Assembly: GCA_902789245.1 (NCBI GenBank)
Contig: CADAND010000002.1
Coordinates: 140,087 to 204,086, forward strand
DNA from: an uncultured Bacteroidia bacterium
Lineage (GTDB): Bacteria > Bacteroidota > Bacteroidia > Bacteroidales > UBA932
Direction of reading: 5' to 3'
DNA: 64,000 nt
The translations under genes and the position numbers were made by a program. Numbering within the stretch: the stretch's first letter is position 1; every line of letters begins with the position of its first letter. A model generated the notes under the pieces. The model did no database searches, was not told the origin of the DNA, and worked only from the letters and a program-made list of their open reading frames with translations. Positions 1 to 64,000 of this stretch are shown here, piece by piece.

Positions 1-642
1 TTCGGTGCCGACAAAGTGTTCCGCACCGCAGAGGCATTCGAGATGTTCTGGCACGCGGAAGGGATGAAATCCGCCTACGAAGGCGAGGTGGTCTGGAACG
101 GACGCCGCTTCCTCGTGCGTCGGGAAGATTGCTACGGCTATGCTGACAAGAACTGGGGCAAGGACTTCACCTCTCCGTGGGTATGGCTCTCCTCCTGCAA
201 CCTGACCAGCGAGATCACGGGCAGGCGGCTCTCGGACAGCGTCTTCGATATCGGCGGCGGGCGACCGAAAGTGGGGCCGCTGGCGCTGCCGCGCAAACTG
301 CTTTCCGCCTTCTGGTATGAGGGCGTGCCCTATGAATTCAACTTTTCCAAGGCCTGGACCCTCGTCCACACGGACTTTGACTGCCGGGAGACGGACACGC
401 AGGTTATCTGGCATGTCGAGCAGCGCAGCAGCTCCGGTCGCATGGTCACGGATGTGACCTGCGAGAAGAAGGACATGCTGCTGGTCAACTATGAGTCTCC
501 GGACGGAGCCAGGCGCCACCGCAGGCTCTGGAACGGCGGAAACGGCGTTGGTACCGTTCAGCTCTATTCCCCAGACGGTACGCTTGTCGACCGTATCAGC
601 GCCCGCAATATCGGATGCGAATATGGAGAGTACGCAGATTAA
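1..642 (+). CDS. Tocopherol cyclase-like family protein, C-terminal part (gene cut by window edge)
   Basis: The reading frame is open to base 1, so the GTG at 16 is an internal valine codon and the real start lies outside the window. About 213 C-terminal residues are visible. The stretch YADKNWGKDF followed by PWVWLSSCNL resembles the Tyr-Ala-Glu-Lys-x-Trp-Gly block of tocopherol cyclase-like beta-barrel proteins, which in bacteria are mostly of unknown activity. No membrane segment or signal peptide can be judged from the fragment. It ends 14 bp from the convergent gene at 657. The family call rests on one motif and is moderate. Confidence 0.55.
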   Translation, partial: FGADKVFRTAEAFEMFWHAEGMKSAYEGEVVWNGRRFLVRREDCYGYADKNWGKDFTSPWVWLSSCNLTSEITGRRLSDSVFDIGGGRPKVGPLALPRKLLSAFWYEGVPYEFNFSKAWTLVHTDFDCRETDTQVIWHVEQRSSSGRMVTDVTCEKKDMLLVNYESPDGARRHRRLWNGGNGVGTVQLYSPDGTLVDRISARNIGCEYGEYAD

Positions 643-656
643 GGTGGAGCGGAAGC

Positions 657-1067
657 TTAACGAGACTTCCTGATGCAGTAACAGGCAGCGGCGCTCTCGG
701 CCAGGCCCAGTGCAAAGAAGATGTTGCTGAGGGCGACAAATCCCCAGATGAACCATTCCAGAACTATCCAGAGCATCAGAATGATGCCGCTGGCGAAGCA
801 GGCCCAAAAGGCCAGCCGGTGGTTCTTGAAGAGCAGAATGGCGGAGAGCAGCTGCGGGAGACCGTTCACAGCCAGAAGGACACAGCCGGACGGGAAGAAA
901 TCCTTGAAGAAAATGTCCGGCCATGGCATCCTGGCGCGAAGAAGATCCAGCATCGGCTCCCCTCCCCAGCTGATCCCGGAAGGGTCTGTCCACATCATGA
1001 CGGCTCCGCCAATGGCGCCGATGGCGATGAACAGGGTCAGTATCTTGAGAAAGGTTTTCATGGTCAT
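657..1067 (-). CDS. Small integral membrane protein of unknown function
   Basis: The 136-residue product is dominated by four hydrophobic stretches, roughly residues 4-27, 58-80, 84-104 and 108-130, and ends in a basic tail (CIRKSR). This fits a four-helix inner-membrane protein. I recognise no family or catalytic motif. The start ATG lies 4 bp after the stop codon of the upstream phosphatase gene, so the two are very probably co-transcribed. A second ATG two codons later (1061) is equally possible. A GGAGAAG lies inside the end of the phosphatase gene and may serve as ribosome binding site. Confidence 0.6.
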   Translation of the reverse strand: MTMKTFLKILTLFIAIGAIGGAVMMWTDPSGISWGGEPMLDLLRARMPWPDIFFKDFFPSGCVLLAVNGLPQLLSAILLFKNHRLAFWACFASGIILMLWIVLEWFIWGFVALSNIFFALGLAESAAACYCIRKSR

Positions 1068-1070
1068 TTT

Positions 1071-1946
1071 TCAGTGCAGATACTTCTCCTTCATCTTTTC
1101 CTGCTCCGCGGCGGAGAAGCCCAGGGCCTTCTCCAGGTAGGCCGGAAGGGAGCCGTACTGCGAATCGATCAGGTCCAGCGTGTGCTCGAAGTTCTCCACG
1201 TTCACGCCGACCATCGCGCGGATGAACGCCAGTTCCGGCTCGCCGCCGCCTCTCTCAACGATGGTGGCCGAGACGGTCTCGACGGTTTTTTCGTACGAGA
1301 CATTGGACAGCGCGAAATCTTCCACGATGGTCTCGCGGCTGGCGCCCAACGCGGCCAGGACGAACGCCGATCCCCATCCGCAGCGGTCCTTGCCCTGGGA
1401 GCAGTGCCAGAGCGCGCCACCTTCGGCATCCAGGACGCCGTGGAGGAATTCGCCATAGCGGCGCTGGGACGTCGTATCGGACACGATGGCCGGATACATC
1501 TGGTTGGCCAGTTCCTGCGCCTGGGGCAGGAATGCATACGAGGCCAGCGCTTCCAGAAGGTTGGCGGACAGGACCGTGGTACTGTCCGCACGGCCGGAAG
1601 AAAATGCCGCCAGGAAGGTCTGCGGGAGGGTGGAAAGCCAGGTATTCCGGACGCCGTCCATTTCCCGGTCCGGTTTGCGGCTGCGCTCCTGCTCGAAGCG
1701 GAAATCGAAGACATCGCTCAAGGCGAAACGCTCTTTCAGGACAGATACATCATGGTCAGATGCCGCCGAAAGTTCTCCGGAGCGGACCAGCCTCCCGGCG
1801 CGTATGGTCCGGCCGTCCTGCATCACCAGCCCGCCCAGTTCGCGGGCGTTCTCAATCCCGTCAAAGACGATGGTCCTGTCCTTGGGCGCGGTCGAACAGG
1901 CCGATAAAACAAGAAATGGAATCATGATTCGTGCTGGATTCTTCAT
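1071..1946 (-). CDS. Lipoprotein tyrosine-protein phosphatase (Y_phosphatase3 type)
   Basis: The product has a lipoprotein signal (LVLSAC, acylated Cys17) and the layout of the Tyr_phosphatase3 family: NARELGGL at 33-40 (usually NFRDLGG) and the P-loop HCSQGKDRCGW with nucleophile Cys182 and Arg188 (CX5R). It should hydrolyse phosphoesters at a cysteine thiol, and the lipobox places it in the periplasm or at the outer membrane. Natural substrates in this family are mostly unknown. Its 291 residues are a normal length with a leader. It is first in a two-gene unit with the small membrane protein downstream. A TATCTTTA box at 1992-1999 on the minus strand (TAnnTTTG with one mismatch) may be its promoter. 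Confidence 0.82.
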   Translation of the reverse strand: MKNPARIMIPFLVLSACSTAPKDRTIVFDGIENARELGGLVMQDGRTIRAGRLVRSGELSAASDHDVSVLKERFALSDVFDFRFEQERSRKPDREMDGVRNTWLSTLPQTFLAAFSSGRADSTTVLSANLLEALASYAFLPQAQELANQMYPAIVSDTTSQRRYGEFLHGVLDAEGGALWHCSQGKDRCGWGSAFVLAALGASRETIVEDFALSNVSYEKTVETVSATIVERGGGEPELAFIRAMVGVNVENFEHTLDLIDSQYGSLPAYLEKALGFSAAEQEKMKEKYLH

Positions 1947-2046
1947 ATTATCACAGACAGGTTATTAATTTTAGGATGTGTCATGCCGCCGTAAAGATAC
2001 AAAGAATTCATTTTATTCATCAAACGACTGTATCACTTATTTTTTA

Positions 2047-2054
2047 TAACTTTG
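2047..2054 (+). promoter_or_regulatory. Bacteroidota -7 box (TAACTTTG)
   Basis: A full match to TAnnTTTG lies 44 bp upstream of the lipoprotein start at 2099, in an AT-rich gap. No convincing -33 TTG element is seen at the usual distance. Confidence 0.5.
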
Positions 2055-2098
2055 CAGCCCCATTAGTATAATACAGTTATATATTAAACGTCTATCAT

Positions 2099-2989
2099 AT
2101 GAATTACAGAAGAATTACTGCCATCTCTCTGGCCCTGGCAGTGCTTGTTTTCGCTGCCTGCGACAAGGAAGGCAGGAAACGTTATCCCAGTACGCTCCCC
2201 GATCAGAAGATCACGAACATCTACGAGACCACTTCCTTCAAGACGGAAACGCTGAATCCCGTCACGAAAGAATGGACAGTCTTGGTAAAAAAGGACAACC
2301 CCCGCCACCTGGCGCACGAGTTCACCTGGGAAGGTGACCGTCTTGAAAGCATGAAGGACCACAATTATGACCGTTTCTACTCCTTCAACTATGATGAATA
2401 CGGCCGTGTCTGCCGCATCATCTGCGACAGCGACTCGGATTTCAGCCGGACCCTGTCCTACGACGCCGAAGGACTGCTTGCCCGCTGCGAAGGAGCGATA
2501 AAGGATCACGACGGAGTGCTGGTTTCTACCCAGACCCTCATCTACACCTGGGAGGACGGCCTGTTGAAGCGCATCGAAGAAGAGTCCTGGAACCACTTCC
2601 CCGGCGAGGAGGAGATCAGCAAGAAGATCACCCGCACCTACACCTGGCAGGACGGCAACGTCGTCAGCACCACCCGGACGACGCATGACGGGGACAAGAC
2701 CGAAGAGTTTCAGTACAACTACGAATACAGCACGGCCGTCAACCCGCTGCATGGCTTCGTTTACCTGGTCATCCCGGACAGAGGCATCATCTTCGACTAT
2801 GAAGGGATTGACTGCCTGAGCAAGAACCTGCCCTCAAGCATCACCTCCTCTCCGGCAAGCGCCAGATACGAGTTCAGCTACACGCCGGGCACACCCCTCG
2901 CTTCTTTCGAGAAACATATGATCGGAGATAGCAGCCCGGTGCTGCGCTTGATCACGGATTACTCCGTAGAATTGGAATACGCGCGGTAG
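2099..2989 (+). CDS. Secreted lipoprotein with YD/RHS-like repeats (DUF4595-like)
   Basis: The signal peptide ends in VFAAC (Cys21), so the protein should be lipidated and surface or periplasm facing. The body carries repeated short beta-hairpin units such as YDEYGRVCRI, YDAEGLLARC, YTWEDGLLKRI and YTWQDGNVVST, the pattern of RHS/YD repeats found in Bacteroidota DUF4595-type lipoproteins. No catalytic motif is evident. It has its own -7 box upstream and a strong terminator downstream, so it is probably monocistronic. Function is unknown; a cell-surface binding or structural role is only a guess. Confidence 0.75.
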   Translation: MNYRRITAISLALAVLVFAACDKEGRKRYPSTLPDQKITNIYETTSFKTETLNPVTKEWTVLVKKDNPRHLAHEFTWEGDRLESMKDHNYDRFYSFNYDEYGRVCRIICDSDSDFSRTLSYDAEGLLARCEGAIKDHDGVLVSTQTLIYTWEDGLLKRIEEESWNHFPGEEEISKKITRTYTWQDGNVVSTTRTTHDGDKTEEFQYNYEYSTAVNPLHGFVYLVIPDRGIIFDYEGIDCLSKNLPSSITSSPASARYEFSYTPGTPLASFEKHMIGDSSPVLRLITDYSVELEYAR

Positions 2990-3010
2990 GATCCGCTTCA
3001 CGGAACCAAT

Positions 3011-3036
3011 AAAACGTCCACGATGTGGGCGTTTTT
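3011..3036 (+). terminator. Rho-independent terminator
   Basis: An 11-bp stem (AAAACGTCCAC / GTGGGCGTTTT, one G-U pair) with loop GAT is followed by TTTATTTT, 22 bp after the stop at 2989. Confidence 0.85.
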
Positions 3037-3091
3037 TATTTTCCTACAGCCGTAAAAGGACGATGCACAGCCGGTTTTTTATAAAAAATAC

Positions 3092-3099
3092 TATATTTG
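3092..3099 (+). promoter_or_regulatory. Bacteroidota -7 box (TATATTTG)
   Basis: A perfect TAnnTTTG sits 42 bp before the lipoprotein start at 3142. No clear -33 TTG lies 19-21 bp upstream. Confidence 0.6.
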
Positions 3100-3141
3100 C
3101 ATTAGTAGACCACTGAACAACCACTTATTAACACTAGGATT

Positions 3142-3927
3142 ATGAGAGTAAAAGCCCTATTCATCGCGGCCCTTCTGGCCGTGTTCTTCTTTACCGGCTG
3201 CGACATCGAACATGTCTCCATGTCAGCACAACTCCAAGGCAAATGGGTGTTGGTACAGGCTAACAATCAGGACGTTCCGACCGACGGTGGGTACGTCATC
3301 ACCTTCACTTCTTCCACAAAGGCCTACGTCAGCATGCTGTTGGATTCTATGGAGGACACCGGGGAATGGGCCCAAAAAGTGCCGGTTGATATCCAAATCA
3401 ACGGAGAAAACGTCACGTTAAACGGTCGCTTGAATGACGAAATATCATATAACGTCGTGATGCGCATCCGGTCCCTCTATGACGACATGATGATCTGTGA
3501 TTGCAAAGTCACGCAATTCATTGGCTTGGACACGCTGTATGAAGAGTATTCCGGCGTATTCCTCCGGGACGACGTTGACTACAGCCAGGCCATCATCGGC
3601 ACCTGGGAAGGCGACGAACTGCGTGATGACGATTCCGGACTGCCGGACGGCAAGAGATGCCGTTTCGAATTCCTGCAGGATGGTACCTACAATTATTATC
3701 GTCAGAACGCTGACGGCTCCTGGGAGAAGTCAGCCGACGCATACAGCTACTATTTCAGCGACGGCGACGTGCTCTTTATGCGCTGGAGGAATCTCGGCTT
3801 CGGCACAAAATCCAACAGCATCTCCTGGGAGTTTGAAATCAGGAAAGACATGATGCGCTGGAAAGCCCTTCGCATGCGCGAAGACGGCAGTACCTATTCT
3901 ATCGCTTCGGACTTCAAGAAAATCTAA
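3142..3927 (+). CDS. Lipoprotein with two lipocalin-like domains, function unknown
   Basis: A classic lipoprotein signal ends at FFTGC (Cys20). Two similar units follow: LQGKWVLV near residue 31 and IIGTWEGDE near residue 151, each opening a beta-rich segment of about 110 residues. G-x-W at the start of a strand is typical of lipocalin-like Bacteroidota lipoproteins. No enzyme motif is present. It has its own promoter box. The phosphatase gene at 3959 follows after 31 bp, so read-through into that gene is possible. Confidence 0.65.
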   Translation: MRVKALFIAALLAVFFFTGCDIEHVSMSAQLQGKWVLVQANNQDVPTDGGYVITFTSSTKAYVSMLLDSMEDTGEWAQKVPVDIQINGENVTLNGRLNDEISYNVVMRIRSLYDDMMICDCKVTQFIGLDTLYEEYSGVFLRDDVDYSQAIIGTWEGDELRDDDSGLPDGKRCRFEFLQDGTYNYYRQNADGSWEKSADAYSYYFSDGDVLFMRWRNLGFGTKSNSISWEFEIRKDMMRWKALRMREDGSTYSIASDFKKI

Positions 3928-3958
3928 ATAATACCAACTAACCCCAAAACCCTGTCAA

Positions 3959-5080
3959 GTGAACAACAGATCCTTTTCTAGCCGCCTGAGCTGGAGGATT
4001 ATCGGTATCGTTTCCGTTATCTTCTTCGCCTCATACGTCGTCATCGGGCTTGTGTCCCAATATGTCATCACCAACGAGAGTGCCCGCAAGGCCCCGCTGA
4101 TGCTGGTCCTGAGCCTGCTGATCGTGGGCGTCGTGGGCTTGGTCATCGTGTATTTCGTGTGCCGGAAGGAAATCCGGCGGATGACACGTCCGATCACGGA
4201 ACTCTCCGTGTCGGCCATGAACATGGGCATGGGCAACTTCAAGGCCTCCCTGCCGGACATTTCCAGCAAGGACGAAATGCGGCGTCTGCGGGACAGTTTC
4301 GTCTATCTGCAGAACTCCATCACGGACTACATCGTCCAGATGAAAGCCACCAGGAGCGACAACGAGCGCATGGAGTCGGAACTGAACGTGGCGCGCACCA
4401 TCCAGATGGGTATGCTGAGCACCGATTTCCCGCCGCAGCTCCACGCGCTGCTCAAGCCGGCCAAGGAGGTGGGCGGCGACCTCTACGATTTTATCCGGAA
4501 GGAGGACGTGCTCTATTTCGCCGTCGGCGACGTCAGCGGAAAGGGCGTCCCGGCCTCGCTGGTGATGTCGATTACCCGAGCCATGCTCCACTTCGTGGCC
4601 ACCCTGGACCTGCCGCTGAACGAATCGGTGAGCCGCATCAACAACAGCGTCGCGGACACGAACAGCAACGACATGTTCGTCACCCTCTTCATCGGTCGAA
4701 TCAACTTGAATACCAGGCATATGGACTACTGCAACGCCGGCCACAACCCGCCGGTCATCGTGACGCCCGGCACGGAGCCGCGGTTCCTCGAGGTCAAGAG
4801 CAACCTGGCGGCCGGCCTGATGGAGAATTTCCCCTACGAATCCGAATCCATCGAGCTCGAGCCGGGCACGCGTCTGGTGGCCTACACCGACGGCGTCACG
4901 GAAGCCGAGAACAACGCCTTCGCCCTGTACGGGGAAGAGCGGCTGCTGGAGGCCGTGAAGCAGAACGAATCCGACGGGGATGAGAAGACCGTCGTGGAAA
5001 ACATTTACCGGTCCGTCAAAGGCTTCACCGGGAGCCACCCGCAGAGCGATGACATCACGATCATGAGTGTGAAAATATGA
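3959..5080 (+). CDS. Membrane HAMP-domain SpoIIE/RsbU-type serine phosphatase
   Basis: The product has two membrane helices (about 14-36 and 46-68), a HAMP-like linker (69-125), a short coiled coil, then a PP2C-like SpoIIE domain (about 140-373). The metal-binding acidic motifs are visible: GGDLYDF (172-178), GDVSGKGVPASL (190-201), YTDGVTEA and SDDITIM. Such enzymes dephosphorylate anti-sigma-antagonist proteins of the SpoIIAA type. No such antagonist or kinase is next to it, so its partner is unknown. The start is GTG; no in-frame ATG precedes the first helix. Its stop overlaps the next start (ATGA), which indicates translational coupling to the lipid-kinase-like gene. Confidence 0.88.
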   Translation: MNNRSFSSRLSWRIIGIVSVIFFASYVVIGLVSQYVITNESARKAPLMLVLSLLIVGVVGLVIVYFVCRKEIRRMTRPITELSVSAMNMGMGNFKASLPDISSKDEMRRLRDSFVYLQNSITDYIVQMKATRSDNERMESELNVARTIQMGMLSTDFPPQLHALLKPAKEVGGDLYDFIRKEDVLYFAVGDVSGKGVPASLVMSITRAMLHFVATLDLPLNESVSRINNSVADTNSNDMFVTLFIGRINLNTRHMDYCNAGHNPPVIVTPGTEPRFLEVKSNLAAGLMENFPYESESIELEPGTRLVAYTDGVTEAENNAFALYGEERLLEAVKQNESDGDEKTVVENIYRSVKGFTGSHPQSDDITIMSVKI

Positions 5081-6009
5081 AGTACATCTATATCATCAAC
5101 GGCCGCGCCGACAAAGCGCAGCAATATCAGGATTTATACCTCCAACTGAAGGAAAACCCGCATCCGCACGAGGTGTATACCACCCTGGGCGAAGGCGATG
5201 CCACGCGCTACGTGCGCCTTTACTGTGACCTGCATCCGGAAGAGGAGGTCTGCTTCGTAGCCTGCGGCGGCAACGGCATCATCAACGGCGTGGCTTCCGG
5301 GCTGGTCGGATATGCCTGTTCCAGCGACCAGGCAGCCAGGCTGTGCGCCAACAAGACCATCGCCATCCTTTACTTCGGCGGCGCCACGCAGGATTTCATC
5401 ATCAATTTCCCGGGCTACGATTTCCACAGCGTGAAGGCAATGCTGGCCGGCACCGTAAAACCTATAGACGTCATTCAGGTAAACGACAGCTACTGCCTGA
5501 ATGTCTGCAATATCGGATTCAACTCCAAGGTAGCCTCCCGGGCCAACGAACTGGTGGCCCAGGGGAAATCCGCCCACCAGGCTTACACGCGGGGCGTGAT
5601 CAATGCCATCCTCACCAGCCGCTACAACCGTATCAAGGTGACGGTGGACGGCGAGCGCATCGCCCGCGGCCCGATGGTGCTCTGCACCTTCGCCAACGGG
5701 CATCGGGTGGGCGGAGAGTTCAACTGTGCGCCGACGGCGAAAGTGGACGACGGCCTGATTGATGTGTGTTACTTCCGGGCCATGAGCCTGCTGCGGCTCC
5801 TCCTGCTGATCCCCCACTACCGCAAGGGCGACCACATCGGCTGCAAGGCGGCCGGGAAAAGGGTCCTCTTCCGGCAGGGCCGCGAGGTGACGATCAGCAG
5901 CAAAGACCTGATTGACATCTACCTCGACGGCGAGCAGCTCCCGGGATCCCAGTTCCATCTGAAGATCCTGCCGGGTGCGCTGCCCCTCCGTCTGCCCAAA
6001 AAAGACTAA
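5077..6009 (+). CDS. Diacylglycerol/sphingosine kinase-family protein (YegS/LCB5 type)
   Basis: The DAGK catalytic P-loop equivalent appears as GGNGIINGVASGL at 64-76 (canonical GGDGTxxEVxxGL), followed by the FANGHRVGGEFNCAPTAKVDDGLIDV block typical of the C-terminal beta-sandwich of the family. It is expected to phosphorylate a lipid such as diacylglycerol or a sphingoid base with ATP. The usual GGDGT is GGNGI here, so the catalytic Asp position is Asn and activity should not be assumed. Its start overlaps the phosphatase stop by 4 bp. Bacteroidota make sphingolipids, which makes a sphingoid-base kinase an attractive but unproven reading. Confidence 0.8.
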   Translation: MKYIYIINGRADKAQQYQDLYLQLKENPHPHEVYTTLGEGDATRYVRLYCDLHPEEEVCFVACGGNGIINGVASGLVGYACSSDQAARLCANKTIAILYFGGATQDFIINFPGYDFHSVKAMLAGTVKPIDVIQVNDSYCLNVCNIGFNSKVASRANELVAQGKSAHQAYTRGVINAILTSRYNRIKVTVDGERIARGPMVLCTFANGHRVGGEFNCAPTAKVDDGLIDVCYFRAMSLLRLLLLIPHYRKGDHIGCKAAGKRVLFRQGREVTISSKDLIDIYLDGEQLPGSQFHLKILPGALPLRLPKKD

Positions 6010-6134
6010 AATAACGGGCAGAAATACTAATAACTTGGAACTGACGTTACGGCATACGCCATGTTCGTCCAGGAGAGCGGCCTTGCTCTCCCTACCCGCT
6101 GCGTAGCAGTGAAATAGCTATCGAAAAAGCGATA
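6010..6134. other. Intergenic region with stacked small hairpins
   Basis: No gene is seen here. The segment contains a perfect 7-bp stem (GGAGAGC / GCTCTCC, 6072-6091), then GCTGC-GTA-GCAG and a weak ATCG/CGAT hairpin, before the terminator. It could be an untranslated 3' tail, a small RNA, or a copy of a dispersed repeat. Confidence 0.4.
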
Positions 6135-6509
6135 TCAAAAGGCTCCCCACACGGAGCCTTTTTTGTTTCTGAAGAGCACCAGGGCCAGGGCGATGGCGAT
6201 CAGGGCCGTGGGTAGCAGGAAGTACTCCCGGTAGTCCTGCAGGAAGAGGCGCAGACTGTCCAGGATCCCCTGCCCCACGGATTCGGGCTTGACCGGGAAG
6301 AAGAAGGCGATGGCGCTCACGGCCACGCCAGCGAGAAGCCCCGTGCACAGCGCGATGATCAGGGACCGGCGGCCATGGCGGCGCTGGCGGTCCACTTCGC
6401 CCTTGATGCCCGACACGGCATCCATGCGGCGCTGCGCCTCCAGCAGGAAGGTCGGATCGTCCTTCACCACGGGCTTGTGGTCTTTGAGATATTGTTCAAG
6501 ATCGCTCAT
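6135..6509 (-). CDS. Small membrane protein next to ECF sigma factor (putative anti-sigma/regulatory partner)
   Basis: A 124-residue protein starts at the ATG whose last three bases overlap the sigma-factor stop (ATGA), giving translational coupling. It has an acidic/basic cytoplasmic N-terminus (1-46, SDLEQYLKDHKP onwards), a first membrane helix (about 49-71) and a second (about 97-113), ending in FRNKKGSVWGAF. The position directly behind an ECF sigma gene and the soluble N-tail plus membrane anchor suit an anti-sigma factor, but no zinc-binding HxxxCxxC motif is present. The role is inferred from context. Confidence 0.7.
   Translation of the reverse strand: MSDLEQYLKDHKPVVKDDPTFLLEAQRRMDAVSGIKGEVDRQRRHGRRSLIIALCTGLLAGVAVSAIAFFFPVKPESVGQGILDSLRLFLQDYREYFLLPTALIAIALALVLFRNKKGSVWGAF
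6137..6162. terminator. Bidirectional terminator between convergent operons
   Basis: The stem AAAAGGCTCC / GGAGCCTTTT has T-runs on both sides. It ends the lipid-kinase transcript on the plus strand, and on the minus strand it coincides with the TGA of the putative anti-sigma gene. Confidence 0.85.
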
Positions 6510-6991
6510 AATCGGATATACTGTTTGAGGTGTCCCCTTCCTGATGATAAATGATATTTGACGGTACCGGCCGGCATGTCCAGGATGGCCGATATCTCTT
6601 TGATGCTCTTGTCCTCGAAGTAGAAGAGGACGATGGCGACCTTCTCTTTCTCCGGGATGCGCTCCAGCGCCTGGTACAGCTGCTGGTAGCGGAAGCGGCT
6701 GTCGGAGGCGTCGCCGGACGCGACGGCGAGCGCTTCCCGGCTCTCCAGCGCGGCGTGCTCGCGCCCGGGTTTGCGGCAATGGTCGATGTAGCAGTTGTAG
6801 GCGATGCGGAAGAGCCAGGTGCTGAATTTGCTCAGTCCGAGGAAGTTGCCGGAGGCTACGTAGGCGCGCACCAGCGCATCCTGCGCGATGTCGTCCGCCA
6901 GGGCGCCGTCGCCGCAGCAAAGCCCAAGCAGGAACCGCCGTAGGGGCTCCTGCTCAGCTCTGACGAGGTCGATGAACCGCTCCCGGGTCAT
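6506..6991 (-). CDS. RNA polymerase ECF-type sigma-70 factor
   Basis: A 161-residue protein has region 2 (about 10-75: DDIAQDALVRAY, FSTWLFRIAYNCYIDHCRK) and region 4 (about 105-155: ALERIPEKEKVAIVLFYFEDKSI, the helix-turn-helix and GTVKYHLSSGRGHLKQYI). It should direct RNA polymerase to a small regulon. It lies between a DUF6249-like membrane protein gene upstream and a small membrane protein gene downstream, the usual three-gene order of such units in Bacteroidales. The operon leader carries a strong hairpin (7459-7502). Confidence 0.93.
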   Translation of the reverse strand: MTRERFIDLVRAEQEPLRRFLLGLCCGDGALADDIAQDALVRAYVASGNFLGLSKFSTWLFRIAYNCYIDHCRKPGREHAALESREALAVASGDASDSRFRYQQLYQALERIPEKEKVAIVLFYFEDKSIKEISAILDMPAGTVKYHLSSGRGHLKQYIRL

Positions 6992-6995
6992 GAAC

Positions 6996-7436
6996 TTACT
7001 TCTTCAGGGCTTCTTCTTCAGCTTTGATCTCGTCCGCAAGGAGGCTCTTGCTGGCGAAGTAGGAGACCAGCAGGCCGATGCCGACCGCCAGCATCACGCC
7101 ACCGGCTACGGGCAGCCAGCTGCCGAACATGATATGGGCGCCGGGCACGAAGCGGTCGATGCAGTACAATGCCAGGAAGGCGACGCCCATCAGCGTGACC
7201 ACGCAGCCGCCGGTCAGCTTCTCGACAAGCTCCTGCTTGAGGGTCTTGGGGGCCTTCGGCGCAGGCTCTGTGGACTTGAACATTTCCGGATCGATCTGGG
7301 CGCCGTTCTCGATGGCCTTGATCATGACCTCGGTCTTGCGGTTGATCTCGTTCTGCTTGGTGCGGCCGACGATAAAGACCACGGCGACGGGAAGGATGAC
7401 GCACACGAAGATAGGGACAATGATTTCAGTTAACAT
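6996..7436 (-). CDS. DUF6249-like membrane protein, first gene of sigma-factor operon
   Basis: A 146-residue protein has an N-terminal membrane helix (about 4-24), a charged cytoplasmic segment (25-80, RTKQNEINRKTEVMIKAIENG), then two more helices (about 77-95 and 103-126) and a charged tail. This pattern matches the uncharacterised proteins, often labelled DUF6249, that precede ECF sigma genes in Bacteroidales. It stops 4 bp before the sigma start, so both are on one transcript. The protein may be a sensor or membrane partner of the sigma factor; that is an inference from position. Confidence 0.7.
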   Translation of the reverse strand: MLTEIIVPIFVCVILPVAVVFIVGRTKQNEINRKTEVMIKAIENGAQIDPEMFKSTEPAPKAPKTLKQELVEKLTGGCVVTLMGVAFLALYCIDRFVPGAHIMFGSWLPVAGGVMLAVGIGLLVSYFASKSLLADEIKAEEEALKK

Positions 7437-7458
7437 GGCAGGGTATAGTTTAATTGTT

Positions 7459-7502
7459 TAACAGTTGAATTTTCCACTTTTCCGAGGTGGTTTCAACTGT
7501 TA
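7459..7502 (-). promoter_or_regulatory. Long hairpin in leader of the sigma-factor operon
   Basis: Perfect 11-bp outer arms TAACAGTTGAA / TTCAACTGTTA enclose a CCAC/GTGG inner stem. It lies 23-66 nt upstream of the DUF6249-like start on the minus strand and no T-run follows on either strand, so it is not a canonical terminator. A second hairpin (CCAACC / GGTTGG, 7509-7528) lies just upstream. Confidence 0.6.
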
Positions 7503-7547
7503 GACGGACCAACCCGGCGAAAGGTTGGCAAAAAGTGTAAAAATTAA

Positions 7548-8195
7548 TTAGAAGCTGAAGCGCCGGCCGTCGAATTGCAGGGTTTTTTGCTTCTTGGAGC
7601 CGTTGTCGTACCAGTAGGTGACCGTGATGTTCTTGCCGGAGCGCGGCAGGTCGTAGGTGACCCAGGCGCCGTCCTCGGTGCTGTATTCCACATCAAAGCC
7701 GAGATCGTCGGCATAGGTCATCGTCTTGGCGGCGTTGTCGTAGCGGTAGAAGGTCAGGCCGTCGAACTGACCGGTGCTGTATTTGTCGCCGTCGAAGTAA
7801 TAGACGCCGCAGGCAAAGAGTTTGTGCTTACCGTCGGACTCGTTCCAGTAGCACATCTCGACGCGCAGGCGGTTGCTGCTGTCGGGATCCTTCCATTCAT
7901 AGAGGACGAAACCGTTGCGCTGGTCGATGGAGAGGGTCACGCCCGGCTCCTGCGCCTTGTTGGCGCGCTGCTTTTCCATCGCGTTCTTGACGGCGCCGAT
8001 CGATTCGTTGTAGAACCCCTCGCCTTCTTCCTCATCCTCGTCCTCTGCCGGAGCGAGTTCATAGTTCACATACGCCCACGCGAAGTCGCTGATGTTGGGC
8101 TTTTCGCCCTGGAAGTTCACGGAAATGGTTTCCTGAGCCGAGAGGCCCAGCACGGAGAAAACCAGAAGGCTTGGCAGCAATAATACTTTTTTCAT
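7548..8195 (-). CDS. Secreted protein of unknown function
   Basis: The 215-residue product has a Sec signal peptide cut after LGLSA (about residue 20, AQET start), with no lipobox Cys, so it is periplasmic or secreted. The mature part is acidic, with an EDEDEEEGEGF run near residues 52-62, and rich in aromatic beta-strand patterns such as CYWNESDGKHKLF, YYFDGDKYSTGQF and YDLPRSGKNITVTYWYDNG. I recognise no family. A minus-strand TATATTTG box (8237-8244) lies about 40 bp upstream and probably drives it alone; the sigma operon follows after 111 bp. Confidence 0.7.
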   Translation of the reverse strand: MKKVLLLPSLLVFSVLGLSAQETISVNFQGEKPNISDFAWAYVNYELAPAEDEDEEEGEGFYNESIGAVKNAMEKQRANKAQEPGVTLSIDQRNGFVLYEWKDPDSSNRLRVEMCYWNESDGKHKLFACGVYYFDGDKYSTGQFDGLTFYRYDNAAKTMTYADDLGFDVEYSTEDGAWVTYDLPRSGKNITVTYWYDNGSKKQKTLQFDGRRFSF

Positions 8196-8236
8196 AAGGT
8201 AAACTACTTGTTATTAAAAATGCGTTGTACTGTCTG

Positions 8237-8244
8237 CAAATATA
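8237..8244 (-). promoter_or_regulatory. Bacteroidota -7 box (TATATTTG) for the secreted protein
   Basis: A perfect TAnnTTTG on the minus strand lies 42 bp before the ATG at 8195. It is back to back with the plus-strand box at 8279. Confidence 0.6.
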
Positions 8245-8278
8245 GCAATTAATCTATCTGATTTGCGTAAAAAATAAT

Positions 8279-8286
8279 TAGATTTG
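8279..8286 (+). promoter_or_regulatory. Bacteroidota -7 box (TAGATTTG) for the ABC transporter operon
   Basis: A perfect TAnnTTTG predicts transcription from about 8292. This rules out the in-frame TTG at 8284 as a start and favours the ATG at 8314. Confidence 0.6.
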
Positions 8287-8313
8287 CATACTGACCACAC
8301 AGAATCATCCAGC

Positions 8314-9006
8314 ATGTATCTCATCGGCGGACGTTTACGCGCAAGCATTGAGGCGAATCTCCTCACGGAGGACCGCTGGCGGGTGCTGCTGGACGGTCTG
8401 GGCATGACGCTGGAGGTGTCCCTGTTCGCGATCCTGTTCGCCACGCTGTGGGGCGCCGCCCTCTGCGCGATGCGCATGTCCCGCAACCGCGTCCTGTCCG
8501 GGACGGCCGGCACCTACATCGAACTCATGCGGAGTCTGCCGCTGCTCATCCTACTGCTGGTCTCCTTCTACGTACTCTTCGCCGCGTCTCCCCTCTCCAA
8601 GGTACAGATCGCCGTCGTGTGCTTCTCGCTCTACTTCGGCGCCTATTTCAGCGAGGTGTTCCGGACGGGCATCGAGGGCGTGGACAAGGGCCAGCGCGAA
8701 GCGGGTGCCGCCCTTGGCATGAGCCGGCGCCAGGTGTTCGGCCGCATCGTCCTGCCGCAGGCGCTGCTTCGCTGCCTGCCGCTTTATAAAACCCAGGCGG
8801 TCGCCCTCATCAAGGGCACGTCGATCGTCGGGTACGTGTCCGTCATGGATCTCACCAAGGCCGGCGATTACATCCGCGGACGGACTTTCGACGCTTTCTT
8901 CCCGCTGCTTCTCGTGGCGCTCATCTATCTGATCCTGTCCTGGCTCTTCGGCGCAGGGATCGACCTGATCGAGCGGAGACTGACCCCCAAACACCGCAGC
9001 CTATGA
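8314..9006 (+). CDS. Polar amino-acid ABC transporter permease (HisM/GlnP family)
   Basis: The product is about 230 residues with five predicted helices and the permease EAA loop REAGAALGMSRRQVFGRIVLPQALLRCLP, followed by KGTSIVGYVSVMDLTKAGDYI, typical of the GlnP/HisMQ family. It forms half of an inner-membrane pore for amino-acid uptake. The upstream in-frame TTG (8284) lies inside the promoter box, so the ATG at 8314 (MYLIGG) was chosen. Its TGA overlaps the next ATG (ATGA at 9003). The partner permease is the C-terminal half of the next protein, so the two would pair as a heterodimer. Confidence 0.88.
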   Translation: MYLIGGRLRASIEANLLTEDRWRVLLDGLGMTLEVSLFAILFATLWGAALCAMRMSRNRVLSGTAGTYIELMRSLPLLILLLVSFYVLFAASPLSKVQIAVVCFSLYFGAYFSEVFRTGIEGVDKGQREAGAALGMSRRQVFGRIVLPQALLRCLPLYKTQAVALIKGTSIVGYVSVMDLTKAGDYIRGRTFDAFFPLLLVALIYLILSWLFGAGIDLIERRLTPKHRSL

Positions 9007-10475
9007 CGAGAGCCTTCCCTGCCCTGTTCCTCACCCTCTGCGTGCTGGCGGCCTCGTGTGCCGGCTCGCAGGAGGACTTCGTCCCGCAGAAGCCGGAAGA
9101 CCTCGTCGGGCATTCCGTGGCCGTGACCGCCAACAGCTCGATCGACCTGGACATGTCCAAATACGAAGGCGTTGAACTGCTTCGCATCGGCATCGGCGAG
9201 CTGACCGTCGCCGTGCGGAGCGGCCGGGCCGAATTCGCCATGATACAGGAGATCCAGTTCGACGCCAACCGTCTGAAGGACCTGGGGCTCAGGAAATGCT
9301 TCTCAGGCTACCTGAAAGGCAACGCCGCGGTGGCGGTCCGGCATGAAGACACCTTGCTTTGCCGGCGTTTCAACGAGTTCCTGGGCGAATTCATCGCCTC
9401 CGGCGAGCGTGACCGGTGGCTCCGCGACTGGTCGAGCAATCCGGACTCGATGGCCGTGGTGCAGAGACGCCTTCCCGTCAACACGGAAGGAGAAACAATC
9501 GTCACCGGCGTCGCGCTGGTCTACCCGTTTATTTTCATGAAGGACGAGCAGCTGGCCGGCCTGGAGATAGACATGATGGAGCGTTTCTGCCGCTGGGGCG
9601 GCTATCGGGCGGAATACGTCATCACGGATTTGCCCGGCCTGATTCCCTCGCTCAGCACAGGCAAGGTGGACGCCCTGGTTTCTCACATCCAGGTCACGGA
9701 AGAACGGTCCAAGCAGGTACTCTTTACCATTCCCTACTTCGAGGGCAGCATCTGCTGCTTCGGCCGGGATCCGGAGGCCGCCGGCGCGCGGCGGGGTCTG
9801 GTGCAGACCGTCAGGGACAGCATCTACGCCAACCTGATCATGGAGCAGCACTGGAAACTGCTGCTGCAGGGCCTGCTCGTCACGCTGGAGATTTCCCTGC
9901 TCTCCATCCTGCTCTCCATCCTGCTGGGTGCGGGATTCTGCTTCCTGCGCATGCGTCGCTCACGGGTGCTCAGCGGCACGGTCAAACTCCTGACGGAGAC
10001 CATACAGGGCGTTCCCGTGCTGGTCATCCTGTTGATGATGTGCTACGTCGTTTTCGCGAAATCGCACATCACCGGCACGCTGGTGTCCGTTTTCAGCTTT
10101 GCGCTCTTCTACGGCGCGCGCTTCTGCAGTCTCTTCCACTCCGGGATGCTCAGCGTGGGCCGTGGCCAGTGGGAAGCCGGCGCCGCGCTCGGTCTGAGCA
10201 AGTTCCAGACCTTCCGCCTGGTCGCCCTCCCGCAGGCTTTCCGGCGCATCATTCCCGTGCTCAAGGGCGAGATCGTCTCGCTGATCAAGAGCACGTCGAT
10301 CGTGGGATACGTGGCCGTGATCGACCTGACCTGCGCAAGCAACATGGTCCGTGCCCGCACCTTCGACGCGTTCTTCCCGCTGATTCTGGTCTCCATCATC
10401 TATATCCTCCTGTCCCGCCTCTCCGCCCGTGCCCTGAACGCATTGGAGAGAAGCGTCATTTCGAAGAAGAAGTAA
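9003..10475 (+). CDS. Fused amino-acid binding lipoprotein and ABC permease
   Basis: One 490-residue chain joins a periplasmic binding domain to a permease. The signal ends in LAASC (Cys19). Residues 30-143 (PEDLVGHSVAVTANSS ... FNEFLGEFIASGERDRW) look like the second half of an SBP_bac_3 domain. Residues 160-255 (VYPFIFMKDEQLAGLEIDMMERF ... VTEERSKQVLFTIPYFEG) look like its first half, so the lobes appear in permuted order. Residues 280-485 are a GlnP-type permease with EAA loop WEAGAALGLSKFQTFRLVALPQAF. It should bind and import polar amino acids together with its two neighbours. If the N-terminus is lipidated, its topology needs thought, because the permease sits in the inner membrane. Confidence 0.85.
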   Translation: MTRAFPALFLTLCVLAASCAGSQEDFVPQKPEDLVGHSVAVTANSSIDLDMSKYEGVELLRIGIGELTVAVRSGRAEFAMIQEIQFDANRLKDLGLRKCFSGYLKGNAAVAVRHEDTLLCRRFNEFLGEFIASGERDRWLRDWSSNPDSMAVVQRRLPVNTEGETIVTGVALVYPFIFMKDEQLAGLEIDMMERFCRWGGYRAEYVITDLPGLIPSLSTGKVDALVSHIQVTEERSKQVLFTIPYFEGSICCFGRDPEAAGARRGLVQTVRDSIYANLIMEQHWKLLLQGLLVTLEISLLSILLSILLGAGFCFLRMRRSRVLSGTVKLLTETIQGVPVLVILLMMCYVVFAKSHITGTLVSVFSFALFYGARFCSLFHSGMLSVGRGQWEAGAALGLSKFQTFRLVALPQAFRRIIPVLKGEIVSLIKSTSIVGYVAVIDLTCASNMVRARTFDAFFPLILVSIIYILLSRLSARALNALERSVISKKK

Positions 10476-10481
10476 TCCGCC

Positions 10482-11558
10482 ATGATAACCGTCAAACACC
10501 TCAGCAAAGTATTCAACAACGCCGGCCGGGAACTCGCCGTGCTGCGCGATGTGAACTGTGAGATCTCCAAAGGCGAAGTGATCTCCATCATCGGCCCTTC
10601 CGGCACGGGCAAGAGCACCTTCCTGCGCTGCCTGAACCGCCTGGAGGAGCCGTCCGGCGGTCAGATTGAGATCGACGGGGTGGACATCCTGGACCGGAAC
10701 GCCGATGTGAACCGGCTCCGCCGCAAGATGGGCATGGTATTTCAGAATTTCAACCTCTTCGAGCACCTGACCATCCTGGACAACATCACCCTTTGTCCGC
10801 AGACGCTGCTGGGCGAGCGCCGCGAGGCGGCGGAAGCCCGGGCGATGGAGCTGCTTCAGCTGGTCGGCCTGCGCGAGAAGGCCGGAAGCCTGCCAGGCGA
10901 ACTGTCCGGCGGGCAGAAGCAGCGCGCGGCCATCGCCCGCTGCCTGGCCATGAATCCCGAGATCATCCTCTTCGACGAGCCGACCTCCGCCCTGGACCCG
11001 ACGATGGTCAGCGAGGTGCTTGCCGTGATCCGGCACCTGGCGGGCCAGGGCATGACAATGGCCATCGTGAGCCACGAGATGGAGTTCGTGCGCAGCGTCA
11101 GCACGCGCGTTTTCTTCATGTACGACGGCGTCATCTATGAGGAGGGAACGCCCGAGCAGATCTTCGAGCACCCGCAGCGTCCGGCGACGGTCGCCTTCAT
11201 CAACAGGATCCGCACCCTGGAATTCACGCTGGCAGACCGGAGCTTCGACCTCTACGGCATGTTCGGCCGCATCGAAACCTTCTGCAACAAATACGGCCTG
11301 GGCGACAAGGTGTTCCTGCGCCTGCAGCACGTCGTCGAGGAGACGCTCACGGGCATCATCCCGTTCTCCGGTCCCGTCCACCTGACGGTGGATTACAGCG
11401 AGAAAACCTACAAGCTCGTCCTGACTTTCACCCAGGAAGGACAGACGGAAAGCATCCTGGACAAACTCCCGGAGGACCACCTGCCGGTCCGGCTGGTCCG
11501 CGGCTTCTGCGAGTCGCTCACCGAGCCCTCTCCCGGCCAGCTGATCGTTACACTTTAA
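10482..11558 (+). CDS. Amino-acid ABC transporter ATPase (GlnQ family) with extra C-terminal domain
   Basis: Residues 1-240 are a complete ABC ATPase: Walker [10 protein letters not shown] (38-46), Q-loop, signature [15 protein letters not shown], Walker B IILFDEP and the H-loop IVSHEMEF. It powers the two permease subunits encoded just upstream (6-bp gap). Members of this family normally end near residue 240-250. Here about 110 more residues follow (245-358), with a helix-rich start ([29 protein letters not shown]) and a strand-rich end ([22 protein letters not shown]). This resembles, weakly, the GHKL/RsbW-type ATPase fold without its N-box Asn. The extra domain may be regulatory. Confidence 0.88.
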
Positions 11559-11583
11559 AGTGCCATCCTGCCAAAATTATTTG

Positions 11584-11591
11584 TATCTTTG
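11584..11591 (+). promoter_or_regulatory. Bacteroidota -7 box (TATCTTTG)
   Basis: A perfect TAnnTTTG lies 27 bp upstream of the ATG at 11619. The in-frame TTG at 11589 lies inside this box and is therefore not the start. Confidence 0.65.
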
Positions 11592-11618
11592 CGCCCGCAA
11601 TTCACGCTTATACACAAA

Positions 11619-13220
11619 ATGATGAATAAGAACTGTTTTCTCGCTGCACTGGCGCTCGTCGCCGCAGTATCTTGCAATGAATCCACGAAATCTCCCCTTG
11701 CCAGGAAAGTCGCCGATTACGCCGTCGTCACCATCCAGGAACCGGATCTGAGCGGCATTACCGACAACGGCAAGGAAGTGCTGAACCTCTACCGCTTTGC
11801 CGCCGACGAGGCGGACGCCATCTACTGGCAGCAGTATTTCGGCGACAAGCAGGCCCTCCTGGACGGCATCCAGGATTCCGCCCAGAAGACCTTTGCCGAG
11901 ATGAACTACGGCCCCTGGGACCGTGCGGACGGCAAATCCTTTGTCGAGGGTTATGCGGACCGCCTGCCTGGCGCCGGCTTCTATCCGGCCGACATGACCG
12001 AGGCGGAGTTCAACGCCTGGGACAACGCCGACAAGAACAGCCCCTACACGCTGGTGCGCCGCTCCGATGACGGCTCCCTGCAGGCCGTCTGGTACCATGA
12101 CGCCTACCGGGAGAACATCGACCGGATCGCCAACTACCTCACGGCAGCCGCCGACATCACCATCAAGCCCAGCGTCAAGAACTACCTCCTGAGCAAGGCG
12201 AACGCCCTGAAGACCGACAACTATTATGACAGCGCCATCGCCTGGCTCGACATGGACGACAGCAAGATGGACCTCGTGATCGGTCCGAACCGCGCCACCG
12301 ACGACCAGCTGCTGGGCCGCAAGCGCTCCTACGAGGCCTACGTCCTGCTGAAGAACGAAGAAAGGACCTCCGAGCTGATGCAGTATGTCTCGCGGATCGC
12401 CGAGTTCCAGAACGAACTCCCCGGCGACCCCGCCTACAAGGCTTTCCAGCCCGGCACGGGCTCCAATATCTTCTCCTGCGACGCGCTCTACTACGCCGGA
12501 CTGGCGAATGCGGGCATCAAGCGCATCGCGCTCAACCTGCCCTTCGACGAGGACGTGCAGGCGGACCGCGGCACGCGCACCATCGTGCTGGAGAACATCA
12601 TCAAGGCCAAGTACAACCACATCGTCCATCCGGCTGGCGAGGAGTTGTTGGAGAACGCCGCCCACCTCTCTTCCGAGGCCTTCTTCTGGCACATCGTCTT
12701 CCGCGAGGTCGCGCATGGCCTGGGCGTGAAGGAGACCGTGAACGGCAAGGGCACCGTGGCTGAAGCGCTGGGCAGCAGCGCCGCCGTCTTCGAGGACCTG
12801 AAAGCCAATGCCGCCGGCGTGCTCCTGCTCTGCCGGCTGCAGGACCACTTCGACATCAAGCACATCTTCACCAAGGAGGATGCGCTCGAGACCTTCTTCG
12901 CTTCCATGATCCGTTCCGAGCGTTTCGGCGAGGGCAACAACCTGGGCGAGGTCGGCATCATCATCTACAACTACCTCGACGAGGCCGGCGTCTTCCAGCG
13001 CAAGGAATCGGGCAAATACACCCTGGATCTGGCCAAGATGGAGCAGGCGCTCTCCGACCTCACCGAGATCGTCCTGCGCACGCAGGCCACCGGCGACCGC
13101 GAGTTCGCCCAGGCGTTTGTGGCGCAGTACGGCAAGTTGAACGCGAACTACGACGCCGACCGGCGGAAACTCAGCCTGGAGGGCATCCCGACCGACATCC
13201 GCTTCGAATTCAAGAAATAA
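11619..13220 (+). CDS. Peptidase M49-like lipoprotein with degenerate zinc motif
   Basis: The 533-residue product has a lipoprotein signal (AAVSC, Cys19) and resembles the bacterial M49-like (dipeptidyl peptidase III-related) family, often misnamed dihydrofolate reductase. That family carries HEVxHGLG and, about 25 residues on, EExKAD. Here the motif reads R362-E363-V-A-H366-GLG, so the first zinc His is Arg (codon CGC at 12702), and the second block reads E392-D-L-K-A-N397 (Asp to Asn). The rest of the fold looks intact. It may have lost metallopeptidase activity and act as a binding protein. It has its own promoter box, and the gene after it is on the opposite strand. Confidence 0.8.
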   Translation: MMNKNCFLAALALVAAVSCNESTKSPLARKVADYAVVTIQEPDLSGITDNGKEVLNLYRFAADEADAIYWQQYFGDKQALLDGIQDSAQKTFAEMNYGPWDRADGKSFVEGYADRLPGAGFYPADMTEAEFNAWDNADKNSPYTLVRRSDDGSLQAVWYHDAYRENIDRIANYLTAAADITIKPSVKNYLLSKANALKTDNYYDSAIAWLDMDDSKMDLVIGPNRATDDQLLGRKRSYEAYVLLKNEERTSELMQYVSRIAEFQNELPGDPAYKAFQPGTGSNIFSCDALYYAGLANAGIKRIALNLPFDEDVQADRGTRTIVLENIIKAKYNHIVHPAGEELLENAAHLSSEAFFWHIVFREVAHGLGVKETVNGKGTVAEALGSSAAVFEDLKANAAGVLLLCRLQDHFDIKHIFTKEDALETFFASMIRSERFGEGNNLGEVGIIIYNYLDEAGVFQRKESGKYTLDLAKMEQALSDLTEIVLRTQATGDREFAQAFVAQYGKLNANYDADRRKLSLEGIPTDIRFEFKK

Positions 13221-13226
13221 GGGGAA

Positions 13227-13994
13227 TTATTCTCCCGTCAACTCACTGATCCGCCTCTGTATCAGGCGCCGGGCAATGGATCCGGGCTTGGGCAGAGGCG
13301 GAAGTGCATCCGGACGGAACCAGCGCGCGTCGGCGATCTCCGACTCCTGGATCTTGATCTCGCCGCTCTTGTAATCGGCGTAGAACGCCATCATCAGCTG
13401 GTCCGGGAAGGGCCAGGCCTGGCTGCCGGCGTAGCGGATGTTTTCCACCTCGAGCGAGGTCTCCTCGCGCACCTCGCGGCGCAGGGCCTGCTCCAGCGTC
13501 TCCCCCGCCTCGACGAAGCCCGCCAGGCAGGCGTAGATGCCGCGGGTATCCTTGACGTTGCGAAGCAGAAGCAGTTCGTCGCCCCGCGTAATGAGGGTGA
13601 TGATGCAGGGCTCGATGCGCGGGAAGAGGAGCCGTCCGCAGGCGGGGCACTCCAGCGCGGTCTCGGTGGCGTGCAGCTGCAAGGGCTGTCCGCAGGACGG
13701 GCAGAAGCGGGTGTTTTCTACCCAACTGCCCAGGGCCTTCAGGCGCGAAGCGAGGGCGATTTCCGCATCGTCGTGGGTATAGAAATAGCCCGGCATCGGC
13801 TCAAAACTGCAGCCATCCGGCGCAGGCGTGCCGGACTGGAGGATCAGGCTCGTGCCGCCGCTGACGCGGTCGTCGAAACGAGCGCGGATTTCTTCAGAAA
13901 CAAAGGAGGCGATCCTCTCCGCTTTCGCGGCGTCGCCTCCCCTTTCGACCAGGATCTCCCGGTCGCGAAATATATAGGCACGCGCAAGCGCCAT
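13227..13994 (-). CDS. nudC: NAD(H) pyrophosphatase / NAD-cap hydrolase NudC
   Basis: The product shows the NudC layout: an N-terminal domain, a zinc ribbon with four Cys (CPSCG near 98-102 and CPACG near 115-119), and a Nudix domain with the box GFVEAGETLEQALRREVREE followed by the NudC signature SQAWPFPDQLMM (usually SQPWPFPxS). It hydrolyses NADH to NMNH and AMP and, in other bacteria, removes NAD caps from RNA. Its 255 residues match the family. It starts 9 bp after the stop of the upstream lipoprotein gene, so the two are likely one transcript. Confidence 0.92.
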   Translation of the reverse strand: MALARAYIFRDREILVERGGDAAKAERIASFVSEEIRARFDDRVSGGTSLILQSGTPAPDGCSFEPMPGYFYTHDDAEIALASRLKALGSWVENTRFCPSCGQPLQLHATETALECPACGRLLFPRIEPCIITLITRGDELLLLRNVKDTRGIYACLAGFVEAGETLEQALRREVREETSLEVENIRYAGSQAWPFPDQLMMAFYADYKSGEIKIQESEIADARWFRPDALPPLPKPGSIARRLIQRRISELTGE

Positions 13995-14003
13995 GTCTGT
14001 CCG

Positions 14004-14612
14004 TTACTTCTGGGCAACCGGCGCCTGGATGTCGTCATCCACGCACTGGATGTCATTGAGGTACCATTCGCCGGTGCTCTTCTTCTGGCGCAGCTTGATC
14101 ACGCGCAGCTTCTCGTCGTGGCCGGAGCGCAGGCTGACCGTGGCCCAGCCGTTTTCCTGGAAGGTGTACGGGCTGCTGACGGGCGTCAGCTTGTAGGGCA
14201 TCGAGGGCGTATAGCCGTTCTCCGGCGTGGCGCCGGCGAAGTAGGAACGCGCCTTGTAGCCCTTGCCCTGCAGGCGGTCGCGCAGGAACTCCTTCTCGTA
14301 GGAGGTCAGCAGCTCCTCGCCTTTCAGCCAGTTGAGCATCTTGAAGCACTCCTCGGGGCTGGTCTCGTAGCGGCAGAGGGCCGTGACGGTCATCGCGGCG
14401 ACGCCAAATGCGTCCTTGCGGTTGGATTCCGGCAGGTCCTGCAGGTCCTGGACATTCTCGGGGAGATTATAGTAAGTGAAAGTCTTGACGCCTCCGCGGA
14501 GGATGCTGCCGGCCGAGGAGCTGACAGAGTCGGCCACCTGTTTGAACACAGAACAGCCAGCGAGCAGGGCGATGGCGGCAACGGCGGAAAATAGCTTGGC
14601 AACTGGTTTCAT
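14004..14612 (-). CDS. Lipoprotein of unknown function upstream of nudC
   Basis: The 202-residue product has a clear lipobox (ALLAGC, Cys20). The mature part contains KDAFGVAAMTVTALCRYE and LNDIQCVDDDIQAP near the C-terminus, and a segment (GWATVSLRSGHDEKLRVIKLRQKKS) that reads like a beta hairpin. The overall sequence is like an uncharacterised Bacteroidales lipoprotein family, and I cannot assign a function. It is the first gene before nudC. A minus-strand TAACTTAG at 14632-14639 (one mismatch to TAnnTTTG) could be the promoter. Confidence 0.7.
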   Translation of the reverse strand: MKPVAKLFSAVAAIALLAGCSVFKQVADSVSSSAGSILRGGVKTFTYYNLPENVQDLQDLPESNRKDAFGVAAMTVTALCRYETSPEECFKMLNWLKGEELLTSYEKEFLRDRLQGKGYKARSYFAGATPENGYTPSMPYKLTPVSSPYTFQENGWATVSLRSGHDEKLRVIKLRQKKSTGEWYLNDIQCVDDDIQAPVAQK

Positions 14613-14697
14613 GGTACTGCTTAATTTGACGCTAAGTTAGCAAAAAAGCTGAAGTTTTGCTATATTTACACGATAGAATTCAAAAACTCAACCTGCT

Positions 14698-16299
14698 ATG
14701 TACGACGCCACTCACGGACTCTATGTCGCTCACGGTCCTAACGGACCTATCTCCATTGTCGGCAAGATGGCCAACCGCCACGGACTTATCGCCGGTGCGA
14801 CCGGCACCGGTAAAACCGTCACCCTCCAGGTGCTTGCCGAATCCTTCAGCCAGGCGGGCGTGCCCTGCTTCATGGCCGACATGAAGGGAGATCTGTCCGG
14901 CATCAGCCAGGCCGGCCGTCTGAGCGGTTTCATCGAGAAGCGTCTGCCGGAATTCGGCCTTGAGGCCCCGCAGTTCTCCGGCTGCCCGACGCGTTTCTAC
15001 GACGTGTTCGGCGAGCAGGGGCATCCGATGCGCACCACCATCTCCAACATGGGCCCGCAGCTGCTCAGCCGCCTGCTCGGCCTGAATGACGTGCAGGCCG
15101 GCGTGATGGACATCATTTTCCGCGTCGCGGACGACAAGGGGCTGCTGCTCATCGACATGAAGGACCTGCGCGCCCTGCTGGGCTACGTGGCCGAGCACGC
15201 GGACGAGTACTCACGCACCTACGGAAACGTCTCCACGGCCAGCGTCGGCGCCATCCAGCGCGCGCTGCTTTCCCTGGAGAACCAGGGCGCGGAGAAGTTC
15301 TTCGCCGAGCCGTCCTTCGACATCCAGGACCTCTTCGCGGTCGAGAACGGCCGCGGCGTGATGAGCGTGCTGGCCGCCGACAAGCTGATGCTCAACCCGA
15401 AGCTCTATTCGACTTTCCTGCTCTGGCTGCTGTCCGACATCTATGCGAACATGCCGGAAGTCGGCGACCAGGAGCTACCGAAGCTCGTTTTCTTCTTCGA
15501 CGAGGCGCATACCCTCTTCACGGACACCGCCCCCGCGCTGGTCAGCAAGATCGAGCAGGTGGTCCGCCTGATCCGAAGCAAGGGCATCGGCGTGTACTTC
15601 ATCACGCAGAACCCTTCCGACATCCCCGACAGCGTCCTGGGTCAGCTGGGCAACCGCGTCCAGCACGCCCTGCGCGCCTACACGCCGAAAGACCAGAAAG
15701 CCGTCAAGGCCGCCGCGGAGACCTTCCGCGCCAATCCCGCCTTCAAGACCGAGGATGCCATCATGGCCCTCGAGACCGGCGAGGCGCTGGTCAGTTTCCT
15801 CGACGCGAAGGGCGCCCCGAGCGTCGTGGAGCGCGCCAAGATCCTCTTCCCGCTGAGCCAGATCGGCGCCATCACCCCCGGGCAGCGGCTGGACATCCAG
15901 AATGCCTCCCCGCTGGGCGGGAAATACGATCACATCATCGACCGCGAGTCCGCCTTCGAGATCCTGCTGGCCGACGCGCAGAAGGCCGCCGAGGAGCAGG
16001 CGAAGCAGCAGGAGGAAGTCGAGCGCCAGAAGGCCGCAGCCGTCCAGGCGCGCGAGGCTGCCGTCGCCACCAAGAAGACGGCCAAGGCCAAGAAGACCAT
16101 CGTCGGCACGGTCGCGGCCGCCGCTGCCACGGCAGCCATTTCCAGCGTGTCCCGCAGCGCGGGTACGGCCGTTGCGAACGCCGTGACCGGCAAGAAGAGC
16201 AAGAGCACCAAGAGCACGGCCGAGAAAGCCATCGGTAGCGCCACTTCCAGTGCGCTTCGCACCCTGACCCGCAGCATCCTGGGCAGCCTGATTAAATAA
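14698..16299 (+). CDS. HerA-like/DUF853 ATPase (YjgR family)
   Basis: The 533-residue product has a Walker A at GATGTGKT (33-40), a Walker B at LVFFFDEAH (about 262-270) and the [27 protein letters not shown] block characteristic of the DUF853/YjgR branch of HerA-FtsK ATPases. The C-terminal 120 residues are Ala/Lys-rich and partly helical, with a coiled-coil-like [19 protein letters not shown] segment. The family's role is not settled; DNA translocation is implied by the HerA relationship. Transcription may start at TATATTTA (14661-14668). A terminator follows at 16311. Confidence 0.85.
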
Positions 16300-16310
16300 A
16301 AAAGGCTAAT

Positions 16311-16343
16311 AACAAAATTGTTAGCACATCTAACAGTTTTGTT
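16311..16343 (+). terminator. Terminator hairpin after the HerA-like gene
   Basis: The 14-nt arms AACAAAATTGTTAG and CTAACAGTTTTGTT (one mismatch, loop CACAT) are followed by TTATA. It lies 12 bp after the stop. Confidence 0.75.
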
Positions 16344-16406
16344 TTATACACTGAATTATGAAAAATTACGAAAGTTAGTAGTTGTTACAACATTTTTGTT
16401 AGTTTC

Positions 16407-17621
16407 ATGAAGTTAACACGCAATACAATTGTGATTCTCCTCCTGGCACTGACCGCCTGCGGCCCCCGCGGCAAGGTGGAAGTGGGCCCGGTGGAGATCC
16501 TTCCCGAGCCGCTGATCGGTTTTTTCCCGGAGTTGTACGAAGTCGATTCCACCGAAGTCCGCGTCGGCGACTCCTTCACTGGCATGATGAACCGGCTGGG
16601 TCTCGGCGCCTCCCAGGCCTACCTGCTCACGCAGCGATGCGAGGGCACCTTCGACGTGCGCAAGCTGATTGCCGGCAAGCAGGTGCAGGCTTACTATGAC
16701 ACCACGCCCGAGGGGGGCCGCCAGTTGTGCTACGTCGTCTATACCGAGGACCGCATCCATTCGACGGTCTTCCGCTGCGTTGACTCGCTGGACGTGTGGA
16801 AGGTCGAGAAACCCGTCGAGCATGTCCGCCGCCAGACCGATGTGACGATCAACAGCTCTTTGTGGAACGACATGATCGCCGCCGGCGGCTCCCCCAACCT
16901 GATCATGACCCTGGCCGACATCTACCAGTGGAGCGTGAACTTCTTTGCACTCCAGAAAGGCGACCGCTTCCGGATGATTTACAACGAGCTCGTCAGCGAA
17001 GGCGAAGTGATCGGCGTCGATACGGTCCATTTCGCCTTGTACGATGCCGCCAGCGGCGGCAAGCAGGTCGCGGCCGTCCGTTTCGACACCGGCGACGGCA
17101 CGCTCGGCACCTACTGGGACAAGGGTGGAGAGAGTCTCAAACGGATGTTTCTGAAGGCTCCGCTCAAATACAACCGCATCAGCAGCGGTTTCTCCTACGC
17201 CCGCGTACACCCCGTCACGGGTCAGGTCAGGGCCCACACGGCCGTCGATTACGCTGCGCCGACCGGTACACCGGTCCATGCGCTGGGCGACGGCGTGGTG
17301 ACGAAACTGGGCTGGGACGGCGGTGGCGGCGGCAACCGCATCCGCCTCAAGCATTCCCAGGGTTACGAGACCAGCTACATGCACCTCTCCAAATTCGCTC
17401 CCGGCCTGAAAGTAGGCTCCCGCGTGTCGCAGGGCCAGCTGATCGGCTATGTGGGTGCGACGGGCACGGCCACGGGTCCGCACCTGGACTTCCGCGTATT
17501 CCAGAACGGCAAGGCCATCAATCCGCTGTCGCTCAATTCCCCGGCGACCGACCCGCTGGACAAGAAGTTCCTGCCGGCGTTCAATGCGCTGTATGACAAG
17601 TATATGGCAGAACTGATGTAG
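16407..17621 (+). CDS. M23-family peptidoglycan metallopeptidase-like lipoprotein
   Basis: The lipobox ALTAC gives Cys18. The N-terminal half holds LysM-like or OapA-like material of uncertain type. The C-terminal half (about 245-375) is a LytM/M23 domain with H277-x3-D281 (HTAVDYAAPTGTPV) and GPHLDFRV at 357-364. In M23 enzymes the last motif is HxH; here it is H359-L-D361, so one zinc ligand is Asp. This may be a subfamily variant or a loss of activity. The protein would act on, or bind, peptide cross-links in the periplasm. The next gene starts 20 bp downstream. Confidence 0.85.
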   Translation: MKLTRNTIVILLLALTACGPRGKVEVGPVEILPEPLIGFFPELYEVDSTEVRVGDSFTGMMNRLGLGASQAYLLTQRCEGTFDVRKLIAGKQVQAYYDTTPEGGRQLCYVVYTEDRIHSTVFRCVDSLDVWKVEKPVEHVRRQTDVTINSSLWNDMIAAGGSPNLIMTLADIYQWSVNFFALQKGDRFRMIYNELVSEGEVIGVDTVHFALYDAASGGKQVAAVRFDTGDGTLGTYWDKGGESLKRMFLKAPLKYNRISSGFSYARVHPVTGQVRAHTAVDYAAPTGTPVHALGDGVVTKLGWDGGGGGNRIRLKHSQGYETSYMHLSKFAPGLKVGSRVSQGQLIGYVGATGTATGPHLDFRVFQNGKAINPLSLNSPATDPLDKKFLPAFNALYDKYMAELM

Positions 17622-17641
17622 TCATTCATGAACCTAAAGCT

Positions 17642-18307
17642 ATGAATCTCAAACTTGTCGCAACCTTCCATGCTCCCCTGACGGAGAAATTCGGTCTGCC
17701 GCGCCAGTCCGGTCTTGCGGACTCGCTCCGCGGCACCGTGGTTCTGGAGCCGGAATTCCGCTCGCCGGAGGCCCTGCGCGGCCTGGAGGGTTTCGACTAT
17801 CTGTGGTTGATCTGGGGCTTCCACCTGAACCGGGAAACGGCCTCCGGGGGCCTCACGGTGCGACCGCCGCGCCTCGGGGGCAACGAGCGCGTCGGTGTCT
17901 TCGCTTCCCGCTCCCCCTACCGACCCAATCCGCTGGGACTAAGCTCCGTGCGCATTGAGCGAGTGGATGCCGCAGCAGGAGAAATCCACGTTCTGGGCGC
18001 CGATCTGGCCGACGGAACCCCCATCTATGACATCAAACCCTACGTGGAGTATGCCGACAGCCACCGCGGCGTGCGCAGCGGCTTCGTGGATGAGCACGCT
18101 TGGCAGCGGCTCGAAGTCGTGCTGCCGCGCGAAACCTTCCACCAGCTCGATCCAGACACGGTTGACGGCCTGCTGGAGATCCTCGCGCAGGATCCCCGCC
18201 CTCAGTATCAAGATGACCCGGAACGAATTTACGGCCTCCAATACGGAGACCGTAACGTCAAATTCAAAGTGTCCGGCGGCATCCTGACCGTCGTTGCCGT
18301 CGAATAA
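17642..18307 (+). CDS. trmO: tRNA (N6-threonylcarbamoyladenosine(37)-N6)-methyltransferase TrmO
   Basis: The signature GVFASRSPYRPNPLGLSSVRIE (residues about 88-109) is the hallmark of the TrmO/TsaA (UPF0066) family, which methylates t6A37 of certain tRNAs with S-adenosylmethionine. The adjoining DGTPIYDIKPYVEYAD block is also typical. Its 221 residues are normal for the family. It follows the M23 gene by 20 bp on the same strand and runs tail to tail, with 1 bp between, into nnrD. Confidence 0.93.
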   Translation: MNLKLVATFHAPLTEKFGLPRQSGLADSLRGTVVLEPEFRSPEALRGLEGFDYLWLIWGFHLNRETASGGLTVRPPRLGGNERVGVFASRSPYRPNPLGLSSVRIERVDAAAGEIHVLGADLADGTPIYDIKPYVEYADSHRGVRSGFVDEHAWQRLEVVLPRETFHQLDPDTVDGLLEILAQDPRPQYQDDPERIYGLQYGDRNVKFKVSGGILTVVAVE

Positions 18308-18308
18308 C

Positions 18309-19160
18309 CTATTCCAGCGCCTTAAATCCCGTATACAGCGCATCGATCAGGTCGCGGCTGCTGTACGCCTCGGCCGTGTACCTGGCCGTAAGCGCATCCG
18401 CGGCGCGTCCGTGGATCCAGACGCCCAGCGTGGCGGCATCCCGGGCCGTGTAGCCCCGGGCCAGCAGACCGCCGATCAGGCCGGTCAGCACGTCGCCGCT
18501 GCCACCCTTGGCCAGGCCGGCGTTGCCGGTGGTGTTGACGAACTTCTCCCCTTCCGGCGTATAGATCTCCGTCAGGTGGCCCTTGGACACCACGACGCAG
18601 CCCGTCTCCAGGCAAAGGGCCTTCAGCTCCAATTCCTTTTCTTCCGGTGTGCTCCAGCTGATCAAGCGCCGCAGCTCGCCCTCGTGCGGGGTCATGATGG
18701 AACCCGCGGGAATCATCTTCTTGAGCTCGGGATGGGCAGCCAGGATGAAGAGTGCATCGGCGTCCAGCACCATCGGAATGGTGTCTTCCTGCTCCTTGAC
18801 GCGGGTCAGCAGGTTAGCGAAAGCCTCTTCCGTTTGCGACGTCCGGCCCAGCCCCGGCCCCACGGCGATGGCCGTGAAACGCAGCAGACCGTCCGGCACG
18901 CGGCTGAAGCACTCCCCGGCGTCCTCCGACAGCATGGCGGAAGGGAAGCAGGAAATGGCCGCCTGTTCGGCACGTGCCGTAGAGTGCAAGGTGACAAGTC
19001 CGCAACCGGACTTGAGCGCGGCGCCTGTGGCCAGCACGGCCGCACCGGGCATGGACTGGCAGCCGCCGATCAGCAGCAGGTGGCCGTAATCACCTTTATG
19101 GCTGTCTTCGTTGCGCAGCTTGATTAGCGGGCGCAGGTATTTGGGGCTGATCTTGTGCAT
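18309..19160 (-). CDS. nnrD: ADP/ATP-dependent NAD(P)H-hydrate dehydratase (NnrD)
   Basis: The ribokinase-like family motifs are present: GGCQSMPGAAVLAT (32-45), MTPHEGE (about 157-163) and NTTGNAGLAKGGSGDVLTG (about 209-227) with the anion-hole GSGD. The enzyme repairs damaged NAD(P)H hydrates. The protein is 283 residues and lacks the NnrE epimerase half that is fused in many bacteria, so an epimerase must be elsewhere or absent. It is the last gene of the minus-strand glycine-cleavage transcript, 15 bp after the DUF5715-like gene. Confidence 0.92.
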   Translation of the reverse strand: MHKISPKYLRPLIKLRNEDSHKGDYGHLLLIGGCQSMPGAAVLATGAALKSGCGLVTLHSTARAEQAAISCFPSAMLSEDAGECFSRVPDGLLRFTAIAVGPGLGRTSQTEEAFANLLTRVKEQEDTIPMVLDADALFILAAHPELKKMIPAGSIMTPHEGELRRLISWSTPEEKELELKALCLETGCVVVSKGHLTEIYTPEGEKFVNTTGNAGLAKGGSGDVLTGLIGGLLARGYTARDAATLGVWIHGRAADALTARYTAEAYSSRDLIDALYTGFKALE

Positions 19161-19175
19161 ATGATTATAATCTAT

Positions 19176-19964
19176 TTATTGGCAGGATGTGATGTGGAAG
19201 CAGTGTTCTTTCCTTTCGTACTTGACGAGGATGCGGCCGGCATTCTTTTCGTCGCGCAGCACCTCGCCGAGCACCTTGGTGAGCTCGAAGGGCTGCATGA
19301 ATTCGTCCGTCTCCTCGTCGCGGTCGTACTTCGTGTAGGTGATGTCGAAGGTGGTTCCGTAGCAGTGCGCAGAGTTGTCCGAAGCATTCGGATTTCCGCT
19401 CTTGCGAAGGCGCGCGACGTCCTCTTCGGTACGCAGGATGGACGAGCAGACTAGCTTATAGACAGGCAGTTGCTTGCGCGTCAGCGAGTCATTGAAGGCT
19501 TTCGCGATGCGATTCAGTTCGGCGGCGGCGCCGGCCGTCAGATACGGCACGGAATAGCGCAGTTCGTCGATGGACAGGTAGTCGGATTCCTCGACCTTGA
19601 CCAGCAGCTTCGTATCGATGGCGTCACGCTTCTCGGGAACGCTTTTCAGGCCTATCTCCCGCGCTTTCTCCAGGTGCAGGTCGTTGATGTCGTCGAAGAT
19701 GGTGGCGTAAGCCATTCGCCGGACGTCGTAGATGACTTCCCGGGCGGCGGACACCCCCGTCCCGTCGACGTCGTCGTCCTCCAAGACGGGTTCCGGATCT
19801 TCAGGCTGCTCCTGGACGGGTTCGGGGATTTCCTCCTGCACGACCGTCTCTTCCGCCACGGGCTGCTCCTTCTTGCTGCAGGCTCCGCCCACCAGGATTC
19901 CGAGCAGGAATCCCAGCAGGAACGGAGTCAGCAGGACAATCAGTGTTTTATGCTTCTTAGTCAT
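19176..19964 (-). CDS. DUF5715-like, M15-peptidase-like exported protein
   Basis: A 262-residue protein has an N-terminal hydrophobic segment (8-29) that serves as signal or anchor; Cys29 (GGAC) could also be a lipobox. An acidic Pro/Glu linker (33-66) follows. The C-terminal half shows S198-x-H200-x2-G-x3-D207 ([12 protein letters not shown]) and a late His pair (H254, H257), matching the metal ligands of VanY/M15-type D-Ala-D-Ala carboxypeptidases and of DUF5715. It would act in the periplasm. Its start overlaps the gcvPB stop by 8 bp (ATGACTAA), a surprising coupling to the glycine cleavage operon. Confidence 0.7.
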
Positions 19965-21477
19965 ATTTAAGGATGGGCTGCCGGGCGGCGGTCGTCTCGT
20001 CGGGACGGCCGATCGGGGTGCAGTGCGGGGCGCCGTGGAGCATCTCCGGGTCGGCCTTGGCCTCTTCGGCGATCTTGCGCATCACGGCGATGAATGCATC
20101 CAGGGTCTCCAGCGACTCCGTCTCCGTCGGCTCAATCATGATGGCCTGGTGGAAGAGGAGCGGGAAGTAGATCGTCGGGGCGTGGAAGCCGTAATCCAGC
20201 AGGCGTTTGGCGACGTCGAGCGTCGTTACGCCATTGTCCTCCAGCAGGCCGTCGAAGACGAATTCGTGCTTGCAGACCGTCGGGATGGGCAGCTTGTAGC
20301 AGTCCTTGAGCGATTCCTTGATGTAGTTCGCGCCCAGCGTGGCCAGTTTCCCGGCCATTTTGACGTGTTCGCGGCCCAGCATGAGGATGTAGGCGTAGGC
20401 GCGCAGGATGATGCCGAAATTGCCGTGGAAGCCGCTCACGCGGGGAATGTGCAGGAACGGGAGCACCTTGTCGGACACGCCGACCGGGCCTGCGCCCGGA
20501 CCGCCTCCGCCATGCGGCGTGGAGAAGGTCTTATGCAGGTTCAGGTGCATGATATCGAAGCCCATGTCGCCCGGACGGACCATGCCGAGGAGCGGGTTCA
20601 TGTTGGCGCCGTCGTAGTAGAGCAGGCCGCCGCAGTCGTGGACGAGCTTCGCGATCTCCTTGATGTCACGCTCGAAGAGGCCGAGCGTGTTGGGGTTCGT
20701 CATCATGATGCCGGCGATGTCAGGGCCGAGGAGCGGCTTGAGCGCCTCGACGTCCACAAGGCCGTTCTCCCGGGACTTTACGACCACGATTTCGAGGCCG
20801 CAGACGGCCGCAGATGCCGGGTTGGTGCCGTGGGCGCTGTCCGGAACGATGACCTTGGTGCGGGCGAGGTCGCCGCGGCTCATGTGGTATTCGCGCATGA
20901 GCATCAGGCCGGTGAGTTCGCCGTGGGCGCCGGCGCAGGGCAGGAAGGTGAAGTGTTTCATGCCCGTGATGGCCGCCAGGGCCTTGTCCATGCCGACGTA
21001 GATCTCAAGGGCGCCCCGGGTCGTGCTCTCCGGCTGCAGCGGATGCAGGCCGGTGAACGCGGGCATGTTCGCAATCTCCTCGTTGATCTTGGGATTGTAT
21101 TTCATCGTGCAGGATCCGAGCGGATAGAAACCCGTATCCACGCCGAAATTCATCTGGGACAGGTTCGTATAATGACGCACCACATCCACCTCACTGACTT
21201 CCGGGAGATCCAGCGACGCTTCACGCCAGATTCCGGCCTTGCCACGAGGCTGCTCGCCCGGCGCGACGTCACAAGAATCGGTTTTTTTTGCAGGATCGCA
21301 AAAAAATCCGATTTCTTCTGACCCCACCACTGGCGTGGTCCCCCCTCTTCCGAGCCGAGGGCGGCACGGTCCCGCCTGGGCGACAGCCTCGCATGCAAGG
21401 CCGAAGGAATCAGGCAGCGAATACCCGATGCGTCCGGGTTTGGAGAGTTCGAAGATGAGTTTGTCGTAGTATTTCAT
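19957..21477 (-). CDS. gcvPB: Glycine dehydrogenase (decarboxylating) subunit 2, with in-frame palindromic insert
   Basis: This is the PLP-bearing half of the split P-protein of the glycine cleavage system, which decarboxylates glycine and passes the aminomethyl group to GcvH. The PLP lysine motif [21 protein letters not shown] gives Lys316, and the [20 protein letters not shown] block (110-129) is intact. Between GYSLP (18-22) and [13 protein letters not shown] (from 91) there are 68 residues, where homologs that I remember have about 20-25. The extra stretch (roughly residues 23-85) is Cys-, Gly- and Arg-rich and is encoded by DNA with two hairpins, including a 16-bp arm pair at 21276-21313. 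The rest of the protein is a normal length. Confidence 0.92.
21273..21317 (-). repeat. Palindromic element inside gcvPB coding sequence
   Basis: The arms AATCGGTTTTTTTTGC (21276-21291) and GCAAAAAAATCCGATT (21298-21313) pair with one mismatch around the loop AGGATC and extend outward by AAG/CTT with one bulge. A second hairpin, ACCAC-TGGC-GTGGT, follows at 21326-21339. Both lie in the extra segment of gcvPB and keep the frame open. Confidence 0.75.
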
Positions 21478-21489
21478 ATCGCAGCCCTC

Positions 21490-22794
21490 CTAGATTGATT
21501 TGACGATTTCAACGATCCGGTCCAGCTCCTCGAGAGTGTGCTTCTCCGTGACGCAGAAAGTCACGTAGCCGTCCTCCGTCTGGAGGCCGGCGAAAAAGCC
21601 CGCGTCGAGCAGCGCCTGCTGCATCTTCAGCACATCGCACTTCGGCTTCAGGCTGAACTCCTTGAGGAATTCGCCCTCGAAAACGCGCTCGAACTTGCCC
21701 GTGGCCAGCAGCGCATCATGCAGGTAGTGGGACCCTTCGTAGCAGAGGGCGTTCAGTTTGCGCATGCCCTCGGGCCCCATCAAGGAGAGGTACACCGTGC
21801 ACCAGAGCGCCATCAGCGACTCGTTGGAGCAGATATTCGAAGTGGCCTTCTCGCGACGGATGTGCTGCTCGCGCGCCTGCAGCGTCAGGACATAGCAGCG
21901 CTTGCCGGAGGCATCCGTGGTCTGGCCGACGATACGGCCGGGGAGCTTGCGCATCAGCGACTCCCGGCAGGCCATGAAGCCCACATACGGGCCGCCGAAA
22001 CAAAGCGGAATGCCCAGACTCTGACCGTCGCCCACGGCGATGTCGGCGCCCCATTCGGCCGGCGTCTTCACGACGGCCAGGGCGGAGGGATCGCAGTACT
22101 CGACCAGCAGCGCGCCCTTGTCGTGGACGAGATCCGCGAGTCCGAGATGGCTTTCAATAATTCCGAAACGATTGATCGAAGGGACGATGACGCCAGCAAG
22201 ATCAAGCACACCTTCAGCTACTTCCTCCGCCACCTTTTCGGTGACGACGATGTTGATGCCGGCATACTTGGCATAGGTCCGGATGGTCTCGATAACATGC
22301 GGCAGGAGCCGGGCGGAGACGATCACGGAGTTGCGTTTCTTGGTGCTGGCGACGCACATTCGCACGGCTTCGGCGGCAGCCGTCGGGCCGTCGTACATGG
22401 AAGCGTTGGCGCAGTCGAGGCCGGTCAGGCGGCAGATCATCGTCTGCCACTCGAAGATGTAGCGGAGCGTGCCCTGCGAGATCTCGCACTGGTACGGCGT
22501 GTAGGCCGTCAGGAACTCGCTGCGCGAGGTGATGTACGGAATCACGGACGGGACGTAGTGGTCGTACGCGCCCTGCCCGACGAAAACCTTGAGGCGGGTG
22601 TTCTTGGCCGCGAGGCCCTCGAAAAAGTCACGAACCTGCTGTTCGCTCATCGCGGACGGCAGGTCGTACTCCCCCTTGTAGATGAAATCCGCGGGGACAT
22701 CGGCGTACAGATCATCCAGTGAGCTGACACCGATTCTTTCGAGCATAATGCGGATATCTTCCTCCGTCTGAGGAAAATAGCTGAATGCTCCCAT
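21490..22794 (-). CDS. gcvPA: Glycine dehydrogenase (decarboxylating) subunit 1
   Basis: This is the first half of the split P-protein; it pairs with GcvPB to form the decarboxylase. The family start MGAFSYFPQTEEDIRIMLERIG is present, as are the blocks LTAYTPYQCEISQGTLRYIFEWQTMICRLTG and DGPTAAAEA (about residues 145-153). Its 434 residues are typical. It starts 7 bp after the gcvH stop and ends 12 bp before the gcvPB start, consistent with one transcript gcvT-gcvH-gcvPA-gcvPB. Confidence 0.95.
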   Translation of the reverse strand: MGAFSYFPQTEEDIRIMLERIGVSSLDDLYADVPADFIYKGEYDLPSAMSEQQVRDFFEGLAAKNTRLKVFVGQGAYDHYVPSVIPYITSRSEFLTAYTPYQCEISQGTLRYIFEWQTMICRLTGLDCANASMYDGPTAAAEAVRMCVASTKKRNSVIVSARLLPHVIETIRTYAKYAGINIVVTEKVAEEVAEGVLDLAGVIVPSINRFGIIESHLGLADLVHDKGALLVEYCDPSALAVVKTPAEWGADIAVGDGQSLGIPLCFGGPYVGFMACRESLMRKLPGRIVGQTTDASGKRCYVLTLQAREQHIRREKATSNICSNESLMALWCTVYLSLMGPEGMRKLNALCYEGSHYLHDALLATGKFERVFEGEFLKEFSLKPKCDVLKMQQALLDAGFFAGLQTEDGYVTFCVTEKHTLEELDRIVEIVKSI

Positions 22795-22801
22795 GGCCGG
22801 C

Positions 22802-23179
22802 TTACTTGGCGATTTCGGCGTAGGCGGCAGCGTTCAGCAGGGCGTCGAGTTCGCTCTCGTCGGACATTTCCACCTTGATGATCCAGGCGGCGTAGGCGTC
22901 CTCGTTGATCATTTCGGGCTTGTCCTCGAGCTCGTCGTTGCGGGCGACGACTTTGCCGGACACCGGGGCGATCAGCTCGCTGGAGGTCTTCACGCTCTCC
23001 AGGGCGCCGAAGTCGCTGCCGGCCTCGACCTCGTCGTCGACGTCAGGCATTTCGACATAGGTGATGTCCCCCATCTCGCTCTGCGCGAAATCGGAAACGC
23101 CGATGATGGCGACGTTGCCATCCACTTTGACCCATTCGTGGGACTCGCTGTAGAGGAGCCCCTCTGCAATCTTGCTCAT
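22802..23179 (-). CDS. gcvH: Glycine cleavage system H protein
   Basis: The 125-residue lipoyl carrier has the lipoylation site [12 protein letters not shown] with Lys64. It shuttles the aminomethyl group from the P-protein to the T-protein and electrons to the L-protein. The beginning ([24 protein letters not shown]) and the HEW motif are standard. It lies 12 bp after gcvT and 7 bp before gcvPA. No dihydrolipoamide dehydrogenase or lipoate ligase gene is in the window, so those parts must be encoded elsewhere. Confidence 0.96.
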
Positions 23180-23191
23180 ATTGTTGTGTTT

Positions 23192-24295
23192 TTATTTTTT
23201 ATAGTTTGTCTGATAGAAACGTTTCTTGACGACCTGGCCCGGGAAGGCGTTCTTGCGGACACGGACCCAAAGCGGTGTGCCGAGAGCGCTGTAGGCGCTG
23301 TCCACGAGGGCGAAGCAGACGCTCTTCTCGAGGGAGATGGAGTGGTAGCCGGTCGTGACGACGCCAACTTCAAAGCCGTCTTCCAGCTCCACGGGATAGC
23401 CGTGGCGCGGCACGGCCTTGTCGGCGAGTTCGATGCCCACCAGTTTGCGCGCGGTGCCGTTTGCTTTCTGCTCCACCAGCGCTTCCTTGCCGATAAACTC
23501 CGGCTTGTCCAGCTTGCAGAACATGCCCAGGCCGGCCATGATCGGGGAAATGTCGGCGGTCAGTTCGTCGCCGTAGAGCGGCATGCCCGCCTCGAAGCGG
23601 AGCGTGTCGCGGCAGCCCAGGCCGCAGGGCTTCACGCCCGCGGTGAGAAGCAGGTTCCAGTAGTTGCGGATCAGCTCGGGGGCGGCGTAGATCTCAAAGC
23701 CGTCCTCTCCGGTGTAGCCGGTGCGGCTGACGATGATGCGCCGGCCGTCGCGGACAGCGTCCAGGAAGGTGTAGAAGGTCAGTGCAGCGGCCTCCGGGAA
23801 GCCCAGCGTACCGCAGACGTATTTCTCGGCCTCCGGGCCCTGGACGGCAATCTGCCCCCAGGCATCCGACTGGTTGTCGATCCTCACGTCGAAGCCTTTG
23901 GCCTGCTCCAGCATCCAGGTGTAATCCTTGTCGATATTGGATGCGTTGACCACCAGCAGATAATGCTGCGGCTCGCTCTCGCGGTAGACGAGCAGGTCGT
24001 CCACCGTGCCGCCGTCGGGATAGAGCATCATGCCATACATGATGCCGCCCGGCTCGAGCGTGCGGATGTCATTGGTAAAAATGTGGTTCACATAACGCTC
24101 CGCGTCCGGGCCGCTGATGAAGACTTCGCCCATGTGGGAGACATCGAACACCCCGGCAGCGCGGCGGACGGCGTTGTGCTCGTCGATGATACCGCTGTAC
24201 TGGATGGGCATGTCGAACCCGCCAAAAGGGCTCATCTTGGCACCCAGCTCCACGTGGAGATCATGCAGACAAGTCTTTTTCAGGAGATTTTCCAT
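23192..24295 (-). CDS. gcvT: Aminomethyltransferase (glycine cleavage T protein)
   Basis: The 367-residue product has the T-protein motifs MSPFGGFDMPIQYSG, GVFDVSHMGEVFISG, YTGEDGFEIY and the C-terminal LWVRVRKNAFPGQVVKKRFY. It transfers the methylene group from lipoyl-bound aminomethyl to tetrahydrofolate. It is preceded by a gene of unknown function (stop 16 bp upstream) rather than by a promoter region, so no glycine riboswitch can lie directly in front of it. Confidence 0.96.
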   Translation of the reverse strand: MENLLKKTCLHDLHVELGAKMSPFGGFDMPIQYSGIIDEHNAVRRAAGVFDVSHMGEVFISGPDAERYVNHIFTNDIRTLEPGGIMYGMMLYPDGGTVDDLLVYRESEPQHYLLVVNASNIDKDYTWMLEQAKGFDVRIDNQSDAWGQIAVQGPEAEKYVCGTLGFPEAAALTFYTFLDAVRDGRRIIVSRTGYTGEDGFEIYAAPELIRNYWNLLLTAGVKPCGLGCRDTLRFEAGMPLYGDELTADISPIMAGLGMFCKLDKPEFIGKEALVEQKANGTARKLVGIELADKAVPRHGYPVELEDGFEVGVVTTGYHSISLEKSVCFALVDSAYSALGTPLWVRVRKNAFPGQVVKKRFYQTNYKK

Positions 24296-24311
24296 GTTGG
24301 TTATAGTCGTG

Positions 24312-24779
24312 TTATTTGAGGATTTCGAGGTCTTTCTTGAGAATCATCTTGGGGTCCATCATCTTGACTTTCTGGAAGAGGATGACCTGGTTTCCGAGCG
24401 AGAGGTACACCTTGTCTTCGTGTTTGCCCTTTCGCCACCATTTGTAGAAACCGACCGGATCGTTCTCGAAAGGAATCTTGGCCAGGATCCCGGAACTGTA
24501 GCCGGGATAGTCGATGACCAGGCGCAGGCCCATGAATTTCTTGTAATAGTCGGGGTCGGCGCGACGCAGCTTGCTGACCAGCGGATTGAGCACTTCCATC
24601 GTGTCCACCTGCAGGACCTTGTCCCGGATGATCATCCGGTGGATGCGGACGGGGTCGTAGTTCAGCCAGGCGCCCATGCGGAGGGTCTTGGGCCCCTCGT
24701 CGGTGTCCAGCGTCAGCTCATCCATCGAGAAATAGACTTTCTCGGGGTCGAGCGGGTATTGAACTTCTTCCTGTGCCAT
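24312..24779 (-). CDS. Conserved-looking cytoplasmic protein of unknown function, head of the gcv operon
   Basis: A 155-residue soluble protein without signal peptide or membrane segment. Recognisable stretches are FSMDELTLDTDEGPKTLRMGAWL at 17-39, NPLVSKLRRADPDYYKKFMGLRLVIDYPG in the middle and a Lys-rich end (KVKMMDPKMILKKDLEILK). I recognise no family. It is the first gene of the minus-strand run leading into gcvT, with only 16 bp between them, and a TACATTTG box at 24797-24804 lies 18 bp before its start. Position suggests a role with the glycine cleavage operon or simple co-transcription. Confidence 0.7.
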   Translation of the reverse strand: MAQEEVQYPLDPEKVYFSMDELTLDTDEGPKTLRMGAWLNYDPVRIHRMIIRDKVLQVDTMEVLNPLVSKLRRADPDYYKKFMGLRLVIDYPGYSSGILAKIPFENDPVGFYKWWRKGKHEDKVYLSLGNQVILFQKVKMMDPKMILKKDLEILK

Positions 24780-24796
24780 CTCTAAAAACGCATCAA

Positions 24797-24804
24797 CAAA
24801 TGTA
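24797..24804 (-). promoter_or_regulatory. Bacteroidota -7 box (TACATTTG) for the gcv operon
   Basis: A full TAnnTTTG match on the minus strand lies 18 bp upstream of the ATG at 24779. No other promoter-like gap exists before nnrD, so this probably drives the whole run from 24779 down to 18309. Confidence 0.55.
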
Positions 24805-24840
24805 GGGTTTTATTTTGATTTTTCCTATTTTTACACCGCC

Positions 24841-25440
24841 ATGCAGCGAATATTTGCAGATTTTTCCTCCTTCGAGGGCACAAATTGTTATTGTTCGGCG
24901 GACAGCGCGGACCGGATCCGCCGGGAGCTCGCCGGGCTGCCGCTGCACGCGTTCCATGATATAGGAACGGGGGACTACCACTACCAGACGCTCTTCTGGC
25001 TGGAGCGGGTCGGGGAGCCCTTTTCCCTGGTGCTTTTCGACCACCACCCGGATGACCAGGAGGGCGCTTTCGGTGAGGACCTGCTCAGCTGCGGCGGCTG
25101 GGTCGCACGCGCCCGCCGCCTGCCCTGTCTGCAGGCGGACGTCTGGATCCGCGACGCGGCGGACTTCCCCGCTCTGGACGCGCTGCCCCGGCTGCCGGTC
25201 TATCTTTCTCTCGACCTGGACGTCCTGTCGGACCGTTTCGCCCGCACGGACTGGGACCAGGGCACGATGACGCTGGCGGAAATGCAGACCGCGCTCCGCG
25301 CGCTGGCCGCCTCCCGGCGTATCCTGGGCGTGGACCTCTGCGGCGGCAACACGCCCGAAAAAGGAGCCTCCCCGGAGGATCTTGCGCTGAACGCATCCAC
25401 CGGGGAGGCCCTGTACGGTATTTTCAGAGACCTTATTTGA
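24841..25440 (+). CDS. Divergent, short arginase/ureohydrolase-superfamily protein
   Basis: The metal-binding motifs of ureohydrolases are recognisable in order: GTGDYHY (42-48, for GGDHS), FDHHPDD (66-72, for DAHxD) and LSLDLDVLSD (122-131, for SxDxDxxDP), then ILGVDLCGGN near 161-170. The superfamily hydrolyses guanidino or amidino groups (arginine, agmatine, formiminoglutamate). At 199 residues it is about 100 shorter than standard members, with the N-terminal region reduced. Substrate cannot be predicted. It is a single gene, divergent from the gcv operon, and its end overlaps the convergent TonB-domain gene by 8 bp. Confidence 0.78.
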   Translation: MQRIFADFSSFEGTNCYCSADSADRIRRELAGLPLHAFHDIGTGDYHYQTLFWLERVGEPFSLVLFDHHPDDQEGAFGEDLLSCGGWVARARRLPCLQADVWIRDAADFPALDALPRLPVYLSLDLDVLSDRFARTDWDQGTMTLAEMQTALRALAASRRILGVDLCGGNTPEKGASPEDLALNASTGEALYGIFRDLI

Positions 25441-25993
25441 CGATCTTGAAGGTCACGGGGATCGAGCAGGTCACAGGCACGTTCTTGCCGTTCTGCTTGG
25501 CCGGTGCCCAGGCCGGAGCGCTCTCGACGACACGCAGGGCCTCGGCGTTCAGCTCATCGTCCACGCCGTTGACCACCTTGGCATTGCGGATCTTACCGGT
25601 GGCGTCCACCACGAAGTTGACGGTCACCTTACCCTCGACGCCGTTCTCCAGGGCATTCTCGGGGTACTTGATGTTCTGCTGAACATACTTGATGAAAGAG
25701 TCGGCGTCGCCGCCGTTGAAGGTCGGCTTGGCTTCGACGGAAGCGTACGGGACGATATCCTCCAGCTTATCAAGCGCATTCTGGGTGCGGTCGACCGCTT
25801 CCTTGGCTTCCTCGCCAAGAGCGGCAGCAGCGGCTTCAGCGCCCTCGACAGCATCTTCGGCAATACCCTCGACGGTTTCGACGGCCTCTTCGGAAGCGTC
25901 CTTGAGTTCCTTGCTTCCCTTGCCTTCATTCTTGCAGGAGAAGACCATCATCGCACAGGCGGCGATCATGGCAATAGTGTAGATTTTTTTCAT
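25433..25993 (-). CDS. TonB C-terminal-domain lipoprotein
   Basis: The lipobox MVFSC (Cys20) is followed by an Ala/Glu-rich, probably helical linker (28-75) and a TonB C-terminal domain (about 85-186: YPENALENGVEGKVTVNFVVDATGKI, NAEALRVVESAPAWAPAKQNGKNVPV, IPVTFKIV). Classical TonB is anchored by an inner-membrane helix, whereas here a lipid anchor replaces it. It may therefore not be an energy transducer but a periplasmic or outer-membrane protein using the same fold. A minus-strand TATTTTTG box (26025-26032) probably drives it. Confidence 0.85.
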   Translation of the reverse strand: MKKIYTIAMIAACAMMVFSCKNEGKGSKELKDASEEAVETVEGIAEDAVEGAEAAAAALGEEAKEAVDRTQNALDKLEDIVPYASVEAKPTFNGGDADSFIKYVQQNIKYPENALENGVEGKVTVNFVVDATGKIRNAKVVNGVDDELNAEALRVVESAPAWAPAKQNGKNVPVTCSIPVTFKIVK

Positions 25994-26024
25994 GACAATA
26001 AATAGGTTAAAATGTATTTCGCCG

Positions 26025-26032
26025 CAAAAATA
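26025..26032 (-). promoter_or_regulatory. Bacteroidota -7 box (TATTTTTG)
   Basis: A perfect TAnnTTTG lies 32 bp upstream of the TonB-domain lipoprotein start. Confidence 0.5.
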
Positions 26033-26083
26033 AACAAAAAATCGCTATGTTGTTAAAAAATTTTATAAATATTATAACTCCCT

Positions 26084-27487
26084 CTACAGCAGCGGAGAGA
26101 AGAGCCTCGCGAAGGACTCGCCGAGGCGCGTCAGACGGGACCGTTTCGCCCACTCTTCCGGGTTCACCTGCGTGCACCCTTCCAGGTCGTGCAGGAACGC
26201 CTCGCGCATCCGGACGGCCATGTCGTGGTCGTAAATGAAGGCATTGATCTCGAAGTTCTGCTCGAAGCTGCGGATGTCGAAGTTGGTGGAGCCGACGGAG
26301 AAAACGGAGTCGTCGGAGACCACGGTCTTGGCGTGCATGAATCCCTTTTCATACAGGTAAACCTTCACGCCGGCGACCAGCAGGTCTTTGATATAGGAGC
26401 GCGCCGCCAGGGTGACGATGAAATTGACGTCGTCCCGGCGCGGGATGATCAGCCGCACATCCACGCCTGAGAGGGCTGCGTTGCGCAGTGCGGCGCCGAG
26501 CGGCTCATTCGGGATGAAATAGGGCGTCTGGACGTAGACATAACTGCGGCTCTCGCTGAAGATGCGCAGGATGGCCTGCATGATCACGCGGAACTCCCCC
26601 ATCGGCCCCGAAGCGGCCACCTGCATCAGCAAATTGCCGGCGGGTTCGACCTTCGGGAAATAGACAGACCGGTCCAGCAGCTGCCTGGAGGAGAACTTCC
26701 AGTCCACGAGGAAAGCGGTCTGCATCTGGGCTACGACAGGACCCGCCACGCGGATGTGCGTGTCGCGCCAGATACCGTTGCGGATGCCGACGGCGTAGCG
26801 CTTGGCGATGTTCATGCCGCCTATGTAGCCTACGCGTCCGTCAATGACCACATTTTTGCGGTGGTTGCGGTAGTTGGTGTCGCTCATCAGGAAAAAACGG
26901 ACGCGCAGGAAGGAACGCACCATCACGCCCTCCTGCGCCATGCGGCGAAAGAACTTGCGGCGCGTCAGGTTGGCCAGGTCATCGATCTGCAGGCGCACTT
27001 CCACCCCCTCCTGCGCCTTGCGGACCAGAATCTCTTCGATCCGGTGGCCGAACTCGTCGTCCTCGAACTTGAAGAACTGGAAATGGATATGGTGCCTGGC
27101 CGCCTCCAGGTCGGCGAGCAGGTCGGCGTACATGGCGCGGAAATCCGTGTACACGCGCGCCTCGTTTCCACCGACGGGCAGCGCTTTTCCGGCCGTCTGA
27201 AGCAGCGTGATGAGGTTGCGGTACCGCTCAGGCGGTTCGCGGCAGACCAGTCCGTCCATGGAGGACTCCGAAAGGGCCTGGAGGCGATCCATGTCCCCGG
27301 CACCCACCATGCGGCGGTTCTTGCGGTCCCGGCCGAAGAAGAAATACAGCACAAGTCCCACCACCGGAAGGAAAACCAGGAGCATGATCCAGGCCAGCGT
27401 ACGGATGGGCTGTCCGTTCTCAGCCACCTCCATCAGGATAATGCTGACGAGGACGACGATGATGAGAATGTTCAGCCAGGGAGACAT
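26084..27487 (-). CDS. cls: Cardiolipin synthase (phospholipase D family)
   Basis: Two N-terminal membrane helices (about 5-24 and 31-51) precede two PLD domains with HKD motifs: NHRKNVVIDG (near residue 222) and HAKTVVSDD (near 394). This is the standard bacterial Cls layout, and 467 residues is a normal length. It condenses two phosphatidylglycerols, or phosphatidylglycerol with another phospholipid, to make cardiolipin at the inner membrane. It is transcribed away from cstA. The 51-bp gap to cstA holds an imperfect TATCTTGC on the minus strand. Confidence 0.92.
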   Translation of the reverse strand: MSPWLNILIIVVLVSIILMEVAENGQPIRTLAWIMLLVFLPVVGLVLYFFFGRDRKNRRMVGAGDMDRLQALSESSMDGLVCREPPERYRNLITLLQTAGKALPVGGNEARVYTDFRAMYADLLADLEAARHHIHFQFFKFEDDEFGHRIEEILVRKAQEGVEVRLQIDDLANLTRRKFFRRMAQEGVMVRSFLRVRFFLMSDTNYRNHRKNVVIDGRVGYIGGMNIAKRYAVGIRNGIWRDTHIRVAGPVVAQMQTAFLVDWKFSSRQLLDRSVYFPKVEPAGNLLMQVAASGPMGEFRVIMQAILRIFSESRSYVYVQTPYFIPNEPLGAALRNAALSGVDVRLIIPRRDDVNFIVTLAARSYIKDLLVAGVKVYLYEKGFMHAKTVVSDDSVFSVGSTNFDIRSFEQNFEINAFIYDHDMAVRMREAFLHDLEGCTQVNPEEWAKRSRLTRLGESFARLFSPLL

Positions 27488-27526
27488 TGTGCACTCTTTT
27501 TCGGATGCAAGATACAGTTTTTTTTA

Positions 27527-27534
27527 TACTTTTG
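27527..27534 (+). promoter_or_regulatory. -7 box (TACTTTTG) immediately before cstA
   Basis: A full TAnnTTTG match ends only 5 bp before the ATG at 27539, which predicts an almost leaderless transcript. Confidence 0.55.
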
Positions 27535-27538
27535 TACT

Positions 27539-28996
27539 ATGGTTTCGTTCTTCATCGGCGTGATAGCGCTCATACTGGGCTATCTGCTCTACGGCAAGTT
27601 CGTCGATCGGGTGTTCGGCCCGGATCCGGCGCGCCCGACGCCCGCCATCACCAAGGCGGACGGCATCGATTTCATCGCCCTTCCTTCCTGGAAGGTTTTC
27701 ATGATCCAGTTCTTGAACATCGCAGGCACTGGACCGATTTTCGGTGCCATCATGGGCGCGAAATTCGGCCCGGCGGCCTACCTCTGGATCGTCTTCGGAT
27801 GCATCTTCGGCGGCGCCGTCCACGACTACTTCAGCGGCATGCTGTCGCTGCGCCACGGCGGCGCGGGCCTTCCCGAACTGATCGGAGACTACCTGGGAAA
27901 GACCGCCAAGACCGTGATGCTCTGCTTCTCGATCCTGCTGCTGGTGCTCGTGGGCGCCGTGTTCGTGTACAGCCCGGCCATCATCCTGAAGGACCTGGCA
28001 GGCGACGGCACCGACAGTGCATTCATGATCTGGGCGGGCGTGATCTTCGTCTATTATATCATCGCCACGATGCTCCCGATCGACAAGATCATCGGCAAGA
28101 TCTACCCCATCTTCGCCGTAGCGCTGATCTTCATGGCCGTGGCGCTGATGATCGGCCTGTTCGTCAAGCATCCGCAGCTCCCCGAGCTCTGGGACGGCCT
28201 GCAGAACCGCACCCAGACCTGGGGCGGCAAGGGCCAGGCCATCTGGCCGTACATGTTCGTGACCATCGCCTGCGGTGCCATCAGCGGCTTCCATGCGACG
28301 CAGAGCCCGCTGATGGCGCGCTGCCTGACGAATGAGAAGCTCGGTCGTCCGATCTTCTACGGCTCCATGATCACGGAAGGCCTCGTGGCCATGATCTGGG
28401 CCGCCGTCTCTTCGTATTTCTTCTTCGCCGGCGGCGCCGCCGAAGTGGGCGGCACCTTCGCAGATGCCGCTCCAACCGTGGTGACCAAGGTCTCCCGCAA
28501 CTGGCTGGGTATTGCCGGCAGCATCCTCGCCCTGTGCGGCGTGGTGGCCGCCCCAATCACCAGCGGCGACACGGCCCTGCGCAGCGCGCGGCTCATCATT
28601 GCGGATTTCCTGAAATTCGACCAGAGACCGGTCCACAAGCGCCTTGTGATCGGCGTTCCCCTCTTCGCCGTGGCGGCGCTGATGCTCTGGTTCAACATCG
28701 CCAACGAGGACGGATTCAACGTCATCTGGCGCTATTTCGGCTGGGCCAACCAGACGCTCGCCGTCTTCACCCTCTGGGCCGTGACCGTATTCCTCGTGCG
28801 TGAGCGCAAGGGCGCATTTTACCTGATGACCCTGCTGCCGGCCTGCCTGATGACGGCCGTCAGCGTGACCTATATCAGCATCGCCCAGATCGGATTCAAC
28901 CTCCCGCTGGGCTGGCACCGCTGGATCGGCGCCGTGACGATCGCCCTCAGCCTGGTGCTCTTCTACCGCTGGAAACTCACCAAAGCCCGCAACTAA
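27539..28996 (+). CDS. cstA: Carbon starvation protein A family transporter (CstA, pyruvate/peptide uptake)
   Basis: A 485-residue protein with about twelve hydrophobic helices. The family signatures are clear: GTGPIFGAIMGAKFGPAAYLWIVFGCIFGGAVHDYFSGMLS near the start, PIDKIIGKIYPIFA, and SGFHATQSPLMARC in the middle. CstA-type carriers import peptides or pyruvate. At this size it is the short form lacking long C-terminal extensions. The ATG at 27539 was chosen because the conserved start MVSFFIGVIALILGYLLYGKFVDRVFG begins there; the frame stays open upstream only by chance. EttA follows after 6 bp. Confidence 0.9.
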   Translation: MVSFFIGVIALILGYLLYGKFVDRVFGPDPARPTPAITKADGIDFIALPSWKVFMIQFLNIAGTGPIFGAIMGAKFGPAAYLWIVFGCIFGGAVHDYFSGMLSLRHGGAGLPELIGDYLGKTAKTVMLCFSILLLVLVGAVFVYSPAIILKDLAGDGTDSAFMIWAGVIFVYYIIATMLPIDKIIGKIYPIFAVALIFMAVALMIGLFVKHPQLPELWDGLQNRTQTWGGKGQAIWPYMFVTIACGAISGFHATQSPLMARCLTNEKLGRPIFYGSMITEGLVAMIWAAVSSYFFFAGGAAEVGGTFADAAPTVVTKVSRNWLGIAGSILALCGVVAAPITSGDTALRSARLIIADFLKFDQRPVHKRLVIGVPLFAVAALMLWFNIANEDGFNVIWRYFGWANQTLAVFTLWAVTVFLVRERKGAFYLMTLLPACLMTAVSVTYISIAQIGFNLPLGWHRWIGAVTIALSLVLFYRWKLTKARN

Positions 28997-29002
28997 CGAC
29001 TT

Positions 29003-30679
<1,677 letters not shown>

Positions 30680-30686
30680 CCCCGCT

Positions 30687-31073
30687 ATGAAGAAAGGATA
30701 TTCAGACGACATCAAGAAACTACAGGACAGCATTCAGCGCCTGAATCAGATCAAAGAAGTCCTCTACGCCGTGGAAGACGTAGCCCTGGAGGTGGAGCGC
30801 AGCGTGAGCGAAATCGACGCCCGCATCCCCCTGCGGGAGAGCCTTCATGAGATCAAGGACGGCGAGGAGCGCGCCCAGGCGGAACACGCCCTGGACCTGC
30901 TGGAGGAAACCTTCGGGCTCATCGACGAGATTCTCGGCCCGCCCGAGGACGAGCTGACCGGCGAGCCCGTCGGCACGCCGATGGACCCCGTCGCCCGGGG
31001 CTCCCGTCCCAGCGAGCTGCGCCTCGAGGACTTCCTGCGCAACTACAAACCCGGCAAGAACAAAGTCAGTTAA
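30687..31073 (+). CDS. Small helical protein of unknown function, behind ettA
   Basis: A 128-residue, soluble, strongly charged protein. The first 85 residues have heptad-like helical character (DIKKLQDSIQRLNQIKEVLYAVEDVALEVERS). The rest is Pro-rich and ends in LRLEDFLRNYKPGKNKVS. No family is recognised. It sits 7 bp after ettA and 19 bp before a nitroreductase gene in the cstA-ettA run, so it is probably co-expressed with the ribosome-associated ABC-F protein. Confidence 0.65.
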   Translation: MKKGYSDDIKKLQDSIQRLNQIKEVLYAVEDVALEVERSVSEIDARIPLRESLHEIKDGEERAQAEHALDLLEETFGLIDEILGPPEDELTGEPVGTPMDPVARGSRPSELRLEDFLRNYKPGKNKVS

Positions 31074-31092
31074 ACCAATTATCTACCATATC

Positions 31093-31680
31093 ATGAGACC
31101 GATTCAATTCCTTACCGTCGCGGTGCTGGCCGTCCTGGCAGCCTGTGCACCGCAGCAACAGCAAGACAACGGCCAGGCCGTTCTGGACAACATTTTCGCA
31201 CGCAAGAGCGTGCGCACTTACACCGATCAGCCGGTATCTGCCGAGCAGATCGAGACGCTGATGCGGGCCGCCATGGCTGCTCCTTCCGGGATGAACGTCC
31301 AGCCCTGGCGCTTCGTGGTCGTCTCCGATCAGACCGTCAAGGAGCAGATCGCCGGCCGGAACGCGATGATTGCCAAAGCGCCCGTCGCCATCGTCGTCTG
31401 CGGACAGACCATGCTGCGCGAAGACACGCCCAACGGCAACTGGACGGCGGATTGCGCCGCCGCCACCGAGAATCTGCTGCTGGCCGCCGAAGCCATCGGC
31501 CTGGGCGCCGTGTGGACGGCCGCCTACCCCTACGAAGACCGCATGAACGGCATCATCGACGCCCTGGGTCTTCCGGACGACGTGAAGCCCTACTGCGTCG
31601 TTCCCGTCGGCTATCCCGGCGGAGACGAGCAGCCGAAAGACAAATGGAAGCCGGAGAATATCCACTACGACAGGTGGTAG
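31093..31680 (+). CDS. Nitroreductase-family protein with lipoprotein signal
   Basis: The C-terminal 165 residues are a nitroreductase fold (FMN-dependent): FARKSVRTYTDQPVSAEQIETLMRAAMAAPSGMNVQPWRFVVV (about 35-77) with the FMN-phosphate Arg, and AATENLLLAAEAIGLGAVWTAAYPY. It would reduce quinone- or nitro-like substrates with NAD(P)H. Unusually, a lipobox VLAAC (Cys18) precedes it, so the flavoprotein should be exported and lipidated. A cytosolic start is not available, since the next Met is far into the FMN site. It lies 19 bp after the small helical gene. Confidence 0.85.
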   Translation: MRPIQFLTVAVLAVLAACAPQQQQDNGQAVLDNIFARKSVRTYTDQPVSAEQIETLMRAAMAAPSGMNVQPWRFVVVSDQTVKEQIAGRNAMIAKAPVAIVVCGQTMLREDTPNGNWTADCAAATENLLLAAEAIGLGAVWTAAYPYEDRMNGIIDALGLPDDVKPYCVVPVGYPGGDEQPKDKWKPENIHYDRW

Positions 31681-31704
31681 CGCACGTGTTCGCGCGTTTT
31701 TTAG

Positions 31705-31712
31705 TATCTTTG
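31705..31712 (+). promoter_or_regulatory. Bacteroidota -7 box (TATCTTTG)
   Basis: A full TAnnTTTG ends 17 bp before the glycosyltransferase ATG at 31730. The in-frame GTG at 31712 overlaps the box and is rejected as start. Confidence 0.6.
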
Positions 31713-31729
31713 TGGCCGGTTATACAGCC

Positions 31730-32887
31730 ATGAAGATACTTTTTGTTTTAAATAACTTCTACACGAAGGGAAACGGTCTTTCCGCCTCTGCCAGGCGCAC
31801 CGTCCAATCTCTCAAAGATGCCGGCGAGGAAGTCCGGGTACTCTCCGGGCCGAACCTGACGGGATCCGGTCCCCAGCCTGAATACCTGCTGAAAAAATTC
31901 TATTTCCCCATCTTCCAGGGCATTATCAATGCTCATGGCTACATGTTCGCTTCCAGCGACAAGCGAGTCATCGAAGAAGCCGTCCGCTGGGCGGATGTCA
32001 TTCATCTGGAAGAGCCCTTTGTGCTGGAATACAAGACGATCAAGATAGCCAGGCGCCTGGGCAAGCCGGTCGTGGGCACCTACCATCTCCACCCGGAGAA
32101 CATTTTCTGCTCGGTCGGCATGGGCAACTGGAAATGGATCAACCGCTGGTTGCTCCACGTCGAGCGGGATTGCGTATTCAATCACTGCTCCCACCTGCAG
32201 TGCCCGACACAGAATGTCTATGAGCGGCTGGTCCGCCATCAGTTCAAACCCGAACTCCGGGTCATTTCCAACGGTCTGATCCCGGATCCATGCATCCGTC
32301 CGGCCGAGCCGCCGGCAGATTATTTCGACCCGGACCGTCCCCTGAAAATCGTTTATATCGGCCGGCTTTCCGTCGAGAAGGACCAGCCGACCCTGATTCA
32401 GGCCATCCGCCACTCTTCCTTCGCGCACCGCATCCAGCTCATATTTGCGGGCCTGGGGCCCAAGGAGAAAGCATACAGGCGCCTGGCCGGAAAGCTTTAC
32501 GAGGACGGCGTGGTGCGTTACCAGCCGGAATTCTCCTTTTACACACGTGACGGGCTTCGGGCCCTTGCCGCCGAGGCGGATCTCTGCGTGCATTGCGCCA
32601 CCGTAGAGGTGGAAGGCCTCTCCATCATGGAGGCCCTCCAGCAGGGCGCCGTCCCGGTCATCGCCGCGGGCTGGCACACCGGCACGTCCCAGTTCGCCCT
32701 GGACGACCGCAGCGTATTCCCCGAAAAGGATGCGAAGGCTCTGGCCGCCCGCATAGACTGGTGGCTCGCCCACCCCGAAGAACGCTGGAAGATGGGTAAG
32801 CGATACGCGGCATCGATGGAGCAGTACGACATCACCAAGTCCGCCGCCGCCCTCGTCAACATGTACAAAGATGCCATATCTTGTTGA
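31730..32887 (+). CDS. Glycosyltransferase family 4 protein
   Basis: A 385-residue GT-B glycosyltransferase. The N-terminal domain opens with MKILFVLNNFYTKGNGLSASARRTVQ and carries GTYHLHPENIF in the middle. The C-terminal donor-binding domain has IVYIGRLSVEKDQPTLIQAI (about residue 211 on) and VEGLSIMEALQQGAVPV (E-x7-E type motif). It would transfer a nucleotide-activated sugar to a lipid, protein or glycan acceptor in the cytoplasm. No other polysaccharide gene is nearby, so acceptor and pathway are unknown. Start chosen at the ATG after the promoter box. Confidence 0.88.
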   Translation: MKILFVLNNFYTKGNGLSASARRTVQSLKDAGEEVRVLSGPNLTGSGPQPEYLLKKFYFPIFQGIINAHGYMFASSDKRVIEEAVRWADVIHLEEPFVLEYKTIKIARRLGKPVVGTYHLHPENIFCSVGMGNWKWINRWLLHVERDCVFNHCSHLQCPTQNVYERLVRHQFKPELRVISNGLIPDPCIRPAEPPADYFDPDRPLKIVYIGRLSVEKDQPTLIQAIRHSSFAHRIQLIFAGLGPKEKAYRRLAGKLYEDGVVRYQPEFSFYTRDGLRALAAEADLCVHCATVEVEGLSIMEALQQGAVPVIAAGWHTGTSQFALDDRSVFPEKDAKALAARIDWWLAHPEERWKMGKRYAASMEQYDITKSAAALVNMYKDAISC

Positions 32888-32911
32888 TGTCAAGTTCCAT
32901 TGCTATTTTTG
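32880..32911 (+). promoter_or_regulatory. Promoter of the BASS transporter (CTTG-N20-TATTTTTG)
   Basis: A -33-like CTTG (32880-32883) is spaced exactly 20 bp from a full TAnnTTTG (32904-32911). The ATG follows 8 bp later, so the leader would be 0-3 nt. The promoter overlaps the end of the glycosyltransferase gene. Confidence 0.7.
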
Positions 32912-32918
32912 TAGATCG

Positions 32919-33770
32919 ATGAATACGATTTGGATTGTTCTGCCGATTCTGACGGTGTTGATGTTCGACCTGGGGCTCTGCCTGAAGCTCCAGGATTTTG
33001 CGCGCGTGGTCAAGGCCCCCAAGGCGGTGCTGCTGGCCCTCTTCGGACAGATTGTGCTGCTTCCGCTGATTGCCTGGGGCCTCGGTTCCCTTTTCCACCT
33101 GGAGCCTGTTTTCTTCCTGGGCATCATCCTCATCGCCTGCTGCCCGGGCGGCAGTTCATCCAACATCTTCTCCAAGCTCGCCGGCGGCGACGTGGCCCTG
33201 TCCGTCACGCTGACGGCCTGCAGCAGCCTGATCACGCTCTTTACCGTCCCGCTGATCATGGCGTGGAGCACCCAGTCGGTCGGCGAGGCCGTGGGCATCA
33301 CGCTCCCGGTGGGGAATCTGCTCAAGCAGAACCTGCTGCTGATGCTCCTGCCAGTCCTGATCGGCATCGGCGTCAACCGGTGGTGGCCGAAGGCCGCCGC
33401 CGCCATCGACAAGATCCTGTCCAAGACCGCCTTCCCCGCCCTGATGCTGCTGATCACCGTTTTCTTCATCCAGCACTACCGGACGATCTTCGACAACATC
33501 CTGCACCTCGGCGAGTGCGTCACGCTGCTCATCCTGCTCTCCGCCGGTGCAGCATCCCTGCTCTCGCACCTCTTCCGCCTGGGGGTGCAGGCGAGGCGGA
33601 CCATCACGATTGAAGTGGGCATGCAGAATGCCGCACAGGCCATCGCCGTGGCCTCCAGCCCCTTCATCTTCGCGAACGAGCAGATGGCCATTCCGGCCAT
33701 CCTCTACTCCCTGATGATGAACGTGGTGCTCCTCACCTACGTGGTCCTGGTACGCAGTCAAAATTCCTAA
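32919..33770 (+). CDS. Bile acid:sodium symporter (BASS) family transporter
   Basis: About 283 residues with nine or ten hydrophobic segments. The family motif CCPGGSSSNIFSKLAGGDVALSVTLTACSS (about 75-104), with discontinuous-helix Pro/Gly and Ser/Asn residues, and EVGMQNAAQAIAVASSPF near 230 are typical of BASS carriers. Members move bile acids, pantoate, pyruvate or other organic anions with sodium; the substrate here is not predictable. The ATG at 32919 is preferred because the promoter ends at 32911, although the frame is open to 32871. Confidence 0.88.
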   Translation: MNTIWIVLPILTVLMFDLGLCLKLQDFARVVKAPKAVLLALFGQIVLLPLIAWGLGSLFHLEPVFFLGIILIACCPGGSSSNIFSKLAGGDVALSVTLTACSSLITLFTVPLIMAWSTQSVGEAVGITLPVGNLLKQNLLLMLLPVLIGIGVNRWWPKAAAAIDKILSKTAFPALMLLITVFFIQHYRTIFDNILHLGECVTLLILLSAGAASLLSHLFRLGVQARRTITIEVGMQNAAQAIAVASSPFIFANEQMAIPAILYSLMMNVVLLTYVVLVRSQNS

Positions 33771-33774
33771 TAAT

Positions 33775-34218
33775 ATGGCTTACGACATTTCCATCAAACT
33801 CCCGCAGGGTTGGGTCTCCGACCTGGACAGCTACATCGACGAATCCGGCGTGGAGATCACCCACCTCTCCTGCCACCTTCCCAACGACAGGCAGCAGACC
33901 GACGAGGCGCTGATCGACGCCTACGTGGGCCCGATGCCGGAAGACACCACCGCCGCCGACCAGGCCCTGGCGAATTACGCCGACACCGTGGGCTTCGACG
34001 AGGAGGATCCGGAGGACTTCGATCCCATCGTCGAATGGCCGTTCAACGGCAAGAAAGCCTATGGTTTCGAGGCCATCGCAGAAGACGACTCCCCGATGCG
34101 CATGATGTGCATCGAGCTCAAGAAGGGCATTCTGGTGATTCTGGTGGTGCTCGCCAAGGACGACGACACCCTCGTGGATGCCGTTCAGCTTGCCGAGCGC
34201 GGCTTACGCCTGAAATAA
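33775..34218 (+). CDS. Acidic cytoplasmic protein of unknown function
   Basis: A 147-residue, very acidic, soluble protein (runs such as DEEDPEDFDP near 75-84). Its C-terminal half (WPFNGKKAYGFEAIAEDDSPMRMMCIELKKGILVILVVLAKDDDTLVDAVQLAERGLRL) reads as an alpha/beta domain. No motif or family is recognised. It starts 4 bp after the BASS gene and is likely co-transcribed. Its last 15 bp overlap the convergent fRMsr gene. Confidence 0.65.
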   Translation: MAYDISIKLPQGWVSDLDSYIDESGVEITHLSCHLPNDRQQTDEALIDAYVGPMPEDTTAADQALANYADTVGFDEEDPEDFDPIVEWPFNGKKAYGFEAIAEDDSPMRMMCIELKKGILVILVVLAKDDDTLVDAVQLAERGLRLK

Positions 34219-34659
34219 GAGAGCGGCAATCACTTCCAGCCCGGCGGCGTCTTCTTCGTCGAAGGTCGCCAGGTCGCGGCTGTCGATATCCAGCACACCC
34301 ACGACCTCTCTCTCCCGGAACAGCGGCACGACGATTTCGCTGCGCGAAGCGCTGCTGCACGCGATGTGACCGGGGAATTCCTCCACATCCGGCACGATGA
34401 CGGTCTCCCGACGCGCCCATGCCGTGCCGCAGACGCCTTTTCCGTAAGGGATGCGCGTGCAGGCCACGGGACCCTGGAACGGGCCCAGGACCAATTGCTT
34501 ATCTTCTACCAGATAGAACCCCGTCCACCAGAAGCCAAAGGCTTCGTGGATGGCGGCGGAGGTATTGGCCAGGTTGGCCGTCAGGTTCGTCTCCCCTGCC
34601 GTCAGGCTGGCCACCTGCTTCTGGAGCAGGGCGTATTTTTCAGATTTCACGCTGCTCAT
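34204..34659 (-). CDS. msrC: Free methionine-(R)-sulfoxide reductase (GAF-domain fRMsr)
   Basis: A 151-residue single GAF domain with all three fRMsr cysteines: C67 and C77 (CTRIPYGKGVCGTA) and C101 (PGHIACSSASRSEIV). The enzyme reduces free methionine-R-sulfoxide using thioredoxin. The start is the ATG that overlaps the upstream CPBP gene stop (TCAT on the plus strand at 34656-34659), showing translational coupling. Its end overlaps the convergent acidic protein gene by 15 bp. Confidence 0.93.
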   Translation of the reverse strand: MSSVKSEKYALLQKQVASLTAGETNLTANLANTSAAIHEAFGFWWTGFYLVEDKQLVLGPFQGPVACTRIPYGKGVCGTAWARRETVIVPDVEEFPGHIACSSASRSEIVVPLFREREVVGVLDIDSRDLATFDEEDAAGLEVIAALLFQA

Positions 34660-35483
34660 CGGCGGTCGCGTTTGCAGTTGGCCAGCAGGATGATGGCAAG
34701 CAGCAGGCCGGCACCCACGGCAGGGACGGAAGCCTCTGCGCCGAAGATGCCGCCGGTTATCCAGTCCGGACCCGTGATGATGGAGGTGAAGATCTTGTCC
34801 TGCACCGGGCTGCCGGACACGGCGAAGCCCAGAACATTGCCTTCCACGTAGTTCCAGGCCCAGTGGATGCCGATCGGCAGCCAGAGCGTACCGGAGCACT
34901 TGAAAGCGGCACCCATCACCAGACCGGCCTCGATGGCGATCGCGACGGCGCTCCAGAGTGTGGCGCCGGTATTGAACAGGTGCATCGCGCCGAAGGCAAG
35001 GGAGGAAACGATCAGCGCCACGCCGGTATTCCAACGGTCGTCGATCATACGGAAGAGCACGCCCCGGAAGACGATTTCCTCAAACACGGCCACGAGGAAG
35101 AAGAACAGGAACGAAGCCAGCTGCGGGAACCAGTTGAACTGCACGCCCGTGACAGAGTAACTGTCAAGCAGGGCCATCACCCCCACGACGACGCCGAAAT
35201 ATACGACGCCCAGCAGGAGGCCGTTCCCCAAATCTTTAAACATGCGCTTCAGGTAAAGCTCCGTAATGGGCCGATGCTCAGTCATGTTCGTCCAGATGGC
35301 ATATAGAAACAAGCCCAGGAAGCCAGCGAAGACGGCAGCGGGAAGCTGCGCCCAACGAATCGGGATCGCATTCACGCCGGCCGACGCCAGGATGTACAGG
35401 ACCATGAAAACAATCAGTCCGCCCAGCAGGCAGAGCAGCCATTTCCAGAACGGCATTCGCGCCGCAGAAGTGTATTTACGCAT
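34656..35483 (-). CDS. CPBP-family intramembrane metalloprotease (CAAX protease-like)
   Basis: A 275-residue protein has about eight hydrophobic helices and the CPBP motifs EEIVFRGVLF (near 136-145), AFGAMHLF with a metal His, and IGIHWAWNYVEG (HxxxN) near 210. Such proteins cleave or process membrane-associated substrates, often in bacteriocin immunity or protein prenylation-like contexts. No such genes are nearby. It is the first gene of a two-gene unit with fRMsr and is driven by the promoter at 35505-35536. Confidence 0.9.
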   Translation of the reverse strand: MRKYTSAARMPFWKWLLCLLGGLIVFMVLYILASAGVNAIPIRWAQLPAAVFAGFLGLFLYAIWTNMTEHRPITELYLKRMFKDLGNGLLLGVVYFGVVVGVMALLDSYSVTGVQFNWFPQLASFLFFFLVAVFEEIVFRGVLFRMIDDRWNTGVALIVSSLAFGAMHLFNTGATLWSAVAIAIEAGLVMGAAFKCSGTLWLPIGIHWAWNYVEGNVLGFAVSGSPVQDKIFTSIITGPDWITGGIFGAEASVPAVGAGLLLAIILLANCKRDRR

Positions 35484-35504
35484 GTGTGTGTTTCGTTTAG
35501 TCTA

Positions 35505-35536
35505 CAAAACTAACAAATTCTCACCGAAAAGACAAT
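35505..35536 (-). promoter_or_regulatory. Promoter of the CPBP-msrC unit (ATTG-N20-TAGTTTTG)
   Basis: The minus-strand TAGTTTTG (35512-35505) has an ATTG exactly 20 bp upstream (35536-35533). The -33 element overlaps the terminator stem of the next gene. Confidence 0.65.
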
Positions 35537-35559
35537 TCGCCGACCAAAAGCCGGCGAAT
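35535..35559 (-). terminator. Terminator of the epimerase-like gene
   Basis: An 8-bp perfect stem (ATTCGCCG / CGGCGAAT) with a 9-nt loop starts just after the stop at 35565; TGTCTTTT follows on the minus strand. Confidence 0.75.
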
Positions 35560-35564
35560 CATTC

Positions 35565-36593
35565 TTATTTCATCAGCGAGGCCCTGGCCTGCTCCATCGC
35601 CGCGACGACGCGGTCGCACCAGGCGTCGAATTCCGGCTCTTCTATCTGGAGTTCCGGATGTGCGAGGATGTTCTCGATGGTTTTCCGTATGCCCTGGTCG
35701 AAGCGGGTCGTGCAGCGGAAGTCCGGCACGGCGCGTTTCAGCTTACTGTTGTCGAAAAGCACATTCCAGGTCTTGTCGCCCAGCAGTTCCCCTTCCAGGT
35801 CAAAACCGGGATCGACGGCGACCAGCAGGTCGGAAGGGACAAAGCAGGGCTTGTAGGGAACGCCCAGCACGTCGGAGATGATCTCATAGATCTGCCGCCA
35901 GGTCAGGGTCTCGTCCGAGGTGATCTGGAAGACATCACCCAGCGCATGGGGATTGCCCATCAGGCCGATGAAGCCCTTGGCAAAATCGGAATTATGCGTG
36001 AGCGTCCACTGGGACGTACCGTCTCCGTGCAGGATCACCGGCTTGCCGTCCAGGATGCGGCGGAGCACCGGCCAGGAGCTTTTCCGGCCATGAATGCCGA
36101 GGGGAACCTTGCGCTCGTCGTAGGTGTGGCTGGGGCGGATGATCGTGACGGGATAGCCCTCCGTGCGGAATTTCTCCATCAGGAAGTGCTCGCAGGCGAT
36201 CTTGTCGCGGGAGTACTGCCAGTACGGGTTGACGAGCGGCGTCCCCTCCGTGATGAAGGGGCTGATGGCCGGCTTCTGGTAGGCGGATGCCGAACTGATG
36301 TACATGTACTGCTTCGTCTTGTCGCGGAACAGACGCCAGTCGCGCTCCACCTGCGCGGGCACGAAACCGATGAAGTCGCAGACGCAGTCCCACTGCGTGC
36401 CGGATAGCTTCGCCGCCACGTCCGCCTCGTCGTTGATGTCGGCCTGGATGACTTTCACGCCGTCCGGGACGGCTTCGCTGCGGGTGCCGCGGTTCAGCAG
36501 GGTGAGTTCCCACTCGGGATTGACGGCGAGCTGCCGGGTGATGCCGGTACTGATCGTCCCGGTGCCACCGATGAACAGGGCTTTCCTTTTCAT
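35565..36593 (-). CDS. NAD(P)-dependent epimerase/dehydratase (atypical SDR)
   Basis: The 342-residue Rossmann protein begins with a dinucleotide-binding GGTGTISTGITRQL (9-22, GxxGxxS variant). Conserved-looking blocks are YISSASAYQ near 98-106, YSRDKIACEHF near 126 (Tyr-x3-Lys equivalent) and IIRPSHTYDERKV near 150. It resembles the atypical SDRs related to RNA-binding CSP41 and to sugar epimerases; substrate is unknown. Its start overlaps the alcohol dehydrogenase stop (ATGA), so the two proteins are translated together. Confidence 0.88.
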   Translation of the reverse strand: MKRKALFIGGTGTISTGITRQLAVNPEWELTLLNRGTRSEAVPDGVKVIQADINDEADVAAKLSGTQWDCVCDFIGFVPAQVERDWRLFRDKTKQYMYISSASAYQKPAISPFITEGTPLVNPYWQYSRDKIACEHFLMEKFRTEGYPVTIIRPSHTYDERKVPLGIHGRKSSWPVLRRILDGKPVILHGDGTSQWTLTHNSDFAKGFIGLMGNPHALGDVFQITSDETLTWRQIYEIISDVLGVPYKPCFVPSDLLVAVDPGFDLEGELLGDKTWNVLFDNSKLKRAVPDFRCTTRFDQGIRKTIENILAHPELQIEEPEFDAWCDRVVAAMEQARASLMK

Positions 36594-37774
36594 GCGCGGG
36601 CGAGTTTATAGATGGCTTCCATGTCCTCGCGGGCGAGCTTCTTGAAGCTGCCCACGGTGATCGTGCCGTCATGGCTGCACTTGCGGGCCATTTCCTTGAT
36701 CTCCGCGTCGGTAATGTCGCGGCCGAGCAGCTCGCGGATGCGCGTGGGCATGCCGATGGCATGGTAGAAGCGCTCCACGGCTTCGATACCCTTGAGCGCC
36801 GTGCCTTCGGGATCGTTGAAATCGTTGGGGACGTCCCAGACGTTCACGGCGAACTGCACGAAGCGCGTGATGTCCTCCTTCATGACGTAGCGCGCCCAGC
36901 TGGGCCAGACGGCCGCCAGACCGGCGCCGTGCGTGACGTCGAACATCGCGCTGAGCTCGTGCTCGAGGTCGTGCGTAGCCCAGTCGTCCTGCACGCCGCA
37001 GCCGGTCAGGCCGTTGTGCGCGACGCTGCCGCCCCACATGATCTGGGCGCGGTTGCGGTAGTCCTCGGGGTCCTTCAGGACAGCGAAGACGCACTCCTTC
37101 ATCGTGCGCAGCACGGCTTCCGCCAGCGCGTCCGTGAAGGTCATGTCCATGTCGTGCGTGAAATAGCGCTCCATCGTGTGCATCATCATGTCCGTAACGC
37201 CGGCGGCCGTCTGGTAGGGCGGCAGGGTGAAGGTACGGACAGGATTCATGATGGCGAACTTGGGGCGGGAGATGTCGTTGGAATAGCCGACCTTGATGTC
37301 ACCGTCCTCGTTGGTGATGACGCTCGCCTCGCTCATCTCGCTGCCGGCGGCCGGGATGGTCAGCACACTCGCTACGGGCAGGCAGACCTGCGCCTCGGCC
37401 TTGCCGGAATAGAAGTCCCACACTTCGCCGTCGTACGGCACGCCATAGGCGATGGCCTTGGCGGAATCGATGACACTGCCGCCGCCGACGGCCAGCAGGA
37501 AATCGATGCCCTCCTTGCGGCAAAGGGCAATGCCTTCATGGACCTTGGACAGACGCGGGTTGGGCACGACGCCGCCCAGCAGGACGACCTCGAGCCCGCC
37601 GGCTTTCAGTAAGTTACAGATCTTATCCAGGAGTCCGGACTTCTGGGCGCTCTTGCCGCCGTAGTGGACCAGGACCTTGTGGCCTCCGTATTTCTTGACA
37701 AGTTCAGCGACTTTTTCTTCAGAATGCTCGCCGAACACGACCTGTGTCGGGGCATAGTAGTTAAAATCTCTCAT
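36590..37774 (-). CDS. Iron-containing alcohol dehydrogenase (butanol dehydrogenase/YqhD type)
   Basis: The product is 394 residues, starting at MRDFNYYAPTQVVFG. It has the NADP-binding GGGSVIDSAKAIA (about 96-108) and metal-binding DWATHDLEHELSAMFDVTHGAGLA with Asp/His ligands, plus the upstream AAGVTDMMMHTMERYF block typical of YqhD/BdhA. It reduces aldehydes to alcohols with NADPH. An upstream in-frame ATG (37828) would lie beyond the promoter and is rejected. A well-formed promoter (37798-37829) precedes it; the epimerase-like gene is its operon partner. Confidence 0.92.
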   Translation of the reverse strand: MRDFNYYAPTQVVFGEHSEEKVAELVKKYGGHKVLVHYGGKSAQKSGLLDKICNLLKAGGLEVVLLGGVVPNPRLSKVHEGIALCRKEGIDFLLAVGGGSVIDSAKAIAYGVPYDGEVWDFYSGKAEAQVCLPVASVLTIPAAGSEMSEASVITNEDGDIKVGYSNDISRPKFAIMNPVRTFTLPPYQTAAGVTDMMMHTMERYFTHDMDMTFTDALAEAVLRTMKECVFAVLKDPEDYRNRAQIMWGGSVAHNGLTGCGVQDDWATHDLEHELSAMFDVTHGAGLAAVWPSWARYVMKEDITRFVQFAVNVWDVPNDFNDPEGTALKGIEAVERFYHAIGMPTRIRELLGRDITDAEIKEMARKCSHDGTITVGSFKKLAREDMEAIYKLARA

Positions 37775-37797
37775 GGAATGTGGCAAATTGGTTTTTA

Positions 37798-37829
37798 CAA
37801 ATCTAAGAATTTGTCCCCGGATTTGCAAG
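37798..37829 (-). promoter_or_regulatory. Promoter of the alcohol dehydrogenase operon (CTTG-N20-TAGATTTG)
   Basis: The minus-strand TAGATTTG (37805-37798) has a CTTG exactly 20 bp upstream (37829-37826). The predicted transcript starts about 17 nt before the ATG at 37774. Confidence 0.72.
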
Positions 37830-37856
37830 ACTGTGCAGCCGGTCGGGCAAGAATAA

Positions 37857-37885
37857 AAAAACGGAGCCGCTCAGGCTCCGTTTTT
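37857..37885 (-). terminator. Terminator of the GGGFP-tail protein gene
   Basis: The 12-bp stem AAAAACGGAGCC / GGCTCCGTTTTT has loop GCTCA and T/A runs on both sides. It lies 7 bp after the stop at 37892 on the minus strand. Confidence 0.88.
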
Positions 37886-37891
37886 GCTTTA

Positions 37892-38437
37892 TCAGAATCC
37901 GCCGGGGAAACCGCCACCCGGGAATCCGCCGCCAGGGAAACCGCCACCGGGGAATCCCATGCCGCCCATCCCGCGCTGCATGGCAGCCTGGCGCTCGGCC
38001 TCGGCCCGACGCAGATCGGTGCGGTACTTGCGGAGCTGCTTCTTGTCGAAGATGTTCTTCAGCTCCTCTTCGTAGGCTTTCTGGTTCTTTTCGATCTCAG
38101 CCTGCTTGGCCTGCATGTCGCCCATCTGGTCCATCATCTTGTTGAAGAAAGCCTGGCGCTCCTCTTCGGACATCTTGCGGATATCCTGCTGCTCTGTGGG
38201 CTGCTCCATACGCAGCTCGAGCTTGCCGTCATACTTCTGATTCAGAGCCAGCAGAGCGGTCTGCTGCTCTTCGGTCAGGTCATACTTCTGCGCCATCTCG
38301 GCCGTCTTCTCCTCGGGGGTGAGGATCTTCGGCATCTCCATGCCTTCCGGCATGCCGCCCATCGGGGGGAACTGAGCAGAAGCACTCAGGACGCCGGCCA
38401 TCATGCCGGCAATTGCCAAAATAAATAACTTTTTCAT
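37892..38437 (-). CDS. Periplasmic Spy/DUF4890-like protein with Gly-Phe-Pro repeat tail
   Basis: A 181-residue protein has a Sec signal cut after SASA (about 22). The middle is helical and charged: LTPEEKTAEMAQKYDLTEEQQTALLALNQKYDGKLE resembles LTxxQ-containing Spy/CpxP-like and DUF4890 proteins, which chaperone or sense envelope proteins. The last 22 residues are four copies of a GGGFP unit, encoded by near-identical 15-bp DNA repeats (about 37892-37950), a slippage-prone stretch. Start chosen at MKKLFILAI (38437), since the promoter box lies at 38471-38478. Confidence 0.75.
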   Translation of the reverse strand: MKKLFILAIAGMMAGVLSASAQFPPMGGMPEGMEMPKILTPEEKTAEMAQKYDLTEEQQTALLALNQKYDGKLELRMEQPTEQQDIRKMSEEERQAFFNKMMDQMGDMQAKQAEIEKNQKAYEEELKNIFDKKQLRKYRTDLRRAEAERQAAMQRGMGGMGFPGGGFPGGGFPGGGFPGGF

Positions 38438-38470
38438 ACAAAAAATTGGGATTTTGTACGCTCCGAGGTG

Positions 38471-38478
38471 CAAATATA
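38471..38478 (-). promoter_or_regulatory. Bacteroidota -7 box (TATATTTG)
   Basis: A perfect minus-strand TAnnTTTG lies 34 bp before the ATG at 38437. It is back to back with the box of the adenine deaminase gene. Confidence 0.6.
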
Positions 38479-38501
38479 ACAATAAATATACCAAAAATAA
38501 T

Positions 38502-38509
38502 TAAATTTG
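38502..38509 (+). promoter_or_regulatory. Bacteroidota -7 box (TAAATTTG) for adenine deaminase
   Basis: A full TAnnTTTG match ends 18 bp before the ATG at 38528, implying a leader of about 12 nt. Confidence 0.6.
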
Positions 38510-38527
38510 TTGAGTTAAAAATAGTGT

Positions 38528-40180
38528 ATGACCATAAAAGGAAGAATCGTCGATGTCAAGACCCAAGAAGTCTACGACGGAGAAATCATCATAGAAGGCA
38601 ACCGCGTTGAGCGGATCAATCACTGCGAACTTCCGAATCTTGAATCATGGCCATACCTGCTGCCGGGCTTCATCGACAGCCACGTCCACATTGAGAGTTC
38701 GATGCTCCTCCCGTGCGAATACGCCCGCGTCGCCGTCACCCACGGCACCATCGGCGTCGTCACCGACCCGCACGAGATCGCGAATGTCCTGGGCATCGAC
38801 GGCATCGATTTCATGATCCGCAACGGCCGTCAGGCACGGTTCAACTTCCTTTTCAGCGCACCCAGCTGCGTCCCCGCCATCGGCGGCGAGATCGAGACCA
38901 GCGGCGCCACGATCACAGCGGACGACATCGAGAAGCTGATCGTGCGCGATGATATCGGCTACCTGGGCGAAATGATGAATTTCCCCGGCGTGCTGGCCAA
39001 AGACCCGGAGGTCCTGCGCAAAATCGACGCAGCCTGTGCTGCCGGCAAGCCTGTCGACGGCCACGCCCCGGGCCTCTCCCTGGACGAGCTCCGGCAGTAT
39101 GCCGCCGCCGGCATCACGACCAACCATGAATGCATGACGCTCGACGAGGGGCGCAACAACATCGCGGCCGGCCTGATGGTCATCATCCGCGAGGGCAGCG
39201 CCGCCAAGAGCTTCAAGGCCCTGTTCCCGCTCCTGGGCGAGCATCCCGACCGCATCATGTTCTGCACGGACGACCACGAGCCCGACGAGTTCACCCAGGG
39301 CCACATCAACCGCATTGTCAGCCAAGCCCTGGCCAAGGGCTACAGCCTCTGGAATGTCCTGCAGGCCGCCTGTGTCAATCCGCAGGAGCACTACGGCATG
39401 AACTGGGGCCTGCTCCAGGAGGGCGACCCTGCCACTTTCATCGCCGTGGACAACCTGACCCCGGACTTCCGCGTGATGCGGACCTTCATCCAGGGCCAGG
39501 AGGTGTTCCGGCGCCCGGACGGCGTGACGGATGCCTTCTCCCTGGAGCCGGACTGCGATTATGCGACGACCAACCGCTTTGAAGCCTCCCCCATCTCGCT
39601 CTCCGACATCGCCCTCAAGGTGAAACCGGGCGACATGATGGACATCATCAGCGCCACGGACTACGCCCTGATGACCGGACACGAGAAGACCATCGTGACC
39701 GAGGAAATGTGTTCAAGCATAGAATACCCCCTTCCCGATGTGCAGAAGATCGTCGTCCTGAACCGCTATCAACAGGGCGCCCGCCCCGTCGTAGGCTGGG
39801 TGCGCGGCTTCGCCATCCGCTCCGGCGCCATCGCCGGTTCCGTGGCCCACGACAGCCACAACATCGTCGCCATCGGTTCCGACGACATGTCGCTGGTCCA
39901 GGCGATCAACCGCGTGGTCGCACTTCGCGGCGGCCGGGTGGCCGTCAGCAGCGACGGGATCGTGGATCTCCCGCTCCCCTTCGCCGGGCTGATGTCCCCG
40001 CTGAGCGCCCAGGAGGTCGCCACCCGGATGGAACAGCTGTTGGACACGGCCCGCCAGATCGGCTGCCCAATGCAGGCTCCCTTCATGACCATGGCGTTCA
40101 TGTGCCTGCCTGTTATTCCAGAGCTTAAGATAACCGACAAAATGCTGCTGGACACCAAAACATTAACAAAAGTCTCATAA
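38528..40180 (+). CDS. ade: Adenine deaminase
   Basis: The 550-residue amidohydrolase has LLPGFIDSHVHIESSMLLP (about 44-62, HxH metal ligands), TDPHEIANVLG, KPVDGHAPGLS with metal His, MFCTDDHEPDEF with metal Asp, and the C-terminal SVAHDSHNIVAIG block specific to adenine deaminases. It converts adenine to hypoxanthine and ammonia in purine salvage. The length is normal. The lipoprotein gene at 40194 follows after 13 bp. Confidence 0.95.
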   Translation: MTIKGRIVDVKTQEVYDGEIIIEGNRVERINHCELPNLESWPYLLPGFIDSHVHIESSMLLPCEYARVAVTHGTIGVVTDPHEIANVLGIDGIDFMIRNGRQARFNFLFSAPSCVPAIGGEIETSGATITADDIEKLIVRDDIGYLGEMMNFPGVLAKDPEVLRKIDAACAAGKPVDGHAPGLSLDELRQYAAAGITTNHECMTLDEGRNNIAAGLMVIIREGSAAKSFKALFPLLGEHPDRIMFCTDDHEPDEFTQGHINRIVSQALAKGYSLWNVLQAACVNPQEHYGMNWGLLQEGDPATFIAVDNLTPDFRVMRTFIQGQEVFRRPDGVTDAFSLEPDCDYATTNRFEASPISLSDIALKVKPGDMMDIISATDYALMTGHEKTIVTEEMCSSIEYPLPDVQKIVVLNRYQQGARPVVGWVRGFAIRSGAIAGSVAHDSHNIVAIGSDDMSLVQAINRVVALRGGRVAVSSDGIVDLPLPFAGLMSPLSAQEVATRMEQLLDTARQIGCPMQAPFMTMAFMCLPVIPELKITDKMLLDTKTLTKVS

Positions 40181-40193
40181 TACCATATCCGGA

Positions 40194-41594
40194 ATGAAAG
40201 GTTGTTTTTTGGCAGCAGCGGCCTTATGCTGCATAGCCACGGCGAATGTGTTGTTTACTTCCTGCGACAGGAATGTCCTCTTGACCAGCGGCAGCGCCAT
40301 TGTCAACGTCAACACCGCTACCCTCTACGACAAGTTGGAGATTACCGACCTCATGGCCGAGAGACTGGCCAAAAGTGAAAACATGAAAATAACCGACTCC
40401 GTACTTGTGTACGACCAGCAGGGAATGCTTGTTGCCAAGCATGGAGTAGAAACCCGGGAGCTGCAAACCATCCATTTCGGCCTCGGTGACCTGCCCCGGG
40501 GTGTCTATAAGGTTTTGGCCTGGCAGACAGTCACCAGCGGATCCGACCCTTACTGGTATCTGATGGATGCCGACCGGCTTTCCTCCGCCCATATCGAGCA
40601 TTGGATCAATATGGCCGCACTTGGCTTCCACTGGGCCATCGGTCTTTATGCCACGACGCTCACCGTCGGAGAAGAAACCGCTCTCATCGATGCGGAGATG
40701 GAGCCGATGGGCAGCGTCGTCGACTTCCGCCTGGACGGTTTCACGCCAGAAAGTAACTATTCGCGCATCACCTTATACTCGCATAGAAAGGAACCGGCCC
40801 CCATTGGCTTCTATCTCGATCCCGCACGTAGCGGGGAAGAACGGTGGGTAGCACACCCTGAAGGTAAAATGGAATGGGACAGGCCTGTCGGAGAACTTTT
40901 ACCCGACGGCTCAGGCCTCTCTTTGAAGCGCTTCACCCTCTATCACGGAGAGAAAAAAAGATTTATTATCAACGGGACCGACAAGACCACCAAAGAAAAG
41001 GAATACCTTGTCGATGCCACGTACGACCTGAAGCCCGGGCATGTCGTTTTCTACCTTGACCTCGAAAAGATCAGCTACCAGCCGCCCTATTTCGGTCCGA
41101 CGGCAGGTTTCGCCGAATGGAAGGCAAAACGCGACGAAGGTTTTCTCGTATCCGATCCCTGCCTCCAGTGGGGAACCGACTATCAGACGGCCCGGAAGCG
41201 CGTCGAGAATCTGCCGTGGTGGAAGCCCATCAATGACGACCTTGAACAGGATGCACATGGCTGGCTCCGGTATTATAGAATTGCCCAACAGTTATACGAG
41301 ATGTATTATTTCACCGAAGAGGATGGCAGGAATCTGTTCCGTGTTATCTGTTTCATTACCGATGATACGGTGCCGGTCGGCGTGCCCCTGCAGCACGTGA
41401 CCAAGCAGGGTTTTGAGTTGAAAGGAGCGATACAGTTTCCTGATCACCAGAAACCCACTTTACTGCTCCTCTCTCCCGACGAAAAGACGGAAGTTCTGCT
41501 CGTGCCGGACGGATATGGTGGCAGCTGCTGGGAGATCATCTATAAGCCGACTGATCCCGACGAGGTGTCCCAAACCATTCCGATCATGGGCTGA
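40194..41594 (+). CDS. Large lipoprotein of unknown function (fimbrillin-like N-terminal region possible)
   Basis: The 466-residue product has a lipobox NVLFTSC (Cys24). The first half (25-230) is strand-rich, with VNVNTATLYDKLEI, FGLGDLPRGVYKVLAWQ and EMEPMGSVVDFRLDGF, a pattern reminiscent of Mfa2/FimB-type fimbrial lipoproteins, but the match is weak. The second half contains FAEWKAKRDEGFLV and EQDAHGWLRYYRIAQQLYEMYYF and is unrecognised. It starts 13 bp after ade, so it may be co-transcribed, and ends at a strong terminator. It should be exported to the outer membrane or surface. Confidence 0.65.
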   Translation: MKGCFLAAAALCCIATANVLFTSCDRNVLLTSGSAIVNVNTATLYDKLEITDLMAERLAKSENMKITDSVLVYDQQGMLVAKHGVETRELQTIHFGLGDLPRGVYKVLAWQTVTSGSDPYWYLMDADRLSSAHIEHWINMAALGFHWAIGLYATTLTVGEETALIDAEMEPMGSVVDFRLDGFTPESNYSRITLYSHRKEPAPIGFYLDPARSGEERWVAHPEGKMEWDRPVGELLPDGSGLSLKRFTLYHGEKKRFIINGTDKTTKEKEYLVDATYDLKPGHVVFYLDLEKISYQPPYFGPTAGFAEWKAKRDEGFLVSDPCLQWGTDYQTARKRVENLPWWKPINDDLEQDAHGWLRYYRIAQQLYEMYYFTEEDGRNLFRVICFITDDTVPVGVPLQHVTKQGFELKGAIQFPDHQKPTLLLLSPDEKTEVLLVPDGYGGSCWEIIYKPTDPDEVSQTIPIMG

Positions 41595-41614
41595 CGCTCT
41601 TACATCCATCGAAA

Positions 41615-41647
41615 GAAAAAACCCTGCAGCGATCTGCAGGGTTTTTT
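41615..41647. terminator. Bidirectional terminator between the lipoprotein gene and tRNA-Cys
   Basis: The perfect 10-bp stem AACCCTGCAG / CTGCAGGGTT has loop CGAT and an A-run before and T-run after. It serves the plus-strand lipoprotein gene and the minus-strand tRNA gene. Confidence 0.9.
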
Positions 41648-41648
41648 G

Positions 41649-41719
41649 AGGTGCGTAGCGGAATCGAACCACTGTGACAGGTTTTGCAGACCTGCGCCTA
41701 GCCACTCGGCCAACGCACC
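41649..41719 (-). tRNA. tRNA-Cys (anticodon GCA)
   Basis: On the minus strand a full cloverleaf can be drawn: acceptor GGTGCGT / ACGCACC, D stem GCC/GGC, anticodon stem CAGGT / ACCTG with loop CTGCAAA (anticodon GCA), and T stem AGTGG / CCGCT with loop TTCGATT. The discriminator is U, as expected for tRNA-Cys. The 3' CCA is not encoded. A strong promoter (TTTG-N19-TATCTTTG, 41731-41761) precedes it and a terminator follows. Confidence 0.95.
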
Positions 41720-41730
41720 GTTGCGGAGTG

Positions 41731-41761
41731 CAAAGATACGCAAAAATCCTGTACTTGCAAA
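41731..41761 (-). promoter_or_regulatory. Promoter of tRNA-Cys (TTTG-N19-TATCTTTG)
   Basis: The best match to the Bacteroidota consensus in the window: TATCTTTG at 41738-41731 and a perfect TTTG at 41761-41758, 19 bp apart on the minus strand. Confidence 0.8.
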
Positions 41762-41785
41762 TGCGATTCGTAAATATTATATTTG
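41754..41785 (+). promoter_or_regulatory. Promoter of the plug-domain lipoprotein (CTTG-N20-TATATTTG)
   Basis: CTTG (41754-41757) lies 20 bp from TATATTTG (41778-41785). Its -33 element directly abuts that of the divergent tRNA-Cys promoter. The in-frame TTG at 41783 lies in the box and is not the start. Confidence 0.75.
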
Positions 41786-41815
41786 ACCCGTAAAAACCAA
41801 CTAAAACCATTCAAA

Positions 41816-42271
41816 ATGAAACACGCTGTAATTCTCCTCGCGATCACCCTTTGCGTCGCATCCTGTTCCTCCGCCCGCCATGCCCGTGTTGCCGAGAACA
41901 AGGAGGACAATACGATCAATATCGGCTATGGCACCACCACCAAAGATGCCCTGACCGCTTCGGTCGGCCAGCTCAAGTCAGACCAGACCACCACGACCTA
42001 TTCCAACATGTACGAATACCTCGAAGGTAGAATCCCGGGGTTGACGGTGGTCGGCAACAAGATCCGCGTCCGCGAGACCGGACCGCTGAACGAAGGCGGT
42101 GATCCGCTCCTGCTCGTGGACGGCATCGAAGTGAATGATCTCAACGCCATCAATCCCAACGATGTGGACTCCGTCGAGGTGCTCAAAGATGCATCCGCTT
42201 CCATCTACGGCGTGCGTGGCGGAAATGGCGTCATCCTGATCACTACCAAGGGTGCCAAGCATGTTGAATAA
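41816..42271 (+). CDS. Lipoprotein consisting of a lone TonB-receptor plug domain
   Basis: A 151-residue lipoprotein (VASC, Cys17). Residues 36-150 match the SusC-type TonB box and plug: [80 protein letters not shown]. The N-terminal carboxypeptidase-like domain and the roughly 700-residue barrel are both missing. With its own promoter, lipobox and an intact end, it looks like a stable gene rather than a fragment. A role as a free plug that binds TonB or a SusC partner is inference. The HAD gene start overlaps its last 11 bp. Confidence 0.85.
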
Positions 42272-42857
42272 CATCATTTTCGACTTTGGCGCCGTCCTGG
42301 TGGACTGGAATCCGTACCACCTGTACGATCCTTATTTCGGAGACCACGCCAAGGCCGAGCATTTCCTGCAGACCATTCATGCCTTTGACTGGAACGCCCA
42401 GGTGGATGCCGGGCGTCCCAGTGCTGAAATCACGGAAGAAACGGTCGCAAAATTCCCCCAGTGGGAGAAAGAGATCCGGATGTTCTACGGCCGCTGGATC
42501 GAAATGATGGGCGGCCCCATTCCCGGCATGGAAGAGCTTGTGCGCGAGTACAAGGCGCGCGGCTACGGCGTCTGGGGCCTGACGAACTGGTCGAATGAGT
42601 TCTTTCCGCTCGTCCGGGACAAATACCCGGTGTTCGGCGTGCTGGACGGCTATGTCGTTTCCGGCGAGGAGAAGATCATCAAACCCGACGCACGACTGTA
42701 CCGGATCCTGCTTGACCGCTACGGTCTGAAGGCCGAAGAATGCGTCTTCACCGACGACAACCCGGCCAACATAGCCGGCGCCGAAGCCGTCGGCATCAAA
42801 GGAATTCTTTTCAAAAACGAAAAACAGCTCCGAGCGGAGCTCGAAGCTGTTTTATAA
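42261..42857 (+). CDS. HAD-superfamily hydrolase (YihX-like, subfamily IA)
   Basis: A 198-residue HAD protein with the YihX-type motif [15 protein letters not shown] (second acidic residue replaced by Gly, as in that subfamily), motif II GLTNWS (near 111), motif [13 protein letters not shown] and motif [14 protein letters not shown]. It probably dephosphorylates a small sugar phosphate. The ATG at 42261 is inside the preceding gene; a GTG at 42252 is an alternative. Its last codons form a terminator hairpin and overlap the convergent psd gene by 6 bp. Confidence 0.88.
42821..42853. terminator. Terminator hairpin embedded in the end of the HAD gene
   Basis: The arms AAAACAGCT / AGCTGTTTT and the inner CGAGC/GCTCG pairs form a long stem inside the last 11 codons. 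T-runs on both strands let it end the convergent HAD and psd transcripts. Confidence 0.8.
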
Positions 42858-43505
42858 TTCTGCCAGAACCGTTTCGCAGGCGCGGACCAAATCCCCCACC
42901 TTCACACGGATCTTCGCGTCCAGCGGCAGATACATGTCAATGCGCGAGCCGAACTTGATGATGCCGCACTGCGTGCCACCCTCCACCGTCGTGCCCTCCT
43001 GCGCATGACAGACAATCCGCCGGGCGAAGCCGCCCGCAAGCTGCTTGAACAGGATCTCCTGTCCGCCGGGCAGGCGCATACCCACGCAAGTATGTTCATT
43101 CTCTTCGGACGCCTTGGGCTTGAAGGCCAGGAAGTGCTCGCCGGGATAGTAGCGGTAGTACTTCACTTCCCCGCCGGCCGGCCAGAAATTGGCATGTACG
43201 TCAAAGAAATTCATATACACGGAGAGCTGGATGCAGTCGCGCTTGAGGAACTCCGGTTCAAACACCTTTTCCAGGATCACCACCTTGCCGTCCGCCACGG
43301 ACGTCAGCTCCTGCGGGCCGGCCGTATGCTTACGCTTCGGAATGCGGAAGAATGCCGTCTGCCACACACAGACCCAAAGCATCGCCGCGCCCACGGCGCC
43401 GCGGATCCAATGCTGCGGAACGAAGATGATCACCGCGACAGCGATGAGCGTACAAACCAGGTAAACCAGGGCAAGCGTGCCGTATGAATTGCGGTCTATT
43501 CTCAT
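42852..43505 (-). CDS. psd: Phosphatidylserine decarboxylase proenzyme (short form)
   Basis: A 217-residue short-type PSD with two N-terminal membrane helices (about 10-28 and 33-49), the YMNFFDVHANFWPAGGEVKYY block with catalytic His, and the self-cleavage site FGSRIDMYLP (Gly-Ser, about 181-190) that creates the pyruvoyl group. It makes phosphatidylethanolamine. Its ATG overlaps the cdsA stop, giving an ftsH-cdsA-psd operon. The frame is open further upstream inside cdsA, but MRIDRNSYG at 43505 is the natural start. Confidence 0.92.
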   Translation of the reverse strand: MRIDRNSYGTLALVYLVCTLIAVAVIIFVPQHWIRGAVGAAMLWVCVWQTAFFRIPKRKHTAGPQELTSVADGKVVILEKVFEPEFLKRDCIQLSVYMNFFDVHANFWPAGGEVKYYRYYPGEHFLAFKPKASEENEHTCVGMRLPGGQEILFKQLAGGFARRIVCHAQEGTTVEGGTQCGIIKFGSRIDMYLPLDAKIRVKVGDLVRACETVLAEL

Positions 43506-44332
43506 AGAAGTCCAAATATAGACAGATAAACACATGCCAGCGGAATGGCCACCAGACTGCTGTCGAAGCGGTCCAGCATGCCGCCGTGGCCGGGAATGCA
43601 ATTGCCGGAATCCTTGACGCCGAAATGACGCTTCCAGAGGGATTCGAAAAGATCGCCGCAGACACCGCCCACGCTCACGATCACGCCCAGGACAATGCAG
43701 TGGACCAGCGGGAAGGGCAGCCAGGTCAGGTAGTGCAGCGCGACGGCGACGCCCACGCAGAAAACGAGTCCGCCCCAGAAGCCCCACCAGGACTTTTTCG
43801 GCGAGATGGACGGCGCGAGCTTGCGCGAATTCGGCTTCTGCCCGAATGCCGTTCCAATGCAGTAGGCGCCCACGTCGGAGCACCAGATCATGATGAAGAG
43901 CGAGAGCAGGAACCAGCCGTCGAACACCTCCCCGTCCATCATCAGGAGCGGAGAAAGGCTGATCGGCAGAGCGATATACAGCAGGCCGGCATATATGTAG
44001 GTCACATCACTGAACCCCTCGTGCGACGGAAGCAGCAGGCAGCTGACCGGGATCAGCAGCAGTGGAATCAGGGCTGCGGCGAGCCAGCGCAGGTCCAGAC
44101 CGTAGAAACAGTACCCGGCCACGAAAATGAAGGCAAGGGCACCGGCCAGCTCTCCCAGCCATTGCTGAAATCTAAGCCGGCGGCCCAGCGCCATCTGATA
44201 GAACTCTCGCAGGGACTGGATCAGGATGATGATGAACAGGCATCCAAAAATGGTCCGGTCCCAAATGAGGCCGAAGACCATCACGACCAGGAAGGCGATG
44301 CCGGTCAGGGTGCGGGTCAGTAATTCTTTCAT
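43502..44332 (-). CDS. cdsA: Phosphatidate cytidylyltransferase
   Basis: The 276-residue membrane protein has seven or eight helices and the CDP-diglyceride synthetase signature SLWKRHFGVKDSGNCIPGHGGMLDRFDS near the C-terminus. It makes CDP-diacylglycerol from CTP and phosphatidic acid, the precursor used by PS synthase before Psd. It overlaps ftsH upstream (ATGA) and psd downstream (ATGA), so all three proteins are translationally coupled. Confidence 0.95.
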   Translation of the reverse strand: MKELLTRTLTGIAFLVVMVFGLIWDRTIFGCLFIIILIQSLREFYQMALGRRLRFQQWLGELAGALAFIFVAGYCFYGLDLRWLAAALIPLLLIPVSCLLLPSHEGFSDVTYIYAGLLYIALPISLSPLLMMDGEVFDGWFLLSLFIMIWCSDVGAYCIGTAFGQKPNSRKLAPSISPKKSWWGFWGGLVFCVGVAVALHYLTWLPFPLVHCIVLGVIVSVGGVCGDLFESLWKRHFGVKDSGNCIPGHGGMLDRFDSSLVAIPLACVYLSIFGLL

Positions 44333-46338
44333 AGTGCAGGAGATTCCGGTTCAGACCCGGAATGACTATTGTTTTCAGGATCCGCGTTGTCCTCCTTCTT
44401 CAAGCGCTCCTCGCCGTGCTTGCCGGCCTTGGGGCCGAAGATGGCCTCGATGTCGTCGGCCATGATGACCTCCTTCTCGATCAGCAGCCCGGCCAGCTTC
44501 GACAGTCCGTCCCAGTTGTCCTGGAGGATCCTGCGGGTCTTGGCCGTGACTTCGTTGACGATGGATCTCACCTCGGAATCAATCAGTTCCGCGGTCTTCT
44601 CGCTATAGGGTTTGGTGAACTCATAGCCGCCCTGCGGGTCATAGAAGGAGATGTTGCCCACCTTCTCACTCATGCCGTAATAGCTCACCATCGCATACGC
44701 GATTTTGGTCATGCGCTCGAAGTCGCTCAGCGCGCCGGTGCACGGCACCCCGTCGTTGACCATTTCCTCGGCCACGCGTCCGGCGACCAGGCTGCACATG
44801 TTGTCCATCATGTCGGACTTGGACAGCGTCACTTTCTCGTCCGGGAGCATCCAGGTGATGCCCAGGGCCTGTCCGCGCGGGATGATGGAAACCTTCAGCA
44901 CGGGGTCACAACCCGGCAGCAGCCAGCCGGCGACGGCGTGTCCCGCCTCGTGGAAGGCCGTGATGCGCTTCTCCTCCGGGGACATGATGGTCTTCTTGCG
45001 CTCGATGCCGCCGACCACGCGGTCCACCGCATCGGAAAAGTCCTGGTTGTTGATATCGGCCTTGCCACGGCGGGCGGCCGTCAGGGCGGCTTCGTTGCAG
45101 ACATTGGCGATATCCGCACCGGAGAAACCCGGGGTGTTCTTGGCGATGAGCTCCAGGTCGAAGTCCGGCGCCAGTTTGAGCGGCTTGAGGTGAACCTGGA
45201 AGATTTCCTTGCGCTCGTTCAAGTCCGGCAGCGTGACCTGGATCTGACGGTCGAAGCGTCCGGCGCGCATGAGCGCCTTGTCGAGGATGTCGGCACGGTT
45301 GGTCGCGGCGAGCACGATCACGCCGCTGTTGGAGCCGAAGCCGTCCATCTCGGTGAGGAGCTGGTTGAGCGTGTTCTCGCGCTCGTCGTTCGACGAGAAG
45401 CCGACATTCTTGCCACGGGCGCGGCCCACGGCGTCGATCTCGTCGATGAAGACGATGCACGGGGCCTTCTCCTTGGCCTGGGCGAAGAGGTCACGCACGC
45501 GGCTGGCACCCACGCCGACGAACATCTCCACGAAGTCGGAGCCGCTGATACTGAAGAAAGGCACGTCGGCCTCCCCCGCCACGGCTTTCGCAAGCAGGGT
45601 CTTGCCGGTGCCCGGAGGGCCGACCAGCAGCGCGCCCTTGGGAATCTTACCGCCCAGAGAGGTGTATTTCTTCGGATTCTTCAGGAAATCAACGATTTCC
45701 ATCACTTCCTCCTTGGCGCCGTACAGGCCGGCGACGTCCTTGAAGGTGACGTTGACCTTATCCTTGTCGGCCAGCTTGCCGGTGGATTTGCCCACGTTGA
45801 AGGGATTCATCCCGCCGCCCGGCCCGCCGGGACCGCCGCCCATGTTGCGGCCCATGCCGCGGAACATCCAGCCCCACAGCAGGAAGAGCAGCACGATGGG
45901 AAGCACCCACTCGAGGACGTTCGCCCAGATGCGGGCGTCGTTCTCCATGTAGACCTTGATCTGGCCGTCAGCGGGAAGGGTCTCGTTGATGGCGCCGAAC
46001 TCGGCTTCCGGGTCGAACTTGGTCGAGGTCAGGAAGAAGAAATGCGGGGAACGGGTCGGGACCTTGCCGTTGACATACATCCCGGCGTACTTGCCGAGCT
46101 TGTCGGGCTGGATGGTGACCGTCCCCTTGAAGTCGTTGCGGACAAAGTGAATCTCTTTGACATCCCCGTCCAGCATCATCTGCCGGACCTGCGCCCACTC
46201 GATCTTCTGCGGAGCGGGACCGCTCTGGCTGAACAGCATGTAGCCGATCGCAACCAGGAGGATGATATAAAGCCAAGATAGATTGATTCGGATGATTTTC
46301 GGTTTACGCGAATCGTTATTGTTGGGTTTTTGAGGCAT
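44329..46338 (-). CDS. ftsH: ATP-dependent zinc metalloprotease FtsH
   Basis: A 669-residue AAA+ protease has two membrane helices (about 20-38 and 136-155) flanking a periplasmic segment, then Walker A GPPGTGKT, Walker [13 protein letters not shown], the second region of homology, and the zinc site [13 protein letters not shown]. It degrades membrane and short-lived regulatory proteins. MPQKPNNND (46338) was chosen as start; the frame extends much further upstream but would run through birA. A minus-strand TATATTTG box (46359-46366) sits just upstream. It is first in the ftsH-cdsA-psd operon. Confidence 0.97.
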
Positions 46339-46352
46339 CTTGCGTATTTTTG
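46321..46352 (+). promoter_or_regulatory. Promoter of birA (GTTG-N20-TATTTTTG)
   Basis: GTTG (46321-46324) is 20 bp from TATTTTTG (46345-46352). The -33 element lies inside the ftsH start region. Confidence 0.65.
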
Positions 46353-46358
46353 CTTTTA

Positions 46359-46366
46359 CAAATATA
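46359..46366 (-). promoter_or_regulatory. -7 box of ftsH (TATATTTG), facing the birA box
   Basis: A perfect minus-strand TAnnTTTG lies 20 bp before the ftsH ATG. Only 6 bp separate it from the opposing birA -7 box, so both cannot be occupied at once. Confidence 0.65.
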
Positions 46367-46375
46367 ATAACAAAA

Positions 46376-47005
46376 ATGGAACCAACCCACGCAGGCGCGC
46401 ACATTCTCTGGCTGGACACGGTAGATTCGACCAACAGCGAGCTCAGGAAGCGGATTTCGGGGCTTGACAATTTGTCAATCGTGGCCACGCGCGAGCAGAC
46501 GGCCGGTCGCGGACAGGGCACGCACACCTGGTTCGCGACGCCCGGGCAGAACCTCACGTTCAGCATCCTGTACCGCTTCGAGGGCGCCTGCACGCTGGCC
46601 GCCTCCGACGCCCTGCTGATCACGCAGGTGACTACCCTCGCCCTGCGGGACTACCTGCTCGGGTACGGTGTGCGGGCACGCATCAAATGGCCCAACGACA
46701 TCTGGGTGGAAGACCGCAAGATCTGCGGCATCCTCATCGAAAACACGATGACAGAAGGCCGGGTGCGCGCCAGCATCGTCGGCATCGGCCTGAACCTGAA
46801 CGAGACCGCCTGGCCCGCAGAGCTGCCCAATCCCGTGTCGCTCTACGAACTGACCGGGCAGCATTTCGAGCCCGCTTCGGAACTGGTCCTGCTGCAAAAA
46901 GAAATCCGCCGCCGCTTCGGCCAGCTGGCCTCGCCCGACGGCAGAATCTCTCTGCAAGAAGAATTCGAAAAATATCTTTTCAGGCTCCCCGAAGGGCCGA
47001 AATAG
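46376..47005 (+). CDS. birA: Biotin--[acetyl-CoA-carboxylase] ligase, class I (no DNA-binding domain)
   Basis: A 209-residue ligase has TREQTAGRGQGTHTWFATPGQNLTFSILY (biotinyl-AMP-binding GRGRxG-type loop, here GRGQGT) and IKWPNDIWVEDRKICGILIEN with the catalytic Lys. It lacks the N-terminal helix-turn-helix, so it is a pure enzyme without repressor function. The ATG at 46376 lies just after the promoter; the earlier in-frame start lies in the promoter and is rejected. Its last 26 bp overlap the convergent rpe gene. Confidence 0.93.
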   Translation: MEPTHAGAHILWLDTVDSTNSELRKRISGLDNLSIVATREQTAGRGQGTHTWFATPGQNLTFSILYRFEGACTLAASDALLITQVTTLALRDYLLGYGVRARIKWPNDIWVEDRKICGILIENTMTEGRVRASIVGIGLNLNETAWPAELPNPVSLYELTGQHFEPASELVLLQKEIRRRFGQLASPDGRISLQEEFEKYLFRLPEGPK

Positions 47006-47627
47006 CCGCTGCCGGATCCGGCGCACCGAAGACGGCGCTGCCCGCCACGGCGATGTCCACGCCGGATTCCTCGACCGCCCGCACATTCTCCGCATACACG
47101 CCGCCGTCGATCTCGATGAGCGAGCCGGCTCCCCTGCGCGTGATCTCGGCCTTGAGCGCCGCCACGCGGTCCAGGGTCTCATAAATGAACTTCTGCCCGC
47201 CAAAGCCGGCGAACACGGACATCACGAGGAAATAGTCAGCCTTGCCGATATACGGATACAGACGGCTCACGGGCACATCCGGGTTGATGGCCACGCCCGC
47301 CTTCACGCCAAGCGAATGGAGTTTGTCGATGAAGCGAGAGGTGCTGCGCCCGGCTGCCTCCCAGTGGAAAGAGCACATCTGCACGCCGTCCTTCGCCACT
47401 TTCTCGAACCAGCGCTCCGGGTGGACGACCATCAGGTGCGCGTCCATCGGCGCCCTGGCGATCTTCGCCACCTGGTCGATGACCGAAAAGCCGAACGAGA
47501 TATTGGGAACGAGCGTGCCGTCCATCACATCGAGGTGGATGATGTCGCCGCAGCGGTTGATGAGCTCAATATCCTTCTCCAGATGGAGAAAATCCGCCGC
47601 CAGAATGGAAGGGGCAATCTGGAACAT
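46980..47627 (-). CDS. rpe: Ribulose-phosphate 3-epimerase
   Basis: The 215-residue TIM barrel has APSILAADFLHLEKDI, IHLDVMDGTLVPNISFG and HLMVVHPERW with the metal and catalytic residues. The phosphate loop reads SVFAGFGGQKFI, where many homologs have VNPGFGGQ; this is probably a lineage variant. It interconverts ribulose-5-P and xylulose-5-P. The ATG at 47627 is 14 bp after the dnaA stop (47642), so it may be co-transcribed with dnaA. The 3' end overlaps birA by 26 bp. Confidence 0.94.
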   Translation of the reverse strand: MFQIAPSILAADFLHLEKDIELINRCGDIIHLDVMDGTLVPNISFGFSVIDQVAKIARAPMDAHLMVVHPERWFEKVAKDGVQMCSFHWEAAGRSTSRFIDKLHSLGVKAGVAINPDVPVSRLYPYIGKADYFLVMSVFAGFGGQKFIYETLDRVAALKAEITRRGAGSLIEIDGGVYAENVRAVEESGVDIAVAGSAVFGAPDPAAAISALRGA

Positions 47628-47641
47628 ATCGCAAAACGGGA

Positions 47642-49066
47642 TTATCGGGAGGCGGGCACGAGCATCGACTCGATGTCCGTCACATATTTCTTGAATACCT
47701 TGTCCGTGGCCATCAGGTCGGACACGGTGGTGCAGGCGTGCAAGACGGTCGCATGGTCCTTGCCGCCAATCTCCTGCCCGATCGTGGCGAGGGAGCAGTT
47801 GGTGATGAGGTTGCGGCTCAGGAACATCGCGATCTGACGTGCCTGGACGATCTGGCGCTTGCGCGACTTGGAGAGCAGGTCTTCGCGGCTGATGTTGAAG
47901 TATTCGCACACGGATTTCTGCACTTTATCGATGTCCAGGTCGGACTTCTCGTCGCCGACGAGGTTCTCGGTGATGTCGTTGGCCAGTTCGAGCATCGTGC
48001 GGCCGCGCTCCACGGAAGCGTGGGCGATCAGCGAGATCAGCGCACCCTCCAGCTCCCGGAAATTCGTCTTGACGCGGTTCGCCAGGAAGTCGAGCACCTC
48101 CTCGGGGATCGCGACGCCCTCGCGCTCGGCGCGCGAACGGAGCATCTGCAGGCGCGTCTTGTAGTCCGGATGCGTCAGCTGGACGGAGAGGCCCCACTTG
48201 AAACGGGAAAGCAGGCGCTCCTCGAAGTTCTGCAGGTCCACCGGGGCCCGGTCAGAAGTGAAGATGAGCTGCTTGCCGCTCTGGTGCAGGTAGTTGAAGA
48301 TGTTGAAAAACGCGTTCTGGCAGCCGGGACCCAGCAGGTCCTGGATATCGTCCACGATCAGCACATCCAATTTCATATAATACGCCATAAAGTCCGTCAG
48401 CTTGTTCATCACGGACACGGCGTGCATATAGGTCGTCTTGAATTCGTTGCCCGTCACGTAGAGCACCACCTGGTCGGGGAACTTCTCCTTGATGGCGATG
48501 CCGATGGCCTGCGCGAGGTGGGTCTTGCCCAGACCGGGGCCGCCGAAGATGAAGAGCGGATTGAAAACCGTCTTGCCGGGGGCGGAGGCGATGTTCTCGC
48601 CGGCTGTCACGCCCATCTTGTTGCACTCGCCCTGGATCAGGTTCGCGAAGCAATAGACAGGATTCAGGCGCGGATCGATCTGGACCTTGTGCAGGCCCGG
48701 ATAGATGAACGGACTGGGATGAGCGGTCGGGGTCGTGTTGATGGTCACCTGCGGATTCACCGGAGTGGCGGCCCGCTGGCCGGAGAAACGCATTTCGGGC
48801 TGATTGGTCACCGGACGGACCATGTAGCTCAGTTGGGCGTCCTCGCCGACCACGCGCTTGAGCGTTTTGCGGAGGATGTCCAGGAAGGCCGATTCGACAT
48901 ACTCCTGGAAGAAAAGGGACGGGACCTCGACGGTCAGCTTGGAATCTTGCAGAGAGACGGCGCGGATCGGACGGAACCACACCTTAAATTGCTGGGGCTC
49001 GACGTTCTGCTCAATGATTCGCAGACAGTCGTTCCAGACTTCAATATGTCTCTCTTGAAAACCCAT
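47642..49066 (-). CDS. dnaA: Chromosomal replication initiator protein DnaA
   Basis: The 474-residue protein has domain I (1-85), a linker, the AAA+ domain with Walker A GGPGLGKTHLAQA and Walker B VLIVDDIQDLLG, and domain IV with the DnaA-box-binding signature GGKDHATVLHA. It opens oriC at replication start. MGFQERHIEVWNDC at 49066 was chosen; the in-frame ATG at 49096 adds ten residues that lack family support. A CATCTTTG (49113-49120, minus) may be the -7 element. The upstream gap is AT-rich. Confidence 0.97.
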   Translation of the reverse strand: MGFQERHIEVWNDCLRIIEQNVEPQQFKVWFRPIRAVSLQDSKLTVEVPSLFFQEYVESAFLDILRKTLKRVVGEDAQLSYMVRPVTNQPEMRFSGQRAATPVNPQVTINTTPTAHPSPFIYPGLHKVQIDPRLNPVYCFANLIQGECNKMGVTAGENIASAPGKTVFNPLFIFGGPGLGKTHLAQAIGIAIKEKFPDQVVLYVTGNEFKTTYMHAVSVMNKLTDFMAYYMKLDVLIVDDIQDLLGPGCQNAFFNIFNYLHQSGKQLIFTSDRAPVDLQNFEERLLSRFKWGLSVQLTHPDYKTRLQMLRSRAEREGVAIPEEVLDFLANRVKTNFRELEGALISLIAHASVERGRTMLELANDITENLVGDEKSDLDIDKVQKSVCEYFNISREDLLSKSRKRQIVQARQIAMFLSRNLITNCSLATIGQEIGGKDHATVLHACTTVSDLMATDKVFKKYVTDIESMLVPASR

Positions 49067-49387
49067 TTTGTGGTACAAACAGCGACTAACTAACAACGTC
49101 GAACTGCGTGTGCAAAGATGGAGGAAAAAAAAGTGATAAAAATATTTTTTTGATATTGCATTTGAACTTTTTTTGTGCTAAAATATATAGAAATGCGGTG
49201 CAAGCCCTACTATTTCCATCTTATTGTTTTTCAGCACAGTACAGAAGTATTCAAAGGATAAATTCCTTTAATTTCAAGCATTTATGTATTTAGAAAAACT
49301 CCAAATTAGGCCATAAACGATTCTTCCTGTTCTATAGGGATTTTAGCTTGAAAACTACACGGATATTTCGGAATAATCCACGGATTT
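49067..49387. other. AT-rich intergenic region upstream of dnaA (possible regulatory/origin region)
   Basis: No gene is seen in about 320 bp, in sharp contrast to the GC-rich surroundings. It holds A/T-runs, a repeat of CACGGAT at 49358-49364 and 49379-49385 (21 bp apart), and only weak matches to TTATCCACA (for example TAATCCACG at 49375-49383). It is the upstream region of dnaA and may contain its promoter and part of the origin; the sequence alone does not prove this. Confidence 0.45.
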
Positions 49388-50521
49388 TCAATTGACCCGC
49401 GTCACTTCGTTTCCGCTTATTTTGACCAGGAATGCGTCGGGATATTTTTTGCGGATGGCGGACAGATGCTTGCGCGCTCCGGCCGAAGAATCGCTGACAC
49501 CTATATAGTATTTATAGAGCTTTTCTCCCTGGATCACTTTGGGCGTGTAGCCCATGAATTCACGCGCCTTCGGGTCCATCTTCTTGGCGACGGCAAAAAT
49601 CTGCACGGCATAGACCGTCTCCGCCTTCGGCGCCTGCTGCCTGGCTTCCTGCTTCTTCTCCTGCTTGGTTTCCTGCTTGCCTGCCGGCTTCGGCGTATCC
49701 TGCTGTCTGGCGGGGGCCGCTTCGGTCGTGACCGTCCCCTCGTAGATTTCCTTATACTCCTTGAAGGCCTGGAAGACGCACTCGGCGATCTTGTCGCGCT
49801 CTTCGGCGCTCTTCAGCACCTTCAGGTCATTGTCGTTCGAGAGGAAGCCCAGCTCCAGCAGGACGGCCGGCATGGCCGTGCGCCAGAGGACCAGGAAGGG
49901 ATCCTGCGAGAGGCCGCGGTCGTTCTTGATCGGGCCGTTCTTCAGGTTCTTCTCCACCAGCTGGGCGAAGCGAACGCTCTGCTCCAGATTGGCGTTCTGC
50001 ATCAGGTTCATGAAGATATAGGATTCCGGATCGTTCGGATCGAAATCCCCGTAGGTCGTGGAATAATCTTCTTCCAGCAGGATGACCGCATTCTCCCGGC
50101 GGACGATGTCCATGTTGTTGGCATACAGGTCGGTACCCTTTTTGCGGGACTGTCCGAGAACGTGGACGGAGAAGCCGTTGGGCGAGGCGCTCGACACGGC
50201 GTTGTGGTGCACGGAGATGAAGAGGTCGGCCTCCTCCTTGTTGGCGATGTCGGCACGCCCGCCCACCGTCACGTATTTGTCGTCGGTGCGGGTCATGACC
50301 ACTTTCACATCGGGATAGGCGGCACGGATCTTCTCTGCAAGGGCCAGGGAGATGCTCAGGGCGTACGTCTTCTCGTAAACTTTCTTGTCGCGGCTGACGG
50401 CGCCGGGGTCCTTCCCGCCGTGGCCGGGGTCGATGACAACCGTGGAGAGGCGGAGATGTTCATCCGCCCAGGAGGCTGCCGAAAGAAGCACGGCCAGGAC
50501 AATGCAGATTGTGCGTTTCAA
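49388..50521 (-). CDS. N-acetylmuramoyl-L-alanine amidase with SPOR-like C-terminal domain
   Basis: The product is about 377 residues: signal peptide (1-21), Amidase_3 domain with zinc ligands in VIDPGHGGKDPGA (His), KTYAL (Glu region) and ISVHHNA (His), and catalytic Glu in LLELGFLSN. A Lys/Gln/Ala-rich linker (about 275-310) and a SPOR-like domain (VYAVQIFAVAKKMDP to FLVKISGNEV) follow. It cleaves the amide bond between MurNAc and the stem peptide, with SPOR likely to target denuded glycan at septa. The promoter box at 50551-50558 excludes upstream ATGs, leaving a TTG start (50521, MKRTICIVLAV). Confidence 0.9.
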   Translation of the reverse strand: MKRTICIVLAVLLSAASWADEHLRLSTVVIDPGHGGKDPGAVSRDKKVYEKTYALSISLALAEKIRAAYPDVKVVMTRTDDKYVTVGGRADIANKEEADLFISVHHNAVSSASPNGFSVHVLGQSRKKGTDLYANNMDIVRRENAVILLEEDYSTTYGDFDPNDPESYIFMNLMQNANLEQSVRFAQLVEKNLKNGPIKNDRGLSQDPFLVLWRTAMPAVLLELGFLSNDNDLKVLKSAEERDKIAECVFQAFKEYKEIYEGTVTTEAAPARQQDTPKPAGKQETKQEKKQEARQQAPKAETVYAVQIFAVAKKMDPKAREFMGYTPKVIQGEKLYKYYIGVSDSSAGARKHLSAIRKKYPDAFLVKISGNEVTRVN

Positions 50522-50539
50522 AAATAAGTAGTACTTTTG
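50508..50539 (+). promoter_or_regulatory. Promoter of the LptD-like gene (ATTG-N20-TACTTTTG)
   Basis: ATTG (50508-50511) is 20 bp from TACTTTTG (50532-50539). It faces the amidase -7 box 11 bp away. Confidence 0.68.
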
Positions 50540-50550
50540 TAGATTGCATG

Positions 50551-50558
50551 CAAATATA
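50551..50558 (-). promoter_or_regulatory. -7 box of the amidase gene (TATATTTG)
   Basis: A perfect minus-strand TAnnTTTG; transcription would begin near 50544, about 24 nt before the TTG start at 50521. No strong -33 TTG is visible. Confidence 0.62.
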
Positions 50559-50567
50559 ACAAAAATC

Positions 50568-53303
50568 ATGCATTTGAAGAAGACCTCTTTCATATTTTGT
50601 TGCACTGCGCTGCTGCTGGCGACGCTTTTTGCGCCGGATGCGGACGCGCAGCTGCGGCGCAACCGCCGCAGCGGGACCGTCTATGGCACCCGCGTCGAGA
50701 AAGAGGTCGTCCTGCCGGATTCCGCCACCCTGGCGCGCCGGGACTCCATCCGGCACGTGGACTCCCTGCGCCGGGCCGACTCCGTCGCCATGCTGGGCAA
50801 GAGTTCCCTCGAGGCGCCGGCCTTCTCCAATGCGGCGGATTCCATGATCAGTGACTTCTCCAACGGCCGGCGACTCATCCACTATTACGGCGCCACGACC
50901 GTCAAATACCAGGACATGCAGCTCACCGCCAACTACATGGAATACGACATGAATGCCGGAACCGTGTTCGCCAGCGGCGTGTACGACAGCCTGGAGGGCG
51001 AATGGATCGGCCGACCGGTGATGACCCAGGGCAAGCAGACCTACAACATGGAAGAGGTCCGCTACAATTTCAATTCAAAGAAGGCCCGCATCAAGAACAT
51101 GATCACGAACGACGACGAGGGCATCCTGCACGGACGTGATATCAAGATGATGGACGACCACTCCATCAACCTCTCCCACGGCAAATACACGGTCTGCGAC
51201 GACGACCACCCCCATTACTACATCGACCTGAGCGTGGGCAAGGTCATCAGCCAGACCAAGACCACCGTCTTCGGCCCCGCGCACCTGGTGGTCGAGGACG
51301 TCCACCTGCCCTTCATCGGACTCCCCTTCGGTTTCATCCCGAAACGGCCGCAGCGCGCCACGGGCCTGCTCTTCCCGAGCTTCGGCGAGGAGGAGGCGCG
51401 CGGCTTCTACATGCGCGACCTGGGCATGTATTTCGTGTTCGGCGACCACTTCGACCTCTCCGTGACCGGCGACTACTACACCCTGGGCTCCTGGGGCGTC
51501 GATATCAACTCGCGCTACAAGGTCAACTACAAGTTCAACGGCACGTTCTCGCTCAATTATTCCAACGACCAGACGGGCGAGAAAGGCTCCCCGGACTTCT
51601 TCCAGACGCGCAACTTCGGCCTGCGGTGGTCGCACACACAGGATTCCAAGGCCCATCCGGGCACGACCTTCAGCGCTTCCGTCAACTTCCAGAGCCCGTC
51701 CAACAGCCGCTATAACTCGCACTCCGTCAACGAGGCCATCCAGAACCAGGTCTCTTCGTCCATCTCCTGGTCCCGCAACTGGAACGGCAAGTTCAACCTC
51801 AGCGTCAACGCCCTGCACAGCCAGAATTCCCGCGATTCTTCGTACACCTTCACGCTGCCGAACATCACTTTCTCGATGAGTACGATGTATCCGTTCAAGC
51901 GCAAGAACCGCGTCGGCAAGGAGCGCTTCTACGAGCGCTTCTCCATCGGCTACCGCACGACCCTGCAGAACAAGATCAATTTCAAGGCCTCGGAATTCGC
52001 CTTCAACACCTCCATGCTGGAGAAGTTCAAGACCGGCATGTCGCATGATTTCCAGATCGGCCTGCCGAATTTCCAGCTGCTGAAATACATCAGTTTCGCC
52101 CCGTCGGTCAGCTACTCGCAGAACTGGTTCTTCCAAAAGACGGAATACGCCTACAACCCGGAAACGGACAAGGTGGAGGCGCAGCCGACGCACCAGTTCA
52201 ACACCTTCGGCATCACGCAGAACTACTCGGTGGGCGCGTCCCTGAGCACGCGTCTGTACGGCACGTTCAACTTCGGCAAGCACCACCGCATCCAGGCCAT
52301 CCGGCATGTGATTTCCCCCTCGCTGAGCTTCTCCTGGAGCCCGGAGAAGGGGACCTATGCCAACGGCTACCGCACCCTGAACTACGTGAACGCGGCCGGC
52401 GAGGACAAGGTTTACCAGTATAACATCTACTCCGGCCAGCTGAACAGTCCCCCCTCGCCGGGCCAGTCCGGCTCGGCCTCCATCAGCATCGGCAACAACC
52501 TGGAAGCCAAGGTGCGCGACTTCGCCGACACCACGGGCACCGGCTCCAAGAAAGTCAAGCTGATCGATCAGCTGACCCTGAACACGAGCTACAATTTCCT
52601 GGCGGACTCCCTGCGGATGAGCACCATCCGCCTGTCGATGTCCACCACTCTATTCAACGCCGTCAGCATCAGCGCAAGCGCCGCCTGGGACCCGTATGCG
52701 ATCAGCGAGATGGGCACACGCTACAACCGCTTCGCCGTGGCGGCCGGGCAGGGACTCGCGCGCCTGACCAATTTCTCCGCCTCGGCGTCGTATTCCATCG
52801 CCGGCAAGGGGGCGATGAACGGCTACGACGGCACGGGCCAGAACGGCCGCGGCAGCTCCGCGGCGGACTACTACCAACGCATCTATTATCACCCGGTCAC
52901 GGGCGAATACATCCCGGAGGGCTGGATTTATTATTCCAATCCGAATGTCCCCTGGTCGGTGAACCTGAGCGCCAGCTTCTCCCTGTCGCGCAGCTATAAC
53001 TGGGACAAGGAGTTGAACAAGCTCGCCCACAAGGACAACATTTCCGCGACGCTGAGCGCCTCGGGCAACATCAAGCTGACGCCCAAGATGTCCTTCAATA
53101 TCAGCACCGGTTTCGATTTCGTGGCCAAGCAGATCACGACCACCAGCATCAGCGCCTCCTACGACCTGCACTGCTTCAACATCGCCGTGTCGTGGATCCC
53201 GACGGGAAAATGGAAATCCTACAGCTTCCGCATCGCCGCCAACGCCGCCGCGCTGGCCGACCTGCTTCGCTTCAAAAGAAGCAACAGCTATTGGGATAAT
53301 TAA
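50568..53303 (+). CDS. LptD/OstA-like outer-membrane lipopolysaccharide assembly protein
   Basis: A 911-residue protein has a signal peptide (to ADAQ, about 28), an OstA/LptA-like jelly-roll segment (about 100-225: YYGATTVKYQDMQLTANYMEYDMNAGTVFASGVYD, GILHGRDIKMMDDHSINLSHGKYTVC), then a long barrel of alternating amphipathic strands ending in aromatic-rich SYSFRIAANAAALADLLRFKR. This fits the putative LptD of Bacteroidetes, which inserts LPS/LOS in the outer leaflet. Its partner LptE is not visible here. Start chosen at MHLKKTSFIF, after the promoter box. Confidence 0.85.
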   Translation: MHLKKTSFIFCCTALLLATLFAPDADAQLRRNRRSGTVYGTRVEKEVVLPDSATLARRDSIRHVDSLRRADSVAMLGKSSLEAPAFSNAADSMISDFSNGRRLIHYYGATTVKYQDMQLTANYMEYDMNAGTVFASGVYDSLEGEWIGRPVMTQGKQTYNMEEVRYNFNSKKARIKNMITNDDEGILHGRDIKMMDDHSINLSHGKYTVCDDDHPHYYIDLSVGKVISQTKTTVFGPAHLVVEDVHLPFIGLPFGFIPKRPQRATGLLFPSFGEEEARGFYMRDLGMYFVFGDHFDLSVTGDYYTLGSWGVDINSRYKVNYKFNGTFSLNYSNDQTGEKGSPDFFQTRNFGLRWSHTQDSKAHPGTTFSASVNFQSPSNSRYNSHSVNEAIQNQVSSSISWSRNWNGKFNLSVNALHSQNSRDSSYTFTLPNITFSMSTMYPFKRKNRVGKERFYERFSIGYRTTLQNKINFKASEFAFNTSMLEKFKTGMSHDFQIGLPNFQLLKYISFAPSVSYSQNWFFQKTEYAYNPETDKVEAQPTHQFNTFGITQNYSVGASLSTRLYGTFNFGKHHRIQAIRHVISPSLSFSWSPEKGTYANGYRTLNYVNAAGEDKVYQYNIYSGQLNSPPSPGQSGSASISIGNNLEAKVRDFADTTGTGSKKVKLIDQLTLNTSYNFLADSLRMSTIRLSMSTTLFNAVSISASAAWDPYAISEMGTRYNRFAVAAGQGLARLTNFSASASYSIAGKGAMNGYDGTGQNGRGSSAADYYQRIYYHPVTGEYIPEGWIYYSNPNVPWSVNLSASFSLSRSYNWDKELNKLAHKDNISATLSASGNIKLTPKMSFNISTGFDFVAKQITTTSISASYDLHCFNIAVSWIPTGKWKSYSFRIAANAAALADLLRFKRSNSYWDN

Positions 53304-53321
53304 AGATTTTGCGTATATTTG
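53290..53321 (+). promoter_or_regulatory. Promoter of rho (ATTG-N20-TATATTTG)
   Basis: ATTG (53290-53293, in the last codons of the LptD-like gene) is 20 bp from TATATTTG (53314-53321). Confidence 0.68.
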
Positions 53322-53366
53322 CACATCAAAACAATCCGGCAATCGCTGGATATATATTTTTCCAAC

Positions 53367-55142
53367 ATGACGCACAAACTGTTCGAGCTGGACAAGATGA
53401 ACAGAGAACAGCTCGAGACCATTGCCAATGATTTGAATATCAAAGGCATCAAGAAATTAGACAATGAAAACCTGGCTTATCAGATCCTGGACGCGGAAGC
53501 GCGTCAGGAGTCGGTGAAGCCGACCCCCGAGAACGCCAAGCCCAAAGCCCGCCGCGGCCGTCCCGCCAAGAAGACGGAGACCGAGGCCAAGCCCGCCGAG
53601 GCAGCGTCCGCCGCGGAGCCGAAGCAGGAGAAGCAGCCTAAACAGGAAAAGCAGGCGACCCGGAAGCAGAAGGCCCCCAAGGCCGAGTCCCCCGCCCCGG
53701 AGAAGCCGGAGCAGGAAGTTGCCGCCAGCAAGCCCCAGCAGCAGGAGCAGCCGGCCGCTCCCAAGAAGCGCGGCCGCAAGCCCAAGAACGCCGAGGCCAA
53801 CGCCGAGGCGGCGGCCCAGGAACCCGCTGCAGCGCAGCCTGCCGAGCAGAAGCCGCAGGAGGCGCCCGAGGCCCCGCAAGCCCAGCAGCCCCGTCCGCAG
53901 CAGCAGAATCAGCCGCAGGCCGGCCAGCAGCAGCGCCAGCGTTTCCAGAACAACCAGCAGAACCCGCGCCAGCGTGCGCCGGAGTTCGAAGGCACCGTCG
54001 AGGCGACGGGCGTGCTGGAAATCATGCCGGACGGCTACGGCTTCCTCCGTTCCTCGGACTATAATTACCTGAATTCCCCGGACGACATCTATGTCTCCCA
54101 GCAGCAGATCAAGATCAACGCCCTGAAGAGCGGCGATACCGTGACGGGCGAGATCCGTCCCCCGCGCGAGGGCGACAAATATTTCCCGCTGGTGCGGATC
54201 CTTTCCGTCAACGGCCGCAGCATCGAGTTCATCCGCGACCGCGTGCCGTTCGACTTCCTGACCCCCCTCTTCCCGGACGAGAAATTCAACCTCACGGGCG
54301 GCGCCAGCGGCCGCGACATCAGCTGCCGCATCGTGGACATGTTCGCGCCCATCGGCAAAGGCCAGCGTATGCTGATCGTCTCCCCGCCGAAAGCCGGTAA
54401 GACCTTGCTGCTCAAGAGCATCGCCAACGCCATCGCGAACAACCATCCGGAGGTGTACGAGATTGTCCTGCTCGTGGACGAGCGTCCGGAAGAAGTCACG
54501 GACATGCAGCGCAGCGTGCAGGCCGAGGTGGTCGCTTCCACCTTCGACGAGCCCGCCGAGAAACATGTCAAGGTGGCCAACATGGTCATCGAGAAGGCAC
54601 GCCGCCTGGTCGAATGCGGCCACGACGTCGTCATCCTGCTCGACTCCATCACCCGCCTCGCCCGCGCCTACAACACCGTCCAGCCGGCTTCCGGCAAGGT
54701 GCTGACCGGCGGTGTGGACGCCAACGCCCTGCAGAAGCCGAAGCGCTTCTTCGGCGCCGCGCGTAACATCGAAGGTGGCGGCTCCCTGACCATTCTCGCC
54801 ACGGCCCTGACCGAGACCGGCTCCAAGATGGACGAAGTCATCTTCGAGGAGTTCAAGGGCACCGGCAACAGTGAGATCCAGCTCGACCGCACGCTCGCCA
54901 ACCGGCGCATCTTCCCGGCCGTCAACGTGGTGCTCTCCGGCACCCGCCGCGACGACCTGCTCTACCGCTCCGACCAGAGCCAGCGGATCTGGATCCTGCG
55001 CAAGCTCCTGGCTGACATGAACCCGACCGAGGCGATGAACTTCATGCTTCAGCTCATGGACGAGTACAAGACCAACCAGGACCTGCTGGACAACATGTCC
55101 AAGGTCTCACCCCGCGAGGCAAAATACTACGATAACTATTAA
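53367..55142 (+). CDS. rho: Transcription termination factor Rho with disordered N-terminal insert
   Basis: The 591-residue Rho has an N-terminal Rho_N part (1-45), a low-complexity Ala/Pro/Gln/Lys segment (about 46-205) with AT-hook-like RRGRPAKK (62-69) and KKRGRKPK (133-140), the cold-shock RNA-binding domain ([22 protein letters not shown]) and the ATPase with [17 protein letters not shown]. It terminates transcripts by RNA translocation. The insert is a known feature of Bacteroidota Rho, and in Bacteroides thetaiotaomicron a disordered region of Rho has been linked to phase separation. Start chosen after the promoter ([10 protein letters not shown]); MNREQL at 53397 is an alternative. 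Confidence 0.96.
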
Positions 55143-55143
55143 A

Positions 55144-55174
55144 ATTAAGGCGCTGCAAACTGCAGCGCCTTAAT
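55144..55174. terminator. Bidirectional terminator between rho and upp
   Basis: A perfect 14-bp stem (ATTAAGGCGCTGCA / TGCAGCGCCTTAAT) has loop AAC, directly after the rho stop and 2 bp before the end of upp. Confidence 0.85.
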
Positions 55175-55176
55175 TA

Positions 55177-55806
55177 TTACTTCGTTCCGAAGATGCGGTC
55201 GCCGGCGTCGCCCAGACCCGGGACGATGTACGCGTCGGCATTGAGGTGATCGTCAATCGCCGCCACGTAAATGTCCACGTCCGGATGCGCCTCCTGCACC
55301 CGCTTGATGCCCTCCGGCGCGGCCACGAGGCACATCAGCTTGACATTCGTGCAGCCGCGGTCCTTGAGCATCTGCAGGGCGTCGCAGGAGCTGCCGCCCG
55401 TGGCGAGCATCGGGTCCGTCACGATCACGAAACGGTCGTCGATATCCTCGGGAAGCTTGCAGTAGTAGATGACCGGTTCGTGGGTCTTCTCGTTGCGGTA
55501 CAGGCCGATATGGCCGACCTTGGCCACGGGGACGAGGTCGAGCAGGCCTTCCACCATGCCCAGGCCTGCACGCAGGATGGGGATGATGGCCATTTTGCGG
55601 CCCAGTACCCGCTTGGCGGTCGTTTTGCAGATAGGCGTCTCAATCTCCACTTCTTCCAGGGGGATTTCGCGGGTGATTTCATAGCCCATCAGGAGAGAGA
55701 TTTCATTGAGCAACTGGCGGAAGTCTTTCGGGCCCGTCTCTTTGTCCCGCATGATGGTCAGCTTGTGCTGAATCATGGGGTGGTCGATAACGTGTATTTT
55801 ACTCAT
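55177..55806 (-). CDS. upp: Uracil phosphoribosyltransferase
   Basis: A 209-residue type-I phosphoribosyltransferase with the PRPP motif [16 protein letters not shown] (near 129-144) and the family block [24 protein letters not shown]. It makes UMP from uracil and PRPP. The C-terminal [17 protein letters not shown] is standard. It is transcribed from a TATATTTG box (55874-55881) with a leader of about 60 nt, long for this window. No extra regulatory fold was recognised in it. Confidence 0.96.
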
Positions 55807-55873
55807 ATCTGACGATATATATTATTTCCATGATTGGGAAAAACTGCAGGAAGCTTCTTTCGGAATCGCAACA

Positions 55874-55881
55874 CAAATATA
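55874..55881 (-). promoter_or_regulatory. -7 box of upp (TATATTTG)
   Basis: A perfect minus-strand TAnnTTTG about 68 bp before the ATG at 55806, back to back with the nucleoside kinase box. Confidence 0.6.
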
Positions 55882-55893
55882 CTAAATAAATGT

Positions 55894-55901
55894 TAAATTT
55901 G
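55894..55901 (+). promoter_or_regulatory. -7 box of the nucleoside kinase (TAAATTTG)
   Basis: A full TAnnTTTG ends 21 bp before the ATG at 55923. Confidence 0.6.
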
Positions 55902-55922
55902 TAAAGGAAAACCACATGGATT

Positions 55923-57575
55923 ATGTTGAGAATCTACTGCAAGAACACAGGCACCTTCCAGGAATTCCAGGAAGGGACCACGCTGCTGGACATGTTGCCC
56001 GCCTTTGATTTCGAACGCCCCTTCGACATTCTCTCCGCCAAGGTGAACAATGTCTCCGAGGGACTGAAGTTCCGGGTGTTCAACAACCGGGATGTCGAGT
56101 TCCTGGATTACCGTTCCTACAACGGCCGCAGCATCTACTGCCGCTCGCTCAGTTTCCTGCTGTGCAAGGCGATGCGCGACCTCTATCCGGCTTTCCGCGT
56201 CATCCTGCGCCGCCCCATCTCCAAGGGCTATTTCTGTACGGTCGACAAGCCTGACGGCACGCCCGTCACGCCCGGGGAGGTCGAAGCGGTCCGCGCGCAC
56301 ATGCGCGAACTCGTGGTCCAGGACATCCCCTTCCGGCGGCACGAAGTGCAGACCGCCGAGGCCATCCGCATCTTCATGAAGCTCGGGATGGCGGACAAGG
56401 TCAAGCTCCTCCGCACCTGTGACGACGTCTATATCACCTATTATACCCTGCAGGACACGGCCGACTACTTTTACGACGCGCTCGTGCCAGGCACCGGCCT
56501 GCTGAAGGTCTGGGAACTCAGCCCCTACCAAGGCGGCATGCTGCTGCGCGTACCGGACCGGCACGCCCCCACCGAACTGGCCCCCTTCTACGAACAGCCT
56601 AAGACCTTCGAGGTCTTCCGGGAGACGCTTCGCTGGAACCGCATCATGGGCCTGGCGAACGTGGGCGACGTGAACGACGCCTGCCAGCAAGGCCAGGCCC
56701 CCGACCTCATCGAGGTGGCCGAGGCGCTCCAGGAGAAGAAAATCGTCGAAATCGCCGAGGAAATCAACCGCCGCCACGCCCTGGCGGATCCCGTACGCAT
56801 CGTCCTGATCACCGGCCCCACCAGCAGCGGCAAGAGCACCTTCTGCCGCCGCCTGAGCGTCCAGCTCAAGGCCTGCGGCCTGCATCCCGTTTCCTTCTCG
56901 ACGGACGACTATTTCGTCAACCGCCTGGACACGCCCAAGCTCCCGGACGGGACCTACGATTTCGACAATTTCGACACCGTGGACCACGACTACCTGCAGG
57001 AGGACGTGCTGCAGCTTTTAGCTGGAGAAGAAGTGGAGGTACCGGAGTATAACTTCGTGACTGGCAAGCGGGAATTCAATGGCAAAAAGCTTAAGCTCGG
57101 CGAGGATTCCATCCTGCTGATCGAGGGCATCCACGCCCTCAATCCCAACCTGACCAACCTGGTCCCGGAGGCGGCCAAGTTCCGCATCTTCATCAACACG
57201 ATCACCAGCATCTCGCTCGACGACCACAATTGCATCCCGACCAGCGACAACCGCCTGCTCCGCCGGATCGTGCGCGACTACAACAAGGGCGCCTTCTCGG
57301 CGCGGGAGACCATCTCCAACTGGCCCAACGTGCGCCGCGCGGAGGTCAAGTGGATCTATCCCTATCAGGAGACGGCCGACGTTCTCTTCAACTCGGCCTA
57401 CCTGCTTGAATTCGCCGTGCTCCGCACGCACGCCGAGCGCATCCTCGCCACGGTGCCGAAGAACTGCCCGGAATACAGCGAAGCGCACCGCCTGCTCCAT
57501 TTCCTGCACTATTTCGTCCCCGTGTCGGACAAGGACCTCCCGAGCACGTCGTTTGTCAGAAGTTTTATCGGATAG
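55923..57575 (+). CDS. Nucleoside kinase with TGS/threonyl-tRNA-synthetase-like N-terminus
   Basis: The 550-residue protein combines an N-terminal TGS and tRNA-synthetase second-domain-like region (about 1-270, with the degenerate ThrRS-editing-like FRRHEVQTAEAIRIF) and a C-terminal uridine-kinase P-loop domain (GPTSSGKSTFCRRLSVQL near 297-314; DDYFVNR; IEGIHALNP). This is the common Bacteroidota nucleoside kinase that phosphorylates uridine or cytidine, fitting its place beside upp. An overlapping ATG at 55916 is in another frame. The next gene starts 3 bp downstream. Confidence 0.9.
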   Translation: MLRIYCKNTGTFQEFQEGTTLLDMLPAFDFERPFDILSAKVNNVSEGLKFRVFNNRDVEFLDYRSYNGRSIYCRSLSFLLCKAMRDLYPAFRVILRRPISKGYFCTVDKPDGTPVTPGEVEAVRAHMRELVVQDIPFRRHEVQTAEAIRIFMKLGMADKVKLLRTCDDVYITYYTLQDTADYFYDALVPGTGLLKVWELSPYQGGMLLRVPDRHAPTELAPFYEQPKTFEVFRETLRWNRIMGLANVGDVNDACQQGQAPDLIEVAEALQEKKIVEIAEEINRRHALADPVRIVLITGPTSSGKSTFCRRLSVQLKACGLHPVSFSTDDYFVNRLDTPKLPDGTYDFDNFDTVDHDYLQEDVLQLLAGEEVEVPEYNFVTGKREFNGKKLKLGEDSILLIEGIHALNPNLTNLVPEAAKFRIFINTITSISLDDHNCIPTSDNRLLRRIVRDYNKGAFSARETISNWPNVRRAEVKWIYPYQETADVLFNSAYLLEFAVLRTHAERILATVPKNCPEYSEAHRLLHFLHYFVPVSDKDLPSTSFVRSFIG

Positions 57576-57578
57576 CCT

Positions 57579-58076
57579 ATGCTTCGTTTACCGGATCATT
57601 TCGACCCCGAGGAGCGCGGAGCGCGCGCCCGGGACTATTTCCTGCAGGGATTTAACTGCTGCCAGGCTGTCCTGCTGGCTTTCGCCGACGTGCTTGAATC
57701 GAACGGGCAGGCATCCGAAGAGCTGCTGAAAACCATCGGTTCGGGCTTCGGCGGCGGTTTTGCCCGCCTGCGGGAAGTGTGCGGCAGTTTCAGCGCCTGC
57801 ACGATGATGGCCGGCTTCCTCTCCCCTGCCGGACCGTCTGACATGGAAGCCCGCACGGCCAATTATGCCCTGGTGCAGGAGATGGCCACGGCCTTCCGCG
57901 AACGAAACGGCGGCAGCATCGTCTGCGGCGAGCTGCTGGGCCTGCGCGAGAAGGGCCAGGAAGGCCCGGCGCCCTCTGAGCGCACGGCAGAGTACTACAA
58001 GAAACGCCCCTGTCCCGAGATCATCCGCAACGCCGCCACAATCGTGGCAGAGAAAATGAAAGAAGCAGCCCGCTAG
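57579..58076 (+). CDS. C_GCAxxG_C_C family redox-type protein
   Basis: A 165-residue soluble protein has the spaced cysteines of the C_GCAxxG_C_C family: GFNCCQAVLLAF (near 24-35), SGFGGGFARLREVCGSFSACTMMAG (near 54-78; family GCAxxG becomes GSFSAC), Cys at SIVCGELLG and CPEII near the end. The family is thought to bind a metal or mediate redox reactions but is not characterised. It starts 3 bp after the nucleoside kinase and ends in a terminator that overlaps its stop. Confidence 0.85.
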   Translation: MLRLPDHFDPEERGARARDYFLQGFNCCQAVLLAFADVLESNGQASEELLKTIGSGFGGGFARLREVCGSFSACTMMAGFLSPAGPSDMEARTANYALVQEMATAFRERNGGSIVCGELLGLREKGQEGPAPSERTAEYYKKRPCPEIIRNAATIVAEKMKEAAR

Positions 58077-58089
58077 GAGCTGCTTCTTC
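58061..58089. terminator. Terminator overlapping the stop of the C_GCAxxG_C_C gene
   Basis: The stem AAGAAGCAGC / GCTGCTTCTT has a 9-nt loop containing the TAG stop. It lies 29 bp before the end of the convergent GGGtGRT gene and may serve both. Confidence 0.7.
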
Positions 58090-58117
58090 TGTCATGGCCG
58101 ACCTGATCGGCCATCTC

Positions 58118-59113
58118 TTACATAGCCTGTGCAACGGCCACGGCGACGGCGACGGAAGCGCCGACCATCGGGTTGTTGCCCATGCCCAGGAAGCCCATCA
58201 TCTCGACGTGGGCAGGCACGGAGGACGAACCCGCGAACTGCGCGTCGGAGTGCATACGGCCCAGGGTGTCGGTCATACCATAGGAGGCGGGACCGGCGGC
58301 CATGTTGTCCGGGTGGAGGGTACGGCCGGTACCACCGCCGGAGGCCACGGAGAAGTACTTTTTGCCCGCGAGGACACGCTCTTTCTTGTACGTGCCGGCG
58401 ACGGGGTGCTGGAAGCGCGTCGGGTTCGTGGAGTTACCGGTGATGGAGATATCGACGTTCTCCTTCCAGAGGATGGCGACACCCTCGCGGACGTCGTCGG
58501 CACCGTAGCAGCGCACGCCACCGCGGACACCGTCGGAGTAACGCTTCTCGCTGACGATCTTCAGCTCGCCCGTGGCGTAGTCAAACTCCGTCTGGACATA
58601 GGTGAAGCCGTTGATGCGGGAGATGATCTTGGCAGCATCCTTGCCGAGGCCGTTCAGGATGACGCGGAGCGGCTTCTGGCGCACCTTGTTCGCCATTTCG
58701 GCGATCTTGATGGCGCCTTCGGCGGCAGCGTAGGACTCGTGGCCGGCGAGGAAGGCAAAGCACTCGGTCTCCTCGGAGAGGAGGCGGGCGGCGAGGTTGC
58801 CGTGGCCGAGACCGACCTTACGGTCGTCAGCGACGGAACCGGGGATGCAGAAGGCCTGCAGGCCCTCACCGATGGCCTCAGCGGCCTCGGCGGCGGTCTT
58901 CACGCCCTTCTTGATGGCGATGGCGGCGCCCACGACGTAAGCCCACTTCGCATTCTCGAAGCAGATCTTCTGGGTGTCCTCGCAGATCTTGTACGGGTCG
59001 ATACCCTTCGCATCGCAGATGGCCTTGGCCTCGTCGATGTCCTTGATACCGTATTTGTTGAGAGCGGCATTAATCTGATTAATACGACGCTCGTAGCTTT
59101 CGAAAAGTGCCAT
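58118..59113 (-). CDS. GGGtGRT-family protein of unknown function
   Basis: The 331-residue soluble protein has the name-giving motif VASGGGTGRTLHPDN near residues 262-276 and the conserved YERRINQINAALNKYGIKDIDEAK start. This family occurs next to an iron-sulfur scaffold-like gene in many anaerobes, as here (6-bp gap), and has no established function. The C-terminus (GMGNNPMVGASVAVAVAVAQAM) is glycine/alanine-rich. A nucleotide- or phosphate-binding glycine loop is a fair guess for the motif. Confidence 0.9.
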   Translation of the reverse strand: MALFESYERRINQINAALNKYGIKDIDEAKAICDAKGIDPYKICEDTQKICFENAKWAYVVGAAIAIKKGVKTAAEAAEAIGEGLQAFCIPGSVADDRKVGLGHGNLAARLLSEETECFAFLAGHESYAAAEGAIKIAEMANKVRQKPLRVILNGLGKDAAKIISRINGFTYVQTEFDYATGELKIVSEKRYSDGVRGGVRCYGADDVREGVAILWKENVDISITGNSTNPTRFQHPVAGTYKKERVLAGKKYFSVASGGGTGRTLHPDNMAAGPASYGMTDTLGRMHSDAQFAGSSSVPAHVEMMGFLGMGNNPMVGASVAVAVAVAQAM

Positions 59114-59119
59114 AGTCTC

Positions 59120-59812
59120 TTACTCTTTACGGGGGTCAATATATTTCACGGCATCCTTGAAGCGGCCGTAGGTGCCCTTGGCCTTCTCGATGGCCTCAGG
59201 ACCGGTGGCGCCGCCCTTCAGAGCGTCCATGAGCTTGCCGAGGTTGACAAACTCGTAACCGATCACCTCGTTGTCGGCGTCGAGGGCCATGCGGGTGCAG
59301 TAGCCTTCGGTCATTTCGAGGTAACGGGAACCCTTCAGCTTGGTACCGTACATCGTACCAACCTGGCTGCGGAGGTTCTTGCCGAGGTCCTCGAGGGAAC
59401 CGCCGATGGGAAGACCACCCTCGGAGAAGGCGGACTGGGTACGACCGTAAACAATCTGGAGGAAGAGCTCGCGCATCGCCGTGTTGATGGCGTCGCAGAC
59501 GAGGTCGGTGTTGAGCGCCTCAAGCAGGGTCTTGCCAGGGAGGATCTCGGAAGCCATGGCGGCGGAGTGGGTCATACCGGAGCAGCCGAGGGTCTCGACA
59601 AGAGCCTCCTCGATGATGCCGTCCTTGACATTGAGGGTCAGTTTGCAGCATCCCTGCTGCGGAGCGCACCAGCCAATACCGTGGGTAAGGCCGGAGATGT
59701 CCTTGATTTCTTTTGCATGCACCCACTTCCCTTCCTCAGGGATCGGGGCATTGGCGTGGTTGGCGCCTTTTGCAACGCAGCACATCTGCTGCACTTCTTT
59801 GGTGTAAATCAT
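59120..59812 (-). CDS. Iron-sulfur cluster assembly scaffold-like protein (NifU/IscU-related), partner of GGGtGRT
   Basis: The 230-residue product has a NifU_N/IscU-like core: VETLGCSGMTHSAAMASEILPGKTLLEALNTD (about 72-103; compare IscU GCGSAIASSS). Extra Cys pairs lie at C11-C12, C49 and C55-C56 (WCAPQQGCCKL). It probably binds an Fe-S cluster. It is longer than IscU (about 130) and has a C-terminal extension that ends in ATGPEAIEKAKGTYGRF. The gene is first in a two-gene operon with GGGtGRT, driven by the promoter at 59856-59887. Confidence 0.88.
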   Translation of the reverse strand: MIYTKEVQQMCCVAKGANHANAPIPEEGKWVHAKEIKDISGLTHGIGWCAPQQGCCKLTLNVKDGIIEEALVETLGCSGMTHSAAMASEILPGKTLLEALNTDLVCDAINTAMRELFLQIVYGRTQSAFSEGGLPIGGSLEDLGKNLRSQVGTMYGTKLKGSRYLEMTEGYCTRMALDADNEVIGYEFVNLGKLMDALKGGATGPEAIEKAKGTYGRFKDAVKYIDPRKE

Positions 59813-59855
59813 ATAACTAGTTTGGAATGAAAAAACTATTTGTTTTTTAAGTCTG

Positions 59856-59887
59856 CAAATTTAACAATTCCGCCGCCAATTTCCAAG
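59856..59887 (-). promoter_or_regulatory. Promoter of the scaffold/GGGtGRT operon (CTTG-N20-TAAATTTG)
   Basis: The minus-strand TAAATTTG (59863-59856) has a CTTG exactly 20 bp upstream (59887-59884). Confidence 0.7.
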
Positions 59888-59908
59888 TTTTTCGTAACTT
59901 CGCGGCTG

Positions 59909-61306
59909 ATGTTGGATTACACCCATACAATCTGCGCCCCGGCGACCTCCGTCGGGTCCGGCGCCATCTCCGTCGTCCGCCTCAGCGGGCCGGACACGAT
60001 GTCCGTCGTGGACCGCGTGGTGCGTTTCCGTTCCGGCACGGCCTCGAAGGCGCCAGGCTACAGTTTGAAGTTCGGCACCGTCGAGGGGCTGGACGAGGTC
60101 CTGGTCAGCCTCTTTCGCGCCCCGCATTCCTATACGGGAGAGGACGCCGCAGAGATCTCCTGCCATGCTTCGCCCTACATCGTCAGCACGCTGCTGGACC
60201 GCCTCGCGGAAGCCGGCTGCCGCCTCGCGGAACCGGGCGAATTCACGCGCCGCGCCTTCCTGAACGGAAAAATGGATCTTGCGCAGGCAGAGGCAGTTGC
60301 AGACGTCATCTCATCTTCTTCTGAAGCACAGCATCGCGTGGCGATGAACCAGCTTCGCGGCGGATATTCCGCCGAATTGCGCGCGCTGCGCAAACAGCTG
60401 CTGGAGCTCACGGCGCTCCTGGAACTGGAGCTCGACTTCAGCGAGGAGGACGTCGAGTTCGCCGACCGCTCGCGGCTGCGCGCACTGCTCGACACCGCCT
60501 GCTCGCACTGCCGCCAGCTCGCCGACTCTTTCCGCCTGGGCAACGCCATCCGCAACGGCGTGCCCGTCGCCATCGTCGGCGCGCCCAACAGCGGCAAGAG
60601 CACCCTGCTCAACGCCCTGCTCCGCGACGACCGCGCCATCGTCTCCGACGTCCCCGGCACCACGCGCGACACCGTCGAAGAGACCTGCGTGATCGACGGC
60701 GTCCTCTTCCGCTTCATCGACACGGCCGGCATCCGCGCATCGGAAGACGAGGTCGAGCGGCTCGGCATCGAGCGGACCTTCCGGAAGATTTCCGAGGCCG
60801 AAATCGTGCTCGGCGTGGTCGATATTTCCACCTCCGAAGAGCAGGTCAAGAAGGACCTCCGGACGATCGTCGAGCGGATCGATTTTGAGCGGCAAAAACT
60901 GCTCATTTTGGTTAACAAAATTGACAAAAACGTGGTTAACAAAAATGTTACAACATTAAACTTTTTTGTTTCCTCGCTTGAAATTAAATCAGTTAACGCA
61001 AATATCTTGGAAATTTCCGCCAAAGCCGGAAATGGCCTCGAAAACCTGCGTTCCGCCCTCGTTTCGAGCACAAATGTGACCTCCGCGAGCGGCACTTTGG
61101 TGACGAATGCCCGTCACGCCGCGGCGCTCCGCGAGGCGGCCGCTTCCCTCTCCGCCGTCTCCGACGGCCTCGACCGCGGCCTCACCTCCGACCTCCTGGC
61201 CGAAGACCTCCGCGCCGCCCTCGCCTCCCTCGGCTCCATCACCGGCGAAATCACCACTGACGAAGTGCTTGGTGAAATCTTCAGCCGCTTTTGCATCGGA
61301 AAATAA
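59909..61306 (+). CDS. mnmE: tRNA uridine-5-carboxymethylaminomethyl modification GTPase MnmE
   Basis: The 465-residue protein has the folate-binding N-domain (TICAPATSVGSGAISVVRLSG, SYTGEDAAEISCH), the helical domain, the G domain with G1 GAPNSGKST, G3 DTAG and G4 NKID, and the terminal FCIGK with its catalytic Cys. With MnmG it modifies the wobble uridine of several tRNAs. The upstream in-frame ATG at 59840 lies in the opposite promoter region, so MLDYTHTICAP (59909) is the start. A TAACTTCG box (59895-59902) implies almost no leader. Bases 60900-61030 are strikingly AT-rich. Confidence 0.96.
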   Translation: MLDYTHTICAPATSVGSGAISVVRLSGPDTMSVVDRVVRFRSGTASKAPGYSLKFGTVEGLDEVLVSLFRAPHSYTGEDAAEISCHASPYIVSTLLDRLAEAGCRLAEPGEFTRRAFLNGKMDLAQAEAVADVISSSSEAQHRVAMNQLRGGYSAELRALRKQLLELTALLELELDFSEEDVEFADRSRLRALLDTACSHCRQLADSFRLGNAIRNGVPVAIVGAPNSGKSTLLNALLRDDRAIVSDVPGTTRDTVEETCVIDGVLFRFIDTAGIRASEDEVERLGIERTFRKISEAEIVLGVVDISTSEEQVKKDLRTIVERIDFERQKLLILVNKIDKNVVNKNVTTLNFFVSSLEIKSVNANILEISAKAGNGLENLRSALVSSTNVTSASGTLVTNARHAAALREAAASLSAVSDGLDRGLTSDLLAEDLRAALASLGSITGEITTDEVLGEIFSRFCIGK

Positions 61307-61560
61307 GAAACGAAAAGAAATGAAAAGCCTTGAAACAAGGATTCGTTTCATTATAGGAATTAATATGTGTTTTCGATTGGGGGTACCCCAGTCATTTTCC
61401 CAAAATTGTTTTCAAACCTATTCAATTGGTTTCATTGCGGGGGACAATATTTCATGCTCTAAATTTGTCAGAAATCTGACAATTCCATCCATCCTGACAT
61501 CCGCTTGATTAACGATCAAAAAGAGGGAGCCATTTGTCTTCTCAGTGTGACACCATTCAC

Positions 61561-61625
61561 TTTACAGGGTAAGTGACAGGGGATATTATCCGCTTTACAG
61601 GGTAAATTTACTGTTTACGGGGTAA
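61561..61625. repeat. Three copies of TTTACNGGGTAA
   Basis: Copies at 61561-61572, 61594-61605 and 61614-61625. Each is a TTTAC/GTAA(A) inverted repeat around a 3-bp centre. Spacings are 33 and 20 bp. Confidence 0.75.
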
Positions 61626-61718
61626 ATTCTAAACTGAACTGAATCTCCCCAAATCTCTCCGCCGCTACGCGAAGAAAGAAGGCGAAATACTTTACTAAAT
61701 CCAGCTTATTTAGAGACT

Positions 61719-61735
61719 TTTAGCAGAAAATAATT
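61719..61735. repeat. 17-bp repeat, copy at the 3' side of the ATPase-nuclease gene
   Basis: TTTAGCAGAAAATAATT here is identical to 63222-63238 and, over 13 bp, inverted relative to 63190-63202. It lies 1 bp past the ATPase stop codon. Confidence 0.85.
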
Positions 61736-61736
61736 T

Positions 61737-63158
61737 CTACGCAAAGAGATCGTCCATCACCACCTGGGACTGCACTGCGTCGGAGTACATATTCTCCTTC
61801 ACGCCATAGGTGGTGACCATTGAGATGAGAATGGACTTCCTGGTACCGGTCTCACGTATGAAAGCTGCAACCTTGTTCCGGAGTTTCTCATCGTAATCCT
61901 TGTCTATAACGTATGGCTCGGAAGCCCACTTCATCTCGCAGATGTTGATGGTGTCGTCCCTGCGGTCGATTAGAAGATCAATCTGTGCTCCTCTCTCTCC
62001 CGGTCCCAGATTCTTCTGGTCGGAACGCCAGGAGCATTGTTTGGTCATCACGCCCGCAATTCCCAGCGCGGCCTTGATCTGTCCAACGTGCTGCAGGCAC
62101 ACCCGCTCGAAGGCCAGGCCGGACCAGGCGCGATAAACGCCTGAATTGAGCGAATGGCTCCAGAAAGCCGGGTCGCCGCCGGACTCCTTGATGAACTTGT
62201 AATAGAAGAGAGTGTAGTTGTCGATAAGCTGGAAAATGGCATCCTTTTTCTCTTTGCCGATGGCGGCGTATTTGCGGATGAAGCCGCACTGCTCCAGCTC
62301 TTCCAGGCAGGTGGTAAGGACACCGCTGTTCTCAAGGCCGTAATCATCAATCAGCTCCTGGCGCGTGAGGCCTTTGGCTTTGTCCCCCAGGGCCTCCACA
62401 ATCTTGATGTAACGGTCCGGATTCTTGAACAAAGACTCGTACAGGGCACTGTACTCCCCGCGCAGTTTTCCGTTCTCCGCAAAGAAGAGATTGTCGATGT
62501 TCTGGGCGGCAGACTTCCCCCGTTGCAGCAGGCTCCAGTAGTAAGCCGGTCCTCCCATCACCATATAGAGCGTGAGTATCTGATACCGGTTGATACGTAT
62601 GTTCCGGCTCTGCAGATACTCCTCGCACTCCTTCAGCGTGAAAGGCATCAGATAGATCTGCGTGTTCACGCGGTTGTGAAGTCCTCCCCGATCCTTGATG
62701 ACCTTGTTGATGATCCAAGAGGTAGCGGAAGCACAGATAATCAACAGAACGTCCTTGCGGGCGCTGCACCAGCTGTTCCAGAAATGCTCCAGGGCGGAAA
62801 CGAAGTTGGACTTGGGCGTATCCATCCAAGAGATTTCGTCAATGAAGATCACCTTCTTTTTCTTCCGGCTGGACTTGATGACAACCTTCAAGGCATTGAA
62901 AGCGTCGGGCCAGCTGGCAAGCTCTGGACAATCCTTGTAGCCGTAGTCAATCAGCGAAGTGCGGAAAGCGGCAAGTTGACCTGCAATCTTTTCCTTCGCC
63001 ACGCCCGTGTGCTGGAAGGTGAATTCATAGTTGAACGCCTCCCGCACGAGGAAGGTCTTGCCCACACGGCGACGGCCGTACACCGCCACGAATTCGGAGT
63101 ATTCCGACTTGAAAGCATCATTGAGCTCCCTGAGTTCTTCTTTTCTGCCAATAAGCAT
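61737..63158 (-). CDS. AAA ATPase fused to PD-(D/E)XK nuclease-like domain (archaeal ATPase/DUF234 family)
   Basis: The 473-residue protein opens with MLIGRKEELRELNDAF and carries Walker A GRRRVGKT (28-35), Walker B KKVIFIDEISWMD (near 103-115), a central winged-helix-like part, and a C-terminal DUF234-type domain with QIDLLIDRRDDTINICEMKW (D-x(n)-E-x-K of PD-(D/E)XK nucleases). This family is multi-copy in many Bacteroidales and other anaerobes, and its biological role is unknown. Copies of a 13-17 bp repeat border the gene. G+C appears lower than in neighbours. An upstream in-frame ATG (63191) lies inside the repeat, so 63158 is preferred. Confidence 0.88.
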   Translation of the reverse strand: MLIGRKEELRELNDAFKSEYSEFVAVYGRRRVGKTFLVREAFNYEFTFQHTGVAKEKIAGQLAAFRTSLIDYGYKDCPELASWPDAFNALKVVIKSSRKKKKVIFIDEISWMDTPKSNFVSALEHFWNSWCSARKDVLLIICASATSWIINKVIKDRGGLHNRVNTQIYLMPFTLKECEEYLQSRNIRINRYQILTLYMVMGGPAYYWSLLQRGKSAAQNIDNLFFAENGKLRGEYSALYESLFKNPDRYIKIVEALGDKAKGLTRQELIDDYGLENSGVLTTCLEELEQCGFIRKYAAIGKEKKDAIFQLIDNYTLFYYKFIKESGGDPAFWSHSLNSGVYRAWSGLAFERVCLQHVGQIKAALGIAGVMTKQCSWRSDQKNLGPGERGAQIDLLIDRRDDTINICEMKWASEPYVIDKDYDEKLRNKVAAFIRETGTRKSILISMVTTYGVKENMYSDAVQSQVVMDDLFA

Positions 63159-63189
63159 AGTCGTATCGTTTTGATGTTGCAAGTTAAAC

Positions 63190-63234
63190 ATTTTCTGCTA
63201 AATCCCGAAATTTTTCGACGATTTAGCAGAAAAT
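63190..63234. repeat. Long hairpin at the 5' end of the ATPase-nuclease gene
   Basis: The arms ATTTTCTGCTAAAT (63190-63203) and ATTTAGCAGAAAAT (63221-63234) are perfect complements, and the inside adds CGAAA/TTTCG pairs. The structure covers the region just upstream of the ATG at 63158. Confidence 0.85.
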
Positions 63235-63238
63235 AATT
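63222..63238. repeat. 17-bp repeat, copy at the 5' side of the ATPase-nuclease gene
   Basis: TTTAGCAGAAAATAATT is identical to 61719-61735, so the gene and the inverted copy lie between two direct repeats 1503 bp apart. Confidence 0.85.
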
Positions 63239-63263
63239 CGAAGAACCATACGACTTCAGGAAA

Positions 63264-63680
63264 CTACTTGACCCTCACAAAATGCCGGTAATCTGAACCC
63301 CAGGTGCCGGGGTTGGGCGCAGTCCCGATTTTCTGCCAGGCCATCTCATTTGAAGTCAACTTGACAATCTTGTATGTGACGTTCGTGAAGTCCGACATAT
63401 ACGGATTGAAGGTGATGGTGTTCTTCTCTTCAATGTATTCAGCATCCAACAAATAACCGCCACTGTGGTCTTCCGTTTTACCGGACAGCGCATCATAGGT
63501 GTGGAGCTGATATTTCCCGTTTCCGTCGAAGGTGAACTCCAGGGAACCATCCATCGCAAAGACTGTCGGGTCATACTGTTCGGCCCAGGTGCCTTCCAGC
63601 CTATTCAGATTGATTTTCTCACAACCGCCCAGCACTGCCACCAGCAGTGACGCGCAAATCAAGGTTCTCAGTATCTTCAT
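63264..63680 (-). CDS. Small lipoprotein with lipocalin-like domain
   Basis: A 138-residue lipoprotein has lipobox VLGGC (Cys20 from the 63680 start) and one beta-barrel-like unit beginning LEGTWAEQYDPTVFAMDGSLEF and containing FDGNGKYQLHTYD, similar to the lipocalin-like lipoproteins of Bacteroidota. Function is unknown. ATGs at 63680 (MKILRTLICAS) and 63695 (MKKTIMK) are both possible; the predicted transcript start near 63700 leaves almost no leader for the latter. It is driven by a good promoter (63706-63737). Confidence 0.75.
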   Translation of the reverse strand: MKILRTLICASLLVAVLGGCEKINLNRLEGTWAEQYDPTVFAMDGSLEFTFDGNGKYQLHTYDALSGKTEDHSGGYLLDAEYIEEKNTITFNPYMSDFTNVTYKIVKLTSNEMAWQKIGTAPNPGTWGSDYRHFVRVK

Positions 63681-63705
63681 TATAGTCTTTTTCATTCTAA
63701 ACACA

Positions 63706-63737
63706 CAAAAGTACAAAATACTGCCTCAAAAATCAAG
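63706..63737 (-). promoter_or_regulatory. Promoter of the small lipoprotein (CTTG-N20-TACTTTTG)
   Basis: The minus-strand TACTTTTG (63713-63706) has a CTTG exactly 20 bp upstream (63737-63734). Confidence 0.7.
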
Positions 63738-63753
63738 ATTTTATGAAGACTCG

Positions 63754-63840
63754 CTACCTGAACTGCCCCGTATCCACAGCCTCGCGCCTCTTCTCCGTAT
63801 ATCCGCCGAACTTCCAGGTAAGGGCTACGCCAATCTTTCG
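63754..63840 (-). pseudogene. C-terminal remnant of an outer-membrane beta-barrel receptor gene
   Basis: Reading the minus strand gives RKIGVALTWKFGGYTEKRR followed by EAVDTGQFR and a TAG stop. This is the usual C-terminal end of TonB-dependent receptor-like barrels (GVxLTxKFGGYKEKKRKEVDTxxFG). A stop codon lies directly upstream in the same frame (63841-63843), so only about 28 residues remain. It lies downstream of another barrel C-terminus. Confidence 0.6.
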
Positions 63841-63888
63841 CTATTCCTACCCCTTGGGAATCTTGAAGCAACATACAGCAAACTACCA

Positions 63889-64000
63889 CTACAACTTATC
63901 ACTCACCTCCGTCTTCCTGGCGTGCTTGAAGTTGATGGAGGTTTTGCCGAAGCGCCAGGTCAGGCCCAAACGGAACTGGCGGGGATTGTACCAGCCTTCA
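63889..64000 (-). CDS. Outer-membrane beta-barrel protein, C-terminal end (gene cut by window edge)
   Basis: The last 37 codons of a minus-strand gene read EGWYNPRQFRLGLTWRFGK and continue TSINFKHARKTEVSDKL before a TAG (63889). Alternating aromatic strand and the GxTWRFGKTS motif are typical of the C-terminal strands of OMP_b-brl_3/TonB-dependent receptors of Bacteroidota. The body lies beyond the window, so substrate and length cannot be judged. Confidence 0.65.
   Translation of the reverse strand, partial: EGWYNPRQFRLGLTWRFGKTSINFKHARKTEVSDKL

Follow-up and report, generated by a model that had tools for sequence, protein, structure and literature searches.

The gcvPB gene of an uncultured Bacteroidales bacterium carries an in-frame palindromic insert that is very probably one copy of a genus-wide family of non-autonomous mobile palindromes of about 130-200 bp, probably translated where they have landed. 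Copies are dispersed through the genomes and lie within the open frames of conserved genes, in both orientations, and the same sites are filled in some relatives and empty in others.

The window (the whole stretch of DNA analysed, 64 kb) is contained within a 2.28-Mb metagenome-assembled genome (G000, here called the own genome). The gcvPB product scores 667.5 bits against NCBIfam NF003346 (cut-off 441), and its closest named relatives are encoded by Bacteroidales metagenome-assembled genomes, many of them from ruminant gut samples. The gene's open frame runs through the element without interruption. A preliminary description, made from the sequence alone, had pointed to a hairpin with 16-nt arms and T8/A7 runs, which we find with arms at 21276-21291 and 21298-21313 (94% complementary), and to a second small hairpin, which we locate at 21322-21344. 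It overlooked the larger palindrome that encloses both, as well as the related copies dispersed in the genome. Its wording for the encoded peptide, low-complexity and Cys/Gly/Arg-rich, may fit only loosely. The element is in fact one quasi-palindrome of about 190 bp, with outer arms enclosing the T8/A7 hairpin and the small hairpin; the bounds first given, 21222-21411, were nearly correct, and 21225-21415 fit better. The features are as follows.

19957 to 21477, minus strand: gcvPB, glycine dehydrogenase subunit 2, 506 amino acids (open reading frame list; NCBIfam NF003346)
21225 to 21415: whole palindromic element, in frame in gcvPB (inverted repeats; fold z -11.8; empty site in the relative L029)
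21225 to 21267: left arm of the closing stem, with bulges (inverted repeats, arm alignment)
21369 to 21415: right arm of the closing stem, with bulges (inverted repeats, arm alignment)
21276 to 21313: T8/A7-armed hairpin, the H1 of this subtype, located 5' of CCCC on the plus strand
21322 to 21344, plus strand: core motif CCCC-ACC...GGT-CCCCC, used for finding the family
21326 to 21339: hairpin H2, ACCAC/GTGGT, with the loop GCCA on the G-rich strand
21343 to 21347: CCCTC, the linker strand of the pseudoknot, between H2 and H3
21352 to 21367: hairpin H3, with one A-A mismatch in the window copy

Folded as DNA, the 197 nt around the palindrome reach -74.6 kcal/mol, compared with -38.1 +/- 3.1 for shuffled sequences (z -11.8; 0 of 200 shuffles as low), and the same region folded as RNA gives z -9.4 (0 of 200). 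A chance origin of the palindrome was rejected on the DNA folding score together with the dispersed copies. Assembly error as the source of the insert is unlikely, because many genomes that were assembled separately contain copies with the same core, and the site is common to relatives.

The segment of GcvPB between GYSLP and LPEVSEVD was said to be about 68 residues long and much shorter in homologs. We count 68 residues, and in an alignment of the window protein with 29 relatives (A4, hand-picked from 80 GcvPB loci) the segment is short in 26 of the 30, long in the window, L028 and L030, and intermediate in L031. The solved GcvPB of Thermus (1wyt_B) has the conserved arginine at residue 36, where the window protein has it at residue 85, so that the Thermus protein is 49 residues shorter ahead of it. 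The clearest empty site is that of L029, a syntenic close relative with 87-99% identity per 150-bp window across the glycine-cleavage genes outside the insert site, and with a GcvPB 50 codons shorter than that of the window. Presence varies among relatives: the site is filled in five of the genomes seen (window, L028, L010, L127 and L030) and empty in L029, L009, L011 and others. An AlphaFold2 model of GcvPB (mean pLDDT 65.8, residues 13-133 below 50) is too poor around the insert to show the loop and is excluded from the evidence. The empty site of L009 (gcvPB of genome G008) contains a perfect 14-bp palindrome, CTGCCGGCCGGCAG, which could be the footprint of an excised or lost copy, although this is suggestive only.

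The occurrence of the element at the same loop in several gcvPB orthologs might point to a functional extension specific to GcvPB that does not move. We consider this extremely unlikely. The dispersed copies contradict it, with related elements present in dozens of unrelated genes; the close relative L029 lacks the insert; and the element of L030 is reversed relative to that of the window, so its peptide differs. The long segment is thus not universal among relatives and copies exist elsewhere in the own genome, the two points on which the idea of an inserted element had been open to refutation.

A BLAST search with the gcvPB insert recovered a copy in trmB (E 5.7e-5). The core pattern was found at 5 places in the own genome (the reversed pattern at none) and at 62 places in 15 of the 41 genomes of the genus; the backward control gave 23 places, so the pattern alone is not specific. 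Of the 64 pattern hits carried forward, 8 were left out of later counts: L108, L109, L110, L112, L116, L120 and L148, which resemble ordinary gene sequence, and one L136 hit cut by a contig end. The remaining 56 copies, all found by the core pattern, form alignment A2, from which a covariance model (R1) was built. With the best 88 candidates per genome scored and E up to 0.001 accepted (the E-values are rough), the own genome yielded 28 matches and 30 of the 41 genus genomes yielded 308; the other 11 had no match among the 88 scored in each. The background is low: in the 64-kb window the gcvPB copy is the sole high scorer, followed by two others at E 2.6 and 5.6, and 91.7 kb of RAYT loci gave no match up to E 1.

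Of 393 genomes drawn from the order, a set that included only two other members of the genus, the own genome alone contains a strict form of the core pattern. Absence from the other 392 is weak evidence for confinement to the genus, since the strict pattern is insensitive: it finds 1 of the 28 own-genome copies and misses the one in gcvPB. Viral, phage and plasmid records yielded no match to a strict, likewise insensitive pattern or to one 115-bp copy.

What the copies have in common is a folded core, made up of hairpins and a covarying pseudoknot. On the C-rich strand the order is the H1 hairpin, CCCC, the H2 hairpin (ACC...GGT), a CCCCCC linker and the H3 hairpin; where other copies have a short H1 hairpin, the window copy has the T8/A7 hairpin (alignment A2). 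The pseudoknot is formed by pairing of the H3 loop with the linker between H2 and H3, in the window copy by GAGGG (21357-21361) with CCCTC (21343-21347). Among the 56 copies the paired strands take the forms GAGGG/CCCTC (40), GCGGG/CCCGC (5), ACGGG/CCCGT (3) and ATGGG/CCCAT (1), with a 4-bp form in 2; it was left unscored in 5, in some of which the script chose another hairpin. RNAalifold proposed the pseudoknot pairs unprompted. Across H2, H3 and the pseudoknot, 89% of cells are paired, and this fraction, the cells with double changes (30, compared with 6.7 in shuffled alignments), the covariation score (0.118 versus 0.045) and the number of pairs showing double changes (8 versus 3.7) were each reached in 0 of 500 shuffles. 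The measure of further pair types was not above shuffles (364 of 500). Versions of the pairing slid along the alignment score lower on the first four measures, the exception being further pair types.

Copies that lie in genes leave the reading frame open. An open frame of at least 150 codons runs through 47 of the 56 aligned copies (46 without the doubtful L151), and the others (ten, counting L151) lie between longer open reading frames, judged from their positions alone. All 30 open reading frames submitted to Pfam, which hold 32 copies and were chosen because an open frame crosses the element, belong to known families. Recognised hosts include TrmB, RecG, UvrA, a PcrA/UvrD-type helicase, IspH (LytB), MetH, chorismate synthase, PurD, RNase R, FtsK and a dihydrolipoamide-type acyltransferase. 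TrmB carries two inserts in opposite orientations, and MetH also carries two. The suggested search of the own genome for dispersed copies, especially in-frame ones, was borne out by 27 model matches besides that in gcvPB (among the best 88 candidates scored): 15 of the 20 examined, or 16 of 21 with gcvPB, are in frame in recognised genes, among them recG, polA, dnaX, trmB (twice), ribF and a dsbD-type gene. Two genes of TldD/PmbA type, 1.7 kb apart, each contain an in-frame copy. Two of the 21 lack an open frame (L355 and L357), and L349, L352 and L353 fall in neither class. The genome G024 is an exception, with 20 of its 24 R1 matches (best 88 candidates scored) lying outside any open frame of at least 250 codons.

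Judged by Pfam borders, many inserts fall between domains: that of RibF lies between residues 183 and 249, and that of PolA between the 5'-3' exonuclease and the remainder of the protein. As open frames run through the copies, the inserts are probably translated as extra protein loops. In RNase R, one and the same loop apparently contains an element in both G000 (L344) and G009 (L132), two species of the genus, and in two species (L143 in G025 and L150 in G041) a copy lies in an open reading frame that fuses a YhhN domain to an aldehyde dehydrogenase. Three loops of TrmB vary greatly across the genus (L192-L221), and several of the long ones do not show the motif of the core and may represent decayed elements or elements of another kind. 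Copies in G039 (L359 at 368-652, and other loci) are close to the ends of contigs, next to tandem repeats about 51 bp long that contain GTGAGTAAA...TTTACTCAC units.

A conserved, pseudoknotted fold that is also very stable as RNA could indicate a device that acts at the RNA level, either removed from the mRNA (by self-splicing or bypassing) or regulatory within it. The orientation of the core relative to the gene argues against a function in mRNA, being nearly equal among 44 in-gene copies (23 with and 21 against the gene; 32 from the Pfam-searched open reading frames, 11 from the own genome, and the window copy). Moreover, 47 of the 56 copies keep an open frame, which would be needless if the insert were removed, and Rfam yielded no covariance-model match at the gathering score in 8 loci; in the window stretch only a microRNA-precursor model scored, at 27.5 bits compared with a gathering score of 58. 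We therefore regard an RNA-level device as improbable.

Filled and empty sites were also found in other genes. The RecG loop is short or empty in 27 of 30 loci, where LWxK stands only a few residues ahead of PPH or a similar triplet; G000, G023 and G035 have different inserts at exactly this position; the cores in G000 and G023 are in opposite orientations. The G035 insert (L190) has no clear core motif and a GC-rich CCCCCCTGGGGGGG centre, and may be another type of element or a decayed copy. At least three genomes (G000, G008 and G023) have an element in a loop of an FAD protein, where both orientations occur; G043 seems to have one there as well, and the loop is empty in G044, G004 and G011, among others. 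In an aminotransferase, G011 and G004 carry an insert in a loop that is empty in G000 and G008. The aminotransferase copy of G004 (L124, contig C83) has a second hairpin-like insert nested in its core linker, still in frame. Insertion is thus recent in places, and sites are reused. Either independent insertion into permissive loops or flipping between inverted arms would explain these observations. By eye, no convincing target-site duplications were seen.

The closing arms behave differently from the core. When each left arm is locally aligned with the right arm of its copy in reverse complement, the mean score is 34.9, as against 13.6 with the arms of other copies, and a copy's own pairing beats every cross-pairing in 49 of the 64 pattern hits; the unfiltered set was used here because the choice of the eight dropped rows overlaps with the arm test. 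Three copies in G024 have nearly identical cores (two of them identical by eye) and unrelated outer arms of about 15 bp. Arms specific to each copy are not universal, since a subfamily of the same genome (L375-L379, L381-L390 and L392, with L377 cut by a contig end) has arms that are much alike (CGGCGGGAATCCTCGTGGTCTCGGC). Bulges recur at similar places: of 94 entries, 37 have a break in the left arm, 14-17 pairs out from the inner end, and 17 have one in the right arm, at 26-27 pairs; these entries count a few copies twice, and the positions depend on local alignments.

Relative to the fold of the window element, the gcvPB element of L010 shows 11 double changes, all paired, and one-sided changes of which 3 keep and 1 breaks a pair. 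In that of L127 all 8 double changes are paired, and of its one-sided changes 3 preserve a pair and 6 break one. L028 has 7 double changes (5 paired or wobble, 2 broken), and its one-sided changes keep the pair in 3 cases and break it in 4. Pairing within the element is thus mostly preserved as its sequence drifts, through selection or template switching. The outer arms may be simple copies of the pre-existing host site; this is partly attractive for the FAD-protein loop, but in RecG and the aminotransferase each of the two arms exceeds in length anything present at the empty site.

Several features bear on the strand that may move. On the G-rich strand, a C(GNA)G loop closed by at least 2 pairs occurs in 42 of 56 H1 and 42 of 56 H2 segments (about 3 each in shuffles), and the bare GNA-loop motif in 44 H1 and 46 H2 segments of the 56. 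GNA and GNNA loops on G-C stems are described as very stable DNA mini-hairpins (PMC4686876). The arms contain 1408 standard pairs; of their mismatches, 39 are A.C, which corresponds to a wobble on the G-rich strand, 14 are G.T and 52 are of other kinds. Contrary to this are 12 G.U cells on the other strand, at the outermost pair of H3, and the H1 hairpin of the window subtype, which has no GNA loop. In all of these counts related copies are not independent. Given the GNA loops, the A.C mismatches and the nearly equal orientation in genes, we lean towards a folded G-rich DNA strand as the mobile form.

We propose that the element would move in single-stranded, folded form, probably as the G-rich DNA strand, and that a putative enzyme would recognise it by shape. 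Selection would remove copies that insert out of frame or into rigid regions of a protein, so that the survivors would lie in loops and inter-domain linkers, in frame and translated. The arms may arise, or be rebuilt, upon insertion or later; selection for the fold, or template-switch copying from one arm to the other, would then maintain their complementarity. Tentatively, and with somewhat less than even confidence, we suggest that this is a new kind of element, recognised by the shape of a folded DNA strand (three hairpins, a pseudoknot, stable GNA-type loops and recurrent bulges) and not by its end sequence, that acquires fresh arms at each insertion, keeps them complementary afterwards and has come to occupy loops and linkers of essential proteins throughout the genus.

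The mover may instead be more conventional, the family being REP/BIME-like or MITE-like and mobilised by a RAYT or another IS200-type Y1 transposase. We identified 96 Y1_Tnp (RAYT-type) matches in 31 of the 41 genus genomes, many of them in open reading frames of about 290-370 amino acids, and on contig C8 of G041 one such match (29719-29982) lies about 1.5 kb from a copy of the element (28132-28170). This pair is outside the 30 RAYT loci scanned, and since about 1.5 pairs this close (2 kb or less) would arise by chance across the genomes, it neither supports nor excludes a link. The R1 model found 0 matches in those 30 loci (91.7 kb, of the 96 listed), and the element is several times the length of a REP and has a pseudoknotted multi-hairpin core. 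A family moved in this way is possible but doubtful.

REPs are hairpins of 20-40 bp with GTAG/CGTC tags, and bacterial MITEs share terminal inverted repeats. The present family resembles REP/BIME systems with their RAYTs in being palindromic and dispersed and, as PMC3733652 describes for some REPs, in occurring at times within replication and repair genes; it differs in a length of 130-200 bp, in having several hairpins and in the lack of any copy in the 30 searched RAYT loci. With MITEs such as Correia/NEMIS, ERIC and RUP it shares a short, non-autonomous nature and, for several of them, fusion in frame (as reported in PMC2229807 and PMC10969869). The conservation pattern is different, however: here the terminal arms are mostly variable and the centre is conserved, except in the G024 subfamily with common arms. 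The coding palindromes of Nematomorpha mitochondria are likewise long inverted repeats in translated genes, but both of their arms are described as encoding conserved parts of the protein (PMC6649704), whereas the present elements would form an extra loop, absent from relatives, and share a core.

In-frame protein-coding palindromes are best known from Rickettsia, and we know of no sequence common to the palindromic elements of that genus (RPEs) and the family described here. RPEs are described as palindromes of 100-150 bp in frame in Rickettsia genes, and a guanylate kinase that carries one is reported to be active (PMC2229807). Orthologs may carry different RPE types near the same locus, and hosts include tRNA m7G methyltransferase, DNA polymerase III, a helicase and a putative aminomethyltransferase (PMC3767692); the elements are summarised in a review (PMC10969869). 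As in RPEs, which are also reported in Wolbachia, copies here are in frame in unrelated genes, reuse the loci of orthologs and occur between genes as well (compare PMC2229807, PMC3767692 and PMC10969869). That the family works like an RPE is well supported: dispersal, in-frame insertion and empty sites are all found, and in the broad sense the family behaves as protein-coding palindromic elements do. The resemblance drawn in the preliminary description thus holds for the way of working and fails for identity, because the host phylum and the architecture differ. The present family has a conserved pseudoknotted multi-hairpin core, its arms pair within a copy and mostly differ between copies, and its orientations are nearly equal. 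Membership of the RPE family by transfer could account for the shared behaviour, the 100-150-bp in-frame palindromes and some of the same kinds of host gene (the latter as listed in PMC3767692). Nevertheless, the host is a Bacteroidales genome, not one of the Rickettsiales, and the core and pseudoknot common to the copies are in no RPE known to us, which makes true RPE membership highly improbable. A literature search for in-frame palindromes in Bacteroidetes or Bacteroidales found no paper, which does not prove that the family is unpublished, and the family was not recognised among the matches listed in a search for Bacteroidetes palindromic repeats or RAYTs.

The family would be a second large one of its kind, in a widespread group of the gut and rumen, and its movement and its effects on proteins become testable, given the many species, empty sites, reused loops and compensated changes. 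It would also explain the unusual long loops in many predicted proteins of these metagenome-assembled genomes, including those encoded by polA, dnaX, recG and uvrA.
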